Source: Bryum argenteum
Lineage: Eukaryota > Streptophyta > Bryopsida > Bryales > Bryaceae
DNA length: 64,000 bases
Direction: 5' to 3'
NCBI GenBank assembly: GCA_037043015.1
Contig: CM073324.1
Coordinates: forward strand, 15,831,013 to 15,895,012
Shown here: piece by piece, positions 1-64,000 of the stretch
How positions within the stretch are numbered: the stretch's first letter is position 1
How the letters are laid out: each line of letters opens with the position of its first letter
Notes under the pieces: model-generated
The model's input: only the letters and a program-made list of their open reading frames with translations
What the model was told of the DNA's origin: nothing
The model's database searches: none
Translations under genes and position numbers: made by a program

Positions 1-1140
1 TTCGATAATTGAAATGGGTCGCCTTTTTTGTATAATAGTATTGTGAGGCTTATTTTCCAGGATGTCGGAATTTGTTTTTGTTTATAACAATGTTTGAAGA
101 ATAAGAATAAGATGCGGTGAAAGTTTGTAGGCATGTTCTTCAAGATAGAGTTAGGTATTCTATCTGGTCATGGGGTTTTGTTTTTTGCGAGGTTTTTTAA
201 GCATAAGTCGAAAGTTTCTTGGTCAAAATATGTATGTAGCGGAGTTTGCGGGTGTCCTCTTTTATCTATTACAAAGCCTTCTAGGTCATGCCATGGATAT
301 TGTCTAACTCCGCATGCGTTAAGGGGTGTGTGCAGTAGGTAATACCATGTTGGAACAGTGGGTTTGTTAATAGATGATTGTTGTATGTAAATTTCATTAG
401 CAATGTCTTGTGGGCTCGTTAGTATGTTGTTATTGCGATATGTGATGCAGTCTAATGGTGGTGTTTCGTGGTTTTTAAATACTTTATTGTTTATCTTTTT
501 AGGGCTTATTTCATATAAGAGTCTGTATTTGGATATAGCCTTTTTTATGCATTATTTTGTGTATTTTCATGTGATTTTTCTTGCTATTTTGTTTGCAGTC
601 TTGGCTAATATTGCTAAATCATTTATCCATGATTCAATAAGTAGGTCTTTCAGATGGCGGTGGTGGGATCTTGACATGGGTGTGATTATTTAATTCATTG
701 ATAATTGGGTGTGATCTCCATTGTTGTGTATTTTTTGTGGTATATATTGCTTTTCTAATTAAATGATATGTTGCTACATGCTTTTTCCATGTTTCTTGGA
801 ATTTTCGTGGTAAGTAACCACCTTGTTTTGAAATTCTTTCATTGAGTGTGGGTATGGGTGGTGCGCTACACGTATTTTCTACAGCTTCTGATATTTTTTG
901 AGTGATTTCATCTATATAAGAAAGACGCTAGTTTCCATTGATCGAGATTTAGGTGTTCATGTGATAATATATGCGTTAAGTCGTTTAGTTGTAAAGCGTT
1001 GTTTTAAATGGAAGATTGTATTAAATTTATCTAAATTATCTTTGCGGTATAGGGTTAAGTATTCTAATCGGTTTGGAGGTAGGTGGTATTGGATGGCGTG
1101 CAATGAGTTTGTTTTGGGGGATGTGTAGTGCAATGGGTGT

Positions 1141-2481
1141 GTGGTCGGAGTTAAGATTGGCTTAGTAATTGTGGTACATGTATATAAATTGTGATTTTGT
1201 GTTTTGATATAAAAACCGTCTATTAGACTTGTATGTGTGTAGTTATAACCACCTTATGCAGAGTAGTTTGTGTTTGTTGAGGGCATATGTTAGTGATAAG
1301 CTATCGATATATGTTTTCCAAATAAAATCGTCACTTGTGGTGGTGTGTGGTATTATCTTTCGTTTTGTCGTCTTATTAAAGCTATGTCTCTCTTGAAGTC
1401 TCCACATAGAATAAGAGTGTGGTTAGGATGTGTGTTGATTTGTGTTGTAATGGTTTGTTGTATAGTTGAGATTAGTTTGATGTCTTCATGGTGTGATGGC
1501 ATATATAGGTGTATTAATAGCCATGGTTGTAGTGGGTGGTTTTTTAGGTGTATAATTTGTAAATAAGGTGATATTTTTAGCGGGGTTGGGATTTTGGTGA
1601 TATTCCCTGGGTATGCATATTTGTGGTTTATTAGTGTTAGTAGTCCTCCTCTAGCGGTGTATAAGGAATTCGTTGTTGAATCTGGTGGTCGGTGCGTGTG
1701 AGTATTATTAAATATTAGTTTGTAATTTGGGAATAAGTTTTGTATGTACTTTATAGACTTGGTGGCGGTTAGTTTAGTCTCTTGAATGGTGATAATGCCC
1801 GGGGTTTGCAAGGCAAGTTCTTCTAAGCTAGGTAGTGCAGTATTTAGTGTTGCTGCGTTCCATGTGATAATACTAGTTTGTTGATTAACATTGTGTATAT
1901 TGGGTTGGGATAGTGGTAGGATATGAGTCAATGGAGGATGGTGTGTGTATTCATTTAGAGGATCATAGATTTTTAATGTTTCCTCAAGAAGATTATTTGG
2001 TAGAAAAGGAAATTTAAGTTTTAACGTATGTATTGATGGTGCGTTTTGTGTTTGGTGTATAAAATCATATAATTCTTTGTGTATACTAGGGGAGGGGTTT
2101 ATTAATTTTTGGTTATCCGTGGTAAATTGTAGATAGGGGTGTTTCATGTGGATGTGTCTTTCGGGTGGGTTTGGTAGTGTAGACATCTTGTCTAGTAATC
2201 TAGCAGTCCAATCTGGTTCGGGTGCATTTGTTAGTAGATGTTCATATGAATTTATATTAGGGCTTATAGTTGTTATTAGCGCAAATAGTATGTGTGCTAA
2301 AGGGTAATTTCTTATTTGGTTTAGATATGTATTTAAATGTGGGAAGTCTCTAATAGTGATTTGATGGTTTTGGTGATCTTGTTTTAGAATGGGAGAGAAA
2401 TTTGTTGCAAGATTTTGGTATTCGGGTTGGAGTTTGATTGTACATGTAATAAAGTATGTTTTTTATCTTCGTTTGTGAGCC
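1141..2481 (-). pseudogene. LINE ORF2 endonuclease (EEP/AP-endonuclease) domain, frameshifted
   Basis: The main open frame is 2186 to 1353. The same frame is open upstream to about 2480 without an ATG. Endonuclease blocks are visible in order: ITWNAATL, TIQETKL (catalytic Glu), LLIHLYMPS (catalytic Tyr region) and LCGDFKRDIAL at 1386-1400, where the Asn usual in GDxN reads Lys. That frame ends at 1353. The last catalytic block, SDHTPIAL, is found at 1141-1149 in another frame, so at least one frameshift separates them. Further left (1-1140), stretches of linker-like sequence can be read in changing frames but no RT motif appears. The endonuclease would nick target DNA to prime reverse transcription; this copy is very unlikely to be active. 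Confidence 0.8.
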
Positions 2482-3722
2482 GGTGGGTGAGTTTCTAGTA
2501 CGTTTGGCATAGGACCAGGGTTTGTTTCAATATCCTCACATTTTAATAAATGGTGCGTATCATTGTATTTATAATAGTATGTGTTGAGAGTCTTTGTGGG
2601 CACATATGTGGAGACGGTGTTAACAATAGATATTTTGAAAAGCTTTGTTTTGGTCGGAAAATATATAACTTTAAAGAATAGGTCTTCTAAAAATAGGTTG
2701 GTGTTTGATTCCAAATAATTGGGGTCTCTTGTTACTATATTGTATATTTCTATTTCTAGTATGTTTGTTTTTGGTTTATATTCCGAAAATGTTTTATGTC
2801 CATGTTTATGCGTGGTTGAACGAATGTCAAGCATATTTTGCATAGGGTCCCGATTTGATTCTATATCTTTGCATGTTAATAGGATTGTTTTGTTATCATA
2901 TAAAAGGTAGTAGAATTTTGGATTTTTACGTTTATTTTTATATGTAAAGTATTTTTTTATAGTAATGTTGAGGGTCGGTTGTGTGGAATAATATGTTATA
3001 TATTTTGTTTTGTAGGTAAAAGGATATTCATTATTACTATAATTTCTATTCACTTTTTTTGTTTTTTCTTTCCCTCCTATTACTTTTACTTTTTGTCTTC
3101 TATTTTCTTCTTTTATGTCGGTATTGTCTAGATTTACTATGTCGGTTTTTTTTTGTTTTACTATGTCGGTATTTTTTTGTTTTAATATGTCGGCATTTTC
3201 TTGTTTTTCTATGTCGGTATTTTCTTGTTTTACTATGTCGGTATTTTTTTGATTTATTATGTTGGTATTTTTTTGATTTACTATGTCGGTATTTTTTTGT
3301 TTTACTATATCGGTATTTTCTTGTTTTACTATGTCGGTATTTTTTTGTTTTACTATGTCGGTATTTTTTTGTTTTATTATGTCCGCATTTTCTTGTTTTA
3401 CTATGTCGGTATTTTTTTGTTTTACTATATCGGTGTTTTCTTGTTTTACTATGTCGGTATTTTTTTGTTTTATTATGTCCGTATTTTCTTGTTTTACTAT
3501 GTCGGTATTTTCTTGTTTTACTATGTCGGTATTTTTTTGTTTTATTATGTCCGTATTTTCTTGTTTTACTATGTCGGTATTTTCTTGTTTTACTATGTCG
3601 GTATTTTTTTGTTTTATTATGTCCGCATTTTCTTGTTTTTCTTTGTCGGTATTTTTTAGATTTATTATGTCGGTATTTTCTATTTTTAGTAATTCTATTT
3701 TTGGCATTTCTCTGTAATACAT
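2463..3722 (-). CDS. Repeat-rich LINE ORF ending in a 2A-like peptide
   Basis: This 419-residue ORF begins MYYREMPKIELLKIE. Twenty-four near-identical 8-residue units (NTDIVKQE, NTDIVKQK, NTDIIKQK and variants) then fill residues 16-207. Residues 208-419 are basic and Tyr/Asn-rich and hold two copies of a module. The first ends CKDIESNRDP (residues 284-293) and the second CEDIETNPGP (395-404). The second fits the 2A ribosome-skipping consensus D-x-E-x-NPGP, so translation could release the N-terminal product and restart at the final Pro. Only 15 residues follow before the stop. The endonuclease frame lies +1 relative to it, so either a frameshift mutation or programmed shifting is needed to join them. 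The repeat tract has no recognised function. Confidence 0.6.
   Translation of the reverse strand: MYYREMPKIELLKIENTDIINLKNTDKEKQENADIIKQKNTDIVKQENTDIVKQENTDIIKQKNTDIVKQENTDIVKQENTDIIKQKNTDIVKQENTDIVKQKNTDIVKQENADIIKQKNTDIVKQKNTDIVKQENTDIVKQKNTDIVNQKNTNIINQKNTDIVKQENTDIEKQENADILKQKNTDIVKQKKTDIVNLDNTDIKEENRRQKVKVIGGKEKTKKVNRNYSNNEYPFTYKTKYITYYSTQPTLNITIKKYFTYKNKRKNPKFYYLLYDNKTILLTCKDIESNRDPMQNMLDIRSTTHKHGHKTFSEYKPKTNILEIEIYNIVTRDPNYLESNTNLFLEDLFFKVIYFPTKTKLFKISIVNTVSTYVPTKTLNTYYYKYNDTHHLLKCEDIETNPGPMPNVLETHPPAHKRR
2511..2534 (-). other. 2A-like ribosome-skipping motif (DIETNPGP)
   Basis: The eight codons read D-I-E-T-N-P-G-P and are preceded by LLKCE. They match the D(V/I)ExNPGP consensus of 2A peptides, which make the ribosome skip the Gly-Pro bond. 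Such motifs are known at the start of ORF2 in some APE-type LINEs of trypanosomes and animals. The position just before an endonuclease domain is the same here. Confidence 0.8.
2844..2867 (-). other. Degenerate duplicate of the 2A-like motif (DIESNRDP)
   Basis: An upstream copy of the Tyr-rich module carries LLTCKDIESNRDP. NPGP has become NRDP, which should abolish skipping because the Gly-Pro pair is essential in known 2A peptides. The rest of the module resembles the intact downstream copy, so this looks like an old tandem duplication. Confidence 0.7.
3102..3677 (-). repeat. 24-bp coding minisatellite, 24 units
   Basis: A 24-bp unit is repeated 24 times in frame and encodes NTDIVKQ(E/K) and close variants. 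Units alternate between E- and K-ending forms in two- and three-unit blocks, which suggests expansion by unequal exchange. Long ORFs on the opposite strand here are shadows of the repeat. Confidence 0.95.
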
Positions 3723-3827
3723 TGTTGTCGTTGTCTAGTTTCGTACTTCTTCTTCTCTCTGGTAGCCTTCGTTCCCTGCAAAAACTCAAGCCATCCTCTA
3801 ACCGTTGCTGCAAGTTGTTTTTCCATA

Positions 3828-5534
3828 TCAGTTTTCCAGTTGAGGTTTTGGAATGTCACAGAAAATGTCAACTGCTTGGATGGTAGCCCTGAGTTGTTTC
3901 TTCACTTCTTCCATTTGCATCTGCATTGAGCTATGTAGCTCTTCCGTCAACTTCTGGGCATGAAGGTTGGCCTCCTTCGCGATCTCTTCCTTGAATACTC
4001 CTAGCTCCTTGTGCATTTCCTCTTTCAATTTCTCGTTCCCCTTGCTAACGGCTTTCTCCACCAGCTCCGCGATTTCTCCATGAGTAATGTTGTTCCGTTT
4101 CTCCTTCGGTGCGTTCTGTGCTGCCTCCAATGTACTCACAATGGCAGTAGAGATGTCACAAAACCCAAATCTCTCCTGATCTTCTCTGCTAGGAGGTAGA
4201 CTGCCTTCTAAACTGCGAGGGTGTGGAGTAAAACTTACGTGTTTCCCCATGATCTCCTTCGTCTTCCCTACCCATTGTCGATATACAATGGGGTTCAGGC
4301 ACTGGACGTTGGCTGCCCCTTTGTGCAGGTTTCCAACCTGCCCCGGGAAGAAGAATGACAATATGTTCTTCTCCCCCATTGCAGCTTCGATTGACATCTT
4401 TGTCTCCTCGACTTTCTTCATTTTGTGCAATCCGTATAAACACAACATCGTAGCATTCTTCTTCTTCAACTCCTCCTCCGTCAGTCCTTCTCCTCTAGCG
4501 CCACGTTCCGCCTTTGCAGTCTGCGGTGTGATCACGTGAAGGAGTTCGTTTTCGTATGGTACCTGGTATTGAATGATTTTGTCAACATGAGTCGGACTTG
4601 TAGCAACCAGCCAGCCCCAGGTCTCCCCTTCACTCTTCTGTACGCTGGAAATCTCGTAATCATGTCCTCTTCTGAAACTCTCTCTGAGCACGTCCCGTTG
4701 GAGTTCTGCAACGGTAACCCCTTCCAACTTTGGGCTATCAATTTTCGCCGACAGCAATGTGTTCCGTGCAATAGAATCCCAGCTTTTGCATACCTTCCCA
4801 ACGGTTGTCAAATCGTGGTCCAACTCCAAAATGAAAGCTCTCTTCCCTTTAAGCAGGGCGATTCCGTCAATCTTCGGATGCTTCAGGTGGATTTTGATGG
4901 TCCCTGTCCAAAACTTCTGTTTCGACCCCTTCACCTTCTCCTTGCACGGAATGTAGATCGGTTCAGCCATGTTCTCTCCGACTTCAATTTCCATCCTTTT
5001 CAGCATTTCTTTGCATCTTGTAAGAATTTCTCCGTGTGTGAAGTCCGTTGCTTGTCTTTCAAAAAAGACAGCCACCTGATAGTCTAGCGACAGCCCGCTA
5101 GACGTATCCACTTCCGTCTCAATTGGAAGTTGAGTAATGTTGTAATGTTGCCCACCTTTGCCGTCGGGTCTCTCCATCGGGTACAGCTTCTGCTGCACAT
5201 GTGGAAACGCCAATCTTCCTACGTTGTGGAATTCTTCAGCTTCAGCCTTCGTGAAACCCTATTTCACTTTCTCTATCACACTCTTGCTTCTCAATCCTTC
5301 AGCTTCACCAGTTCCTTCTTTCAGCGCCAACTGCTCCATAGCTACAAACCCCAGCCAGAATGTCTTCGGCGTTTCCTCGATTGCTGCTACATTCTTCTTC
5401 CTCTTGCTGCCGCTTCCTCCGGATCCTTCCTGGTTTCTTTTCGTATGTTGAGTTTCAATTTGTGTAACTCTGCAATCGTCATCCGCTTCCGCCATATTTG
5501 TGTCCAGCATTTTCCCCGGTGTACTTTCTGTCAT
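3828..5534 (-). pseudogene. LINE ORF1-like protein with one internal stop
   Basis: The frame starts at ATG 5534 (MTESTPGKMLDTN) and runs to 3828 with one in-frame TAG at 5259-5261, giving about 567 residues if that codon is read through. Upstream of the TAG is FWLGFVAMEQLALKEG. Downstream the frame is fully open for 476 codons. The middle section (WTGTIKIHLKHPKIDG, then FILELDHDLTTVGK) looks like a folded, possibly RNA-binding domain. The last ~70 residues are Lys/Glu-rich and heptad-like (KEEMHKELGVFKEEIAKEA), suggesting a coiled coil. The ORF ends about 100 bp before the repeat-rich ORF on the same strand. I do not recognise a named domain; ORF1 is inferred from position, coiled coil and neighbours. 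Binding of LINE RNA would be the expected role. Confidence 0.55.
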
Positions 5535-8346
5535 AATGGCTGCGTGTCATGCTTTTCCCCCCCCGCGCCATCTGCAAATCCAATTTTTTCTTTGTTTTTT
5601 CTGTATTTTCTTTCAACGATTTGGTCTGTATACTAATCAAGCTATTCTGCTTCCAATCTGTTCCCTTCTGCGCGTGCATAGGGGCTGTATACAGATTGTA
5701 AGCTCTTGACCTAATTTCAGCACATACAATCTTTGCTACTAGTTTCTTTTTCAATTCAATGAGCAAAAACAAGTTTAGGGTTAGGTTCTTACCTGAAAGC
5801 TGTAGATCGAGTGTTTCTACGGCCGTCTCTTCTGCGCGCGTCGTCGCTCTTCTCTCTTGCAAACGAATCACCAATGTCGCCGGCGGCGGCAAAAGAAATT
5901 CTTTCAAATCGGATCTGCGTCTAAAATCTGCGTCTAGGTTCCCGGATCGGCTGTAGCGATTTCAGCACTCGAAATCCTAAGCTCCTGGTAGTTTCAAGCC
6001 TTTCAATGTTGGATCTAAGCTCTATTTCTCAGCCCGCTTTCAGATCTACAATAGCAACTCCAACAACTCAAACCCTCATTCCACCACTTTCACTACCTAC
6101 GCTTTGTGTGCATTCGTGGTGCGGTTAGATCACTCCTAACACAAATCGCACACACGGGTTACGATTGCAGCATTGCTACGACACCAGATCTGGTCCTATC
6201 CGCTCTCTACTCCTCTCTCTCCATGACCTCGCTCATCACACTGTTGTTGCAAAACTCCAAAATCTCTGTGGCACTAGAAGCGGAACCAATTTGCACCATC
6301 ACATGACAGATTTTTTTTTTTTTTTTAGATTACAACATTCACCTTGAGAGGAGTTTGTAGTCCTACACCATTGTTGTTATGTCCTTTGAGCATATCATCA
6401 AAAGTAGGTTGAATGAGCATTTTATTCATACCAACCCAGCCCGCAAAGATTTGGTGTTCTCATTTGTTTATTTGAGCATTGGCATCTGCGAATTGCCCTG
6501 CGGATGGTCTTTCCAGACATTTCTACTACCAATATAAACTACACCAAATTCCACAATAAACACCACAGATTAAGGTCCCATAAGATTTTTGACTTTTATT
6601 GGCTAATAACCGGCATATTCCACACCCAATCGATATTTCACGGATCTCTTTGGGCAATTGCCTTCTTTTACACTGAGATCTCTTCCGGCAATTGCCTTAT
6701 TTTGTACTAAGAATAAAAATTTATTTGTAATTTTCATGGATTTCAGTGGACTGGCCAGTGTGCTAAATTCATCGGCTGATAATAAACTAGCCGCCTCGGT
6801 CCTTCCACAGACTATCCAAGTAAAAAACGATGATAAATCATATTATTCATCCAAAGGATCGGACATCTCAACCCTAAAACCGCAAAACCCTAAAGCTGGT
6901 CCTAGTATATATCCTGTGCCGCTGCTCCTGGATCTCATCGTCTCTCTCATTCTTTCAGCTTTGTTCATGTCCTTCTCCTAGCACCTTTCACCTAGTTTCT
7001 CAATCGTGCCTTTGAAGTGAGATGACGAGAAAGTATTGAATCGGCTGACCTCATGATGGATTCAACTTACTAAAATGTCTTCAAAGTTTTCTGATCACTC
7101 TCTAGCGCCATGATATCTGCGCCTGCTCTTTCATTTTTCTTGTGTGGGTTAGGGTTTGAGGTTTGCTTTCAACGGTCGAGCACTGACCAAAGACCTACGG
7201 ACAGTGTTCAACATTTATATTGTAAGCTAGAGCAATCCGTTCTGTGGCGCTTCGCTTTCTGGTCTCGATCCCTGAGAGACTGTCGATGCGCACCCGTACA
7301 CTGCGTATTTAGTTGAACTCCGGCCCTTGATTCTTACACGGTTGCATGGTATGGTCGGTGGGTCTTCCCATCTGTAGCATGTTGTGCATCCGATTGGAGG
7401 GCTGGGGGAGATCAAAACTTGGTCTATCGTTTCAGTTTCTCGGCTTACAAAGCCTATGGGTTACTGATTGTTGCTCAAGGACAGTACTTCTTTGTTTTCT
7501 GACGTCCATATGTCCTGTTGAGTCTGGATAATAGATGTTGCTGTCCCTGAACCGCCCTTACTGTTTTTGCTACTGTCCATCCCCGAGGAATGTCCGTATT
7601 GTCGTAACGTTGCATCTGAGAATCTCCAACATTTGGAACCTTAAGAGCATCGTAACTTTTAGAGCGGATATTCGGAATCTGCAACGAGTTCACACATTGA
7701 ATTGATCCCTGAAATTTTCGGAACGAAGTTGTCGTGAAAATTCGTAGACCGCGATCAGGAGTTTTCGGAAGGCGGATGGCTGGTGGGTCGCACGAATTGG
7801 AAAGTACCCATCACAAACTTACTTACACCACTAAATGATGTTACCCGCGGAAGCTGAGACAATCACTTGCTACGTTAAAAATTATCCAGTTTCTCTGAAA
7901 GGCCATCGATGTCAAATACCGATTTCGTTACATCACAATGTAACGAAGTTCCGATATGGGGATGGGTACATGATTGGTAATCTGACTTGCGGTTCAGATA
8001 TATGACATGATATATCATGATATAAGCACTCCATGAAATCAGGCTGCACACCGGGATCACAACTTTCAGACGGCGAGAGAATTACGAGCGGTATGTGTTG
8101 ACATTCTGTGTCGTCAAACGAACGTCCAACAATTGATTGTCAAACACCGGTTACCGATCCTCGTTCCTCTCGCAGATGAAGAGTACGATGATTTGAAAAG
8201 ATGGTTCAGGTCATTGACATTGTTGAGACCAGAAATTGCGTTACATGTTTTTTCGACGGATGTTCAGTGCCAAACAGAGTAGTTTCCTGATGAAGAATTT
8301 TTACATACTGATAAGCTACGAAGAGCAGGAAATTTGGACCACAGCA
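5535..8346. other. No gene recognised; possible LINE 5' region
   Basis: 5535-5950 may be the 5' untranslated region of the LINE, and an out-of-frame ORF on the same strand overlaps its start. A T-run of about 17 bases lies near 6310. The remainder has mixed composition and holds only short ORFs with no recognisable motif or convincing exon. The part next to 8346 is the 3' flank of ndhO. Confidence 0.5.
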
Positions 8347-10432
8347 TCACTCTCTCCTGTACGAGAGTCTATCCGCCTGCATCACATCACAGAAATACAC
8401 CATAAGAAACAAGTTTGAAGCCACAGTGCAGTCCCTGTTCTGATCATAATACAAAACAGTTGACAGACACAAATAGATTGCCGTGCACGGAAACACTAAC
8501 CGGGATAAGCATGTAAGTAGGAAGCCAAGCTGGGGATGTGGGGATCCCGGCCCAAGCAATCTGCACACAGGTCGCAAACCATGAGTTCCATGTCCAACAT
8601 AATCATACATATACACTCTGCACTTGTGAGAAAAAGACAGTGAAAAGAGGAGTCATACCAGCGCATACTCGCCATGATCAAAGAACCTCACTTGCAAGAC
8701 CTGCAAATAACATCAGCAAAGCGGTAAGAAACTGCATTTGATGAACAAGGTGCAAATTTCGTAGACTGTGAATTCGATTCTTTATCCACAAAAAGTTGAG
8801 ATATGCTTGCTTGCTGAGAGGTGACGAGGAGCTTTACCTCGCCACGATCCTCGTAAATGTAATCTAGACCCGTGAAGAAAGGAGGATGTCCTACTGAAAG
8901 ATACTGCATTGCAACATACACACCGTTAGGAACATATGTAAAAATGCATAAATCGAATCAATAAAAGATAGGGATTCGAGATACCTCAACACTGTTGAGG
9001 TACTTCTCCTTGTCCACTGCAACGATCTGCCCTTTCTTCACTGCAACAAGGCAAACCACATGATCAGGCAATGGAGGTCAAGGAGCCAAGTTTCAAAAGG
9101 AGAAAGATGTGAGTTCATACTGGTTGGCTTCGGAGGTGGAGGAGCTGCTGGAGTTATGTCGGCCTCTGGAGTTGGAGGTGGTACAGATTTTGCTGGTTCA
9201 GCTGCCGCAGCGAACACTTGGACCACTCGTCTCTGCAAAAATGGAAAGAACATCAGTGACCTACACGATTAACCTCACCTCTGCAAGATTCCAAAGCGTT
9301 TCGTTCCTTGCGAAAGAAGAATACATAGATTCAATTAATCTAGTTCTTCAAACTGTATAGACGATTTTGATTCTAGCATCGTCAGTGGTTTCCGAATAAC
9401 GTAGACAATCTCCTTCACACCAAAACGTGGTAATGTGACTTGAGATTCAAGAAGGTTCAACGATTTAAACCCTAAAAAGTTTACAGATTCTCCAAGTCAG
9501 CAGGGGATTAAAGTTCGTCGCTGCTAAAGCTTCAATTCAGCCAACGAAATTAATGCGATAGACGGAGAGCATTTCTGCACCAGGAGAAGAAGACGGAAGC
9601 CCGGTGACATCTATGATCAGTACGTAATAATATTAGCTTCAGCGGCTGTTTAAAACATTTTACGCAAAGAGTTACGCCATTTCAGGACGTAAATCGATAA
9701 ACCAGTAAACCTTCATAACAATTGAGAATAGTACACCATTTTCGCGGTCGAATCCTCCGCAAGAATTTAATGTGGGATTAAGAATCAGTCCCATGTAGGA
9801 GTAAGAAGCACGTTCAACATCGAAAGCGGCAATTCTGTCTGTCGCTAACTTATCAATCTCTCAAGATAGATTACGAATGAATTGTTCAAGGTTCCTACAT
9901 TGCACTCTCTGGCCGTATGCCCTAAAGCAGGAAGGCAGTGACGCCCGAATTAACATCCATTAATATTAGCTTCAGCAGTGGTGGATTTTACAAACTCTAA
10001 TGCGCAAGGAGCGATTGGTTCAACAAAAGCTAACGCACAAGAAGCAATTGCAGAACGTCTACCGATCAAACTACGAACCTTAATAACTACTGTATAGAGA
10101 AAACGACTTCTGCATTCGATTCCACGGCAAAGTTCTTAGATATTCTGTGAATTTTACGTAAAATGCAAAACCCAGCTCATAAATGACAGCGGCAATTCTG
10201 GGTGGCAAAATAAGGCCCTCAATCTCTCATGAGAAATTACTGAATGGGGCAATCCTGGACTCACATTGCAAGGGTCAGGTGGGGGAAAAGGAATTGGTAC
10301 CTGAGGAGTGCGCGAGGAGGAAGCATGGAGGAATGTTGGGAAAGAGGAGGGGAGGCATTTGGAAGGGGCGAGCGGGAGAGGGCAGGGCTGAGGTCGGCAC
10401 AGCAACGAGCTGGTGGTGGTCGCCATGGCCAT
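8347..10432 (-). CDS. ndhO: NAD(P)H-quinone oxidoreductase subunit O, chloroplast precursor (seven exons)
   Basis: NdhO is a small stromal-side subunit of the chloroplast NDH complex, which takes part in cyclic electron flow around photosystem I. Seven exons read on the minus strand with GT-AG borders and consistent phase: 10301-10432, 9121-9232, 8985-9040, 8838-8903, 8659-8700, 8501-8560 and 8347-8376. They give 165 residues. The first exon (MAMATTTSSLLCRPQP and on, Ser/Pro-rich, few acidic residues) is a typical transit peptide. A Pro-rich linker follows, then family blocks MKKGQIVAVDKEKYLNSVE, YLSVGHPPFFTGLDYIYEDR, VRFFDHGEYAL and GIPTSPAWLPTYML. The end is ADRLSYRRE and a TGA. A second ATG two codons in (10426) could also be used. 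Length matches the family (about 150-160 residues). No break was seen, so the gene looks functional. Intron 1 is about 1.07 kb; the others are short. Confidence 0.93.
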
Positions 10433-10540
10433 TCTCGAGCCTGCTTGCGATTGCGAGTGCGAGGGAGTGTCTGGTGGACACACGGAGTTGAGCTCCGGCA
10501 ACAGGATATCATTCGCCCTCAAATTTACGATAGCACGCAC

Positions 10541-10556
10541 AGTATTCTATAATAGC
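10541..10556 (-). promoter_or_regulatory. Possible TATA-like element upstream of ndhO
   Basis: On the minus strand the sequence reads GCTATTATAGAATA about 110-125 bases upstream of the ndhO ATG. The position suits a TATA box followed by a ~90-base leader. This is inference from position only. Confidence 0.25.
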
Positions 10557-10621
10557 ACCCAACATGTTCCGTATTATCGCAGGCTGTGGTACCTTTTGCT
10601 TGTGCAAAGACACCTTTTTTT

Positions 10622-10733
10622 TTCACCAGATATTAAACTTTGAACACTGATTAGATGTTTGAACATTATGTTTGTTTTTCACCAAATATCAAACTTTGGA
10701 CACCGATTAGACGTTTCAACATTCGTAAGACGC
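10622..10733. repeat. 56-bp tandem duplication
   Basis: Two adjacent copies start TTCACCA at 10622 and 10678 and share most positions (AAACTTTG, ACACTGATTAGA versus ACACCGATTAGA, CAACATT). It lies in the AT-rich 5' flank of ndhO. Confidence 0.7.
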
Positions 10734-11130
10734 TTGAACGTGGATTGAATGTTAGATTTATTTTAGACACGAGATGCAGTATTCATAAATCCAACATCAA
10801 AAATAAGATATTAGATGTTAAACAGAGACCTCAACTTAGATATTACTTATTGAACATCAGACATTGACTAAAAGTAACAAATGTTAGATATTACATTTTG
10901 AACATTTCCGGTTAAACGTTGAGACATTGACTATCATGAATATTGGAAGATTAGTATTGCAAAATATTTTAATTTGTAATTACGGTTAAAAGGTATTGAG
11001 TACGAGCAGTATACCCCTAAGTAAATGGATCAAGTGTGGCCATCACCTACGTGGAGATCATATCCTTTTCTTAATTAGAAACATGTAAATTGCAGTATCT
11101 ATGCCTTGTGTTTGTTTACGTTTTCTTCTG

Positions 11131-11256
11131 TTCCCAACAAGCCCTCTCACTTCACCTACTTCATTTCTTCTGTTCTCAGCAAGCCTTATTACTTCACCTA
11201 CTTCATTTCTTTGGTTCTCAACAAGCCTTATCACTTCACCTACTTCTAAAGGATCT
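11131..11256. repeat. 42-bp tandem repeat, three copies
   Basis: Copies start at 11131, 11173 and 11215 and share TTCTCAACAAGCC, then CACTTCACCTACTTC. The 42-bp period keeps a minus-strand frame open (11378 to 11058) that encodes a 14-residue repeat with the core EVGEVIRL. No known protein is recognised. Confidence 0.85.
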
Positions 11257-14200
11257 GTCTGTAATGCTAGAAGAAAACTCTCGGATCTAATTACTTCGGC
11301 ATAATTTTCCAAGATATAAATTAAACAAGTGTGAGATGCACTAAATTTCAGAAACCTGACTGGCATACAAGTGGGCAATACTGTAGTTCAAGGATTCATA
11401 AAATTGTTACTCGTATCCTGATGTAGGGTACAAACACATCTTCTGGTGGGAGACTCGTTTGCACGAGATGAAACATATACCACCGTGAAATGTTAACATC
11501 AATGACTTCGCACAGATTGTGGTGCTCAAAGCTGGACGCTTTTGCATGTCACATTTAGTGAAAAATCTTCCAGCTTGTGTATAAATCCTGGATCGTAACT
11601 CATACATATTTCACTTGGGTGCTCATTACTAGGGTTTTCTGATTCGATTTTCATGATTGTGTGCTTTCTGACCTCCTGTCAATCTCGGCTGCGCTGAATT
11701 TGTATGAGCGTCTCTGGCGATTCGTTTGACCTGGTTATTGTTCGTTGATTGTTTCCTGTAGATTCGTACGATCTAACCTGTGTATCTATTCCTGTAGGAC
11801 GTAGCAAACTTGACGGAGCAGCCGTATAGCATACCTACGTTGTCCATTGAAGTGTACGACAGCTTCGTAACCATGGATCTCTCGACTGACAATGGTTTTT
11901 GAGCAGTGTATTCTTGACGACAATTTCGGTTGTTGTATTTATTTCAGAACTTCTGCTCCATGTTAAGCACACGAGTGTGGATTTACGAGAGGCGCCCACC
12001 GCAACATTCACAAGAAGTTGGCGGAGTGGAAATATGCGTGGGGATATAGTTTGTACCTTCAAAGCATCTTGCACCTTGAGAACGTTGTCAGTAGTACAGG
12101 CGAGGGAAGGCTTCTTTGCATAAATAGTGCATTACGAATGAGCTACACTATCTTATTTATGCATTATTTATGCATTACAAATGAGCTACACTATCTAAAG
12201 AACAAACTTGCAAGCTCATTTCAAATTTGCAAGCTAGAATGAACATTCAAATTGAAGCAAAGAATGGTAGCACTTGTTTGTCGATAGTGTATGAAGTATT
12301 TCTAATTGTTTATATTCCTTTCATTGTCGAATGTGTGCAATCATGTCAAAGATTTAGTAGTCTTCATTGTGGTTGCAACGCACTTCACGGTTTTGAAATC
12401 GGATCATTTTTGAGTGCACAAGCAATGTTCAAAGTTGATAGGAAAATTGTCCTTGAATGCTGAATTCGTAAATCATCTGGAGGGGACTGTACATTACAGT
12501 GGGGTACAGAAATAACTTGAACTTCCTTCGAAGGCAGTTTTTGGAAAAAGTTTGAAATCTGCCTGCATACTCAAAAATGATCAAAATTGTACTCCGTAAA
12601 AGGCGTTAGAACCACATTGCAAAGACATTCTTCTTTTTGTAAAATTGTCCAAAAATCTATAAATCTACATGCACATTTTACAATTGATCACTCTCACTTC
12701 TTGCTTCAATTATAATGTTGATTTTCACTTGCAAATCTGACATGAGTGCCCAAAATTGTTTTTTAGATACTCGCGCCCATGCTTATTGAATCATTGATAT
12801 GTTTCTTGTACTTTTTTGGACTAGGAGGAATGTTTTAGAATATTTTTGTGATTATTAAATTTTTTCAAAACTTTGCAAAGTCATTCACACCACTACAAAT
12901 GTATTTCGCAGACTTAAAGGATGCTTTGATGTAGTTAGGGAGATTACTTTCATAAGCTCATTGCCAAACCGCACACCTACAAATCTAGATTCAAAATCAA
13001 TAACTATTCAAAAATAAGTTCAAAAATTTGTGACATCATTTCAAATTTCGGAAGTTTTTACTATTTTAAACCCTTAAAAGTCTGAGCGGCCCCGAGGGGG
13101 CCGATTCCAACAGAATCTTCTCTGTAGCTCTCAATGTACTTAACCATTCACTTATATTTTGATGTCAAACTGGTCACCTTCTTGTGATGCATTCAAAATG
13201 TGAAATTTTAGAATTCAAATCACAATTTGTATGAGTGATTTGTGCTTTAAAAGGATTGTGGTAGGTAGGTTGGGGTTGTACATAACCTTGTAGGAGGTTG
13301 CAAGCTCACCATTGATTGGATCATTCATGATGCCCAAGTTCAAAAAGTGCACTATTCATGATGCCCAAGTCCAAAAGATGCTGTGATCCAATTTTGGGCT
13401 GCCCCAATCCGTATAGCTAGACGTTTAAGGGTTAAAAATAACACAGTTTAGTATAGAACCTCAGCACCATCGACGGTGCCCACCGCTTTCACCTAACATG
13501 GACGGCCAGGATCTCGCGGCTCTGGGGAACAGGCGAGTGCGAACATGGGAACAAAAGGGACCTTCCAGAGGCACTGTGCGCATCTTCGTCTCGCACCTCT
13601 TGCTGTCACCTCCAAACCTCGGACCACCCGATTGCTCACTCACAAAATCACTTTCTCACATTCTTCGCAGCGGCCAAGACCACATGCAAGTAAGCAGCCC
13701 CGTCTTATCTCCTTTCGTTCCATAATACAGCATCTTTTTCCAGTTTACGGCGCCTCTTTTGATGGATTATACGTGCAGAACGATTTAGGGTTCCGCATCG
13801 AAGCTTTCTTTCTGCTGAATTCGCGTCTGATTGGTTGATGTATGTACTCTAGGGGTGTGATAGGAGCCGGGTGGATTGCACAAGGGTTTGAGGCTTTTGG
13901 TGCCGGAAATTGGGGTTTGCGATTCGCTAGGGTTTGCGATTTGCGAGGGTAATGCCACAGGGCTCTCATATCCATGAATTTTTTGTTGTGTGCCTTTCGT
14001 TTTGAAGTATTTTTCCGCTGTGCTGAAAGATAATGCTTCTTGTTACTGAATCAAGTTCAGCAATTTCAATTGGTTAAAGTATCGCAAATTTGGCTCGGTT
14101 TAAGGAAAGTGTTGTAATGTTCAAGTTTGGCAATGTTATGCTCTGTGAACGAATTTGTTCTGAAAAGTCAGGGTTGTCTTGTCTCTGAGTTTTGATCTGG

Positions 14201-15022
14201 AACGCTTCATATTCAGCTGACATCTCAGTGGCAAGCACAATTGCAATGTTATTGAGAGAGAGGGGTGAAATTGCTTCTGAATCGGAAGGTGCGGAAATTG
14301 TGTGGAAATTGAAGAGAGTAGGAGTGTTCTTTCTAGGATATTTTATCTTCTTTTTAGGATATTATTTATGAAACATTACGAGTTGGACAGCACAATGTAC
14401 TTGTTTTGTGCGTGGGTTATGTATGTATGTTTGATCTTTTTGTGATTGGGAGGAGTGGTACATGTTTAATGCTTCAGGTTGAAGGAGGTGGACGGCATCG
14501 TTGGGTTGCAGAGGAAGGAGCGCACCTTGAGGGGCCCAGGTACTTTGTAAGCAATGGATATCGAGTTCCTCTTTAACTTACATGCTCGCCCCCGTCTGGA
14601 TCCGCCATCGCTGCTGCTCCGCCCCGATCTAAGGTGCCCTGCCTTGTATTTCCAACCGTCTTTCAGCGATCCTTGGTTTTAGGGTTCAGTCAGGCCTTGC
14701 GCTTCGTTTTCGTCCCTCCTTTACCCGGCGCGTGGCAGCTGTGCGACAGGCCAAGACTCCGTCTCTACTGCGATGAATTGGCATTTGTGTTGTCTTTGGT
14801 ATTGAGCTCATTTATCGCGATGGATCTGTTTTCTGTGTTACTGTGGGGGTGTTGTTTGAGCTTTGATTATTCTTCTTGATATACTTTTAACTTTAACCTT
14901 AACGTTAACTTTTACGTTCGATGAATGTATATTTATATTTCCTCCTCGAAACCTTCTTTTAGATTTCTTATAAAGGTTTCAATTACGTTTCAGGAGGTTA
15001 GGTCTTGAGGTTGCTTATCAAG
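11257..15022. other. No confident gene; isolated exon-like stretches
   Basis: This 3.8 kb has AT-rich parts and a GC-rich CT-biased part (13480-13720 and 14560-14760). Exon-like pieces with good splice borders can be seen, for example 14478-14540, but no protein motif supports them. They could be non-coding leader exons of the ORF starting at 15023, because a TTTCAG acceptor lies just before it near 14990. A near-duplicate of CATGATGCCCAAGT occurs at about 13328 and 13358. Otherwise I see nothing definable. Confidence 0.35.
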
Positions 15023-16054
15023 ATGGGGAAGAAAGGGAAGAAGAAGCAAGCCGCGAGGATACCTTTGGGTGGTGCTGGCGTAGCATATGGTGACAGCGGC
15101 GGAGCATCCGGCTCTCAAGTCGACGAGAGCGAACTTGCAAAGGTGGGAGATCTGCAAGAATTAGCGGACCTCATGGAGCCTGATGAGGAGGTGGTACAAG
15201 TTTTATACGTGGAGGAGCCACTAAAGCACGTGAAGTTCGTCCCAAGCAAAGAACGAATTTCTGACGGTTGGTTGAAGAAGTGCGTTCAAGAATCACATGC
15301 CTGTTGGAGTGATCATCTTCCCAAGGATGTTGCAGTTTCTGACTTGGAGGGGCGGATAGTTCCAGAGGATGCTAAGGTATTTTCTGACTTGGCTCTTGGA
15401 AAAGGCACGGTCCTCGTGGAACTGAAGGAGGCTCATCCGAACAAGGGTCTCGTAGCACACTTTGCGAACTCAAATGCACGAGCACTGGAGGTGGAGGAGA
15501 GGAACGAGAAGCGGTTTCAAGATCTTGAGGAGAGGTTGGCTGATTGTCACAACCAGTTTGAGGCTAGGCTTGAGGCTAAGCTCGAGTCACGAGTAGCCGT
15601 CATGGAGGTGGAGATGCGACAGTGTTTGACTTCTTCAATGGAGATGAAGATGGAGAATGAGGTATTAAGGAGACGAATTGGGGAGCTTGAGGTTAAGCTT
15701 GAGGCAAGTTTGGAACTAGTAGGGAAACTTCAAAAGGCAATGAAGAAAGGCTTGGAGCTCTCCATCAAAGTAAGAAAGAGAGTGGCTCTTACACGTGCAA
15801 GAATGGAGGTGGAGAAGAAGGCCGATAGGGCAAAGCTTGAGTCTGAAACTTGGCATTCTTTCATTAAAAGTTTGACAGCAACGGAGTTGCAGAGAGCTGG
15901 CGTGGAGAAAAAACTTGTACGGGAGCTTTTGGCTGATGGCGCTTATGAATTTAACGACTCAATCCATTACATACCACCGGAAGAGGTGGTAGGGAGTATT
16001 GCCTTCATGCCACATGGTTCATTGCGGCTAGCTTGGGAGGAGATTTTTTCCTAG
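15023..16054 (+). CDS. Coiled-coil protein of unknown function
   Basis: The ORF encodes 343 residues from the ATG at 15023 (MGKKGKKKQAARIPLGG). Two in-frame ATG-like starts are possible, and this one begins with a Lys-rich tail. Residues ~40-150 are acidic and may be folded (VLYVEEPLKHVKFVPSKER; SDLALGKGTVLVELKEAHPN). Residues ~155-280 are strongly heptad-like and Glu/Lys/Arg-rich (RFQDLEERLADCHNQFEARL; EVLRRRIGELEVKLEASLEL), a long predicted coiled coil. The C-terminus reads YIPPEEVVGSIAFMPHG, LAWEEIFS. I do not recognise a family. Similar coiled-coil ORFs in repeat-rich plant DNA are often transposon passengers, but no terminal repeats were seen here. An upstream TTTCAG acceptor suggests a spliced leader. 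Confidence 0.55.
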   Translation: MGKKGKKKQAARIPLGGAGVAYGDSGGASGSQVDESELAKVGDLQELADLMEPDEEVVQVLYVEEPLKHVKFVPSKERISDGWLKKCVQESHACWSDHLPKDVAVSDLEGRIVPEDAKVFSDLALGKGTVLVELKEAHPNKGLVAHFANSNARALEVEERNEKRFQDLEERLADCHNQFEARLEAKLESRVAVMEVEMRQCLTSSMEMKMENEVLRRRIGELEVKLEASLELVGKLQKAMKKGLELSIKVRKRVALTRARMEVEKKADRAKLESETWHSFIKSLTATELQRAGVEKKLVRELLADGAYEFNDSIHYIPPEEVVGSIAFMPHGSLRLAWEEIFS

Positions 16055-16997
16055 CATTTGGGAAATCAGTCACTGATGAGCTTTTTAAGTACGAGCTGGA
16101 TTGCGCAATGGAGCAACGTGAACTTTTGGACTACTAAGTGGGTGAGTTGTTTATAATATTGTGTTGATATGTTTTTCTTCCATGCATGCTTCCTTGTTGT
16201 GTTTTTAGTGTTAGATTTACTACCTTAAACATTATTCTAAGTTTCTTTTTTGTGGTTTGAACATTCAGAGTACGTGAAGGGAAGAAGCTCATGAATCGCG
16301 TGGATCCTTCTTCTTTTACAACCGTAGTACCCTCCGTGAGAGGCCCAATTCTTGCGTACTTTAGGACTTATGATTTGAAAACATGCATTTGTGATTTTTT
16401 AGTGCTATTAGAGAGGTATGAGGACAGTTCATTTCTTTAAGAAGATTTGGAACCATAGGGGCACATTCCTTACCTCTGCCCAATCCAAGCCAAAGCTATA
16501 GTCCGGAAGATCATTGTTTGTTACCGCATTGCCTGTGCCTGTAGACCCATCAGAATTCCGAGACTAGCATTTTTACGACAAACTTGAAGCACTACTCTAT
16601 GAACCTTGCCTTGGAGGGCCCTGGAGACTCAGATCTCTCTCTGTCTGTCGGTTACCTTCATCTCGTCCAGAGTCAGCGTCCTGACGTCCTGATGAAGCAC
16701 TAGCCCGCATCTGGATTAACGCGTCTCTTTGTCTCTGCAAGCAATTCGCAAAGCTTGTCCACCTTTGATTGGGACTTGCCTTTATGCCATGCTCTATCGC
16801 TTCCTCTTCTCAAAGTTCCATCTCCTACCAGATAGTTTTCTTCCTTCTCCTCGTGTTCCACCGGACCCTTCTCCTTCTTTAAAGCATGCTTCCATTAAGG
16901 ACCTTCCGTCCTTGATTTCCATTGTCGTGTCCTTTCGATCGCTAGTATTTTCCTTCCTCGCCTGTTGTTCCTAACCTTGCACTCCCCTCTGAAGCTT

Positions 16998-17049
16998 CTG
17001 CAGTATCCAGTGCAATCTGAAGGTAAGCAATCTGCACTGGATACTGCAG
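16998..17049. repeat. 17-bp perfect inverted repeat (hairpin)
   Basis: Arms CTGCAGTATCCAGTGCA (16998-17014) and its exact reverse complement (17033-17049) flank an 18-base spacer. Transcribed RNA would form a stable hairpin. No transcript or element is evident around it. Confidence 0.9.
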
Positions 17050-20000
17050 GTGTGCACAATTCATCATGCAAGTTGTGTGTGGAAAAGAAAGCCGCCCTCT
17101 CGTCTGTGTTTAGTGATCTCAGAAGCACATGGAGCCTCTGGAGTTAATTGAACTGGACATCATTAGTGAAGTCTTCCGGATTCAGTACGCTACGAGGAAT
17201 ACCTTCGTTCCCCTCACAAATGACGCCCATAGACTCCATGCTTCCAGCACACGCATCGCTTCACATGAACGCAGTTATCTCTGCATGCAAGTCAAAGCTG
17301 TCGGTATAAGAATGCATTCTGGGCAGGGATTTTTTTTTTGGTATTGAGGCAAACGCTTATATGGCTATTTCATTAAGATTTCAATGTCTGATTTGGCTAC
17401 TTAAATTATGATTTTTTTGTCTGAATGGGTTTGACAATGCTAAAGGTCATGTACCCTTTATCATTTTTATGGTTTATTTCATTATTATTTGAATGGGTCT
17501 GGCGATGCCAAAGGTCACATACCCTTTATTAAGAGACCACCTAGCACACAAACCTTGAACGCGGTTTGCCTTCTGGCCATTTTTGGTTGAAAAGGCAATG
17601 AAATTCTTATAAGGCCTATTGCGAGAGATTTTCATTTGTAGCAATCTCGCAATTAATTGCCAGAAGAAAAAAACACTGATTCTGGGGCAATATAATGGCT
17701 TGACCCCAACGACTACTCCATCTATTGACGCCCTTGTGTTCATTTTTGGGATAATATACACTTCAAGGCCTTATAATGACGTCATCTTAGAGTTTTTCAA
17801 CTTTCCAAAAATACATAAATACACCTCACCATGTGTACTACCATATGGAATCTCCGCAATTTAAATTTCAAATGTATGAAGAAAATGAAAATTTTCTATG
17901 GCAAGTTCGCTTGTTGAAAGCAAAAAAATTATATTTTTTTGAAAGTTGCTAAGCCAAGTTTCTCTTATTAATTTGTGCCCATTGAGCTTCAAAGTGTTTA
18001 TTCTCGTTGCCCAACAATCCACTACGTAGTGTAGTTTAAACACATATTTTTATTGCAAATTGATCTATGAGACTTTTGAGTAACTTGAATAGACTTGTTT
18101 GTTTAAGGGTTATATGAGATTCTTTATGAATAAAAATAAACACTCTTTTTATGCCTTGAGAGACTTTATATTAGTTTCATATATTCTTATACAAAGCTAA
18201 ACACTCTTTATCGTGTTAAATAAGACAATTTAAGACTAATAAAATTTCACAAGCTAGGCATAGTGAAATGTATCCCACACGGGGTCCACTCTTTGGAGGG
18301 TGTTGTATATTACCTGTGGCCAAGGGGTTTTTTTTTGGGGTATTTTGATGGCCTGGACCAATTAAATGACCCTTCAAGTACCTAAATTTCTAATTTTTCA
18401 TGTTTTTAGGGTCATATAATTACTTATAATTTCATTGTGGAAGTAATATTTCTACCCCTTGATTTATTGTAAGAAATTGAAGTAAATCAGAAACGTGAAG
18501 TTTGAAGATTAAAGATTTTTGTTTCACGTATCATATCTATATATATAAAAGAATATGATTCCTGTGTTTGTCAGTTAACGGTTCAAAATTATTGGGCCAA
18601 CCCGTTCAAGCCCGTTATTCTACTATACATATTTAATAATTAGAATAAGAGGAGCCAAGAGGACAAGGGAGATGAAGGGACAAGGAAAACATGTGAATTT
18701 CATACCTATTTTTTGAATTATAGCACATACTATTCTTAACTCATACTGATAATTACCACCTTTTATGTTTTTTGTGTATGTGTCCAAAGGTTTTTATGTT
18801 TTTGTGTGTGCATTTGCTAGACCAAACTTCTATTACGATTTGGTGCTTGTTAACCCCTAAAGATCCAAGGTGTTTTGGGACCTCCAAAACCAAAAACTAT
18901 GATTTTTGACCACCTTGTGGAAATTTATGTATGTTTCAATATTTTTAAACTTTATTGGTACCTCCAACCGTAAGATCTTCAACCTAACTACTTGCAATAA
19001 TACCATGTCAAATTTCAACCGTTGGATCTTTACCAGATAGATAGATAGATAGAAACTCCGGTCCCTTTCTAAGGGGCCGGCGTGAATGAAGTGTCCGTTC
19101 GTAATGCTAATATCCCGATGGCCACCGGACAATGGGAAATTGGAACAATACTACTTCCCCCTCTCGAAGGTGGACACTATAACTACGCTAGTTGGATCTT
19201 TACCACTTATGAGTTTATAACATTCAAAGTTGATTCAAAAGTTTTTTTGGGCTTTACAAATCTAAATGGTGCTAAGGGGGACTTGATGATCATTACCTCA
19301 AACATTTTGCTTATATTTTTTTCCATGTAGGTAACTAAGTTGGGCACCTCCATGCAAAATATTTTGCAGACTCATTACGCTTCTTTGGCCTTCATGCAAA
19401 TTAATTTCCAAAAGAACGTACAAAAATCACAATAGGGTAAAACTGGAATAACATTAAAGTTTTTTGGTTTAGTGAAAAAGTGAATGGTGCAAAGTTACAT
19501 CTATGAGTTTGAGAATTTTAGAAGAAAAAAAATTGGAAAAATTCCTAAATCTTAAATTTTGACAATTTTTGAAAGAAAAAAAATGCAAAATTACGTATAA
19601 CTTTGAAGCTTGCTCTTGTAAATTTTGAAGGCTGCCCTTGTAAAATTGGTAAAAGTTTCAACTTGGATATTTTGGAAATGTGAGTAGTAATATTATTATA
19701 AATAAATTTCAGTTTTTCTTTTATTTCTTTTTTTTCTTTTTTTTTTCTGCCCCAGTTGGGGTTGAAAACAAAATTTTGCATAATAAAATTCTAAAATTGA
19801 AATTTGGTTGCCCAATGTTTACCACGTATAGTATGTATGTATTACCACATCCACACCAAATTACAACCCAAAATACCAAAGACAAACCCTTCATCTAGGT
19901 TCCCCGAAACAGCAAAAAACCATTTCGGCTTTCCTGGCTCTTTAGGGGTTAAGCTCCAAAGATTTGTTTTTGGTTGCTCAATAGTCAACCATGCATTAAG

Positions 20001-21187
20001 GTTTTGAGACACTTTTGGTTTACAAATTCATCAACAATTGATTGGTGAAAATTAAAATTTGGAAAATGCAATCATTGTGCACCTTACGTGAACCTATGCA
20101 CCTTATGTGAACCTCTATTATTCATTAGATGGAGTCAAAAGTATTCTAGGCACTTGATTTGTGTCTCAAATTTTCAAAACCCTAGTAATTCATACTTCAT
20201 TTTTGAGTCTGTAATTTTAACCACATAAACTAGAATTGAATTGGGACTCAACCCAAGTGATTTCATCAAAAACTGAGTTTGAATAAAGAAGTTTCAGCTT
20301 GTCATCCAAATTGTTGTTTTTTGACATGAAGGACAATAAGGGGTCAAGGTAAGATATATAGATCTCAATCGTACAATCTTGTAATAGACTTATTGAAAAT
20401 AGAGTGGATCAAATTTGGAGTCATGAGGCCTCTCGTATGGTACCTATAAAGGCATGTTCGCACTTGGCCTTTGGAAAGACCGTGGATAAAAATTTAGCAT
20501 CCCCACAATTTTTGGAAAAATACCTTCTTTGGAGGAAAGGTGTTATCAATGAGGTTTGGAAAGGTGTTAGCAATAGTAGGGGGATTACATAATGGCCGCT
20601 CAAGTGCCACATTAGCTAAGACCATTCTTAAGTGTTCAAAACTAGGGAATATTTCCTATTTTGGTCCTCCCTTAGCAATCGCCTACTTTTGCTCAAATAT
20701 TTTTTGTCCTCCTAAATGTTAGCTATTACCCATTCTTAAAAATATGCCATGTGGACATCCATGTAGGATTGGTAATTACTAAAGAATGTAGGTGGGAACA
20801 CACACCTTTTTAAGGAGGTAAGACCCCCTTGTAAGACCACCTTTAAGGCCAGGTGCAAACATATCTTTAAGCCTTTTGTTGCCATCTCGTAGCGAGTTAA
20901 CCCCTTGCACTAAAATCTCATACCACTTAATACAAACCTAGCTTGCATTGAGCTCTTTTGCTCTTGTATGTTCGAAAAATAAATTAAATCATACAATAAT
21001 TGTTTCTTCAATCAATTTTTTGAAAATAGGTTTTGTAGCACTTTTGAGTAAACCTAATAAATCACAAAAAATCTTATAAAAAGTGAACATGCTAACTTAA
21101 ATGTACAACAGAATTTGTGGTATATTTCTGATTTTTCCTTATTCAATGGTATGAAGCCTACATAAATGATCATTCCTTTCTTTTCAA
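17050..21187. other. AT-rich intergenic DNA, no gene recognised
   Basis: This region of about 4.1 kb is AT-rich with many short poly-A/T runs. There is a GATA tetranucleotide microsatellite near 19037-19052, followed by a short GC-rich dyad (CCGGTCCC...GGGGCCGG, about 19060-19080). A pyrimidine tract lies at about 19715-19748. Short ORFs occur on both strands without recognisable motifs. Confidence 0.5.
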
Positions 21188-21556
21188 TTATCTATGATAG
21201 GTTTGCATACCAAAAGAATTACATGAGCTATGGCCTACAGATGGAGACGAAATCGAGGAAAATGGGGATTCAAAGCGCTTGAGACCGCCTCTTGAGCTTC
21301 GTGAGCTTGCACTACCGTTCAGCAAATCGTCTATAGAAAAGTGGGACATGTCTGATGTCTCTGGAGCATCAGGAACGGAGGCTTCCCCTGCGAGCACCTG
21401 CACAACCTGTCGCATGGAAGGACGGGAAGAAGGATCCGACTGCGAGCACAGCAATCCCAGCTTCAACACTATCTGCATCTGCTCAGGATTGAAGTCTCCT
21501 CCAAGCCTTGCATCTGCGGCGCTCAGCAGCTCGCCTTCTTTCAAGCGTCTCCTCAC
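21188..21556 (-). pseudogene. 3' end of a lectin receptor-like kinase (kinase subdomain XI and tail)
   Basis: The 122-residue ORF contains LLSAADARLGGDFNPEQMQI and LKLGLLCSQSDPSSRPSMRQ followed by VVQVLAGEASVPDAPE. This is the C-terminal lobe end of L-type lectin receptor-like kinases, with the Arg of subdomain XI in SSRPSMRQ. A Ser-rich cytoplasmic tail follows to the stop (GMQTYHR). The frame opens upstream at about 21556 into GAGTGAG-rich low-complexity DNA, and no further kinase subdomain, lectin domain or membrane segment was found. It is a gene fragment: either a captured 3' end or the remnant of a gene whose 5' part was replaced by repeats. An intact last exon with a distant 5' part cannot be excluded. 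Confidence 0.75.
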
Positions 21557-22560
21557 TCAAATCACATCACACTCAAGCTATTTCACCTCCAAATGCTAGA
21601 TCTAGATGTCTAATACACACACAAGGTGTATTTGCACCTCTAAGCACTCAAATCAGCCCCCAATGCTTCCAAATGAGCACTTGTGCACTCCCTACACTAG
21701 ATCAGCCCACAATCTATGTCAAAGAAGCTTCTTGATCAACAAATCACTCAAACAAGCAAGATCCACTTGCTCCAACCCTCAAACAAGCAAGATCTACTTG
21801 CTCCAACTCAAATCAGGTCACACTCAAGCTATTTGACCTCCAAATGCTAGATCTAGATCTCTCCAACAATCAAAATGTTAGAATGCACCTCAAAGCACTC
21901 AAATCAGGCCTTAATGAAGCCTAAACCCTAAAACCCTAAACCCTAAACCCTAAACCCTTCCAAATGAGCACTTGTGCACTCTCTCCACTAGATCAGCCCT
22001 CAATCAATGTCAACAAAGCTTTTAGACCTTTAAATCACTCAAATCTAAGCTTAGGAGTCTCAAAACACCACTTTCGCACCACAAATGCACAAATCAGCCC
22101 CTTGTGTGCACACATGCACCCCAAGTGCTAGATTCAGCCCTCAAAACTTTAAGTGCACTCAAGTGGCACACAATTAGCACTCCAAAGCTCAAAACTACTC
22201 CAAACAAGGGATTTGGTAGCCAACAATGCAAATCAGCACCTCCTAGTGTTTGAAACGCTCAAACTAAGAGAAAAAGAAGCTCACAAGCCTTCAATGCCTT
22301 CAAGAGACCTCCAAACACCTTCAAAGTACTCCAATTGCCTCCAAATACTCCAAATGCCCTCCAAACGCCTCCAAATGGTTGCAAACACCTTCAAATGACT
22401 CCAAGTGCACCTCCAAAGCTCCAAGGACCTCCAAGTAATGCAAATCAGCCCTACATGTGCATGCAACACCTCCAAGACCTCCCCAAGCCTCCAAATGTAT
22501 TGCAACTCAACCTCACAACAATAGTAGTGGGCCCAAAACCTATTGAAGCTCAATAGAGAG
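21557..22560. repeat. CT/CCAAA-rich low-complexity DNA with diverged tandem blocks
   Basis: The plus strand is strongly C/A-biased and built of CTCCAAATG-like words. Larger blocks recur: one at about 21553-21610 and 21808-21862 (CACTCAAGCTATTT, CCAAATGCTAGATCTAGAT), another at about 21665-21730 and 21960-22022 (ACTAGATCAGCCC, CAATGTCAA). No coding sense is visible. Confidence 0.7.
21921..21959. repeat. Interstitial telomere-like repeat (CCCTAAA)n
   Basis: About five CCCTAAA units in a row, one with an extra A. This is the Arabidopsis-type plant telomere repeat, here as a short internal tract. Confidence 0.85.
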
Positions 22561-22851
22561 AGAAAAGGAATACAAACAATCAAAGCTTACAAAGTAGTAG
22601 AGCAATGAATGCTTGAATGAGATGCATACTCATTCCAAGCGCTTGCTTATATATCCATAGGTAGGCACAAAGTGCTACATTCAATATGGGATAACCGAGA
22701 GGCTAAGGCCTCTCTCCACTCTCTAAGACTCTTAGGACCAGTCCTCTTCACACACTCTAGAGGACTAAGACTTAGCCTCTATACCTCACATTAATATACT
22801 CTAGTAACTATTAGATGCTCTTATAACTACGAGCAATCTAAGCTTCAACAC

Positions 22852-22988
22852 AAAGGCCCTAGATCACACATCTCGAACTCCCTCTCTAGTTTGGCCTTCA
22901 ACCACCTCAAATTTGAATCATTACTAGCCAAGATTATCAAATCATCTACATGGATGATCACAATCAACAATAACTCCTTAGTTTGCTT
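22852..22988 (-). mobile_element. Short Copia RT fragment
   Basis: The stretch is nearly identical to 57571-57708 inside the Copia RT fragment at 57.3-58.1 kb, sharing for example GAACTCCCTCTCTAG, TTGGCCTTCAACCACCTC and ATTATCAAATCATCTACAT. It includes the YVDD-encoding region: the plus strand reads ATCATCTACATGGATGATC, so minus-strand Tyr-Val-Asp-Asp has become His-Val-Asp-Asp. It is a 137-bp relic of the same Copia family. Confidence 0.8.
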
Positions 22989-23310
22989 TATTGAAGCTCA
23001 ATAGAGAGAGAAGAAATACAAACATTATTGGATTCCATAGGGAGGGTATAAACCAGTTCATGTATGGTCCCCTGCTCCTTGCTGGCTTTGATGATGATTT
23101 GAGATGCGTCTCCACTTTTGTTGGAAGTAGAACAACCTCCATCTCCTTCTTGGGCCTCCTTACTGGTCTCTTTTGAACTTCAGGCATCTTCATGGCTTTC
23201 TCCATCTCCAATTTCGAATGAAGTGTTGCAAACTCACGCTCCACATTGTCTTCCATTTCTTCTTTACTCACTGTAGTAAACAAACTACTTAGAAGCTTCT
23301 GCTTCACCAT
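22978..23310 (-). CDS. Hypothetical ORF of unknown origin
   Basis: The 110-residue ORF starts at an ATG (MVKQKLLSSLFTTVSKEEME). It is Lys/Glu-rich (VQKRPVRRPKKEMEVVLLP) and ends near RGPYMNWFIPSLWNPIM. I do not recognise it. It abuts the Copia relic, and its 3' end overlaps a direct repeat (TTGAAGCTCAATAGAGAGAG) that also occurs at about 22544, so it may be an internal piece of a larger mobile element. Confidence 0.25.
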   Translation of the reverse strand: MVKQKLLSSLFTTVSKEEMEDNVEREFATLHSKLEMEKAMKMPEVQKRPVRRPKKEMEVVLLPTKVETHLKSSSKPARSRGPYMNWFIPSLWNPIMFVFLLSLLSFNKAN

Positions 23311-23339
23311 AGCTCCTCACTTTCTGCACACAGAACCCT

Positions 23340-25049
23340 AAACCATAATCAAATGAAATTAGGGAAGTTAAGTGAACATTAGGGAAAACTAAATGAAGGA
23401 GCAGCCACCACTCTTTAATGATAGGGAAAGCTAAATAAAGGAGCAACCACCACTCTTTAATGCATACTGTATAAAACGGCCATAAAGAATGAACGGTATT
23501 TTGGATGAAAGTCGAACTTATGAGTATTTATTTTAAGAAAAAATCGATTTTTTAAAATTTTGTATTGGAGGTGCCGGACACCATTTTTCCAAAATAATTA
23601 AATATTCGACGGTGCAGGGTCGAAGCTGCCTGTAAAGTAGGTGACCCCCCCTTATTCCCTCTATATTTCTAAAATTTTGAGGGAGCGTGTGAGGATCTTC
23701 TCATTTTTAAGCAAGATTTGGTGCACTCCCTCTAAATTTTGAAAATGTGATGTTTTCAATGAGGGATTTCACCTACGTCCCAATTTCACAATTTTTTTTC
23801 TTGAGAAATATCTCACGTTTATTTACATGCGCTTCTAATGACGATAATTTAATTTCTAATTTTAAATGAGTCAAAAGATAGAATTTGGTTTAGAGGGAGT
23901 GTATTCCGTGTCCATTGAGGATGCCCTAAGTGGTATAATGAAAAAAGAGAACCCTCCATAATTATGCAATGGCCCTCTATGTACTCCCCATTGAAGTATA
24001 GCCCACATTTACTCCACCCCTAAATATTTTTATACCTACTCGCCTTTCATAACATGAATGTGAAGTAGCTCATAGTCTAATTGCATGTGAGGCTGTCTGG
24101 CGACTTGCGGTAGATGGTATGGCCTTCCAGTGGTCCCCAATTTTTCCAATCTTTACAGGAGCTTTGTGTGGCGATTCCAATGCATTAATGATCCTGCCGC
24201 CCTTTTGCACTAGGCCGTATATTGAGTATACATGGTATACTCACTACTTCGCCTCTTCTAGGGCATGTAAAACTTGCTCCCCTCAAGCCATTGATTTGTA
24301 TTGGTGGTATGAGAATTCATTATGATTTACAACAAAAAAAGATTCATAACCTAAAAATCAAGTAGATTGTACCATAACCAAAGGAAAAAGAACCGATTTT
24401 GGGCTCTTGAAAGTCAAAGGGTTAAAGACAGCACTACCACATGCTAATAAAAAGTGTAGAATTTCCACCAAACTGAAATGACTTATTCAACAAGTAGTTG
24501 GTAGAATGAGAGTATGAGACAGTCTTGATTGGAGAGCTTGCCTGGAAACTGCATACTTTTCCACTACATGTACAGCAATAGTAGTGCACACTGTTTGCAG
24601 GTATCATCGCAGCTCTGCATTCTGCAACAGTAAACTGTAGGTTTGCTTCACCTTCCTTATTGGGACTTGAGTGAGCCTCGGGTCTTCCCCGAAATGGAAA
24701 GGTAAAGATGCTGACTCACGGCTAGCAATGGGGCTATGGAATCCAAGAGATGAGCTTGTCAGAACGGCGCAGCAATCGAGGGATTCCGCGGATGTGATAC
24801 GCTTTCGAAACCGATCACAACCCTGTCGTATTGCATCTCATGTTGATTCCGCGCGCTCGTGTCATTCGAAATGTGTGAGAGACGTTTGTTGAGCTCATAG
24901 GCAAAGCGTGAGGTAGTTGGGGATCGAAGACGACCAAGGTTGATCGATGTCTCGACATGCAAGGATCGTTTCTGGACATTCTAGAGGAAGAGTTTGAGCA
25001 TTGGATTTGAGCATGATTTTGACCTAGAGCTTGATTGTTTGTTCCGACG
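23340..25049. other. No gene recognised
   Basis: AT-rich DNA with a CCACCACTCTTTAATG duplication (about 23407 and 23447). The last few hundred bases are more GC-balanced and probably form the promoter and leader of the gene starting at 25050. Confidence 0.4.
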
Positions 25050-26082
25050 ATGCGGCTTCAAGTGGCATGTGTTAACGTCTGTTCGCAATCGATCTCGTCG
25101 TCGTTGTCTCGATTGCCGAAGGTTTTCCAGAAGGATGTGCGGAGATGGAAGATGGTGAGGTGTAGGTTGCAAGTCACCCGAGCAAGTGCGCCCTTGGAAT
25201 TGGAGCGATTGAATGGAGGATTGGTGTCTTCTGTAGGGACACCGCTCGTGGTGTCAGTGCGAGATTGGTTTCGGGCTGACAAGCAACTCATGGTCATCTC
25301 TGCTTCGGCTTTCGTGGTATGTTCCTTGTGCTGGTGTGGATGGTTTCCGTCAGAAGCTCCTTGTAATGGTAGGTCTTGTGGGCAATGAAAAATACTCTAA
25401 TTGAAACATGCATGAAGTTTGTCTCCCTGAACAACTCCTGTTATTGTGACGAATCTGTTTGTTTCGGAATCTCACAGACTGCAGGATTCATGGCCATTCT
25501 ACTTGCAGCTGCCATTCCAAATCTGCTGGTAAGCTTCCTTGCGTATCTGATGCTTCTACTCACGCATCAATCCAGTGGTTGATAGTGCTTGTTGCTCCAC
25601 GCTTGGAATTTTTTTGTTACAGCGACTTCAGTTGCAGATGAAGTTACGTTAAGTCGACCATGAAGTTAGGTTTGTGCACTTTGCGATTCACACCAACTGG
25701 AAATTCGAGTGGCGGGTCAACTGACCATGGACTCTAGTTCAAATTCCTGCATGATAGGCAATGAAGAAAGCGGCTGAAGCGTTAGAGAAGCTGGCAGATG
25801 CGGCAAGGGAGGAGCTGCCTGCCACCATGGCGTCCATCAGACTGTCTGGCATGGAGATCAGTGACCTCACCATGGAGCTCAACGGTTTAGGGTGTGTACT
25901 AACTCCTGAACCTCAACTACTACTTTCTGTCAGCAGACACGATGATTCAAATGTTTGGGAGATTGACATGAACTTGATTGTTGATTCCAGGCACGAGATT
26001 TCCAAGGGAGCCAAATTCTCTGCCCGTGCTTTGAACGCGGTCAAGTCTGGAATGCGACAAGTCGGAGGTCTCGCTTCCAATG
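25050..26082 (+). CDS. 5' exons of a plastid-type membrane protein gene (RLSGMEISDLTMEL family), 3' end missing
   Basis: Four exons fit GT-AG borders and phase: 25050-25316, 25478-25528, 25758-25891 and 25991-26082. The N-terminus (MRLQVACVNVCSQSISSSLS) is Ser-rich and could be a transit peptide. Exons 1-2 join into a membrane segment (LMVISASAFV, TAGFMAILLAAAIPNLL). Exon 3 encodes AMKKAAEALEKLADAAREEL, then the block RLSGMEISDLTMELNGLG, which I recognise from uncharacterised plant proteins resembling bacterial DUF948. Exon 4 continues HEISKGAKFSARALNAVKSG. The last donor is at 26083, and the expected C-terminal exon was not found before the Copia LTR that follows. The gene is either truncated by that insertion or continues beyond it. 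A different donor/acceptor pair for intron 1 (25369/25485) is also in phase. Function unknown. Confidence 0.65.
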
Positions 26083-26484
26083 GTGAGTGCCAGACAAGCT
26101 ACTATCACATTCAATCGACAAAAGCTACATCCTATTAAGTACTGCGGTATTTCACCTTAAGTTTATTCGATGACCATGAGCTCTTCACCCTCTCAGATTC
26201 ATTAGAAACCGCTTGAGTTCTTCGTGCGTTGAGCTCTTTCTAGCCCAGTTTCAGAATTGGAAGGATAGCTTGGGTGATGCGAGAACCTTGAGAACAGGAT
26301 TTATCTTGGGATTTCCGTAAGTGAATGTGCAGTGTTAAGTTTAGTTCCTTTCATCCATAGATTAGGGTTAGGATGATACCTATACCCGCGGCCTCCTATG
26401 ACCGCCTGTATCTCGAGTACTTAAGCTTGACTCATCTAATACAAAGTACTCTTACTCTCAACAAGTCTCAGTTGCATATCAACA

Positions 26485-26496
26485 TGGTATCAGAGC
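26485..26496 (+). promoter_or_regulatory. Copia primer-binding site (tRNA-iMet type)
   Basis: TGGTATCAGAGC starts immediately after the LTR end ...AACA. This is the standard minus-strand primer site of plant Copia elements. Confidence 0.95.
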
Positions 26497-26538
26497 AGAT
26501 CCACTAGGCGCGGATCTAGATCTAACAGCTGGCCAAAC

Positions 26539-28008
26539 ATGGACCCCATCTTGAGAGATATGTCGGAATCGACTAAACTCGATGGCCAAAAGAATTACAT
26601 TCTCTGGAGCTATAGGGTTAGAATGTTACTCATGCAAGAGTGTCTGTGGCGATTTTTCGAAACCACTCCAATTCCCGGAGGCAGCAGCTCCAGCACTTCA
26701 TCTACTACAACGGGATCTGCAACCTACGGTGCAGCAACATCGCAGCAGACTAGTGGAGTAGCAGCGACCCCCTCATATGCTGAATTGAAGATTAAAGCCT
26801 GTCGGATCTTAGTTTCTACGGTAAAAGACCACGTCATACTTCATATTATGCACTTGACTGATCCACTCCAGATCTGGAACACACTTAAGAAAATGTACGA
26901 CGTGCAAAGTCCATCTAGGAGACTAGCTCTTAAGGAACGATTCTACTCACTTAGAATGATAGAAGGCAAATCTGTAGACTCTCATTTGCAAGATACAAAC
27001 TCTATCATCAGCCAGTTAGCAAGCCTTGGAGTAGTTATAGAAAACGAAGATCTTGTCGATCAGATGCTTGCTAGCTTACCTAGAAGTTGGTCAACCTTCA
27101 AGGCCATACAAAAGGGCAGAGATAGAAGTCCCTCCTTCTGTGAACTGCAAGGCCTAATGCTTCATGAGGAGAGTTCGCAAATTCTAAACAGATCCCAAGA
27201 CACAGAAGAAGTTTTGTACCTGCAAGGCGAAGGCGATCGATACTACCGCCCTCCACACCATCGAGACTATCCAGCGAGAGGCGCCGCTAATGGATCCAGA
27301 GGAGGACGCCCAAGCAAAGGCGGTCGCGGTCGAGGTCGAGCATCTCCCGCCCGCATCTGCCGCAAGCGCGGCAACAGTGGCCACCGAGAAGCCGACTGCG
27401 ACATCATGAAGATCGAGCGCCAGATATGCGATCTGCAAATCAACCTGTCGCAACTGAAGAACAGCGCGAGCTCTTACCTCGTGATCGAGGATGCTCCTGA
27501 AGACGAAGATGAAGAAATCGAGGAGTTCGACGACACGCAGGCAGCCCTCAACGCCTGCATCGTAGCTTTTTCGGCAGAAGAAGAGCCGTCGTACCGGGAC
27601 TCGCTGCGGGGACGAGTACGACCATCGGGAGTCGCTGCGGGACTCGTATCGGGGCTTGCAGCGGGACAAGCTGCAGGACGAGCTGTGGCACTTGCACCGG
27701 GAGTCCGGGACGCGCTGCGGGGACTCGTATCGGGACGGAGTATCGGGACGAGTTGCGGGACTCGTATCGGGACTCGTATCGGGACTCGTATCGGGACTCA
27801 AAGCGGAACTCGTAGCGGGACTAGTTGGAGGACGAGCTGTGGGACGAGTACTAGCACTCGCTTGCTCGTAGCGCGAGGCCAAGCGGTGCTGAAGGGCAAC
27901 TCCCGGGTAAAAATCGAGCAGAGGAGGAGGGTCCAGGCACTTAGAAAAAAAATCGGTTTTTCAGGGTGCCTTACGGTAAGGCCAAAGAGGAGGGGGACTC
28001 TGTTTTGA
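26539..28008 (+). CDS. gag: Copia gag polyprotein with degenerate zinc knuckle and repeat-expanded tail
   Basis: The ORF has 489 residues. The N-terminal half matches the Copia gag family: KLDGQKNYILWSYRVRMLLM, LTDPLQIWNTLKKMYDVQS, RLALKERFYSLRM and LPRSWSTFKAI. Gag packages element RNA into cytoplasmic particles. The zinc knuckle at about residue 275 reads CRKRGNSGHREADC, where the second Cys of CxxC is Arg, so zinc binding is probably lost. After an acidic section (EDAPEDEDEEIEEFDD) the frame enters a Gly/Arg/Ser/Thr tail made of 12-bp repeats (GTATCGGGACTC, read GTRI). This tail is not part of normal gag. The pol region is absent. Confidence 0.8.
   Translation: MDPILRDMSESTKLDGQKNYILWSYRVRMLLMQECLWRFFETTPIPGGSSSSTSSTTTGSATYGAATSQQTSGVAATPSYAELKIKACRILVSTVKDHVILHIMHLTDPLQIWNTLKKMYDVQSPSRRLALKERFYSLRMIEGKSVDSHLQDTNSIISQLASLGVVIENEDLVDQMLASLPRSWSTFKAIQKGRDRSPSFCELQGLMLHEESSQILNRSQDTEEVLYLQGEGDRYYRPPHHRDYPARGAANGSRGGRPSKGGRGRGRASPARICRKRGNSGHREADCDIMKIERQICDLQINLSQLKNSASSYLVIEDAPEDEDEEIEEFDDTQAALNACIVAFSAEEEPSYRDSLRGRVRPSGVAAGLVSGLAAGQAAGRAVALAPGVRDALRGLVSGRSIGTSCGTRIGTRIGTRIGTQSGTRSGTSWRTSCGTSTSTRLLVARGQAVLKGNSRVKIEQRRRVQALRKKIGFSGCLTVRPKRRGTLF
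27600..27850 (+). repeat. GGGACTCGTATC-type short tandem repeats
   Basis: A 12-bp word (GTATCGGGACTC) is repeated in perfect tandem at about 27758-27800 and in looser form on both sides. It forms the 3' end of the gag frame and also opens shadow ORFs in other frames. Confidence 0.8.
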
Positions 28009-28119
28009 TTTTTTTTTTTTTTTTTGTAAATTTTTTTTTGTTTTTTGGTGCACACTCCCTAAACCATCTACAACCTACAACTAGAGGGAAAAAAAAATTT
28101 AAGTTAAAAAAAAATTAAT

Positions 28120-28480
28120 TAAAAAACACTCCCGGCTGCCCTAAGGGAAAATCAGTTAGAAACTTAGAATAATTTTCTTGGATTTTTTCCTCAAACCTCC
28201 GGCTGCCACGTAGACAAGAGAAGGGGGAAATCACTTAGAAAAAAGAATTTAAAAAAATTTGAATTTTTCCCTCAAACCTCCGGCTGCCACGTAGGCAAGA
28301 GAAGGGGGGAAAGCACTTAGAAAAGAAATCATTTTGAATTTTTTTCCTCAAACCCCCGGCTGACACGTAAGCAAGAGAAGGTGGAAAAATCAATTGAAAA
28401 AAAATAATTTGAATTTTTTCAACAAAACCCCGGATGCCACGTATTTGAAATGGGGGAAAATCAGTTAAAAAATTTGAAAA
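28120..28480. repeat. Tandem repeat of 69-81 bp, about five units
   Basis: Units are marked by CTCCGGCTGCCACGTA or a variant at about 28128, 28197, 28278, 28354 and 28428. Each is followed by AAGAGAAGGGGG, an AATTTT-rich part and CCTCAAAC. The GCCACGTA core changes gradually along the array. Confidence 0.85.
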
Positions 28481-28624
28481 ACTTAATCATGAACCTGTAC
28501 GCCTAACGGCTGTAAGTGGCAATAATGGCCACTTAAGGTGGTTAAAGAAGGCATCCGAGGCTGTTAATTGAAGCTCGGAGGAGGGTGTTCGGTTCATGTA
28601 CATTCGGGCATCCGTGGGTGAATG

Positions 28625-28742
28625 TGATGCGGTCATACCAAGGCTACTACACCAGATCCCATCAGAACTCTGAAGTTAAGTGCCTTTGGGCCGGAATAGT
28701 ACTGGGATGGGTGACCTCCCGGGAAGTCCCGGTGCTGCATCC
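28625..28742 (+). rRNA. 5S ribosomal RNA
   Basis: The 118 bases match plant 5S rRNA from the 5' GATGCGGTCATACCA to the 3' GCATCC pairing end. CAGATCCCATCAGAACTC, GAAGTTAAG (box A region) and GGGATGGGTGACC (box C) are present. A T-rich stretch (ATTTTTATTTCTTT) follows directly and would serve as a Pol III terminator. Only one copy is visible, next to satellite DNA rather than in a 5S tandem array. It could be a dispersed functional copy, a pseudogene, or part of a 5S-derived element such as a Cassandra-type LTR or a 5S-headed SINE. Confidence 0.9.
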
Positions 28743-28849
28743 ATTTTTATTTCTTTAATTTATTTATTATGTTTTTGTCTTCCTTTAGTTAGTTTAGAGT
28801 CGCATAAGTCCATCCAAGTATTTTAATTTAATTTAAAAACATATGGGAT

Positions 28850-31415
28850 AATTAGAACTTAGAGTTTTGAATAAGGGGTGAGTGCATTTATATGGGAAAG
28901 AAGGGGATTGAAATGGGTTTTGAATTTTTCCCAAGTAATTAGTACCCTATAAAAAATATGGTGAAAATCTTAGGCCCATGGGAGCAACGGAAGTATTTTT
29001 CACAAATTACCTAAGATTAATTAGACTTACTCAAATGGGGTGAGTGTGTAGATGTATTAGACAAACAAATGGGGGAAGGGGTTTCAAGGTTCATAATAGC
29101 CAATGGGGACCCTATAAAAATGATGGCATCATCGAAAAAATTCAAAAAAAATCGGAGGTATTTTTCCCGAATTGTTTTACAATGGCTGAAGTGACCAGGA
29201 CTTTGAATAATAGAGGAAAAATACGAAAGACGGGATAAAAAATAATTTTAAATATTTTATTAGCTAATTATTATATTATAAAAATGATGGAACAATAAAA
29301 GAAATCATAGGGCATACGGATCTATAGTCTGGCTTTTACTTGCAAGTATTCAAAACCATTTAAACTTTGAAAAATAGGAAATAAATAGAAAAAGGGAGGG
29401 GTGAGATGATTTTTACACTTTGATAAGCTAATAAGTACCCTATGAAAATGATGGAATCATAAAAAAAAAATACGAGAATCGCATCTATATGTCAATATTT
29501 ATGGGAAGCCCCCAGAAATTTGAATAAGGGGGTGATCAAGGAAAATGATAGGGAGAAGGTGGTTTTAACATCTAAACGAGCTAATTAGGACCATATGAAT
29601 GTGATGGAAGTGTTGAAAATTCCCTACAACAAACGGAACTATGTGCTTGGGAATGATTGGGCGTGTGTGGGTGGCGCAGGATTGGAACCGAGGGGGTGAG
29701 TGCAAATGTATAAGATAAAATGAAGGGGGAGTGGTGAAAACTACCTCCCTAGGTAATTCATGACATATAAAAAATGTGGTGAAAATCTTAGGCCCACGGG
29801 AGGTGTGGAAGTATTTTTCCCTAATTTCCTAAGATTAATTAGCCTCGTCGAAAAGAAGATGTACGAGAAATAAAATTTTGGGAGGGGGTTTTAAGGACCA
29901 CAATAGCTAAGAAGGACCCTAAAAAAATGATGGGACCTTCAAAAAAATTCAAAAAATATCGGAGGTATTTTTCCCGAATTAGTTTAGATTTGCTGAAGTG
30001 ACCGGAGCTTTGAAAAATAGAAGGAAAATAGAAAAGAGGGGAGGAAAAATAATTTTAAATCATGGACTGACTAATTATTCCCCTATGAAAATGATGGAAT
30101 AATAAAAAAAATCATAGGAGTGACGGATCTATGGGCTGGGTTTTACTTGCAAGTATTCAAAACCCCCGGGACTTTGAAAAATTGGAAATAAATAGATAAA
30201 AGGGGGGATGAGATGTTTTTAACACTTGGTTTAACTAATTATGACCCTATGAAAATGATGAAATCATAAAAAAAATCATAGGAGAATCACATCTATATGT
30301 CATCATTTGTGCGAACCCCCCAAAAACTTGAATACGGGGGCGAATGAGGAAAATGATGGGGGGAAGGTGGTTTTAACATCTACACTAGCTAATTAGGAAC
30401 ATAGAAATGTGATGGTAGTGTTAAAATACCTTAAGACAAACGGAACTATGTGCTTGGTAATAATTGGGCATATCCAAATCCAGCAGGATGGGATCCAATG
30501 GGGTCAGTGCAAATGTATAAGATAAAAGAGAGGAGGAGGGGTGAAAAAAACTTCCCTAGGTAATTCATGACCTATAAAAATTATGGTGAAAATCTTAGGG
30601 CCACGGGAGGTGTGGAAGTATTTTTCCCTAATTTCCTAAGATTAATTAGACTCGTCAAAAAGAGGATGTATGAGAAATAAATTTTTGGGAGGGGGTTTTA
30701 AGGTCCACAATAGCTAAGAAGGACCCTACAAAAATGATGGAACCATCAAAAAAATTCAAAAAAAGTCGGAGGTATTTTTCCCGAATTGGTTTAGATTTGT
30801 TGAAGTGATCGGAGCTTTGAAAATAGAGGAAAAATACAAAAGATGGTAGGGAGAATAATTTTAAATACTTCACTAGCATATTAGTACCTTATGAAGAGGA
30901 TGAAACAATAAAAAAAATCATAGGGCATACGGATCTATAGGCTAGATTTTACATGCAAGTATTTAAAACCACCGGAACTTTGAAAAATAGGAATTAAATA
31001 GATAAAAGGGGGGATGAGATGATTTCAACACTTGGACGAGCTAACAAGGACCCTATGAACATGATGAAACCATTAAAAATATCATAGGAGAATCGCATCT
31101 ATATGTCATGATTTATGGGAAACCCCTAGAAATTTGAATAAGGGAGTGATCAAGGCAAAAGATGGGGGAAGGTGGTTTCAAAATTAAAACTAGCTAATTA
31201 GGACCATATGAATGTGGTGGAAGTGTTAAAAATACCCTACGACAAATGGAACTATGTGCTTGCTAATAATTGGACATATTTGAATCCGGCAGGATGGGAA
31301 CCAAGGGGCGAGTGCAAATGTATAAGATAAAATGAAGGGGGAGTGGTGAAAACTACCTCCCTAGGTAATTCATGACGTATGGAAAATATGGTGAAAATCT
31401 TAGGCCCACGGGAGG
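28850..31415. repeat. Satellite array with ~810-bp higher-order unit of five ~163-bp monomers
   Basis: The marker GTGAAAATCTTAGG recurs at 28961, 29779, 30586 and 31391, giving periods of 818, 807 and 805 bp. Inside each unit a CCCTATgAAAATgATGG-like box recurs about every 163 bp (in the first unit near 28946, 29110, 29274, 29437 and 29590). The unit is therefore a pentamer of diverged monomers, each with an AGCTAATTAG-like box beside it. There are three full units and a partial fourth, cut at about 31415 by a gypsy element. No credible coding sequence lies in it. Confidence 0.85.
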
Positions 31416-31422
31416 TATTCAT

Positions 31423-32340
31423 TCGAGTATCCATCTATAAATTGTCGATAAAAATTACAAAAGCCCAAGAAACCACGAACTCCTTTCACCTTCGTTGGTG
31501 GCTCCTATTTCCGAATGGCTTCAAGTTTCTTCGGGTCAGCCCGGAATCCCTTACCAGTTTCCACCAAGTATCCAAGATATTTAATGGTACTAGCTTCAAA
31601 CTCACTTTTATCAAAATCGAGTTGAAGCCCTGCGTCAGCAAGTTTACGAATGATCCTAAGCACAGCGTTGCGGTGTTCTTTCTGCGTATTACTATAAATG
31701 ACCACATCATCTAAATATGCAGAGCAACAAACATCTAATTCGTCTCGAAGTACCCAATTGATGTATCGTTGAAATGTCGCGGGTGCACCAGTGAGCCCAA
31801 ATGACGTGACTAGCCACTCATATAGACCAAAACGTGTGTTGAACGCCGTCTTCCACTCTTCACCTTTTTTAACTCGTATACGATGAAATGCGGAGATGAC
31901 ATCAACCTTCGAGATAAACTTGGCTGCAGCAATAGTTCTCAATGTTTCGTCAATGCGCGGGATCGGATAGCTCTCCTTTCGGCTTATCTTGTTCAATTGA
32001 CGATAATCAACACAAAATCGTGATCCCCCACCAGGCTTTTTAACAAATATCACTAGGGCTGCTGCAGGCGAATTGCTTACACGAATGAACCCGTTGTCCA
32101 ACAGCTCCGTAAGAGTCTTGCGTAGCTGATCCTTAGACATTTGGTATAATGGCATTGCAGGGATGTCGTCGTTAGTCTTTCCTTCAACAAGGTTGATTTC
32201 GTGATCGATCCCTTTCCTGTGTGGCGGCAACGACTTCGCATCTTGCCGATCAAAGGCATCAATAACTGGCAACAACTACACTGGAGCATGTTGCGCAGGA
32301 TCCTTGTACACCTTTGATTGGAGCGCCTTCTGAATGTCAA
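31423..32340 (-). pseudogene. pol: Ty3/gypsy reverse transcriptase, broken
   Basis: RT blocks are in order: FVKKPGGGSRFCVDYRQLNK, SYPIPRIDETL, KVDVISAFHRIRV, FGLTGAPATFQRYIN, the catalytic CSAYLDDVVIYS (YLDD) and IKYLGYLVETGKG. The frame stops after KLEAIRK, at a TAG where the family has a Trp codon. It resumes at once with [20 protein letters not shown], the connection to RNase H, and is then lost at the satellite border. RT copies element RNA into DNA; this copy lacks RNase H and integrase. Confidence 0.88.
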
Positions 32341-32494
32341 TCAAGCTAACAGTAAAAATCTGTACAGGTTCATTGCTAGCTTGCAAAGTCCGGATTGTTG
32401 CTGCCCGTATTTCCCCAATTGGTTCCGATCTAATAGGTCGAGTCTTCACAATCATCTTGAAAGGCTTCCGAATGCAAACCTCTTCTTTAGGAGG

Positions 32495-33099
32495 TCAAAT
32501 GCTAGCGTCATGTCGCTCCATCCAGCCTTTTCCAAAAATGATATCATCTATTTGTCCGGGAATAACATATGCAACGATCCTTTCTTCTATACAGTTAATA
32601 TCAACTTTAAATGTTGCTATACGTTGAAACATAGGTTGGTCATCAGTGAATGTAACTTGTTCGAGTGGTCTTGGTTCGATTGGTGAAGAATCTAATCGAT
32701 TCTTCTTAACAAATTGCTCAAACACAGTTGCGAAACATTGGCATCCAGAGTCACATAAAGCACGAGCAGATAAAATTGAATTGATCAAAATATCAATATA
32801 CATACCATCCGTGTCAAGATTCTTATGTGAACGCCAACTTTTCAACTTCACTAACTTGCCTTCACGCTTCCGACTGAGTCTTTTGCCGGAAGCTACTCGT
32901 TTTCCGACTCCATCTCAGAGTCAGAAGTCTCCACCTCTTTAACCTCCTCTATGACAACATCATTTTTCTTTTTAACTGTGCGCACCTTCGTGGTCTTCTC
33001 CACATGCTCCTTTTTAATCTTTTCTTGGGCATCACCCTTCTTTGACGAACAATCATTCGCTCGGTGCCCACGCTTCAAACATAAAAATCATCGACCTTC
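32495..33099 (-). pseudogene. Ty3/gypsy protease and nucleocapsid remnant
   Basis: The frame 32851-32495 holds a retropepsin-like pattern: ARALCDSGCQCFATV (active-site DSG) and IDDIIFGKGWMERHDASI. Upstream, 33078-32893 encodes the end of a CCHC knuckle (CLKRGHRANDC) and a charged linker. The first knuckle Cys is a TGA codon, three codons before the second Cys. The CACTA terminal repeat begins about 25 bases further on. Confidence 0.75.
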
Positions 33100-33100
33100 G

Positions 33101-33131
33101 ACTACTAGAAAACAGGGGGTAGTGTGACTGG
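33101..33131 (+). repeat. CACTA left terminal inverted repeat
   Basis: Perfect 31-bp inverted match to 52272-52302, starting ACTACTAGAAAACAGG. The preceding base is G where CACTA ends normally have C. Confidence 0.95.
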
Positions 33132-34140
33132 CCACTATGACTGAAAATCATAACAAATGGCCTTTTTGGGCCTGGATGTGTTTGTGACTGAGGTGACTAT
33201 GATGTGTGGTGAACATTGAGTCGCTCGGGACATTGCATATGTGACTACGGGATGTTCCCAAGGGCTGTTCCCATTGACTTTTTAGGGACCTCGTTTCGGG
33301 CTGCCCGATGGCACCTGGATTATGTGACTAAACTTTGTCACTTCGTGGTCGGAAAAAGTGACTGAATGTTGTCATTGTTAAAAACCGATCACTTTTTATT
33401 TGTGACTAGCGGTTTGGTGATATGGGCTGAGGTTCTTAGTTACATTTTTCACGAATGTGACTACTCTCGATCGCACAAATAGTCTTGACATGATGATCGT
33501 ATCACACCCGAGTCACTTCCGGAAAACCATGTATGTATGTAACTAAGCGCAGTCGGATAAATCCGACAGAGCGGAGTCATTTTGTGTATGTGTGTGTCAC
33601 ACACATGTCATCTATGTTCCGATCGGTGACCCTATATACTCACATTTGGAGGTTATATTTTATAGGCGGCACAGCATGTGACAGCGTATAGTCATATCTG
33701 CAGTAATCCCTGACTATGGGGAGTTGTGTTCAGTTATAATTATGATGAGTACTAGTCAGATTATCGGAAGTATGGGACTGAGTCTAGTCATACACATGAT
33801 GAATCTGATTGAATGCAGTCACATCTTGTTGCTTCTGTTACTGACAATAGTCATATTGTCGATGAGATGTGATTACTTATAGTCACACCTTGTACATTAT
33901 GAGACTAAGTCTAGTCACATCGGTGCTGGAATCTTAATCGAATGCAGTCACATGTTTTATTCCGGTGACTGTAATTAGTCTTACTATTGACAACCTCTGA
34001 TCAGTTGTTGTCACATCTTGTCCGTTTTGTGACTAGGACTAGTCTATAGTCTGGTCGCACGGCGACGCTTAATAGTCAGACTGCTAGATGACTAAACACA
34101 TCGATGAGATACTAAAAATGACTAAGACTCGAAAAATGGA
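33110..34140. repeat. CACTA left subterminal repeat region (GTGACT/AGTCAC words)
   Basis: About two dozen copies of GTGACT, AGTCAC or one-base variants occur in both orientations in 1 kb. In En/Spm such subterminal words are bound by TNPA. Similar clusters recur inside the element at about 34660-34760, 36190-36240, 37340-37580, 39000-39090, 40480-40680, 45700-45790, 50560-50660 and 52160-52290. Confidence 0.8.
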
Positions 34141-34805
34141 ATGAGTTACTTCCTAACTCGCACACCCCGTATCATCGAAGCGGCGGATGGGGAACGCGGT
34201 CTATATCGCAACGACGCCTTGACCACGAATTTTCATGCACCCCCACCTCCTTCAAAGAAAGTCTTCGGAGGAGTGCAATTCGTGTGTGGGTAATACAATG
34301 GGTAGGAGTCGTCTAGACACTCGATAAGAAGGACCTTTGCTATGCCCTCCGGAATGGGCTGCCCCTGGTGTTTGGCTCGAGGGCCTCCTAGACTGCGCAC
34401 CTCCCCATTTCCGACATGCTTCACAATGTCGTTCTCCACGGCCATGATGTACACTAAGTCATGCAGAGCCAACACATGATCCTGCTCACACGCCATAGCG
34501 ATAACATTAGTCATAGTGTTCTGCTTCAAACTCAAGGTATGGCAGATTCAGTCATAGTGTTCTGCAGTGAATTGACAACCTCGTGCCTGATTTACTCTCG
34601 GCTACGCACGTGCCCGAACGATCACCACCTAGACTTGCTGAGTCCTAGTCCTCTTGTAACTCCAGTGATTAGTATTAGTTGCATTTTTTATGACTGTAAC
34701 AATTCGTGACTGAGGCTAGTTACAATTGCAATGAAATGTGATTAATTTTAGTCACATTATCTAAATTCTCTGACAACATGTTGTCACTTATTGATGCAAA
34801 CTTAC

Positions 34806-36016
34806 CTTCGGCGGATCGGTGGTTCTCCGGTTCGTCTTCGTTGCCGCTGCTGTTTTCTTCGTTGCCTTTGGAGGCGGATCCTTCGCACTGACTTCTCCGC
34901 CGCATCCTTGTCTTGGCATCGACTCGTGGGTCGCTCGTCCTCCTCCCCATCTTCCTCCTCCTCGTCATCGTCATCCTCGTCCTCTTCGGCCTGCTCTTCG
35001 TCTTCCACCTCCTCTTCCTCAGCTCCCCTCTCGTTCTTCTCCTCTTTCTTGGCTGAGGTCCTTGGATTTTTGAAGGCCGCCACCTTTGCACGCGTTCGAG
35101 TTGCAGGAGCAGCGGGGGCTACCAACGCCCGGATAGCCTGCGTCTTCTCGACAGGCAGCTTCGCCTTACCGGAGCCAAGAACCTCTGTTGGTTGTGCAGG
35201 TTTCTTGCTCCTTGTGCTTGGCTCAGCACCCGCCTTCGGTGTTGCCGTGGCTGTGCCCTTCCCTGCGGAGGTCGTTGTGCCCTTCTTTGCCGATGAGGCT
35301 GTGCCCTTCACTGCTGGCGGTGTTGTGGTCTTTGCAGCTGTGGCCGACGTGCCCTTTCCTGCTGTGCCCCCCTTCGCCGTACCTTTCCCTTCTATCAGCT
35401 TAGCTTTCTTTTTAGCAGGTTTGGACGGGGACGTTGATGGCAAAATAGTCTTCTTTTTGGGTGCGTCCACTTCTGTTAGCAGGCCTTTCTCCGTGGGTGC
35501 CTTGATTGTGGGCGCGGCTTTCTCCATGGGGATGTTCGCCATCTCTTCTTTGTGCCGGTGTGGCAAGCATAGCACTTCTTTGTAGAGGTAAGGTCTCACG
35601 CCCGGTCTTTGGTGTGACATGCGTAATCTCGCATGTCTCGGTTTTGCAATGCGCCTCTCTGCGATGCGTGTCTCCTCTTCGTGCGTGATGCAGATGAGGT
35701 CGTCAAGGTCAAGAACCTTCCTCGTGCTCTTCTTCGGCGGTAAAGACTCCGTTGTGGCCGGTGTTTTCCCCTCCCCGGCTATGGCAGTGGTTGCCACCTG
35801 CACTGCTTGGCTGGGCGGCCAAGCTCCAAAGCGAGCGGCAAACATGCCCACCAGTGACTGCATAAAAACCTCTAGATTCTCAACTCGCGATCCCAAGGCG
35901 TCCCTCTTCCGTGAAGAAGGAGATTCGTCTTTGGGTTGCCATTCAGCTGCGGGTGAGACGTTGGACACTGTCGACGAGTGATACTTTCGCTTCCTCGACG
36001 ATGCGCCCTTTTCCAT
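34806..36016 (-). CDS. Disordered basic/acidic protein of the CACTA element
   Basis: The frame starts at ATG 36016 (MEKGASSRKRKYHSSTVSN) and stays open to about 34802. A strong donor (AAG then GTAAGTTTGC) lies at 34805, so the exon probably ends at 34806. The N-terminus has a short ordered piece (ENLEVFMQSLVGMFAARFG). The centre is Lys/Ala/Thr/Gly low complexity like a histone H1 tail (KKGTTTSAGKGTATATPKAG). Then come a Lys/Arg part and an acidic run (EEEEVEDEEQAEEDEDDDDE). A minus-strand ORF at 34535-34233 (ACEQDHVLALHDLVYIMAVE) could be a downstream exon, but the phase was not resolved. A DNA-binding or TNPA-like helper role is only inference from charge and location. Confidence 0.5.
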
Positions 36017-36381
36017 TGTAATTCGGTCTCCAACTCCAAACGGGATGGATCCCGCTCGAGCTCTAGTGCCTGGAACAACGGCGACTTTTCGGAGCATTGA
36101 TGTGAGTCAAACAACGTAAACTAGAACAATTACAAAAATCTCGAAGTCTCAGACTTGCACGAAACAACATGCCGCCAGGTTACGGGACCTAGTCACACCT
36201 TGCGATCGTGTTCGTGACTAATACTGGTCACATTCAACACATGTGAGAGCAGACATGATAGAACCAAGGGGGTCTTCTGAGGCAAGAACGCAAAAAGACC
36301 TGCCAACGCAAGAAGACCTAGAATACATTTGACAAGCTGAGATAATTGTGCACAGAAATTTCTCACCAAATTATCACGCAC

Positions 36382-38773
36382 CTCTCCTTCTGATCGGCCT
36401 GCGTGGCTCTTCTTCTGCACCTTGCTGCGGCTTGCCTTCCGCGCCTCAGACTCCTTCTTCTTTCGGTCTTCCTTTATCACTTTAGTCATATTGTGCGAGA
36501 ACGGAGGCGGACATCCGGGGGGGCACCGTCCACCTTTGAGGATTATCTGCTTGGTGTGGTACCGCTTCATCCGCAAGTGGTCCATCATGACCTTGTGGAA
36601 GCCTTCCTCCGATAGTCTTCCCAACCCCCCACGGTACTCGGTGATGGCATCGACTTGGGCTTTGATATCCAAGAGCATCGCCTTGTCGTGAAGTTTGTAG
36701 TTGTCGATGCTGAAGTCGACGTTCCTGCTGTATCCTCGCAGAGTTGTAAAAAACTTCGACCGGTGCAGCCCTGCGGGATTGCCTGTCGCATCCACCTCAA
36801 CCCAGATGCGCTTGCCGGACTCTGTGGGCTTCACCTCGGCCCTCGCCCGACCCTTCCTCTTCTGGTCCCGGTCGTAGCCTGCAGACCCCCCGGATGAGGA
36901 TGCCATGAAGGCATTAGGACCTCGCATCTTCAAGACCTCGAGGTCCTTCTTCGCAAGCTCCCTCTCAGCCTCCAAAATTGCCAGTGCATGAGCATCTGCT
37001 GTAGGGAGCTCCTCGTCTTGCTCGTCCTCCTCTGCCACATCTTTGTCTCCTGACATCTGAGAAATGTCTTCAGTTCCGTATATGTCCTCGTCTGAATACA
37101 TCTCCTCGTCCTGCAGCTCTTCCGACATCTCGATCGACGTCCTTCTTGTTCGCGGCTTAGAAGCCGATGGTGGTTGAGGTGGTTTTCCGGGCTGTACACT
37201 CGGGAGCTTGCCGGAACTGTCCCGCTCAACAATCCCCCACTCCTGCGGTTTACACGACCTCTGTTTGCCCTGCATCGCAACGACGTGCAGACAACATGAA
37301 TTACAACATGTATTTCGGCAAAACAACATGCCAGCAAAAGTTAGAGGACCTAGTCACACTGTGTGACTTTGTTTATGACTAATACTAGTCACATTCAATA
37401 CAGGTTAGCAGAAGTGACACGACCTAGTCACACTGAGCGACTATGCGTGTGACTGATTCTAATCACATTCAAAACAGGTGAGCAAAAGTGACACGACCCA
37501 GTCACACTGCGCGACTATGTGTGTGACTCATTCTAGTCACATTCAAAACAGGTGAGTAGAAGTGAAAGGTGACCAAAACTAGTCAGAGTGACTGTGCACT
37601 CACCCTGGGTTGTTTAGAGGCTGCTGAAGCCCGATGCAACTCCTCTCCCGCCTCCTGATTGCTCTTTACTAACCGGGCTCCCCTACGGGGGGCTGAAACA
37701 TCCCTGCTATCCTCAAACAACCCTGTTAATAGCGTCGACGCGGAAGCCAGGATCTCGGTTGTTATTGGCGGAAAGGTCGCAATTGTGCAGAAAACATCAC
37801 GAATGCCATCGTCACTTAAATTTGGTACTCGTTGCACGACATCTGCTACATCGTTTGCTGCGGATGGTGAAGGAATGGGAGAGGATGGCGGGGATACAAA
37901 CCTCCCTGTCGCCTTTTGTTGTCGCGTCACTCACTTGGGGGGGGGGTAAGACGGGGACAGTGCACTCTTCTTCCCCGCTAACTTCGATGCACGTTTGCGT
38001 GGAGGTGATGCTGCCTCTTCCTCACTCACAATCAATGGCTCCACAACATTAGCAACAGGGGTGAGACTTGGCAATCCCAACTCCTGCAGTTTTGCTTGAT
38101 TGATCGCCAAATTCTTCAACTTATTGATTTCGATTTGCACCAGCGGTGCATCCTCTTCAGCAGCTACAGTCTTCTTCGCTCTTGCCTTTCTCGACCTGCG
38201 CTTGGCCCCGGAGTCGCTGGAGGCGCTGGAGTCGGAGGCGCTCGAGTCGGAGGCGCTGGAGTCGGAGTCGCTGGAGGCCTCCTCCTCCTCCTTGTAGTCG
38301 CTGCCGTCGTCCTCTTTTTTGCTGCTGCTGTCCAAGTCACCTCCGGCGCCTTCGTCACCTTCGGCGCCTTCGTCAGCTTCGTCAGCTTCGGCGCCTTCCT
38401 CACCTTCGGCGCCTTCCTCACATTCGGCGCCTTCTGTGTCTCCTTCGGCGGCGTCCTCAGATTCTCCTTTACCACGGTCCTCGTCTCCTTCGGCGCCGTC
38501 CTCGTCTCCTTCGGCGCCGTCCTCGTCTCCTTCGGCGTCGTCCTCGTCTCCTTCGGCCCCGTCCTCGTCTCCTTCTGCGCCGTCCTCTCCTTCTGCGCCG
38601 TTCTCTCCTTCTGCGCCGTCCTCTCCTTCTGCGCCGTCCTCTCCTTCTGCGCCGTCCTCTCCTTCTTCGATCCTGGTGTCCTCTTCCTCGTTCGGCGCGT
38701 CTGCTTGGTGATTCTTCGCCGCTTGATCAGTTTCTTCAAGCACTATTGCCGATTGATTCTCCGTGGTCGCCAT
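36382..38773 (-). CDS. Acidic-repeat protein with conserved middle domain, possible TNPA-like factor
   Basis: The start is ATG 38773 (MATTENQSAIVLEETDQ). The first ~150 residues are mostly GAEGDED-type repeats. Ser/Asp-rich and basic parts follow to 37934. There, either an in-frame TGA (37931-37933) interrupts the frame or an intron begins, since the sequence also fits a donor (GTGAGTGAC); a nearby run of ten G makes a slip possible. Coding resumes at 37930-37606 (VQRVPNLSDDGIRDVFCTIA) and stops at a good donor (GTGAGTGCAC). An acceptor at 37270 opens exon 37269-36382, whose middle (TTLRGYSRNVDFSIDNYKLH; GGLGRLSEEGFHKVMMDHLR) looks like a folded domain, followed by a Lys-rich tail. This reminds me of the small DNA-binding partners in plant CACTA elements, without a firm match. 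A further exon near 36079 is in phase. Confidence 0.5.
38330..38690 (-). repeat. GAEGDED/GAEGE coding minisatellite
   Basis: Short in-frame repeats (15-21 bp) encode GAEGDED, GAEGE and EDGAEG strings in the acidic N-terminus of the preceding gene. Long ORFs on the opposite strand here are shadows. Confidence 0.9.
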
Positions 38774-39543
38774 TGCTGCACCTGCAAGAAGCTCTGTAAA
38801 AACGAGCTGTAGCCCAAGGCGCCATTTCAGCCATAGCCGCGATCGCCCTCCTTAGACAGTCACTTCAACATCAATTCGGAGAAATGATTGTTCAAAATTG
38901 AACGGCCGTTGTAGACCCCTTTTTACTCCGCCGCCATCAGCGCTAATTACGGCCGCCACCGCCATTAATGCTGCAGTAATAGCACGAGGCGGCCCATACA
39001 GCGTGACTTGTCACAGTCACGAATACTCGATGACACTCATTGCAGTCACGAAATACTTGAGGTGACTCTACCCAGTCACAGGTACTCATTGGCCTAAATT
39101 CACTGAATTTCTAGCTTTTTGCGTCGAATGATGATGGTGGATTTGAACACCCGTTTCGGCATAGAGTATCAAGTCTCCTCCTTCTTGCCTAATTTTGAGT
39201 CTGAAGTTCCAAATCATACCCTGATTGTCTTCCATTTGAGCTCTTGGATGTTGTCCACATACTTCTAAATTGCAGGTACGTACTGGATCGACGCATGCCG
39301 ATGACATGTGAGGAAAACTTATCATGAATTGTGCATTACGTTAGACATGCTCTGACGAATTTGTTATTCTGATACCCCTCACACTTGCGTCATCAACACT
39401 CTCAAGCAGGTATTCAAAGTCTCCAACCTCCCTCCCTCTATCAGTTTTGGAGTTTACAGTTTTGGAGTTCACATTCACATGTTGTATGTCGATGAGATCA
39501 AATTTGATGTTGTCATATTTTGTTGATAATGTGATTTGTATTC
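38774..39543. promoter_or_regulatory. Central bidirectional promoter region of the CACTA element
   Basis: The leftward gene starts at 38773 and the rightward gene at 39544. The 770 bases between contain a block of AGTCAC/GTGAC words (about 39000-39085). Such words would let the element's own DNA-binding protein act on this region as well as on its ends. The regulatory reading is inference from arrangement. Confidence 0.45.
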
Positions 39544-40430
39544 GTGATGGAGCACATCTCAAGGCCCGAAGCCACTTTCAATGGATCTTTGCATCTCAAA
39601 GAATTACTCCATGACCTGCGGTTGTGGGAGATCGAAGAACAAATTGCCGACAGGCGGGCATTGACGAGGTACCCCTGTCCGTGTCGGATGTGCATGGGAG
39701 GCAAGGTCCTTCTTCGACGGAGCCTTCGGGTTCACCTACGCAAGTTTGGCCGCGATCCAAATTTCACCAAGTCTATTTTGGTAAGCATCCATCTCTCATG
39801 CACGTACACATCATTTCTGCTCCAATATTTGCTGAAATCGTCGGCTTCTAGGATTCGAGGCGGCCCTTTGTACAGGCAGCAACCATGGCCGCGTTGCGAG
39901 CCTTCCTCGGTACAACAAGACCCCGCCCATCACTCGCTACTTCCGACCATGAGTCAAACATGATTGTGAAAGGAGAGTACGGGCAGTGGAGGCCCGGTCC
40001 CATTCCAAAGCTCCGCAAATTTATTTTTTGGGGTAGAGCCTGGGAAGTTAAAGTGTCACAATTTCCGTTTATGGGATGGGGTTTATTTGCTTTAGAGGCA
40101 GCAAAGGCTGGAGATGAGCTTCTACCGTTTGTCGGCCCAGAATTAGATGCACAAGAATTCCGAATAGCTCATCGTACCTCTCCACGTTTCCGGCGGTATG
40201 CGCTTGCTGCAACCGAAAAAATGTTCCTGAATGGGGATGTCAAACTCGGGAATGTTGCTGGATTTATAAATAGCAGCGAGGGGCGATCGGAAATCCAAAA
40301 CTGCCAATGGGATTTTGTGCCTCTCCCGGCGCCCTGGAACCAGAGCCATCATGGTTACGTAATGACGATAGCATTAAGGGATATAGTTCCAGGGGACGAG
40401 TTGTTTGCAGAATACAGGGTTGGGAAGTAA
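39544..40430 (+). CDS. Transposon-borne zinc-finger/SET-domain protein (two exons)
   Basis: Exon 1 (39544-39780) encodes CPCRMCMGG, then LRRSLRVHLRKFGRDP. This has the CxCxxC...H pattern of the transposase-associated domain found at the N-terminus of CACTA transposases. A GTAAGC donor at 39781 and a TTCTAG acceptor ending at 39851 bound a 71-bp intron. Joining to 39852 keeps phase into the ORF to 40430, giving 271 residues. That part is a SET domain: GWGLFALEAAKAGDELLPFV, then NVAGFINSS (in place of RFINHSC), NCQWDFVP, and IALRDIVPGDELFAEYRVGK with the C-terminal Tyr. SET domains transfer methyl groups to lysine, usually on histones. The NHSC core is altered, so activity is uncertain. ATG 39885 would give a SET-only product. 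It ends in its own stop 235 bp before the transposase frame. Confidence 0.8.
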
Positions 40431-42949
40431 ATATTTGTCTGTACACATGTACCCGTTAAGACAAGCACTAACGCTTTGGAATGCTTGACCAATCATTGTT
40501 AAATAATGACTAGTTCTAGTCACATATTTGTGATATGTCACTCCTCATAGTCGCCAAGTTTGATTCTCCTCAATAATATGACTACACTCTGTCATATCTA
40601 TGAAAATAATGACTGATTCTAGTCACAAGTCGTAAACTTCGTTACTGTGACTGTATCCGTTGTGATTGAAAATAGCTGGTTTCTCTATTCAGGATTGTTA
40701 TGACGATCCGAACCATCCTCCTGAGGCCGACGTTGCAGCAGCGATCGACGACCCTGCAGATGTCCTCCGCGACCATGCACCTACCATCCACAACCCTCCT
40801 CATGATGATCGTGTAGAGGACCCGGAAGCTACATTCGAGAACCCTCCTCCCGAGGCCGGGCCATCCAATGCACCGCCAGCAGATGCCGAAGTGGATCTCG
40901 ATGCGGATGATCACGAGTGTTTTCAAAGATACGACTCACTTGCCGATGATATCTTGAACGACCCCGGGTCGGTCGGTGCGAAGAAGAGAAGCGGCAAAGA
41001 ATTGGAGCCGAGTTTGAAGATGAACCAGATGAGGACTTTATGGCAGGAGCACAATCACCCCTATATCCAGGTTCATCGACGACATCACTACTTGCCACTT
41101 TATTGTTGTTGAACCTCTCTACTGCGTTTGGCATTTCAGCGAGCTGCACAAACGAGATACTTGTGCTACTGAAGGAGCTCCTTCCTCGAGGTAACACCCT
41201 ACCAGAGTCTCATTATGCAGCTACCCGGATGATGAGCAAGATGGGGTTGACATATGCTTTGATTCATGCTTGCACAAATGGGTGTGTGCTATTTCGTAGT
41301 GAACTAGCAGCGGCAACACAATGTCCCGTCTGCCAATCACCACGTTACATTCCAGGCTCAAAGCAGAGACCCAACAAGATCCTTTGTCACTTTCCTTTGA
41401 TTCCAAGGCTACGCAGGTTGTATCGCTGCAAACAGTTGGCAACCATGTGCACTTGGCACACATCAAGGCCAACACAACCAGAGAAGATGGAGTGTGTTCC
41501 AGATTCTCCGGCATGGAGGCACGTGAATACATTATTCCCAGACATAGCCGGTGAAGGCCGCAACATCAGTGGGGTTTGGCACTAGATGGCGTCAACCCCT
41601 ACTCCAATCTCTCCCTCAACCATTCCACCTGGCCAATCATTCTCTTAAACTACAACTTGCCTCCTTGGCTTGTGACAAAGACATTCTTTATCATGATGGT
41701 TTTGATCATCCCAGGAAAGGAGAGTGTTACGGCGAACAACATTGACGTGTACTTGGCGCCTTTGCTAGAAGAGTTGCTACAGCTGTGGGCTGGTGTGCAG
41801 GCATTCGACGCTTCCGCTCCTCTTGAACACAGATTGTTCACCCTGAAGGCCATACTCCTCTGGTGCATTCACGACTTCCCTGCGTATGGCCTCGTATCAG
41901 GGCAAGTTACAAAAGGGTATCGAGGATGCCCCGAATGTGGTCCATATGTGTCAAGTAGCAGGTCCTCCGCACTCGGGAAAAATTTGAATATGGGACACCG
42001 GCGATATCTTGCACCCAATCATCCGTATCGGAGACAGAAAGCAACATTTGATGGAAAATCGGAGACAAGACCCCCCCCCTCCACAGTTCACAGCAAGCGA
42101 GATTCTGCAGTTTGGTCGGGACAGGGAGGCTTGGACGGCCACAACAATCCAGCGGAGGGGAGTTCGGCATGCAGACGATCCTGTGCACGTTTCTGGCGTG
42201 AAGCGAACGAGCAGTCTTGTGAACCCGCGAAACGGTTCACTCTAGCGGGAATACGTTCCCCGCAAGGTTTAGCGCGTAATTATCAAGTTTCCATGGTTTA
42301 ATTAGTCTTTTTAGCTCATTTCGTAGATTCACGGGATACCCATGGTCTCATAAGAGGTTTTGGCACAAGCAGCCGTTCTTGTTCTAATTTATACCTAATT
42401 AGTATTTTTGATAAATGCCAATTTATTAAATGGCGAGTTTTAGTATGTTTTAGCAATTATGTGTTCATAAGTAGGGCCCGGGTTACCCCATTTCGCCTTT
42501 ACTTTCTACAAAACCCCTAATATGAAGTGTGGTGCCTTTAGCTTGCCTAATTAGTTAGAAGAAACTAGGGATGAAAGTCCGTCCAACTGGACGGATGAAA
42601 TCCGCCCAATTGGACGGATGAAGCTTTTTGCTTCAACCTCCCTGGATCAGCCAGGGAGGGGGGGAAGTTGGAGGAGAAGGCCGTTAGGCTGGTTTTTTGG
42701 TGTGTGCGTGTGTTTTTGAAGCGAATTTGTGAGATCCAGGTTGTTGTCGTGAATTTATGAGTTCTAGCTAGTATTAGTTGAAGAAACCCCAATTGTGTCA
42801 AGTAGTGGAAAAAATGTCCACGAAATTAGGTTGTGCGCTTGGGAGTAGAGTGTTGGTATGAGTGTGAAGGATCGAGAGGAGTCGCGATCGGAGGGGTGGA
42901 GCGCGCCGACAGGCTGGTGACGACGACGGAGCTTCGGGGTGGAGCAGGC

Positions 42950-43180
42950 GTGGCGCAGGGGCACCACAGGAGCGACGCACGGGCACCACCGGAGCGGCGC
43001 AGGGGCTCCACAGGAGCGGCGCACGGGCACCACCGGAGCGGCGCAGGAGCGCATCGGAGCGGCGCTGGAACAGCCCCGAAGCTCCAGATCGACACCGCAG
43101 AAGGAGGACGGAGCCATCGGAGCGGCGCTGGAACAGCCCCGAAGCACCAGATCGACACCGCAGGAGGAGGACGGAGCAGC
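42950..43180. repeat. GC-rich short repeats and a 62-bp tandem duplication
   Basis: 18- to 36-bp units built on GGAGCGGCGCA and GGGCACCACCGGAGC fill 42950-43050. They are followed by two near-identical 62-bp copies starting GGAGCGGCGCTGGAACAGCC (about 43051 and 43117). They open long ORFs on both strands that I treat as repeat shadows. Confidence 0.75.
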
Positions 43181-43657
43181 GAGAGGAGGATCTGGGCCGG
43201 CAAGGTCGGTGCTGGTGCGAGGGCGGAAGCCTCGACGCCGATCTGCCGCGCCGACGCAGGTCGGCGATCCACTCGATCTGCAGCGCAGCGTCGGACCACG
43301 GTGGGGACGAAGACGACGACCCGTTCCGACAGGGCGACAACGCTGAAGGGGAGGGTGACGGAGTCAGTGCTTCATCGACGAGCTGCGACAGGATCCGGCG
43401 AACCGGAGCGCGCGTCGAAGGCAGGGGCGTGCCGGCGAGGCAGCCACGGCAGTCACGAGGGGAAGGTGGTCGGCTGGTCGCAGCACCAACGCCGGCGCCA
43501 GGGATCGTATCGGCAACCCATCCCAGGGCGGTTAGCACCGGAGCTTTGGGCGAGCCGGCAGCAACGTCGGTCGAGTAAGGCAGCGGCGGCGACGCGAGCC
43601 GGGATCGATCGGAACGAGGACTCATCGGCAGCAGCATCGCTCCGACGACGGCAACCT

Positions 43658-43699
43658 CGATACCCTGTCTCCTCCGTGATATTACGGAGGGTAGACAGG
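43658..43699. repeat. Imperfect palindrome inside the solo-LTR-like insert
   Basis: CCCTGTCT...CTCCGT is followed after GATATT by ACGGAG...AGACAGGG. It forms a stem of about 14 bp with a small bulge on each side. Confidence 0.75.
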
Positions 43700-46678
43700 G
43701 TGACATTAAGGAGGGAGTCCCTCCATTCCCTCTTTTGCTTGAGTAATTCATCACTTTGCGTTGGTAGATTGTGTAGTCATACGTAGTAAGAATTGTGGAA
43801 TCCATCCTAAAAAATGGCAATCTCCTTGCCAAAAAATTGATTGTTTGTTGATTTTTGTGATTCATGGTATCTTATGTGTGTGATGGTTGTCTAGTTGAAT
43901 GAATAAGCTTGCTGGAATGTTAGATGTGTAATTAGGGTGCTCCGTGTGTAAAGGGTAGTGCGGAAGCGCTGCCCAAAATTTGGGCTGAAATTGATAGGAT
44001 TAAGTAAAAAAATCGGTAATTTGTCATTAGCGCGGAAGCGCTGTCCGAATTTCACTAGGTTCTTGTTGTTCAAAGTTTTGTTCATTTGCTGAAGTTAGGG
44101 CTTGATTTGGAAGTATTGGGTCAAGCGCGGAAGCGCTGTCCAATTTTTCCGAGGAAACCCTAGTGTCTCATTCAAGTGTGTCTTGCATTGTAGAAATGAA
44201 TTATGAGCATGTGTATGGGCTTGGATTGCCTTGGAACCGAGAAATGGGGGTTTACAATTGAATCTACCATTTTTGTGAGCTTAGAAAGTGTGCTGTAGTA
44301 GTATAGTTTGATGCATTTTGGGAGTTTTTGCTTGAGTTTAGGTCCTATTTGACCTCATAATTGGGCCCAAAGCCCTAGTGGCTCAAGAGGTACAATTGTA
44401 GCCTCCTAGGCTCAATTTTGATGGGTTTTGGAGCTTGAGTCACTCATGGAATTGCAATTTATAGGGAGGATTGAGGTTACTTGTGTGATTGGACCTTTTG
44501 TTGATATTTGAAGGAGCATCGCATGTTTGCATGAGAATTTGGAGAATTCCATTGCTTGGAAGGAACTAGTAACACACCACCCCACGGCCCACTTGTGAGT
44601 TAAAAACCGGAACACCGGGATTTGACCTCACAAGTCTCTACAGACTGCCGTATTGGGAGGTGAGCACAGTGTTGTGCTTTTGAATTTGTTACACTCTTTC
44701 ATGGCCATGCATCCATCGGGTTCTATTTTTTCGTGCCGATTGTCTAACACATGTTGTGGGCTGCTGTATTTCAGTCCTTGATGATACGACATCTGTTGGA
44801 CCCGATGCACTGCGAGAAGAATATTACGGAGAATGTGTTGCGAACCATCTGGGGACAGAAAGATACGTTGAAATCGCGGCTGGACTTACAGGAAGCCAAA
44901 ATTTGGCCACATCTGCACCCACTACCAGGAAGGAGGCCAGGATCGATGATTCTACCGAAGGCACCCTACGTTCTGTCTAAGACAGAAAAGAAGGAGTTTG
45001 CGGACACCCTGCAGAAGCTACGACCTCCATCGTCGTACGTAGGAAGTCTTCGATCGATGGTGACAACAGACGGGGACCTTAGAGGTCTAAAGTCGCATGA
45101 CTACCACGTTTTGATGCAGCAGCTATTGCCTCTCTGCGTTCGGACGCTCCTCGATCCGACTGTCAGGGTGGCTATCATCCGATTGAGCCGCTTGTTCCAG
45201 CGGCTATGTGCGAAGACTGTTGCATTGTCGACCCTTGACGCCCTGTACGATGAGAGCATAGTGACAATGTGCATGATGGAGAAGGTTTTTCCTCCCTTCT
45301 TTGACGTTATGTCACATTTACCTATCCATCTAGTGCAGCAATTGCGGATTTGCGGCCCTGTGCACAACCGGTGGATGTACCCAATCGAACGGTTCCTGAA
45401 GACACTCAAGAGCTATGTCAAGCAACGCGCTAGGCCAGAGGGATCCATGGCGCGAGGCTACATACAGACTGAGACTATGGGATTCTGCACCCAGTACTTG
45501 CAGGGCTGCACTCTTAGCGAGAGACGAATCTGGGATGGTAACGAAGAACCCAAGGTCAGTGGCGAGGTTATAAGCGAAGAAAGGACGTCCCGAAAGTTAA
45601 CCATTGCGTTACAAGCATGGATTCACGAGTTTGTGCTTACAAATGCGAGAAATCCTTACGAGTTTCCGAGTAAAGTCCTTTTGAACTCACACATCACGCA
45701 TGAGTTACAAATATGACTCTTGTGAGTCACATTGAAATCATATGACCGATATCGATCACAATTTCCCCACCGTGATCGATCCGTGACTTTCTATATGTTC
45801 GGTCACAGAGAACACAAAGAGCGAGATGCGAAGAACGGGCGGTCGCTCGAAGGGAGCAAAATGAGATCACGCTCTCAAATTGACCCGGAGCAGGCTCGGT
45901 GCACAGCAGATGAGCCTTTTGTTGTCTGGTTCCCCAACGCACTAAAGGAGTCAATCAGTAGGGGTGATGACATTAAACCAGACGTGATGATGTTGGGCAG
46001 CCCTCCATCGTACAATGCGAGGAGTTACCGCGCGATGTACGCATACGGGAACCATTATCGTACTCGTGCGTCAGAGGTGGATCTGCTAACATGTGACAGC
46101 GGCGTAGCGGCCACATTTGCGACACCCTGCCGAGCCAGCTCCTCCGACAGGAACATCATGATGGGTAATGTTGAATACATAGGCTCCATCGAAGAAATCA
46201 TCGGCGTTGACTATGGCGGGTGGGAAATCATTGTCCTATATTGTAAGTGGGTGCAGGCAGTGATGGCGGGTCCACGGGCGACTATGAAGCATGACGAATA
46301 CGGATTCACTCTCGTGAACTTCGATCGGTGCATGCCACATTCAGCGAACTCATTTGCCTTCCCTGTTCAAGTCCAGCAGGTCTTTTTTGCAAATATTATC
46401 AGCCAAGCCGGGTGGAAGGTGGTTCTCCGCAAAGATCCACGTAGCACACGAGTCGCCTCGTCCACAGAGATGGCCATGCCCGAGATTCAATCCCTTCAGA
46501 TCGGAAATGCTTCAGATCATCCAAGCCTACTCCCAACCGCAGCCACGAGGGACTTGGCACTCGTTCCCCAACCATGGCGACGCAGCTGCTATGGCTGATC
46601 AAGACGATGTACGAGCCGCTCTACAAGCAGAAGAGGGAGATGAGGACTTCGAGGAAGGGGACCCGGAACATTCAAACA

Positions 46679-46712
46679 CCCTGTCCACACAGGCAGAAAG
46701 TTTTGACACGTG
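46679..46712 (+). repeat. 34-bp direct repeat, left copy
   Basis: Perfect copy of 50516-50549 (starts CCCTGTCCACACAGG, ends GACACGTG). It lies in the last coding part of the transposase (LSTQAESFDT). In this copy the frame runs on into the insert. Confidence 0.95.
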
Positions 46713-46734
46713 TCATGAGGCTAGTGTGCATTTC

Positions 46735-47205
46735 TAGAATAGAAACTAGACTTAATTTGCAACCCAACCCAACAATTTTCGTCAAAATCCGACATTGTAT
46801 GAAGATTTGGCGGCTCTTCAAACATGGAGAACTTCATGAAAATTGCCCAGCCGGTACCGGCAGGGCAACTTTCATCATTTTTCACTCAATCTTTTCATGG
46901 GGTCTTGAGAATAGTTTTCATTTTTAGAATTAAAACTAGTCTTGATTTGCAACCCAACCCAACAAATTTCGTCAAAATCGGACATTGTATGAGGATTTGG
47001 CGGCTCTTCAAACATGGAGAACTTCATGAAAATTGCCCTGCCGGTACCGGCAGGGCAACTTTCATCATTTTTCACTCAATCTTTTCATGGGGTCTTGAGA
47101 TTAGTTTTCATTTTTAGAATTAAAACTAGTCTTGATTTGCAACCCAACCCAACAAATTTCGTCAAAATCGGACATTGTATGAGGATTTGGCGGCTCTTCA
47201 AAGCA
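46735..47205. repeat. ~190-bp tandem repeat, 2.5 copies
   Basis: The marker AATTAAAACTAGTCTTGAT (first copy diverged) occurs at about 46738, 46928 and 47118. Each unit includes TTGCAACCCAACCCAACA, TTTGGCGGCTCTTCAAA and the dyad CCGGTACCGG. Copies two and three are nearly identical. Confidence 0.9.
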
Positions 47206-47244
47206 TGGAAAGTAGACAGTTTTGCAACCAAATGAGCTGGAATG

Positions 47245-47830
47245 GCCACTTTTGACCCTGCTGGTACCAGGAGCCTCTCTTATGGCCTCGCCCGTTTGCT
47301 TGTACTAGCATAGCGGTTCTTTGGGTTGTCTCATGGCCATCGTCGCGTTGTTACTTGAGACCTGGATTGCCCACTTTTGACCCTACCGGTACCGGCAGCC
47401 TCTCTTATGGCCTCGCCCGCGTGCTCATACTTGAGACTTGGAATGCCCACTTTTGACCCTGCTGGTGCCGGCAGCCTTTCTTATGGCCTCACCCGCGTGC
47501 TCGTACTGGCATGGCGGTAATCAAGTTGGCCGCTTGGCGCTGGTCGCGGTGGCTCTAATGGAAGCTGGAATTCCCTGTTTTGACCCTGCCGGTACCGGCA
47601 GCCTCTTTTATGGCCTCGCTCCCGTGCTCTTACTGGTGGAGGAGGTGACCAAAGTGGCCTCTTGGCACTGGATGCACTCGCTCTTGAGCGAGCTAGAATT
47701 CCCACTTTTGACTCTGCCGGTACCAGCAGCCTCTTTTATGGCCTCGCTCCCGTGCTCGTACTGGTGGAGGAGGTGACCGAAGTGGCCTTTTGGAGCTGGT
47801 TGCACTAGCACTTGTGGGAGCTGGAATGCG
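47245..47830. repeat. Tandem repeat of about 125-130 bp with shortened units
   Basis: The marker CTTTTGACCCTGC occurs at about 47248, 47385, 47451, 47576 and 47704. It is followed by GGTACCGGCAGCCTC and TTATGGCCTCGC. The dyad GCCGGTACCGGC recurs and links it to the neighbouring 190-bp repeat. Confidence 0.85.
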
Positions 47831-48317
47831 CGACCAGCACACAACAAATGAGCACGAGTAAAGGAACATAAGCAAAGGAGCAAGAAACAGCCGGTGCAAG
47901 TTGCGAATGAAGGATAAAATTGGCGGCTGAAGTAGGTCAAAAGTGGAGGTCGGAAGTTGTTGAGAAGATTGATGTAACTTGGTGATTGATGTGACCGCTC
48001 ACATTTGGGACAAGAAACTTGGTGTGACTTGGTGCTACTTCATTCAAGAGCGAGAGTACTGGGTTGGCACGCCCTTGCGCTTGGGTGGAGTGGCCCCGCA
48101 CTGGCGCGGCCTTGTTTAAGCGCGCTTGCGTAGTTGCCCTTGTTTGATCGCACTTGCGCATTGGCGCTTGCCCACAATACCAACTTATCCCACTTACCAG
48201 TACATTACAAATCCATTTTTACTTCCGTTTTATACAAATGAGTCCTATGTACATAGAAGCTATGTGAATCCAGTACATGGAATCTAGTCGTCCTCTCTAC
48301 GAGTGTCATCGTCGTCA

Positions 48318-49900
48318 CTACGACTGTCCTTGTCGTCGTTGTAGAGGGGGTGATGAGTTTGCAAAATTTGTATAGTCCTCCCAAACTTGCTGATGAATGG
48401 AGATTTTGGTGTTGTCACAGCTGAAGCACTTCCACTTCTCCTTCCCGCTGCGGATCACCTCAAGGTACTCAGCACCAATGTTTTGCGTAATGCATGAAGC
48501 ACACCAGACCTTGGTACAGAAATCGCACCAGATCATGTCGCCATTCTTTCCGCACCAACTCCATTACTCGTTATAGTAATTTTTATCTTGTCAAAATTTA
48601 TAGTTTAAGTGAGGTGAATATTTGCATTTTTAGCCTCTGAGCTACACGCAGAGGTAAATATCTTAATATTCATACATCAAATTGGAGTGGCTACCATATG
48701 ATCCTCACCTTTGTGAAACATGTCTCACTCAGGAAATCGATCTTGCATATCCCAACTTGTAGGTGAGGATATTCCGTGACCGTAACCGGAGGCGGGAACC
48801 CCCCCACACGTAGTGCAAGCGTAAAATAGTATATCATAAGTGCTAGAACTCATGGCGCGCGGCTGTTTCTCAACAGTAGTTTGTGTGAGTTGTTTGAGTA
48901 GTACCCAAATAAGTGTTACTAGTGCAAAAGTTGAGAATGATGCACACGGCCTTCCAATGTTATAGAAGAGGAGAAGGTACTGGTCACTCAAACATCTCCA
49001 TAATACTGAATGCGATGGTTTCGGCAAAATTGATGGCTTATTCCTACATCCTTTTCAGTTTATGACACCTTCCATGGTAATCATACCCTCCACCATCAAC
49101 CTCCTATCCAATAGAATCTTCTAGAGTGAATTTTTAGCCGCAATTTGTAGTTTTCAAAAATGATTGTGGCATGGCTGACGTGATTCGAATATGAGATGAA
49201 TGTCCCCAAGTGGGGCTATTTTATATAATTCTAAGATGGTTGTCCCCTACTCCTGCCATCGTATGTTACCTGAAACCAAGACTTCATAAACCTTCCCCTA
49301 AACTCATCTTTTAACCTACTTAGCCACACTTGCTACGAGTCCCATGAGTGCAGACGCGCTTGTGACTCTTTTGCTTTGTTGTATCAGAAAATAGTGTATA
49401 GTCATTGATTTGCTCGTGAATGAGTCTTGGCTCACATGTAAAGCACGTCCAATTATCCCCATCAAGCACTTCCTCAAGGTAGCGCGGGCTGACAATACGC
49501 ACGATGTACACCATGTAGTAAGCCACATCGTAGTCGTCACAAATAACAAAGTTGCTGCCTAAACCGCACCAACTGCATGGCTCCATGTGGACTCTTCCTT
49601 CTTCACCTTCAATCTACAATTGATCTAGGAATGGCAACTTCGTGAGTACATGTAGCAACTTGTACAAGATCTGAAGCTATACATGAAACCAAGTTTTAAT
49701 GGCCTTACATATGTAAATGGGCTGAAGTAAAGCTTTTCTTCACAATAGATACACATGGCCACTCCAAGTGCTTAATGCTAAGAGATGTCACGGATGTCAC
49801 ACATGCGGAAGAGATGTACTCCACAGGTAGTACATTCAAAGAATGATTGGGTACCATCACTTGCAAGGCTGGCCTTTTGTGGTTCCATAGGTCTGAAAAT
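48318..49900 (-). pseudogene. Two decayed ADD-type (ATRX-like) zinc-finger modules
   Basis: Module 1 (49900-49320) has a first finger (FECTTCGVHLF, FRMC, then MCIYCEEKLYF in a nearby frame) and a PHD-like part (EPCSWCGLGSNFVICDDYD; SPRYLEEVLDGDNWTCFTCE). Module 2 (about 48850-48318) has YACTTCGGVP and SWCGKNGDMIWCDFC, then TKVWCASCITQNIGAEYLEV and KWKCFSC. Order and spacing match the ADD domain of ATRX and DNMT3, which reads histone H3 lacking K4 methylation. In module 1, three positions where zinc-binding Cys is expected read Tyr (CDDY, AYY, MVY). In module 2, a 7-base loss relative to module 1 removes the first Cys of SWC. Stops and frame changes occur throughout, so no functional protein is likely. 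Confidence 0.6.
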
Positions 49901-50515
49901 TGGCGATAAGAAAATAAGTAAATGGCCTACTGATTGGTGTGTATGGAGAACTTAGAAGATGCAACCAAAACTAAGACACACAAAACACACCGTAAAGCAA
50001 GTTTGCAAGCCTATGTAGGAACTTCATGACGAAAGTGAATTGACAGATTCATGACATTTGGAATTGAAGCCGTAGAGTGTACATGCTCTGATTAGCGAGA
50101 AGACTACTCGGTTGTGAATAAATTAAATTTACATGTGTATGACAAAATGAGGACTTATAAATATCATATGAAACCTCCAATGGATGTCGCCTTACCTCCC
50201 TTCCATCAACATATCCCTAAATCACGGTGAAAGGCACCTAACCCCAAACCCTAAACCGTGCATTTGTAACAATATTCATATATAGGACTCCTAAACCGTG
50301 GTCATGGGTCCCACTTAAAAACCATAAAATCCAAAATCCGTGGATTTGGGAATGAATCTCACACAATTATTCTTATGACGGGACTATTTTAGCATTTAAT
50401 CTGTACATGAGGACTGAAATTTCTGCTCAATAGTCCCTAAAATCTGCTCACAGCTCGTGAAAATCTGCTCACCGCTCATGAAAATGTGCTCACCGCTCCC
50501 ACCATAAGCGCGTTG

Positions 50516-50549
50516 CCCTGTCCACACAGGCAGAAAGTTTTGACACGTG
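50516..50549 (+). repeat. 34-bp direct repeat, right copy
   Basis: Perfect copy of 46679-46712. The frame LSTQAESFDT ends here in TGA (50548-50550), followed by AGTCAC-type subterminal words. Confidence 0.95.
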
Positions 50550-50550
50550 A

Positions 50551-52271
50551 TCACGGGACCTGCAAGTATGACTGCATCTAGTCACTTTTTTAGATGACCA
50601 CTGAGTATGTGACTGCAACCAGTCCTACTCCTCGATTGACTACTACGAGTCACAAAAAACTTTGTACTTTTTCCTCAAAATGTAATGTAAATATATATAT
50701 CCCCTACGCAAAATTAGATTCGCTAATGAGAAAATGATTACAAAAGTTTATATTATATTAATCCCTACAGTCAAAAATAACTAGATTGTGGTCAATTTGA
50801 CGTTGGTCACGCTCCTTGTTACTAAATTTAGACTGTGCAGGTTTGGACCAGCCGCTACTTTGACTTGCATATTGTACAATTTTCCCATACCTTGCCAAAA
50901 TGTTAAATTAAATTGTAATAACTTCCAAAATCTACAAAAAATTAATATGATGGAAATGTACAAATAGCTATGTTGAATTATATTTAGCAAATCAATTAAC
51001 GGGTTTAGCTTCGCACTCTATACAAAACTATGAGATTTGCAATAAGAATATTATAAGATAATCGTCCACTGCTCCCGTTGGTTTTCAAATCCCAAAGTGT
51101 GTGTTCCATCTATGGCTTCTACAGCCAAAGGTAAAGTACAACAATCTTTAACTTCATGTACATTTTAAACCATTCATGCAATAGAAGGGAATCAAATTCT
51201 TTATTTAATATATCTTTCAAATGTATGAAAAAATAAAATATGGCCATGATTAGTAAAAAGTTTCACCAAATATTTTAGTACGAGTAGAACCAATGAGAAG
51301 TAAGAAACCCATAAAATTGGTTGAACTTTTATTATCATTGAGTTAGTAAATAATACAAATACAAAAACAAACATATATAGTTGTTCCATAGGCCTTCTCA
51401 TATACTCTATATATGCAAGGTGTAAAATTTAAAAATTGATTGGAATTTGAGTATAAAATTAAGATAAAGTTTGAAAGTGTCCACATTTGTAAAATATTGA
51501 GGAATAACAAGTATGTAAGATGTTCAAAAGTGGATTCAATTAGCATGACTTTTATATAGTAACTTTTGAAGTCACAAAGAAGTTAACATGAAGTTAATAT
51601 GATTCGAGAATTGTAAAGAAAAATCAAAGAGAAGTAACTTAGAGGTAAAACCAAAAGTCTTAAAACAAGAATTAATTATCGAGAAAGAATCTTAAACCCA
51701 ATAGATGTAAAAGGATTCTACACTAATTTGAAACCCACAACCCGACCATACTAAATTGCTTGTACAAAATAACCCACACTAAAATCTCTAAAAACCACTT
51801 CTGGCCCTAAGCTCACACTATTTAATATGCACCTACACCAATTGAAAACCCCGAAGCAGACCATACTAAATTGGTCGGAATAATAACCCACACTAAAAAG
51901 CCAAGAATCCACTTCTTTGCCCGAAAGTCATACTATTTAATAGGAACCTACACTAAATAGCACTAGCCAGACTAATTTCGAACCCAACAACCTACGCCAA
52001 TAACCATATTTCCTGCCCCCCCTGCCCAAAAACGACACTACCCAGACTATACGACACGATGTGCTCCACTAATTGCATAATCGACGAAATCAGACTATTA
52101 AACTGGAGAACCGCCCACACTATTTGTGTAGATCATGGGGAACGCGTTGACAGCTGCAAAATCTGTGACTGGAGTCAAATGTGACAGTATACTGTCACAA
52201 ATTCCGACACAGTCACATTTTCTGTGACTGCGATAATAATCTGCCGAAAAAAACCCCCCAGTCACAAGGGT
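50551..52271. other. CACTA right subterminal region, AT-rich, no gene
   Basis: AGTCAC/GTGACT words occur at 50560-50660 and 52160-52290. Between them lies about 1.5 kb of AT-rich DNA without ORFs of note. A pair of related blocks, CCATACTAAATTG with (A)CCCACACTAAAA, occurs at about 51747 and 51862. Confidence 0.6.
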
Positions 52272-52302
52272 CCAGTCACACTACCCCCTGTTTTCTAGTA
52301 GT
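52272..52302 (-). repeat. CACTA right terminal inverted repeat
   Basis: Perfect inverted copy of the left repeat. Here the terminal C is present (52303 on the minus strand), giving the canonical CACTACTAG end. Confidence 0.95.
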
Positions 52303-52303
52303 G

Positions 52304-55300
52304 TTGGTGTCCTCCCGCGGGCCCATCATGGAGGTGTTCTATGATGCGCTGCTGCTGTTTAGCTGGTACACACAACCGGGTCTCTTGATCCGGTCCCCAT
52401 TTATATAATTCTCCTCGTACCACGGTATATGGCAAGGTTGTTTGTACAAAACTGATTCGGCGCGTCCCTGTGAGGTCCACGGGTGTGATGCCCGTGGTGA
52501 GATACTGCAGGATGTCGGTCCTCCAGTCCTTCTCGAGTTCCCCGGGGTCCGTGGCTATTCGCGCGGTTTGTACATAAGCCTCGTTGAATGAATCGTCTAT
52601 TCCTTCCGCGGTAGTGTTGGTATCTCTGGATAGGTAATCTGCCACGATGTGCCGTTTCCCGGGAACGTATACTACCTCGAAATCGTATTCCAGTAGTATC
52701 ATGATCCATCGAGCAACTCTCCTTGTGACTAGGGTCTGATTTACGAGGTACGACAAGCTGTGATGGTCGACCATGAACCGGAATTTCTTCCCGAGGAGGT
52801 AATGCCTGAACTTTTTGACAGCGTAGATCATTGCCAAGGCCTCGCGTTCCGTGGTGGAGTAATTCCGCTCAGCTTGATTGAGTAGCCGGCTGGCGTATGC
52901 TACGGGTTGATCGTGTTTGCCATTTATATTTTGAGCTAGCATTACTCCCACGGCAATGTTGGACGCGTCCGTGTGTACGTGGAATGGTTTGGACCAATCC
53001 GGGGCGATGAGAATGGGGGCGTTTGAGTATGCATGCTTTATTTTCTCCAATGCTGCTTGTGCTTCTGGTGTCCAATCCCAGGGATAGGCGTACTTGGCAT
53101 GGTTCAAGGCTGTGATCGGGGCGGTAATGTGTGCTAATTTTTCGATGTAGATGCGGTTGAATTGGGCCAAACCCAAGAGCCTTTGTACACCCTTCTGATT
53201 GACTGGTGGAGTTATATCCAGGATATCCTTGATTTTCTCGGGGTCGGGGAGCTTGCCATGTTTGCACACGATGTAGCCGAGGATGACTCCTGCAAAGTAC
53301 AGGAACATGCACTTATCCGCGTTGAGGCTTACTCTGTTGGCTCGGCATGCGTGGAAAATTTGCCTGAGGTGTGAGACGTGGTCTCTCATTTTCCCGTAAA
53401 CAGTTCCATCATCCAAGTAGATTCGGAAGAACCGTTTCAAGTATGGCCTAAAAATGAGCTCCATGACACGTTGGAATGTCATGGGCGCGTTTTTGGCCCC
53501 GAAAGGCATCCATTCAAACTGGTAAGGCCCCCACTCCGTAGAGAAGGCTGTTTTGCCTTTGTCCTGTTCTGCCATGGCCACTTGGTAGTATCCCGAAAAG
53601 CAGTCCAAGAATGAGTACATCTCGTGTCCGGCTACTTCATCGATTATTTCCTCCATGTACGGCAAAGGATAGTGGTCCTTTTTGATTGCTGCGTTGAGTT
53701 TTCTGAAATCCACACAAATACGCAACGTGGCGTTTTTCTTGGAAATGATCACCATGGGTGAGAGCCACGGTGCGGCATCCACGGGTGAGATGAACTTGGC
53801 GTGGAGTAATTTATCAAGTTCGGCTTTGACTCGAGCGGCGTAATTCGGATTCATTCGGTATCGCCGCTGTTGCACCGGGGTTGCCCCAGGGACAAGGTCT
53901 TTTGTGTGCTCTGCCAGGGTGTTGGGTATGCCTTTTAGGTCCTCGTGGTTCCAGGCGAATATGTCCCTGTATTCATGGAACAGGGCAATGGCAGCCTGTT
54001 TGATGGCCGGGGGTGCGTCGGTATTAATCTTAATATACTTGGGCTCATCTGTTGTCCCGAGGTTGACTAACTGCACCCTTTCCTTGGCCCCGTGTGTCCA
54101 CCCTGTGACGGTTTCGTGGTGTAACGCCGCCTTTGCGGGGACGGCATTCACTACTACTTCCTCGGCTATCTCCCGGGTGAAATGCTCAGGAATGTCTAAT
54201 TTTTCCTCTTCTTGTACCAAACTGGCCAAATGAATTTCCGCCACGGGTACCAGATTTGGGTAAACGTGGAGTACCAGGGCCTCCTGCTCGTTAGTGAGTT
54301 CTTCCGGCCAGTCCGTTCCTGCCGAGGTCCTGATTTGGCTCATCTTGGCACGAGTAAGACAGCTATCTACTGGAATAACCACGGTCCTCCCTTGGCGTTG
54401 GATGTGTATCTGATTCTTGGTCCAGTCGTGGATGGCTTGCATGTCCCGTAACCACGGCCTTCCCAAGATGACAGGAAAACCACTGTTGTGAGGCATGTCG
54501 ATTATCACGAATGTTGCTGGTGTGGATACCCCGTGTATTGTAATCCCAACCATGGTAAGGATTCCCAGGGGTGTGACCGGGGCGTCGTTGGCCATACGTA
54601 ATATGAAGCGGGCACTTCGGGGTTGTGGCAATCCTAGTGCCTGTCGTACGTGATTGCTCATCACATTTACACCAGAACCTCCATCAACGAGGACATTGGT
54701 TAATGTTTGCCCTCCAAGCTGAACATGTATCACCGCAGCGTCTGGGTCCAGCGTGGTGGCATTAACCTCGATGAACGTGGGATCTGGTTTTGACTCGGGT
54801 AACGCGGTCCGTTGTAAGTATTGTTGCAATTCGGGGCTGATCTGTATTAGTTTTGACAGGGCAATGGTTACGTTGGTCGTATCTAGCATCTGCTGCAGGG
54901 TGTGGTCGGTGGCGCACCCTTGATTCGTGGTTATTGTTTCCAGGTCTCTCTGTAGATCCGTCCGCATGGTATGCAGCCGTTCCCAGTGATTTTCCGGGAA
55001 TGGCTTTCGGTGCTCCACCACGTGGTTTGGTGAGCTTGCTTTTGACCTCGTGGTTACCGCGGATGCTGATATCGTGGAAACGTTGGTTTCCGGTCCATGT
55101 ACTTCGGTAAGTGTCACCCCTCCTCTCCTGGGCGCCGCGGTGTTTGTGTTCGGGGCTCCCGGGGCATTACTGGTTCGGTTCTGTGCCCGCCTCTGTTTGA
55201 ATACGGGGCATTGGCTCCGTCTATGGTCCAGGCCTCCGCATTCCCAGCATGCATCTGTGCGGCCGGGTTGGAAAGCATCTACGCTGACTTCCTCGGGGTA

Positions 55301-56365
55301 TACCGCGGCCATGGTGTTCCTAGGGCGTCTGGGGTTCTGGGACGGGGCTGTACTCGTGGAGTACCAACACTTCCCGTAGTGTGTTTTCCCACAAGTCTCG
55401 CATAGCGGAGGTGCTAACCTGGCATCTTGTCGTGTCGTGGGTAGGGGTAACAGGGGATGTTGCGTTTGTTTCAGGGCTGTGAGTTCTCGGCTGATGTCGT
55501 TCGCCGCAGAAAGAATGTCTGGTAATGTCTTCACACCACGGATAACAATACCTTGCTGTATCCACGGAAGTAACCCCTTTTTAAACCACTCACACATGTA
55601 TTCTTCCTCGGGTCGTTGGCTAAGTTTGTCTGCCAACTGCTTAAACCTGTCTTAAAATTTATCCACAGGCTCATTTGTGGATTGCGTAATCGAACCCAAC
55701 GCTCGGAGGACTTCCGAGCTTGTTTTTAGTTTTCTAAACTTGTGTAAAAAACTGCGCTCCATGTCTTCCCAACTGGCATTGTTGTGTTCGGATTCGAAGT
55801 CAATGTACCAGTTAATGTGGTTTCCTTGGAGCGTGGTGCCGAATATGTTCTGTAGGTCCGTAGCGTGATAGATGCCGTTCGTGCGTGCTATCACTTTGAA
55901 CCTTCTGATGTGCCAATCTGGATCTCCAGATTTGTCAAACACAGGGTAAGGTATCTTGGGCAACTTGGCATGGGCGTCAAGGCCCCCGGGGGTGTGTGAC
56001 ACACTAGGTAGTCCCGTGGGTACCACTACTGGTGCCGGTGATGGCATTCCCGAGGTGCTTGAGCTGGCCGCGGCGTTGTTCCCCTGGGGTATGGTTGCTG
56101 ATCGCACCGCTTCTGCTGGTTCTTCCACAATCCTTGGCGTGGAATCAATAACCTCGGGGGCGGCATTCCCTTGGATGTCTTGATATTTCAGGCTGAGCAA
56201 TTCTAGTTTAGCATTCGTGGCCTCATTTTGAGCAGCTAAATCCATCATTTGTTGCTTCATCCATTGTAGTAACTCTCTGGTCTCATCTTCGTGTTGCACT
56301 ATTTCTTCCATATCTGCAACTATATTTTCCACGGCTTTTTCCGCGGCGTGTCTTTTCGGGGGCAT
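52304..56365 (-). pseudogene. gag-pol: Ty3/gypsy gag-pol polyprotein (one internal stop, integrase truncated)
   Basis: Gag starts at ATG 56365 (MPPKRHAAEKAVENIVADME) with a coiled coil and a capsid-like part (IPYPVFDKSGDPDWHIRRFK). An in-frame TAA at 55652-55654 (after EPVDKF) interrupts it, and the same frame then stays open to the CACTA border. Next come zinc knuckle CWECGGLDHRRSQC, retropepsin VLVDGGSGVNVMS, RT (RICVDFRKLNAAIKKDHYPL, catalytic RIYLDDGTVYG), RNase H (FHVHTDASNIAVGVMLAQ; PGKRHIVADYLSRD) and the integrase start (EHLHDGPAGGHQ). DGGSGVNVM resembles Tat/Athila-type plant elements. The polyprotein would make virus-like particles and DNA copies. The missing integrase makes this copy defective; the single TAA could be a mutation or a read-through site. 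Confidence 0.88.
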
Positions 56366-56399
56366 TTTCCTTCCCTGCAGGCTCGTAGCCTAAAGATCT

Positions 56400-56427
56400 C
56401 TTTTTTTTTTTTTTTTTTTTTTTTTTT
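56400..56427. repeat. T homopolymer (27-28 bases)
   Basis: An unbroken T-run in the leader of gypsy element B (A-run on its coding strand), about 35 bases upstream of the gag ATG. Confidence 0.95.
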
Positions 56428-56448
56428 CCTACTACCTCAGCACTCCAT

Positions 56449-56465
56449 CCCCAGCATGGTCGCCA
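56449..56465 (-). promoter_or_regulatory. Gypsy element B primer-binding site
   Basis: Three bases after the LTR end (CTAACA), the minus strand reads TGGCGACCATGCTGGGG. It starts with the TGG that pairs with the CCA end of a tRNA. The primer tRNA was not identified. Confidence 0.7.
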
Positions 56466-56468
56466 AAA

Positions 56469-57300
56469 TGTTAGCCGGGGGTCAAGGTATGGAGGTGTCC
56501 GAGGTACGGGGAAGGAGAAGTAAGGGGGCAGGGATGTGAGCAGACCGGGCGCGTCGCCTTTTACCACCGTTACCCCGGGGGGCAGGGTATACTTAGCCGG
56601 GGGTACGGGTATGGAGGTGTCCGAGGGGTAAGCGGAAGGGAGGGCAGCAAGGGGCGGAGTTATCCAGAACCACGGCCTTGGACCACGGGGATACTTTAGC
56701 AGGTCCGGGTAAGTCCGATCGGTCGGTGACCGATCAACGCAATCGCGAGATGATTAACTACGTCAGGAGAGTCAACTGGGGTTAAGCCTTGAGCGGCTTG
56801 AGTCCCTGGGCTGGCTGTTCCCCGGCGTCGCTCTTCTATCAGAGCCTTCCGCGGCCCTCGTTCTTCATTCCATGGGAGAGTGTTCCTCGGTGCGACAAAG
56901 GTGGCGACGACAGTTCCACAATCACGTTTACGGCCTGAGACACACGTACCGCGATCCAAGGAGTTCCACGGCGTCACGGAGTGCACAGGAGTCCAAGCGA
57001 GGGAGAGGAGGGTTAGGAAGGCAGATAGACTGGAGAGAGGGATAGAAAGGAAATGAGTCCTGGGTTTTGTATTGAATCAGTGAATGCCTCAACTGGCTAC
57101 AACAATGTGTCGCTAAGTACTCGTGGCTATCACAACACTTCGTAGGATTCAGAACTGCTAATGTGTAATTCCCTTCTCTACTTTATAATAAAACCTAACT
57201 TCCTCGCGCTGGCTTTTGCCTTAATTACTCTGCGTCCATGGTCTCGATCCGTGGTTCTGTCACTGCTCCCGCAGCCTCGAGCCCCATGGTCGCTGTTACG
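56469..57300 (-). mobile_element. LTR of gypsy element B (outer border approximate)
   Basis: The inner end is fixed by the CA at 56469-56470 (minus) next to the PBS. Inside, a block starting TTAGCCGGGGGT and containing TATGGAGGTGTCCGAGG is tandemly duplicated at about 56470 and 56592. A TATA-like TTATTATAAAG lies on the minus strand at about 57180-57192, a suitable U3 promoter position. No second LTR is available to set the outer border. Confidence 0.6.
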
Positions 57301-57359
57301 CCTTGGTCTCCCCGTGGTTCTCCTGGTCTTCGATAATGATACCCGCAGTGTCGTGGCGG

Positions 57360-58080
57360 GTAACAATGGCCTTCATCTCCTCTTCAACCTCCTTGAACTC
57401 CTCATCCGAAAGCTTCAACAACGACCCCTTCACATCAAGAGGGGTGCCAATGGGCTTGCATTCCTCCATGTTGAAGCGCTTGAGCACCTCCTCAATGTAC
57501 TTGCCTTGGCTCATCGTGATGGTGCGTGCGCTGCGATTGCGCTCGAAGGCAACACCAAGGCAAAACTCCAAAGGCCCTAGATCACTCATCTCGAACTCCC
57601 TCTCTAGCTTGGCCTTCAACCACCTCAAAATTGAATCATTACTAGCCAAGATTATCAAATCATCTACATAGATGATCACAATCAACAAGAACTCCTTAGT
57701 TTGCTTCACATACAAGGAGTGATCCGCATGGCTTCTAGAGAAGCCTTTGTTCGTGAAAAACAAGTCAATCCTTTGGTACCACGCCCTCGGTGATTGCTTG
57801 AGCCCATACAATGACTTCTTGAGCTTGCAAACAAGGTGTTCGCTGCCCTCCTCCACTAAGCCAAGGGGCTGGTCCATGTAGATGTCCTCCTCCAATTCAC
57901 CATTCAAGAACGCCGTCTTCACATCCATTTGGTGAATCCTCAAGTCCATGGCTGCCCCGATCGCCAACATGTATCGTATGGTGGTAAACTTGGCCACAGG
58001 CGCAAAGATATCATGAACATCGACACCCTCCACTTGAGAGAAGCCCCTTGCCAGCAAACGTGCCTTGTAGCGGGACGTTG
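57360..58080 (-). pseudogene. pol: Copia reverse transcriptase fragment
   Basis: Copia RT blocks are in order: LARGFSQVEGVDVHDIFAPV, MDVKTAFLNGELEEDIYMDQ, LKKSLYGLKQSPRAWYQ, SRSHADHSLYV, the catalytic IIYVDDLIILAS (YVDD), FEMSDLGPLEFCLGV and MSQGKYIEEVLKRFNMEECK. The frame is clean over about 230 codons. Near 57360 Copia similarity ends and the frame runs into the neighbouring gypsy LTR. No gag, integrase, RNase H or LTR was found. A 137-bp piece of the same family is at 22.85 kb. Confidence 0.9.
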
Positions 58081-58097
58081 CTACCGTGTGAGCGTTG

Positions 58098-58125
58098 CGC
58101 GGTGAGCGGTGAGCGGTGAGCGGTA
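58098..58125. repeat. GGTGAGC heptamer repeat
   Basis: Four GCGGTGA/GCGGTAA units in tandem at the upstream edge of the Copia fragment. Confidence 0.8.
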
Positions 58126-58209
58126 AGATTTTTGATTTTTTAGGGCTGACGTTGTATTTTAGTAACTAAGTTTTTAAAAATAGTATTTTAAAAAAATTCG
58201 AGAATAAAT

Positions 58210-58235
58210 TTCGAATATTCTCGAGAATATTCGAA
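58210..58235. repeat. 26-bp perfect palindrome
   Basis: TTCGAATATTCTC and its exact reverse complement join without a spacer. A further TATTC copy follows to the right. It lies in AT-rich DNA between the Copia fragment and the SWIM gene. Confidence 0.95.
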
Positions 58236-58536
58236 TATTCTTGACTTATTACCGTGGATTTAGTGACCCAAACCCGTGGAAAATATGGCTTAAATTCCTT
58301 GAATTTGGTTAGACTTGAGCTACAAAACTCGACATTACATCTCAAATCCTAAATGTCAATTGGTTTCTAAGGTAATATTACTAAGTGATTAGTACTCCAA
58401 GTTAGACAAATTGGCAATGTTTGTTGTACATGTAGGTACTGGTATAATTATATTTAATAAGTTGTGAAAAAATATCACATACACCCAATCATGGGACTTA
58501 CATATGGCGTACGTAAATGAGTAGATTTAAGGCATT

Positions 58537-60966
58537 CTAATCTGTAGCATGGTCTAGGATTCCTCCCTCTAAAATCTTCTTCACCTCATTGAAACTAAGA
58601 GTGGCCGCGTGGATGAAGAGGTCTGCATCCAGATCAAATTTGCAAACCAATACCGTGATGTAGTATAGGTGCTTGCAAGGTCGGTATGGATCTCTCCGTC
58701 CTAACAAAGAGATTGTTTTCTTGAACACTGGGCATGAGCAATCCGGGAATTTACTAATAGAAAGTCTATAAACTGCATCCGAATCCGACTCCAAGTCTAC
58801 GATACATCCAAAACCAGGCTGCGGGATCATGGTCACCTTCAGAATTTTGGCCTGCATTGAGGTGGCAGACTCAATATTCTTCATGTGCTTTGAAGTCATA
58901 GCTGGAATGCGTTTCATATTCTTCGATCTTCTTGACCTAGGGAACACGTCCGGCTTCTCCGGGACTGGAATATGGGACAAGTCTCTTGGTGGGGCAGCAT
59001 AATTAAAAGTGCGGTTCGTGGGAAGCTGTTCTTTTTGTGGTAGTCGAAAGCCCGCATTCTCTAACGCCTCCATTTCATCACGTGTAAGGTTAGTCCCTAT
59101 CTTTACAGGCCATATTGAAGGAATAGGGGGTCTGTCCTCGCTTAGAGAGAATGGCTCAATCCACTTGCGACGATGACCCTTCACACACCTGTCAATATCA
59201 TCCGCACAAAAGAAGAACTGATCAATTTTTCTTGGCCCCTCTTGAGGGCGTTGCCATACTCCAGTGTAAGTTGGAGCTGCGGTCGCCTTCCCCTTCTGAA
59301 TAATTCGTGAGTCGCATCTTTTTTTACTCTTTCGCATGATACCCCAACAAGCCTTGGCAGAATTCTCCCTCAAACGAGCAATGTGCCACAGCCTCTCGTC
59401 TACTTTAGTCTCCTGAACAGCGGTCACACGTTCAATAGTAGGTCCAGCAAAAGTGGATGGTACTGTCAATGGCTCCTCAACTTCATCCACTTCATGGATA
59501 GTACTCAGATTTTCAGCACAAGCTCGGGTAACCCTTCTCCCAATTCGCGGACGTGAGTAGCTCACGGTGTCAGGTCTGTGCGTTTCATCATCAGCTCCGA
59601 TTGGAACATCGGCCTTACGTTTCTTGGATCCGAACACCTCGGCCCCCTCAAGGTGGGCGTCGCGGGTACAAATATTTTCAGCTCCTGGATATTCAGAAAC
59701 TGCCTTTGTGAGGCCTGATGGATCGCCGGTACGTTGAGCTTTATGGGCAACACGAAGTAATAGTTCTTCGGATGTTGGTCCATTACCACCCTTACCACCT
59801 CCGTTGAAGTCGTGGTAACCTACAACTTGGAGGAAAGCACGAACATAATCATCAACAGCTGCAACGTACAAGTCTCCACCCTTGTTGCCGGACGCTTGCA
59901 ACCATTTGTTATGGATAGATTCCGCAAGGTTACATAAAGGCATCTCCGCCAGCTCCTTCGCAGAATATTTATTTTCCTGGAAGGTGCAAAGACATTTGAC
60001 TTAGTAACAAAAGAAGTTGATCACGAGGTCTGGAGCGGGTTAGACTTGCTGTACCGCAAGTCTGATCTAAAAATAGAAATTTTTTTCAAAATTTTTAAAA
60101 ATAAGTCTTACTGAAAAGAATCCTAAAAGCTGAATATTCTATAGTAAAAAAGTAAATGGATTGTAAAGAGTTAGTAGACATACATGCACGTGTAAAAAAA
60201 TGCTGTAGCGACTGTGGACTCACCAATTCCATGAAGCCACCCCACTGCCTGTATCGGAAGTGCCAGAAAGCAAGCCAGTGTTCGAGGTGACCTAATCCAA
60301 CGTCAGAGGTGGCCTGTGCGGACGCCCACCATGCTCGGACATACTACCCAGTCTACGGAGCGAGGAAAGAATGTTTTTGGGTTTTACAACTTTGGAGGCA
60401 GCAAGAGAAGAAGGGGTGGTTCTGAGACTCTGTTCAGAACCAGACGAGGGGGGAGGCAGATTCGATGATAGTCGACGGGACTGGATGGACGATTTCCTTT
60501 CATCGTCGGATGAATCAGAAATATCAATTCGGACTTCGAGTCCGGGTTCAACCTTGACACGAGCAACAACTGGAACAACTGTGGAGATGGTAGAAGAACT
60601 ACGAGGAGTGAGGAGGACAGTGGAGGCGTTCATTACGGACTCTGTCAAGCCGAACAATCGATACTGTCCAGGCTGTAGCTTATACATTTTACAATTGCTC
60701 ACTAGGTCCACTGGTTCGACTAGGACGGAGTACTGGACAAGATTAGTCTCAGGATCTAAGACATGTTTCTCTAACCAGAGAGAGGACTCATCAAACCCGA
60801 ATCGAATTGCTAGCCAAGACGGTGTGACTTCAGCCACTCCATCCACCCCCGGAGGAATGCAGATTGGGGGACTTAAGTCTTCAGACCTAATGGCAATGAC
60901 GTCTGCAGCGGGAGGCAGAGGAGCTGAGGATGCCATGATAGACAGAGGCGAGAAAGAGAACATCAA
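58537..60966 (-). CDS. SWIM-zinc-finger transposase-like gene (multi-exon)
   Basis: The last exon (59976-58537) encodes ENKYSAKELAEMPLCNLAES, IHNKWLQASGNKGGDL, a long charged middle, and a C-terminal SWIM motif (FPDCSCPVF...YRPCKHLYY; CxC...CxH). Upstream, after a GT-AG intron (60223-59977), is a small exon with GHLEHWLAFWHFRYRQWGGF. An N-terminal ORF (60966-60292) starts MMFSFSPLSIMASSAPLPPA and contains RFGFDESSLWLEKHVLDPET and Ser/Pro-rich sequence; how it splices to the small exon was not resolved because the frame changes near 60292. SWIM fingers plus a nuclear-protein-like body are common in MULE-type transposases and domesticated relatives, but no DDE core was found, so it may be a 3' remnant or a derived host gene. 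It is divergent from the gene at 61488. Confidence 0.5.
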
Positions 60967-61384
60967 CTAGTGCGCAGAAGAAGAGAGTTTGAGGTGCGTC
61001 TCGAATGTTCAAATAGGAGAATTTGGTGTAGGGTGTTGGCATTAGTATTGAATACTTATTAAACGTAATGTCTTATAATAAAACGTACATATACTTGATA
61101 CTATTAATCGTGAGCAAGATCATTTAAAAGCACAGTACTTGTAATACTTAAAATAATAGGATTGACAGAATTGCATTAAGTAGTCACGATTAAAAATATG
61201 AGATTCGTCCATAAATTAAGTAGGTGGAGAAGGAAAAGTGGCGGCGGCAGTCACTGTCAGAGATTTAGTTGGATAATAGTTGCATTCAAAAGTAAGCTTA
61301 TTTTGGATTGTCAGACACGGTGAGAGCGGCATGTTAGGGAATACGCGTTGGCTGATTAGGGTTTCTTAGCCGCATGGGGGAACT

Positions 61385-61391
61385 TATATAA
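61385..61391 (+). promoter_or_regulatory. TATA box of the gene at 61488
   Basis: TATATAA about 100 bases upstream of the ATG, giving a leader of about 70 bases. Confidence 0.55.
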
Positions 61392-61487
61392 TGGAGATCA
61401 AATTCATAGTTCAACCTCTTCATTTGTAGTGAAAACACTTGTACTCGTTTAGTGGAACGTGTGAAAAGTTATCTCATTGCCAGCATT

Positions 61488-62207
61488 ATGGACGAAACCG
61501 GTAGCGGTAGTGAGAGAGGGAAGGAGTTAAATCAGGGAAAAAAGAAGCGGAGGGGCGGAACGAAGTTCACTAATTCTAAAGCACAGAGGCGTAGTGCTTT
61601 GCGGAAGCGCGATGGGAGAAGCTCTAGCGGCGATGATCAAGAACCAGACGGGTACGATATCTTGATCGACGATGATGTGCTACCGCCATTCAGGCGGACT
61701 ATCAAAATGCGGTCGCTCAACCTCGACAGTGTCCCGGAGATTGTCGGGACTCATGAAGCAGACGAAGAGGAGGAGGAAGGGAGTAGAGGGCAGTTCAGGA
61801 CGTTTAGTCAGGCTATTTGCGCAGATGGGGATGACGATGGAGGTGTGGACTCTACACATGAGGTAATGGAGTACTAAATGTTTCAAATATGATGATATTC
61901 AAAAAGGTCAATATGGATGAATATGAAAATGTGTTGTTATTAGGATCGCAGAGGATTGGAAGAAGAAGACGAGCGATCAGGAGATGAAGCAGCAATGTAT
62001 GAGGAGAAAAGAGTCACCGATGTGGGGGAGACAGCGGAAGCCCCTTTGCATCACGAAACACTAAATGATGAAGTAGAAGAAGTTGACACAAGCGCTAAAG
62101 AATTAGAGGAGGAGGTACATGAGAAACCCTACTTCCTGGTTTACTGGGAGGACTTAGGGTTGATTAAGTACACAATCAACGGGAGTCCTTTCTTCGGTTC
62201 GATGTAG
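61488..62207 (+). CDS. Small charged protein of unknown function (two exons)
   Basis: Exon 1 is 61488-61862 and exon 2 is 61944-62207. They are joined over an 81-bp GT-AG intron in phase 0, giving 212 residues. The start ATG gives MDETGSGSERGKELNQGKKK. The N-terminal part is basic (KKRRGGTKFTNSKAQRRSAL), possibly a nuclear-localisation signal. The middle is acidic (GTHEADEEEEEGSRG; DGDDDGG). Exon 2 is acidic and ends YFLVYWEDLGLIKYTINGSP, FFGSM. I recognise no domain. A TATA box lies upstream, and the SWIM gene starts about 500 bp away in the other direction, so the two may share a control region or belong to one element. Confidence 0.55.
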
Positions 62208-62494
62208 TGTTGAGTTTTTACAACATATGGTTTCATGATAGATGTAGAGTAAAGAAAAATTAATATATTTCATAGTGATTTTCAAGTGGAAACATTGTTT
62301 GATTTTTGGAAAACGTAAATAAAATAAAACAAATATTTTTGTTTGTTTTATTGTCATTTACGGGTAAAAAGTTCATATTCCAATATGACGTGACATGCAG
62401 TGTAGAGCTAGCGAGGTAGTTGCGAGCCATGTAGGTAAAGAGTGACGGGCTCGGCTGGACAAATCTGGGCAGCAATTGATAAGATTTCGACTTG

Positions 62495-62555
62495 TATAGC
62501 CTCACAGGGAATTCCCTGTGAGAAAATCTTACAGGTAATTCCTTGTGAGGCTATA
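62495..62555. repeat. Nested palindrome: 22-bp perfect dyad within a 25-bp-arm inverted repeat
   Basis: CTCACAGGGAA and its reverse complement form a perfect 22-bp palindrome at 62501-62522. Arms 62495-62519 (TATAGCCTCACAGGGAATTC and on) and 62531-62555 are also inverted copies with about two mismatches, separated by 11 bases. Confidence 0.9.
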
Positions 62556-62679
62556 TAATTGAAAACTATTCTGCTAAGGGAGGTTTCGACTATTCAAAGG
62601 CGATGTCCGACAGGAGGTCGTTACGTACATAATAATGGGTTGGGGTGGACACGCCGGGTAGCCAGTCGGTACATGATGG

Positions 62680-63175
62680 CGGGCAGGGATAGGCCGGGTA
62701 TGGCGGGCAGGGATAGGCCGGGTATGGCGAGCAGGGAAGGGTATCGGGGTATGGCGGGCAGGGAAGGGAATCCGGGTAGGTTGGGCAGGAATGGGGAGCC
62801 GGGTATGGCGGGCAGGTAAGAGGAGCCGGGTATGGCGGGCAGTGGAGGGGATCCGGGTATGGCGGGCAGGGAAGGGAATCCGGGTATGGAGGGCAGGGGC
62901 TGGGAATCCGGGTAAATGCGAAGGAATGCGGAGCCGGGTATGGCGGGCAGGTACGAGGAGCCGGGTAGGGCGGCCAGGGGAGGGGATCCGGGTATGGCGG
63001 GCAGGGACGAGAATCCGGGTATGGCGGGCAGGGACGGGAATCCGGGTATGGCGGGCAGGGGCTGGAAATCCGGGTAAATAGGAAGGAATGGGGAGCCGGG
63101 TATGGCGGGCAGGTTAGAGGAGCCTGGTATGGCGGCTAGGGGAGGGGATCCGGGTATGTTGGGCCGGGTAGGTAT
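62680..63175. repeat. GC-rich minisatellite of about 27-30 bp
   Basis: About 17 units are built on ATCCGGGTATGGCGGGCAGG, followed by GAAGGGA, GTAAGAGGA or GGAGGGG variants. Longer blocks of several units repeat (compare 62812-62930 with 62935-63100). Both strands give repeat ORFs: minus LPAIPGSP/LPAIPGFP, plus RVWRAGK. They are likely by-products of the repeat. Confidence 0.9.
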
Positions 63176-63598
63176 AGAGGGAGGATCCGATATGGACGGC
63201 GACAGCAGCTTCATCCGTAGTGAAGGGGTCAGCAACTTGGAGCTCGGCGTCGCAGTTGGGCGGCGTCGCTGCTCCGGCGGGACATGCAGGAAAATCGAAA
63301 CCCTATCACTTTATTTAGTCCTCGGAATGTAGATTGGATGACAGGCGCTTCAGCTAAGCCAGCGATGAGGAATCGTGGTTGCAGCATTGATAGACTGTAA
63401 ATTTTGAAATGAGAGTAGGAATAGCGGAGTCGACAAAAGAAGGATAGCTGTGTCAGAGAGGTAGCTGGGTTTAGCAATAGGAATCTTGTGATCGTCGAAA
63501 AAGAGGTTGTAAGATGATCTTTCAAGGCTTCCCTTTGCTTATCAACTGTGCAGTTAGGGTTGGAGGAGGGCGCTGCGTTTGCACGAGAAGAGGGAGAA

Positions 63599-64000
63599 AT
63601 GGCGAGATTGGAGGAAGAAGATGAAGTGACTAATTGGCCAGAAGAAGAGAACGTCAAGTTTGATCTGCAGAATGTGAGTATAGGGTCGTCAGAGTCGAGC
63701 TTGCTTGCGGAGTTTTATGCGGAGTATTACAGATCTCATTGCACTCAACGAGGAGGAGGAACCAAAACCCGCGCCGAATTGGAAGCATTCTACTTCAAAC
63801 GAAACGGCTTCAAGGTGAGTATTTATTTTTTTCAAACTTTTATGTTGTCTCCGTGGTTCTGGTCGGCGTCATGGTCCTCCTTCGTGGTCCCCTTATTCGT
63901 GGTGTTCGTCGTCCAAGGCATGCACTCCCCATGGGAGGGTTTCGGCACCTCATCAGGGCCCTCGAGGTGGGCAAGTGCTGTACTGCAGGTGTGCCTCAGT
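63599..64000 (+). CDS. 5' exon of an unrecognised gene, continuing beyond window
   Basis: The exon 63599-63814 starts at ATG (MARLEEEDEVTNWPEEENVK) and reads through EFYAEYYRSHCTQRGG and LEAFYFKRNGFK to a good donor (AAG then GTGAGTATTT). It gives 72 codons in phase 0. Past the donor the frame happens to stay open to the window end, but composition becomes C/T-rich and resembles the CGTGGTTCTCC words of the gypsy B region. I think the coding exon ends at 63814. No family is recognised. Confidence 0.45.
   Translation, partial: MARLEEEDEVTNWPEEENVKFDLQNVSIGSSESSLLAEFYAEYYRSHCTQRGGGTKTRAELEAFYFKRNGFKVSIYFFQTFMLSPWFWSASWSSFVVPLFVVFVVQGMHSPWEGFGTSSGPSRWASAVLQVCLS

Follow-up and report, generated by a model that had tools for sequence, protein, structure and literature searches.

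In the moss Bryum argenteum, a lineage of CACTA transposons carries a SET-domain exon between a putative transposase zinc-finger exon and the TNP2 exon. The SET exon lies inside the transposase gene, where selection has kept it, a sign that the element may make a chromatin-modifying protein of its own. We propose that one 5′ exon would be spliced either to the SET exon, giving a finger-SET protein of ~258-276 residues, or, with SET skipped, to TNP2, giving the transposase. The finger would direct both proteins to a common site, most likely the DNA of the element or the transposase complex, and the SET domain would most likely methylate histones there, holding the element open against host silencing. 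We give this whole model, from the shared finger through histone methylation to resistance against silencing, about an even chance of being correct. A stricter form is possible but more doubtful: a split gene in which a DNA-binding exon serves either a transposase or a SET writer with a divergent NSS core, the writer being aimed at precisely those sites on which the transposase works, with self-targeted anti-silencing selected through the divergence of five subfamilies. If true, a transposon would here encode a chromatin writer with the same targeting finger as its transposase, which would bear on how transposons respond to host silencing via histone modification rather than DNA demethylation. 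SET-bearing and SET-less CACTA elements coexist in the genome and would serve as natural controls. The finding gains interest over an isolated fusion in that SET and transposase apparently use a common 5′ exon and that selection acts on the SET exon.

The copy analyzed here lies in a 64,000-nucleotide stretch of contig CM073324.1 (assembly GCA_037043015.1), which we call the window. Its features are as follows, in window positions.

33100-33136, plus strand: left terminal inverted repeat (TIR), starting GACTACTAGAAAACAGGGGG, arms 94% complementary
39547-39780, plus strand: finger exon, CPCxxC...H, Transpos_assoc-like, as open in the window copy
39781-39851, plus strand: intron 1, GT-AG, 71 bp, phase 0, predicted from sequence
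39852-40430, plus strand: SET-domain exon (PF00856) with its own stop
40681-40692, plus strand: candidate acceptor (ttctctattcag) of the transposase exon, in phase 0 with the finger exon
40693-41112, plus strand: start of the transposase exon (DCYDDPNHPPEA...), whose frame ends here in the window copy
40950-41585, plus strand: continuation of the transposase in a shifted frame
41555-42301, plus strand: TNP2 transposase (PF02992, E 1.2e-58)
44748-45716, plus strand: DUF4218, C-terminal part of the CACTA transposase (E 1.8e-37)
45726-46598, plus strand: DUF4216, C-terminal part of the CACTA transposase (E 3e-07)
52267-52303, minus strand: right TIR, starting CACTACTAGAAAACAGGGGG, which pairs with the left TIR

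The window element has the TNP2, DUF4218 and DUF4216 domains of CACTA/EnSpm transposons, and its TIR pair (matched arms 33101-33136 and 52267-52302) encloses 19.2 kb. The left end of this copy reads GACTACTAG and its flanks are TTC and TTG, unlike those of its family-A relatives. TIR and target-site duplication (TSD) evidence covers family A, in which end searches found SET loci enclosed by paired left and right termini. All nine SET-bearing relatives with both ends located have CACTACTAG ends and a perfect 3-bp TSD, as does one SET-less relative, bringing the total to 10 of 10 element-end pairs. Family-A relatives therefore belong to CACTA/EnSpm by their CACTA TIRs and 3-bp TSDs, which also show that the family has been mobile. 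Direct repeats of ~74 bp occur in the window element at 37325-37565, a position that is not subterminal.

Further frames share the element with the finger, SET and transposase exons. Two ADD/PHD-like zinc-finger frames lie on the minus strand within the same TIRs (48318-48563 and 49320-49613). On either side of them is one copy of a 34-bp direct repeat; the two copies, at 46679-46712 and 50516-50549, are identical and 3.8 kb apart. The best profile for the zinc-finger frames is DNMT3_ADD (E 6.8e-4, below the cut-off). Near-identical copies of these frames also sit within TIR pairs C3, C5, C7 and C8, four other pairs that bear SET, and there are at least 142 further matches at 29-52% identity. 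Immediately left of the finger exon, also within the element, is an acidic, repeat-rich long frame on the minus strand (37931-38851; EGDEDGAEGDEDG...).

The original prediction joined a finger exon to the SET exon over a 71-bp GT-AG intron in phase 0, and the coordinates of this exon pair are confirmed, with the splice itself predicted. The donor GTAAGC is kept in all 13 family-A loci aligned and the acceptor AG in 12 of them (not L020). Where intron 1 could be placed, it has GT-AG borders in 20 of 22 SET copies (not L024 or L047), with lengths of 70-124 bp; in subfamilies B-E it measures 91-124 bp and has the same place and phase as in family A. The proposed start of the first exon, ATG 39547, did not survive comparison, being peculiar to the window copy. 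Family-A relatives start elsewhere, usually at the counterpart of ATG 39581 (MDAASQQLLHDL...). In the window copy that ATG is out of frame because of two 1-nt insertions, which only L019 among the 13 copies shares. The family-A alignment thus rules out ATG 39547 as a start for the whole family, and marks the open finger start there as a copy-specific accident.

That the finger is of the CACTA transposase type holds in part. In agreement with the prediction, 6 of the 11 SET-less elements fetched have an unbroken TNP2 frame that starts with a similar CPCxxCxG finger (the remaining five are broken or start late). The Transpos_assoc identity (PF13963) is not borne out by score: the window finger reaches 17.1 bits against a cut-off of 27.7, and none of the seven fingers tested attains that cut-off (14.0-23.7 bits). 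The subfamily-C finger matches the U-box profile PF04564 (22.9 bits; cut-off 21.4), a match that we take as chance.

The SET domain itself is confirmed by profile, with PF00856 matching the exon at E 2.4e-10 and 41.2 bits against a cut-off of 22.4. All nine aligned subfamily members match the same profile at E 0.01 or better. A chance open reading frame is ruled out by this score and by the 73 SET loci described below. The letters of the SET stop are kept in 12 of the 13 family-A loci aligned. Subfamilies B-E, whose SET proteins are 45-51% identical to that of the window, keep the frame, splice phase, stop and core. Of 25 copies, 19 have the core NVAGFINSS letter for letter, and each of the other six differs at one or two residues. 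Across nine aligned proteins, some as little as 45% identical, residues G75-W-G77, Y116, N140 and Y188 do not vary; by comparison with the SET family in general, G75-W-G77 would be the GxG motif and Y116 and Y188 the catalytic tyrosines. The domain thus has the putative GxG and catalytic tyrosines of a SET lysine methyltransferase.

The original prediction also pointed to an altered NHSC core, which left activity open. The alteration is real: the histidine of the NHS motif is replaced in all 25 copies, by serine in 24 and by asparagine in one. Because the histidine is replaced in every copy, the change is not decay, and a decayed NHSC motif is ruled out. Among the nine aligned members, the SET exon gave no Pfam match to pre-SET or post-SET zinc clusters and no cysteine cluster. 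Such clusters are not present in all SET enzymes. With the NHS histidine missing and no pre-SET or post-SET cysteine cluster, enzymatic activity is a prediction only. The domain might instead be catalytically dead, acting as a decoy or scaffold that blocks host silencing without methylating, through binding to SAM, to a histone tail or to some host complex. We consider this unlikely, since the GxG, the internal tyrosine and the C-terminal tyrosine do not vary across the nine proteins and PRDM9 is active although it lacks the NHS histidine. The histidine missing throughout and the post-SET cluster not seen are what such a protein would look like, and catalytically inactive SET proteins having chromatin roles are described in the relevant part of PMC12886896.

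Our preferred reading, an active finger-SET protein made from the same 5′ exon as the transposase, involves a second acceptor. The original prediction held that the finger could alternatively be spliced to the TNP2 frame downstream, and candidate phase-0 acceptors for the transposase exon do exist. The acceptor is kept in 12 of the 13 family-A loci aligned (not L016), and candidates precede the TNP2 frame in three of four rows of A, four of five of B, and in D and E. Subfamily C has a weak candidate acceptor only, and AGs in other phases also lie near the TNP2 start, which counts against the model. In group X, which is SET-less, the finger is joined to TNP2 over a 94-bp phase-0 GT-AG intron; that this group keeps its TNP2 frames without SET also counts against the finger-SET model. 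No ATG lies near the start of the SET exons in subfamilies B-E, which therefore need the finger exon for translation. With the SET exon right behind the finger and in compatible phase, the arrangement reads naturally as a single 5′ exon that is alternatively spliced, which would yield finger-SET and finger-transposase as its two products; the splicing is what we infer from exon order and phase. In the window copy, the transposase is split across frames, whereas L011, L012 and L014 have a single frame running from the acceptor into TNP2. With its usual start out of frame and its transposase frameshifted, the window copy is evidently decaying, though its SET exon is intact.

Sharing of the finger could also serve the opposite end. 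A finger-SET protein might restrain its own element, by a repressive mark or by competing with the transposase at the ends, and thereby keep copy number tolerable. This strikes us as quite unlikely: among solved structures, a Set1-type enzyme (E 1.2e-6) and ASH1L come closest by profile, if with weak similarity, and Set1-type and ASH1L enzymes are activating. What speaks for restraint is that the finger is common to finger-SET and transposase and that finger-SET is placed as an alternative product, together with the precedent of the P element, whose transposition is controlled through alternative splicing according to the part of PMC4158355 concerned with it. The SET domain might methylate a non-histone target, such as its own transposase or a host protein. 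Non-histone proteins are substrates of some SET proteins, and this is the point in favor of a reading that we regard as highly improbable.

We searched the genome (258.8 Mb, 25 contigs) with the SET exon and obtained at least 94 matched stretches, which merge to at least 73 SET loci. At least 60 of the 73 have a finger ≤600 bp upstream on the same strand, at least 41 are followed by TNP2 on that strand, and at least 36 have both; these are lower bounds, based on 67 of the best 150 finger matches and 49 of the best 150 TNP2 matches, with strong or SET-near ones favored. Among the finger matches compared, none was located at 13 of the 73 loci. Seven of the 67 finger matches used have no SET, in a sample biased to SET-near matches that does not give a genome-wide fraction. 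Across loci L009-L038, the finger is present in 30 of 30, and the tnpB part of the transposase falls within the fetched flank in 26 (not L010, L016, L023 or L030). The SET exon is therefore carried by other CACTA copies, within TIRs in all nine family-A relatives noted above.

The SET exon is also under purifying selection, for which the original prediction had proposed a dN/dS test. By the Nei-Gojobori method, dN/dS between subfamilies D and E is 0.247 (0.146-0.380 from 2,000 codon bootstraps), and between A and C it is 0.195 at a dS of 2.85. Synonymous divergence is saturated in the other 8 of the 10 between-subfamily pairs, a point against the preferred model; the third-position excess is significant in all 10 (p 0.0014 or less). 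Within families the ratios range widely, as expected with many decaying or dead copies: 0.59 and 0.74 in A (six or seven changes; third pair undefined), 0.26-0.40 in B, 0.18-0.99 in C and 0.12-0.87 in D. One pair each in B and D gave 0.26 and 0.32. When four chosen pairs, one per family, were pooled, the synonymous excess had p 1.2e-6 and the ratio was 0.33. The case that would have undone the prediction, a SET frame confined to one decaying copy, is contradicted by the 73 loci, the five subfamilies and the selection. We give almost no credence to the SET exon being a passively carried host gene fragment of the Pack-CACTA type with no function for the element, because five subfamilies keep its frame, splice sites and core under purifying selection at no fewer than 73 loci, even if the window copy is decaying and CACTA elements do capture host sequence, as reported in the pertinent part of PMC13317346.

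No host ancestor for the SET domain has emerged from the analysis. In a TNP2 tree of 37 rows, the SET families form no single supported clade. The SET label needs two changes on this tree, whose deep forks are weak (59/27), and the topology would be compatible with one gain of SET and one loss in group X. Two CACTA relatives, L049 (C4:286400-288300) and L050 (C1:5425200-5427100), have a 94-bp finger intron and no SET exon; they possibly represent SET loss or a state before its gain.

The original prediction knew of SET-transposase fusions of other kinds, such as SETMAR, and of none arranged this way in CACTA. The novelty needs narrowing, as SET on DNA transposons is already in print for HarbingerS and MuDR and is also found in Helentrons; within the reach of the open-access literature, what looks new is only that SET sits in a CACTA element and uses a common finger exon with the transposase. 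We found no description of a SET-bearing CACTA element in that literature, a scope outside which Repbase Reports and most subscription papers fall. For the systems that follow, the comparison draws on those parts of the cited sources that describe them. HarbingerS and MuDR transposons of Phytophthora carry a SET gene (Kojima and Jurka 2014, Repbase Reports, cited in PMC12730594). Like the Bryum element, they are DNA transposons with a SET histone-methyltransferase gene, but by the description in the citing paper (PMC12730594) they belong to other transposase superfamilies and another host; the Bryum element is not HarbingerS, since its transposase is TNP2 rather than Harbinger. Helentrons likewise hold a SET domain in a mobile element, beside the Helentron replication gene, in the form of a separate intronless SET frame likened to Clr4 (PMC4067079). 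They differ in being rolling-circle elements whose SET frame stands apart, with no transposase finger in the portion of that source describing it. SETMAR, a primate host gene, combines SET with a mariner-type transposase (PMC8616336) and so resembles finger-SET in that a single protein unites SET with the DNA-binding part of a transposase. It differs as a host gene of mariner type, whereas the Bryum TNP2 element carries SET between its own TIRs and in many copies.

To our knowledge, VANC and TnpA are not SET proteins. VANC of VANDAL elements and TnpA of Spm are plant transposon factors that act against their own silencing (PMC10398659, PMC5735166); in the passages compared, that function is shown for them, whereas for finger-SET it is what we infer. 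TET/JBP genes are borne by EnSpm and other DNA transposons of fungi (PMC12730594). There too a chromatin- or DNA-modifying enzyme travels on DNA transposons, EnSpm included, but in the relevant part of that source the enzyme is a dioxygenase, not a methyltransferase, and the hosts are fungal.

Other repeats and gene clusters came to light in the same genome. A second repeat-borne SET class (L004-L008 and L086) has a core of ~354 bp and accounts, by match length alone, for at least ~50 of the best 150 scored matches. Its pre-SET-like part scores 19.5 bits with PF05033, below the cut-off of 29.1. Four frames of L086 and two of L088, which its match length places in a third class, gave no transposase profile, and no tie to CACTA was seen. 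A light-harvesting protein encoded in the genome has its closest solved matches, after one multi-domain chain (9vfj), in PDB 7xqp and 8htu from Physcomitrium patens, as would suit a moss. Clusters of short chlorophyll-binding matches, perhaps ELIP-like, lie at C5:8.16-8.41 Mb, C5:14.73-14.76 Mb and C2:25.06-25.09 Mb; ELIP-like clusters of this kind might be expected in a desiccation-tolerant moss.
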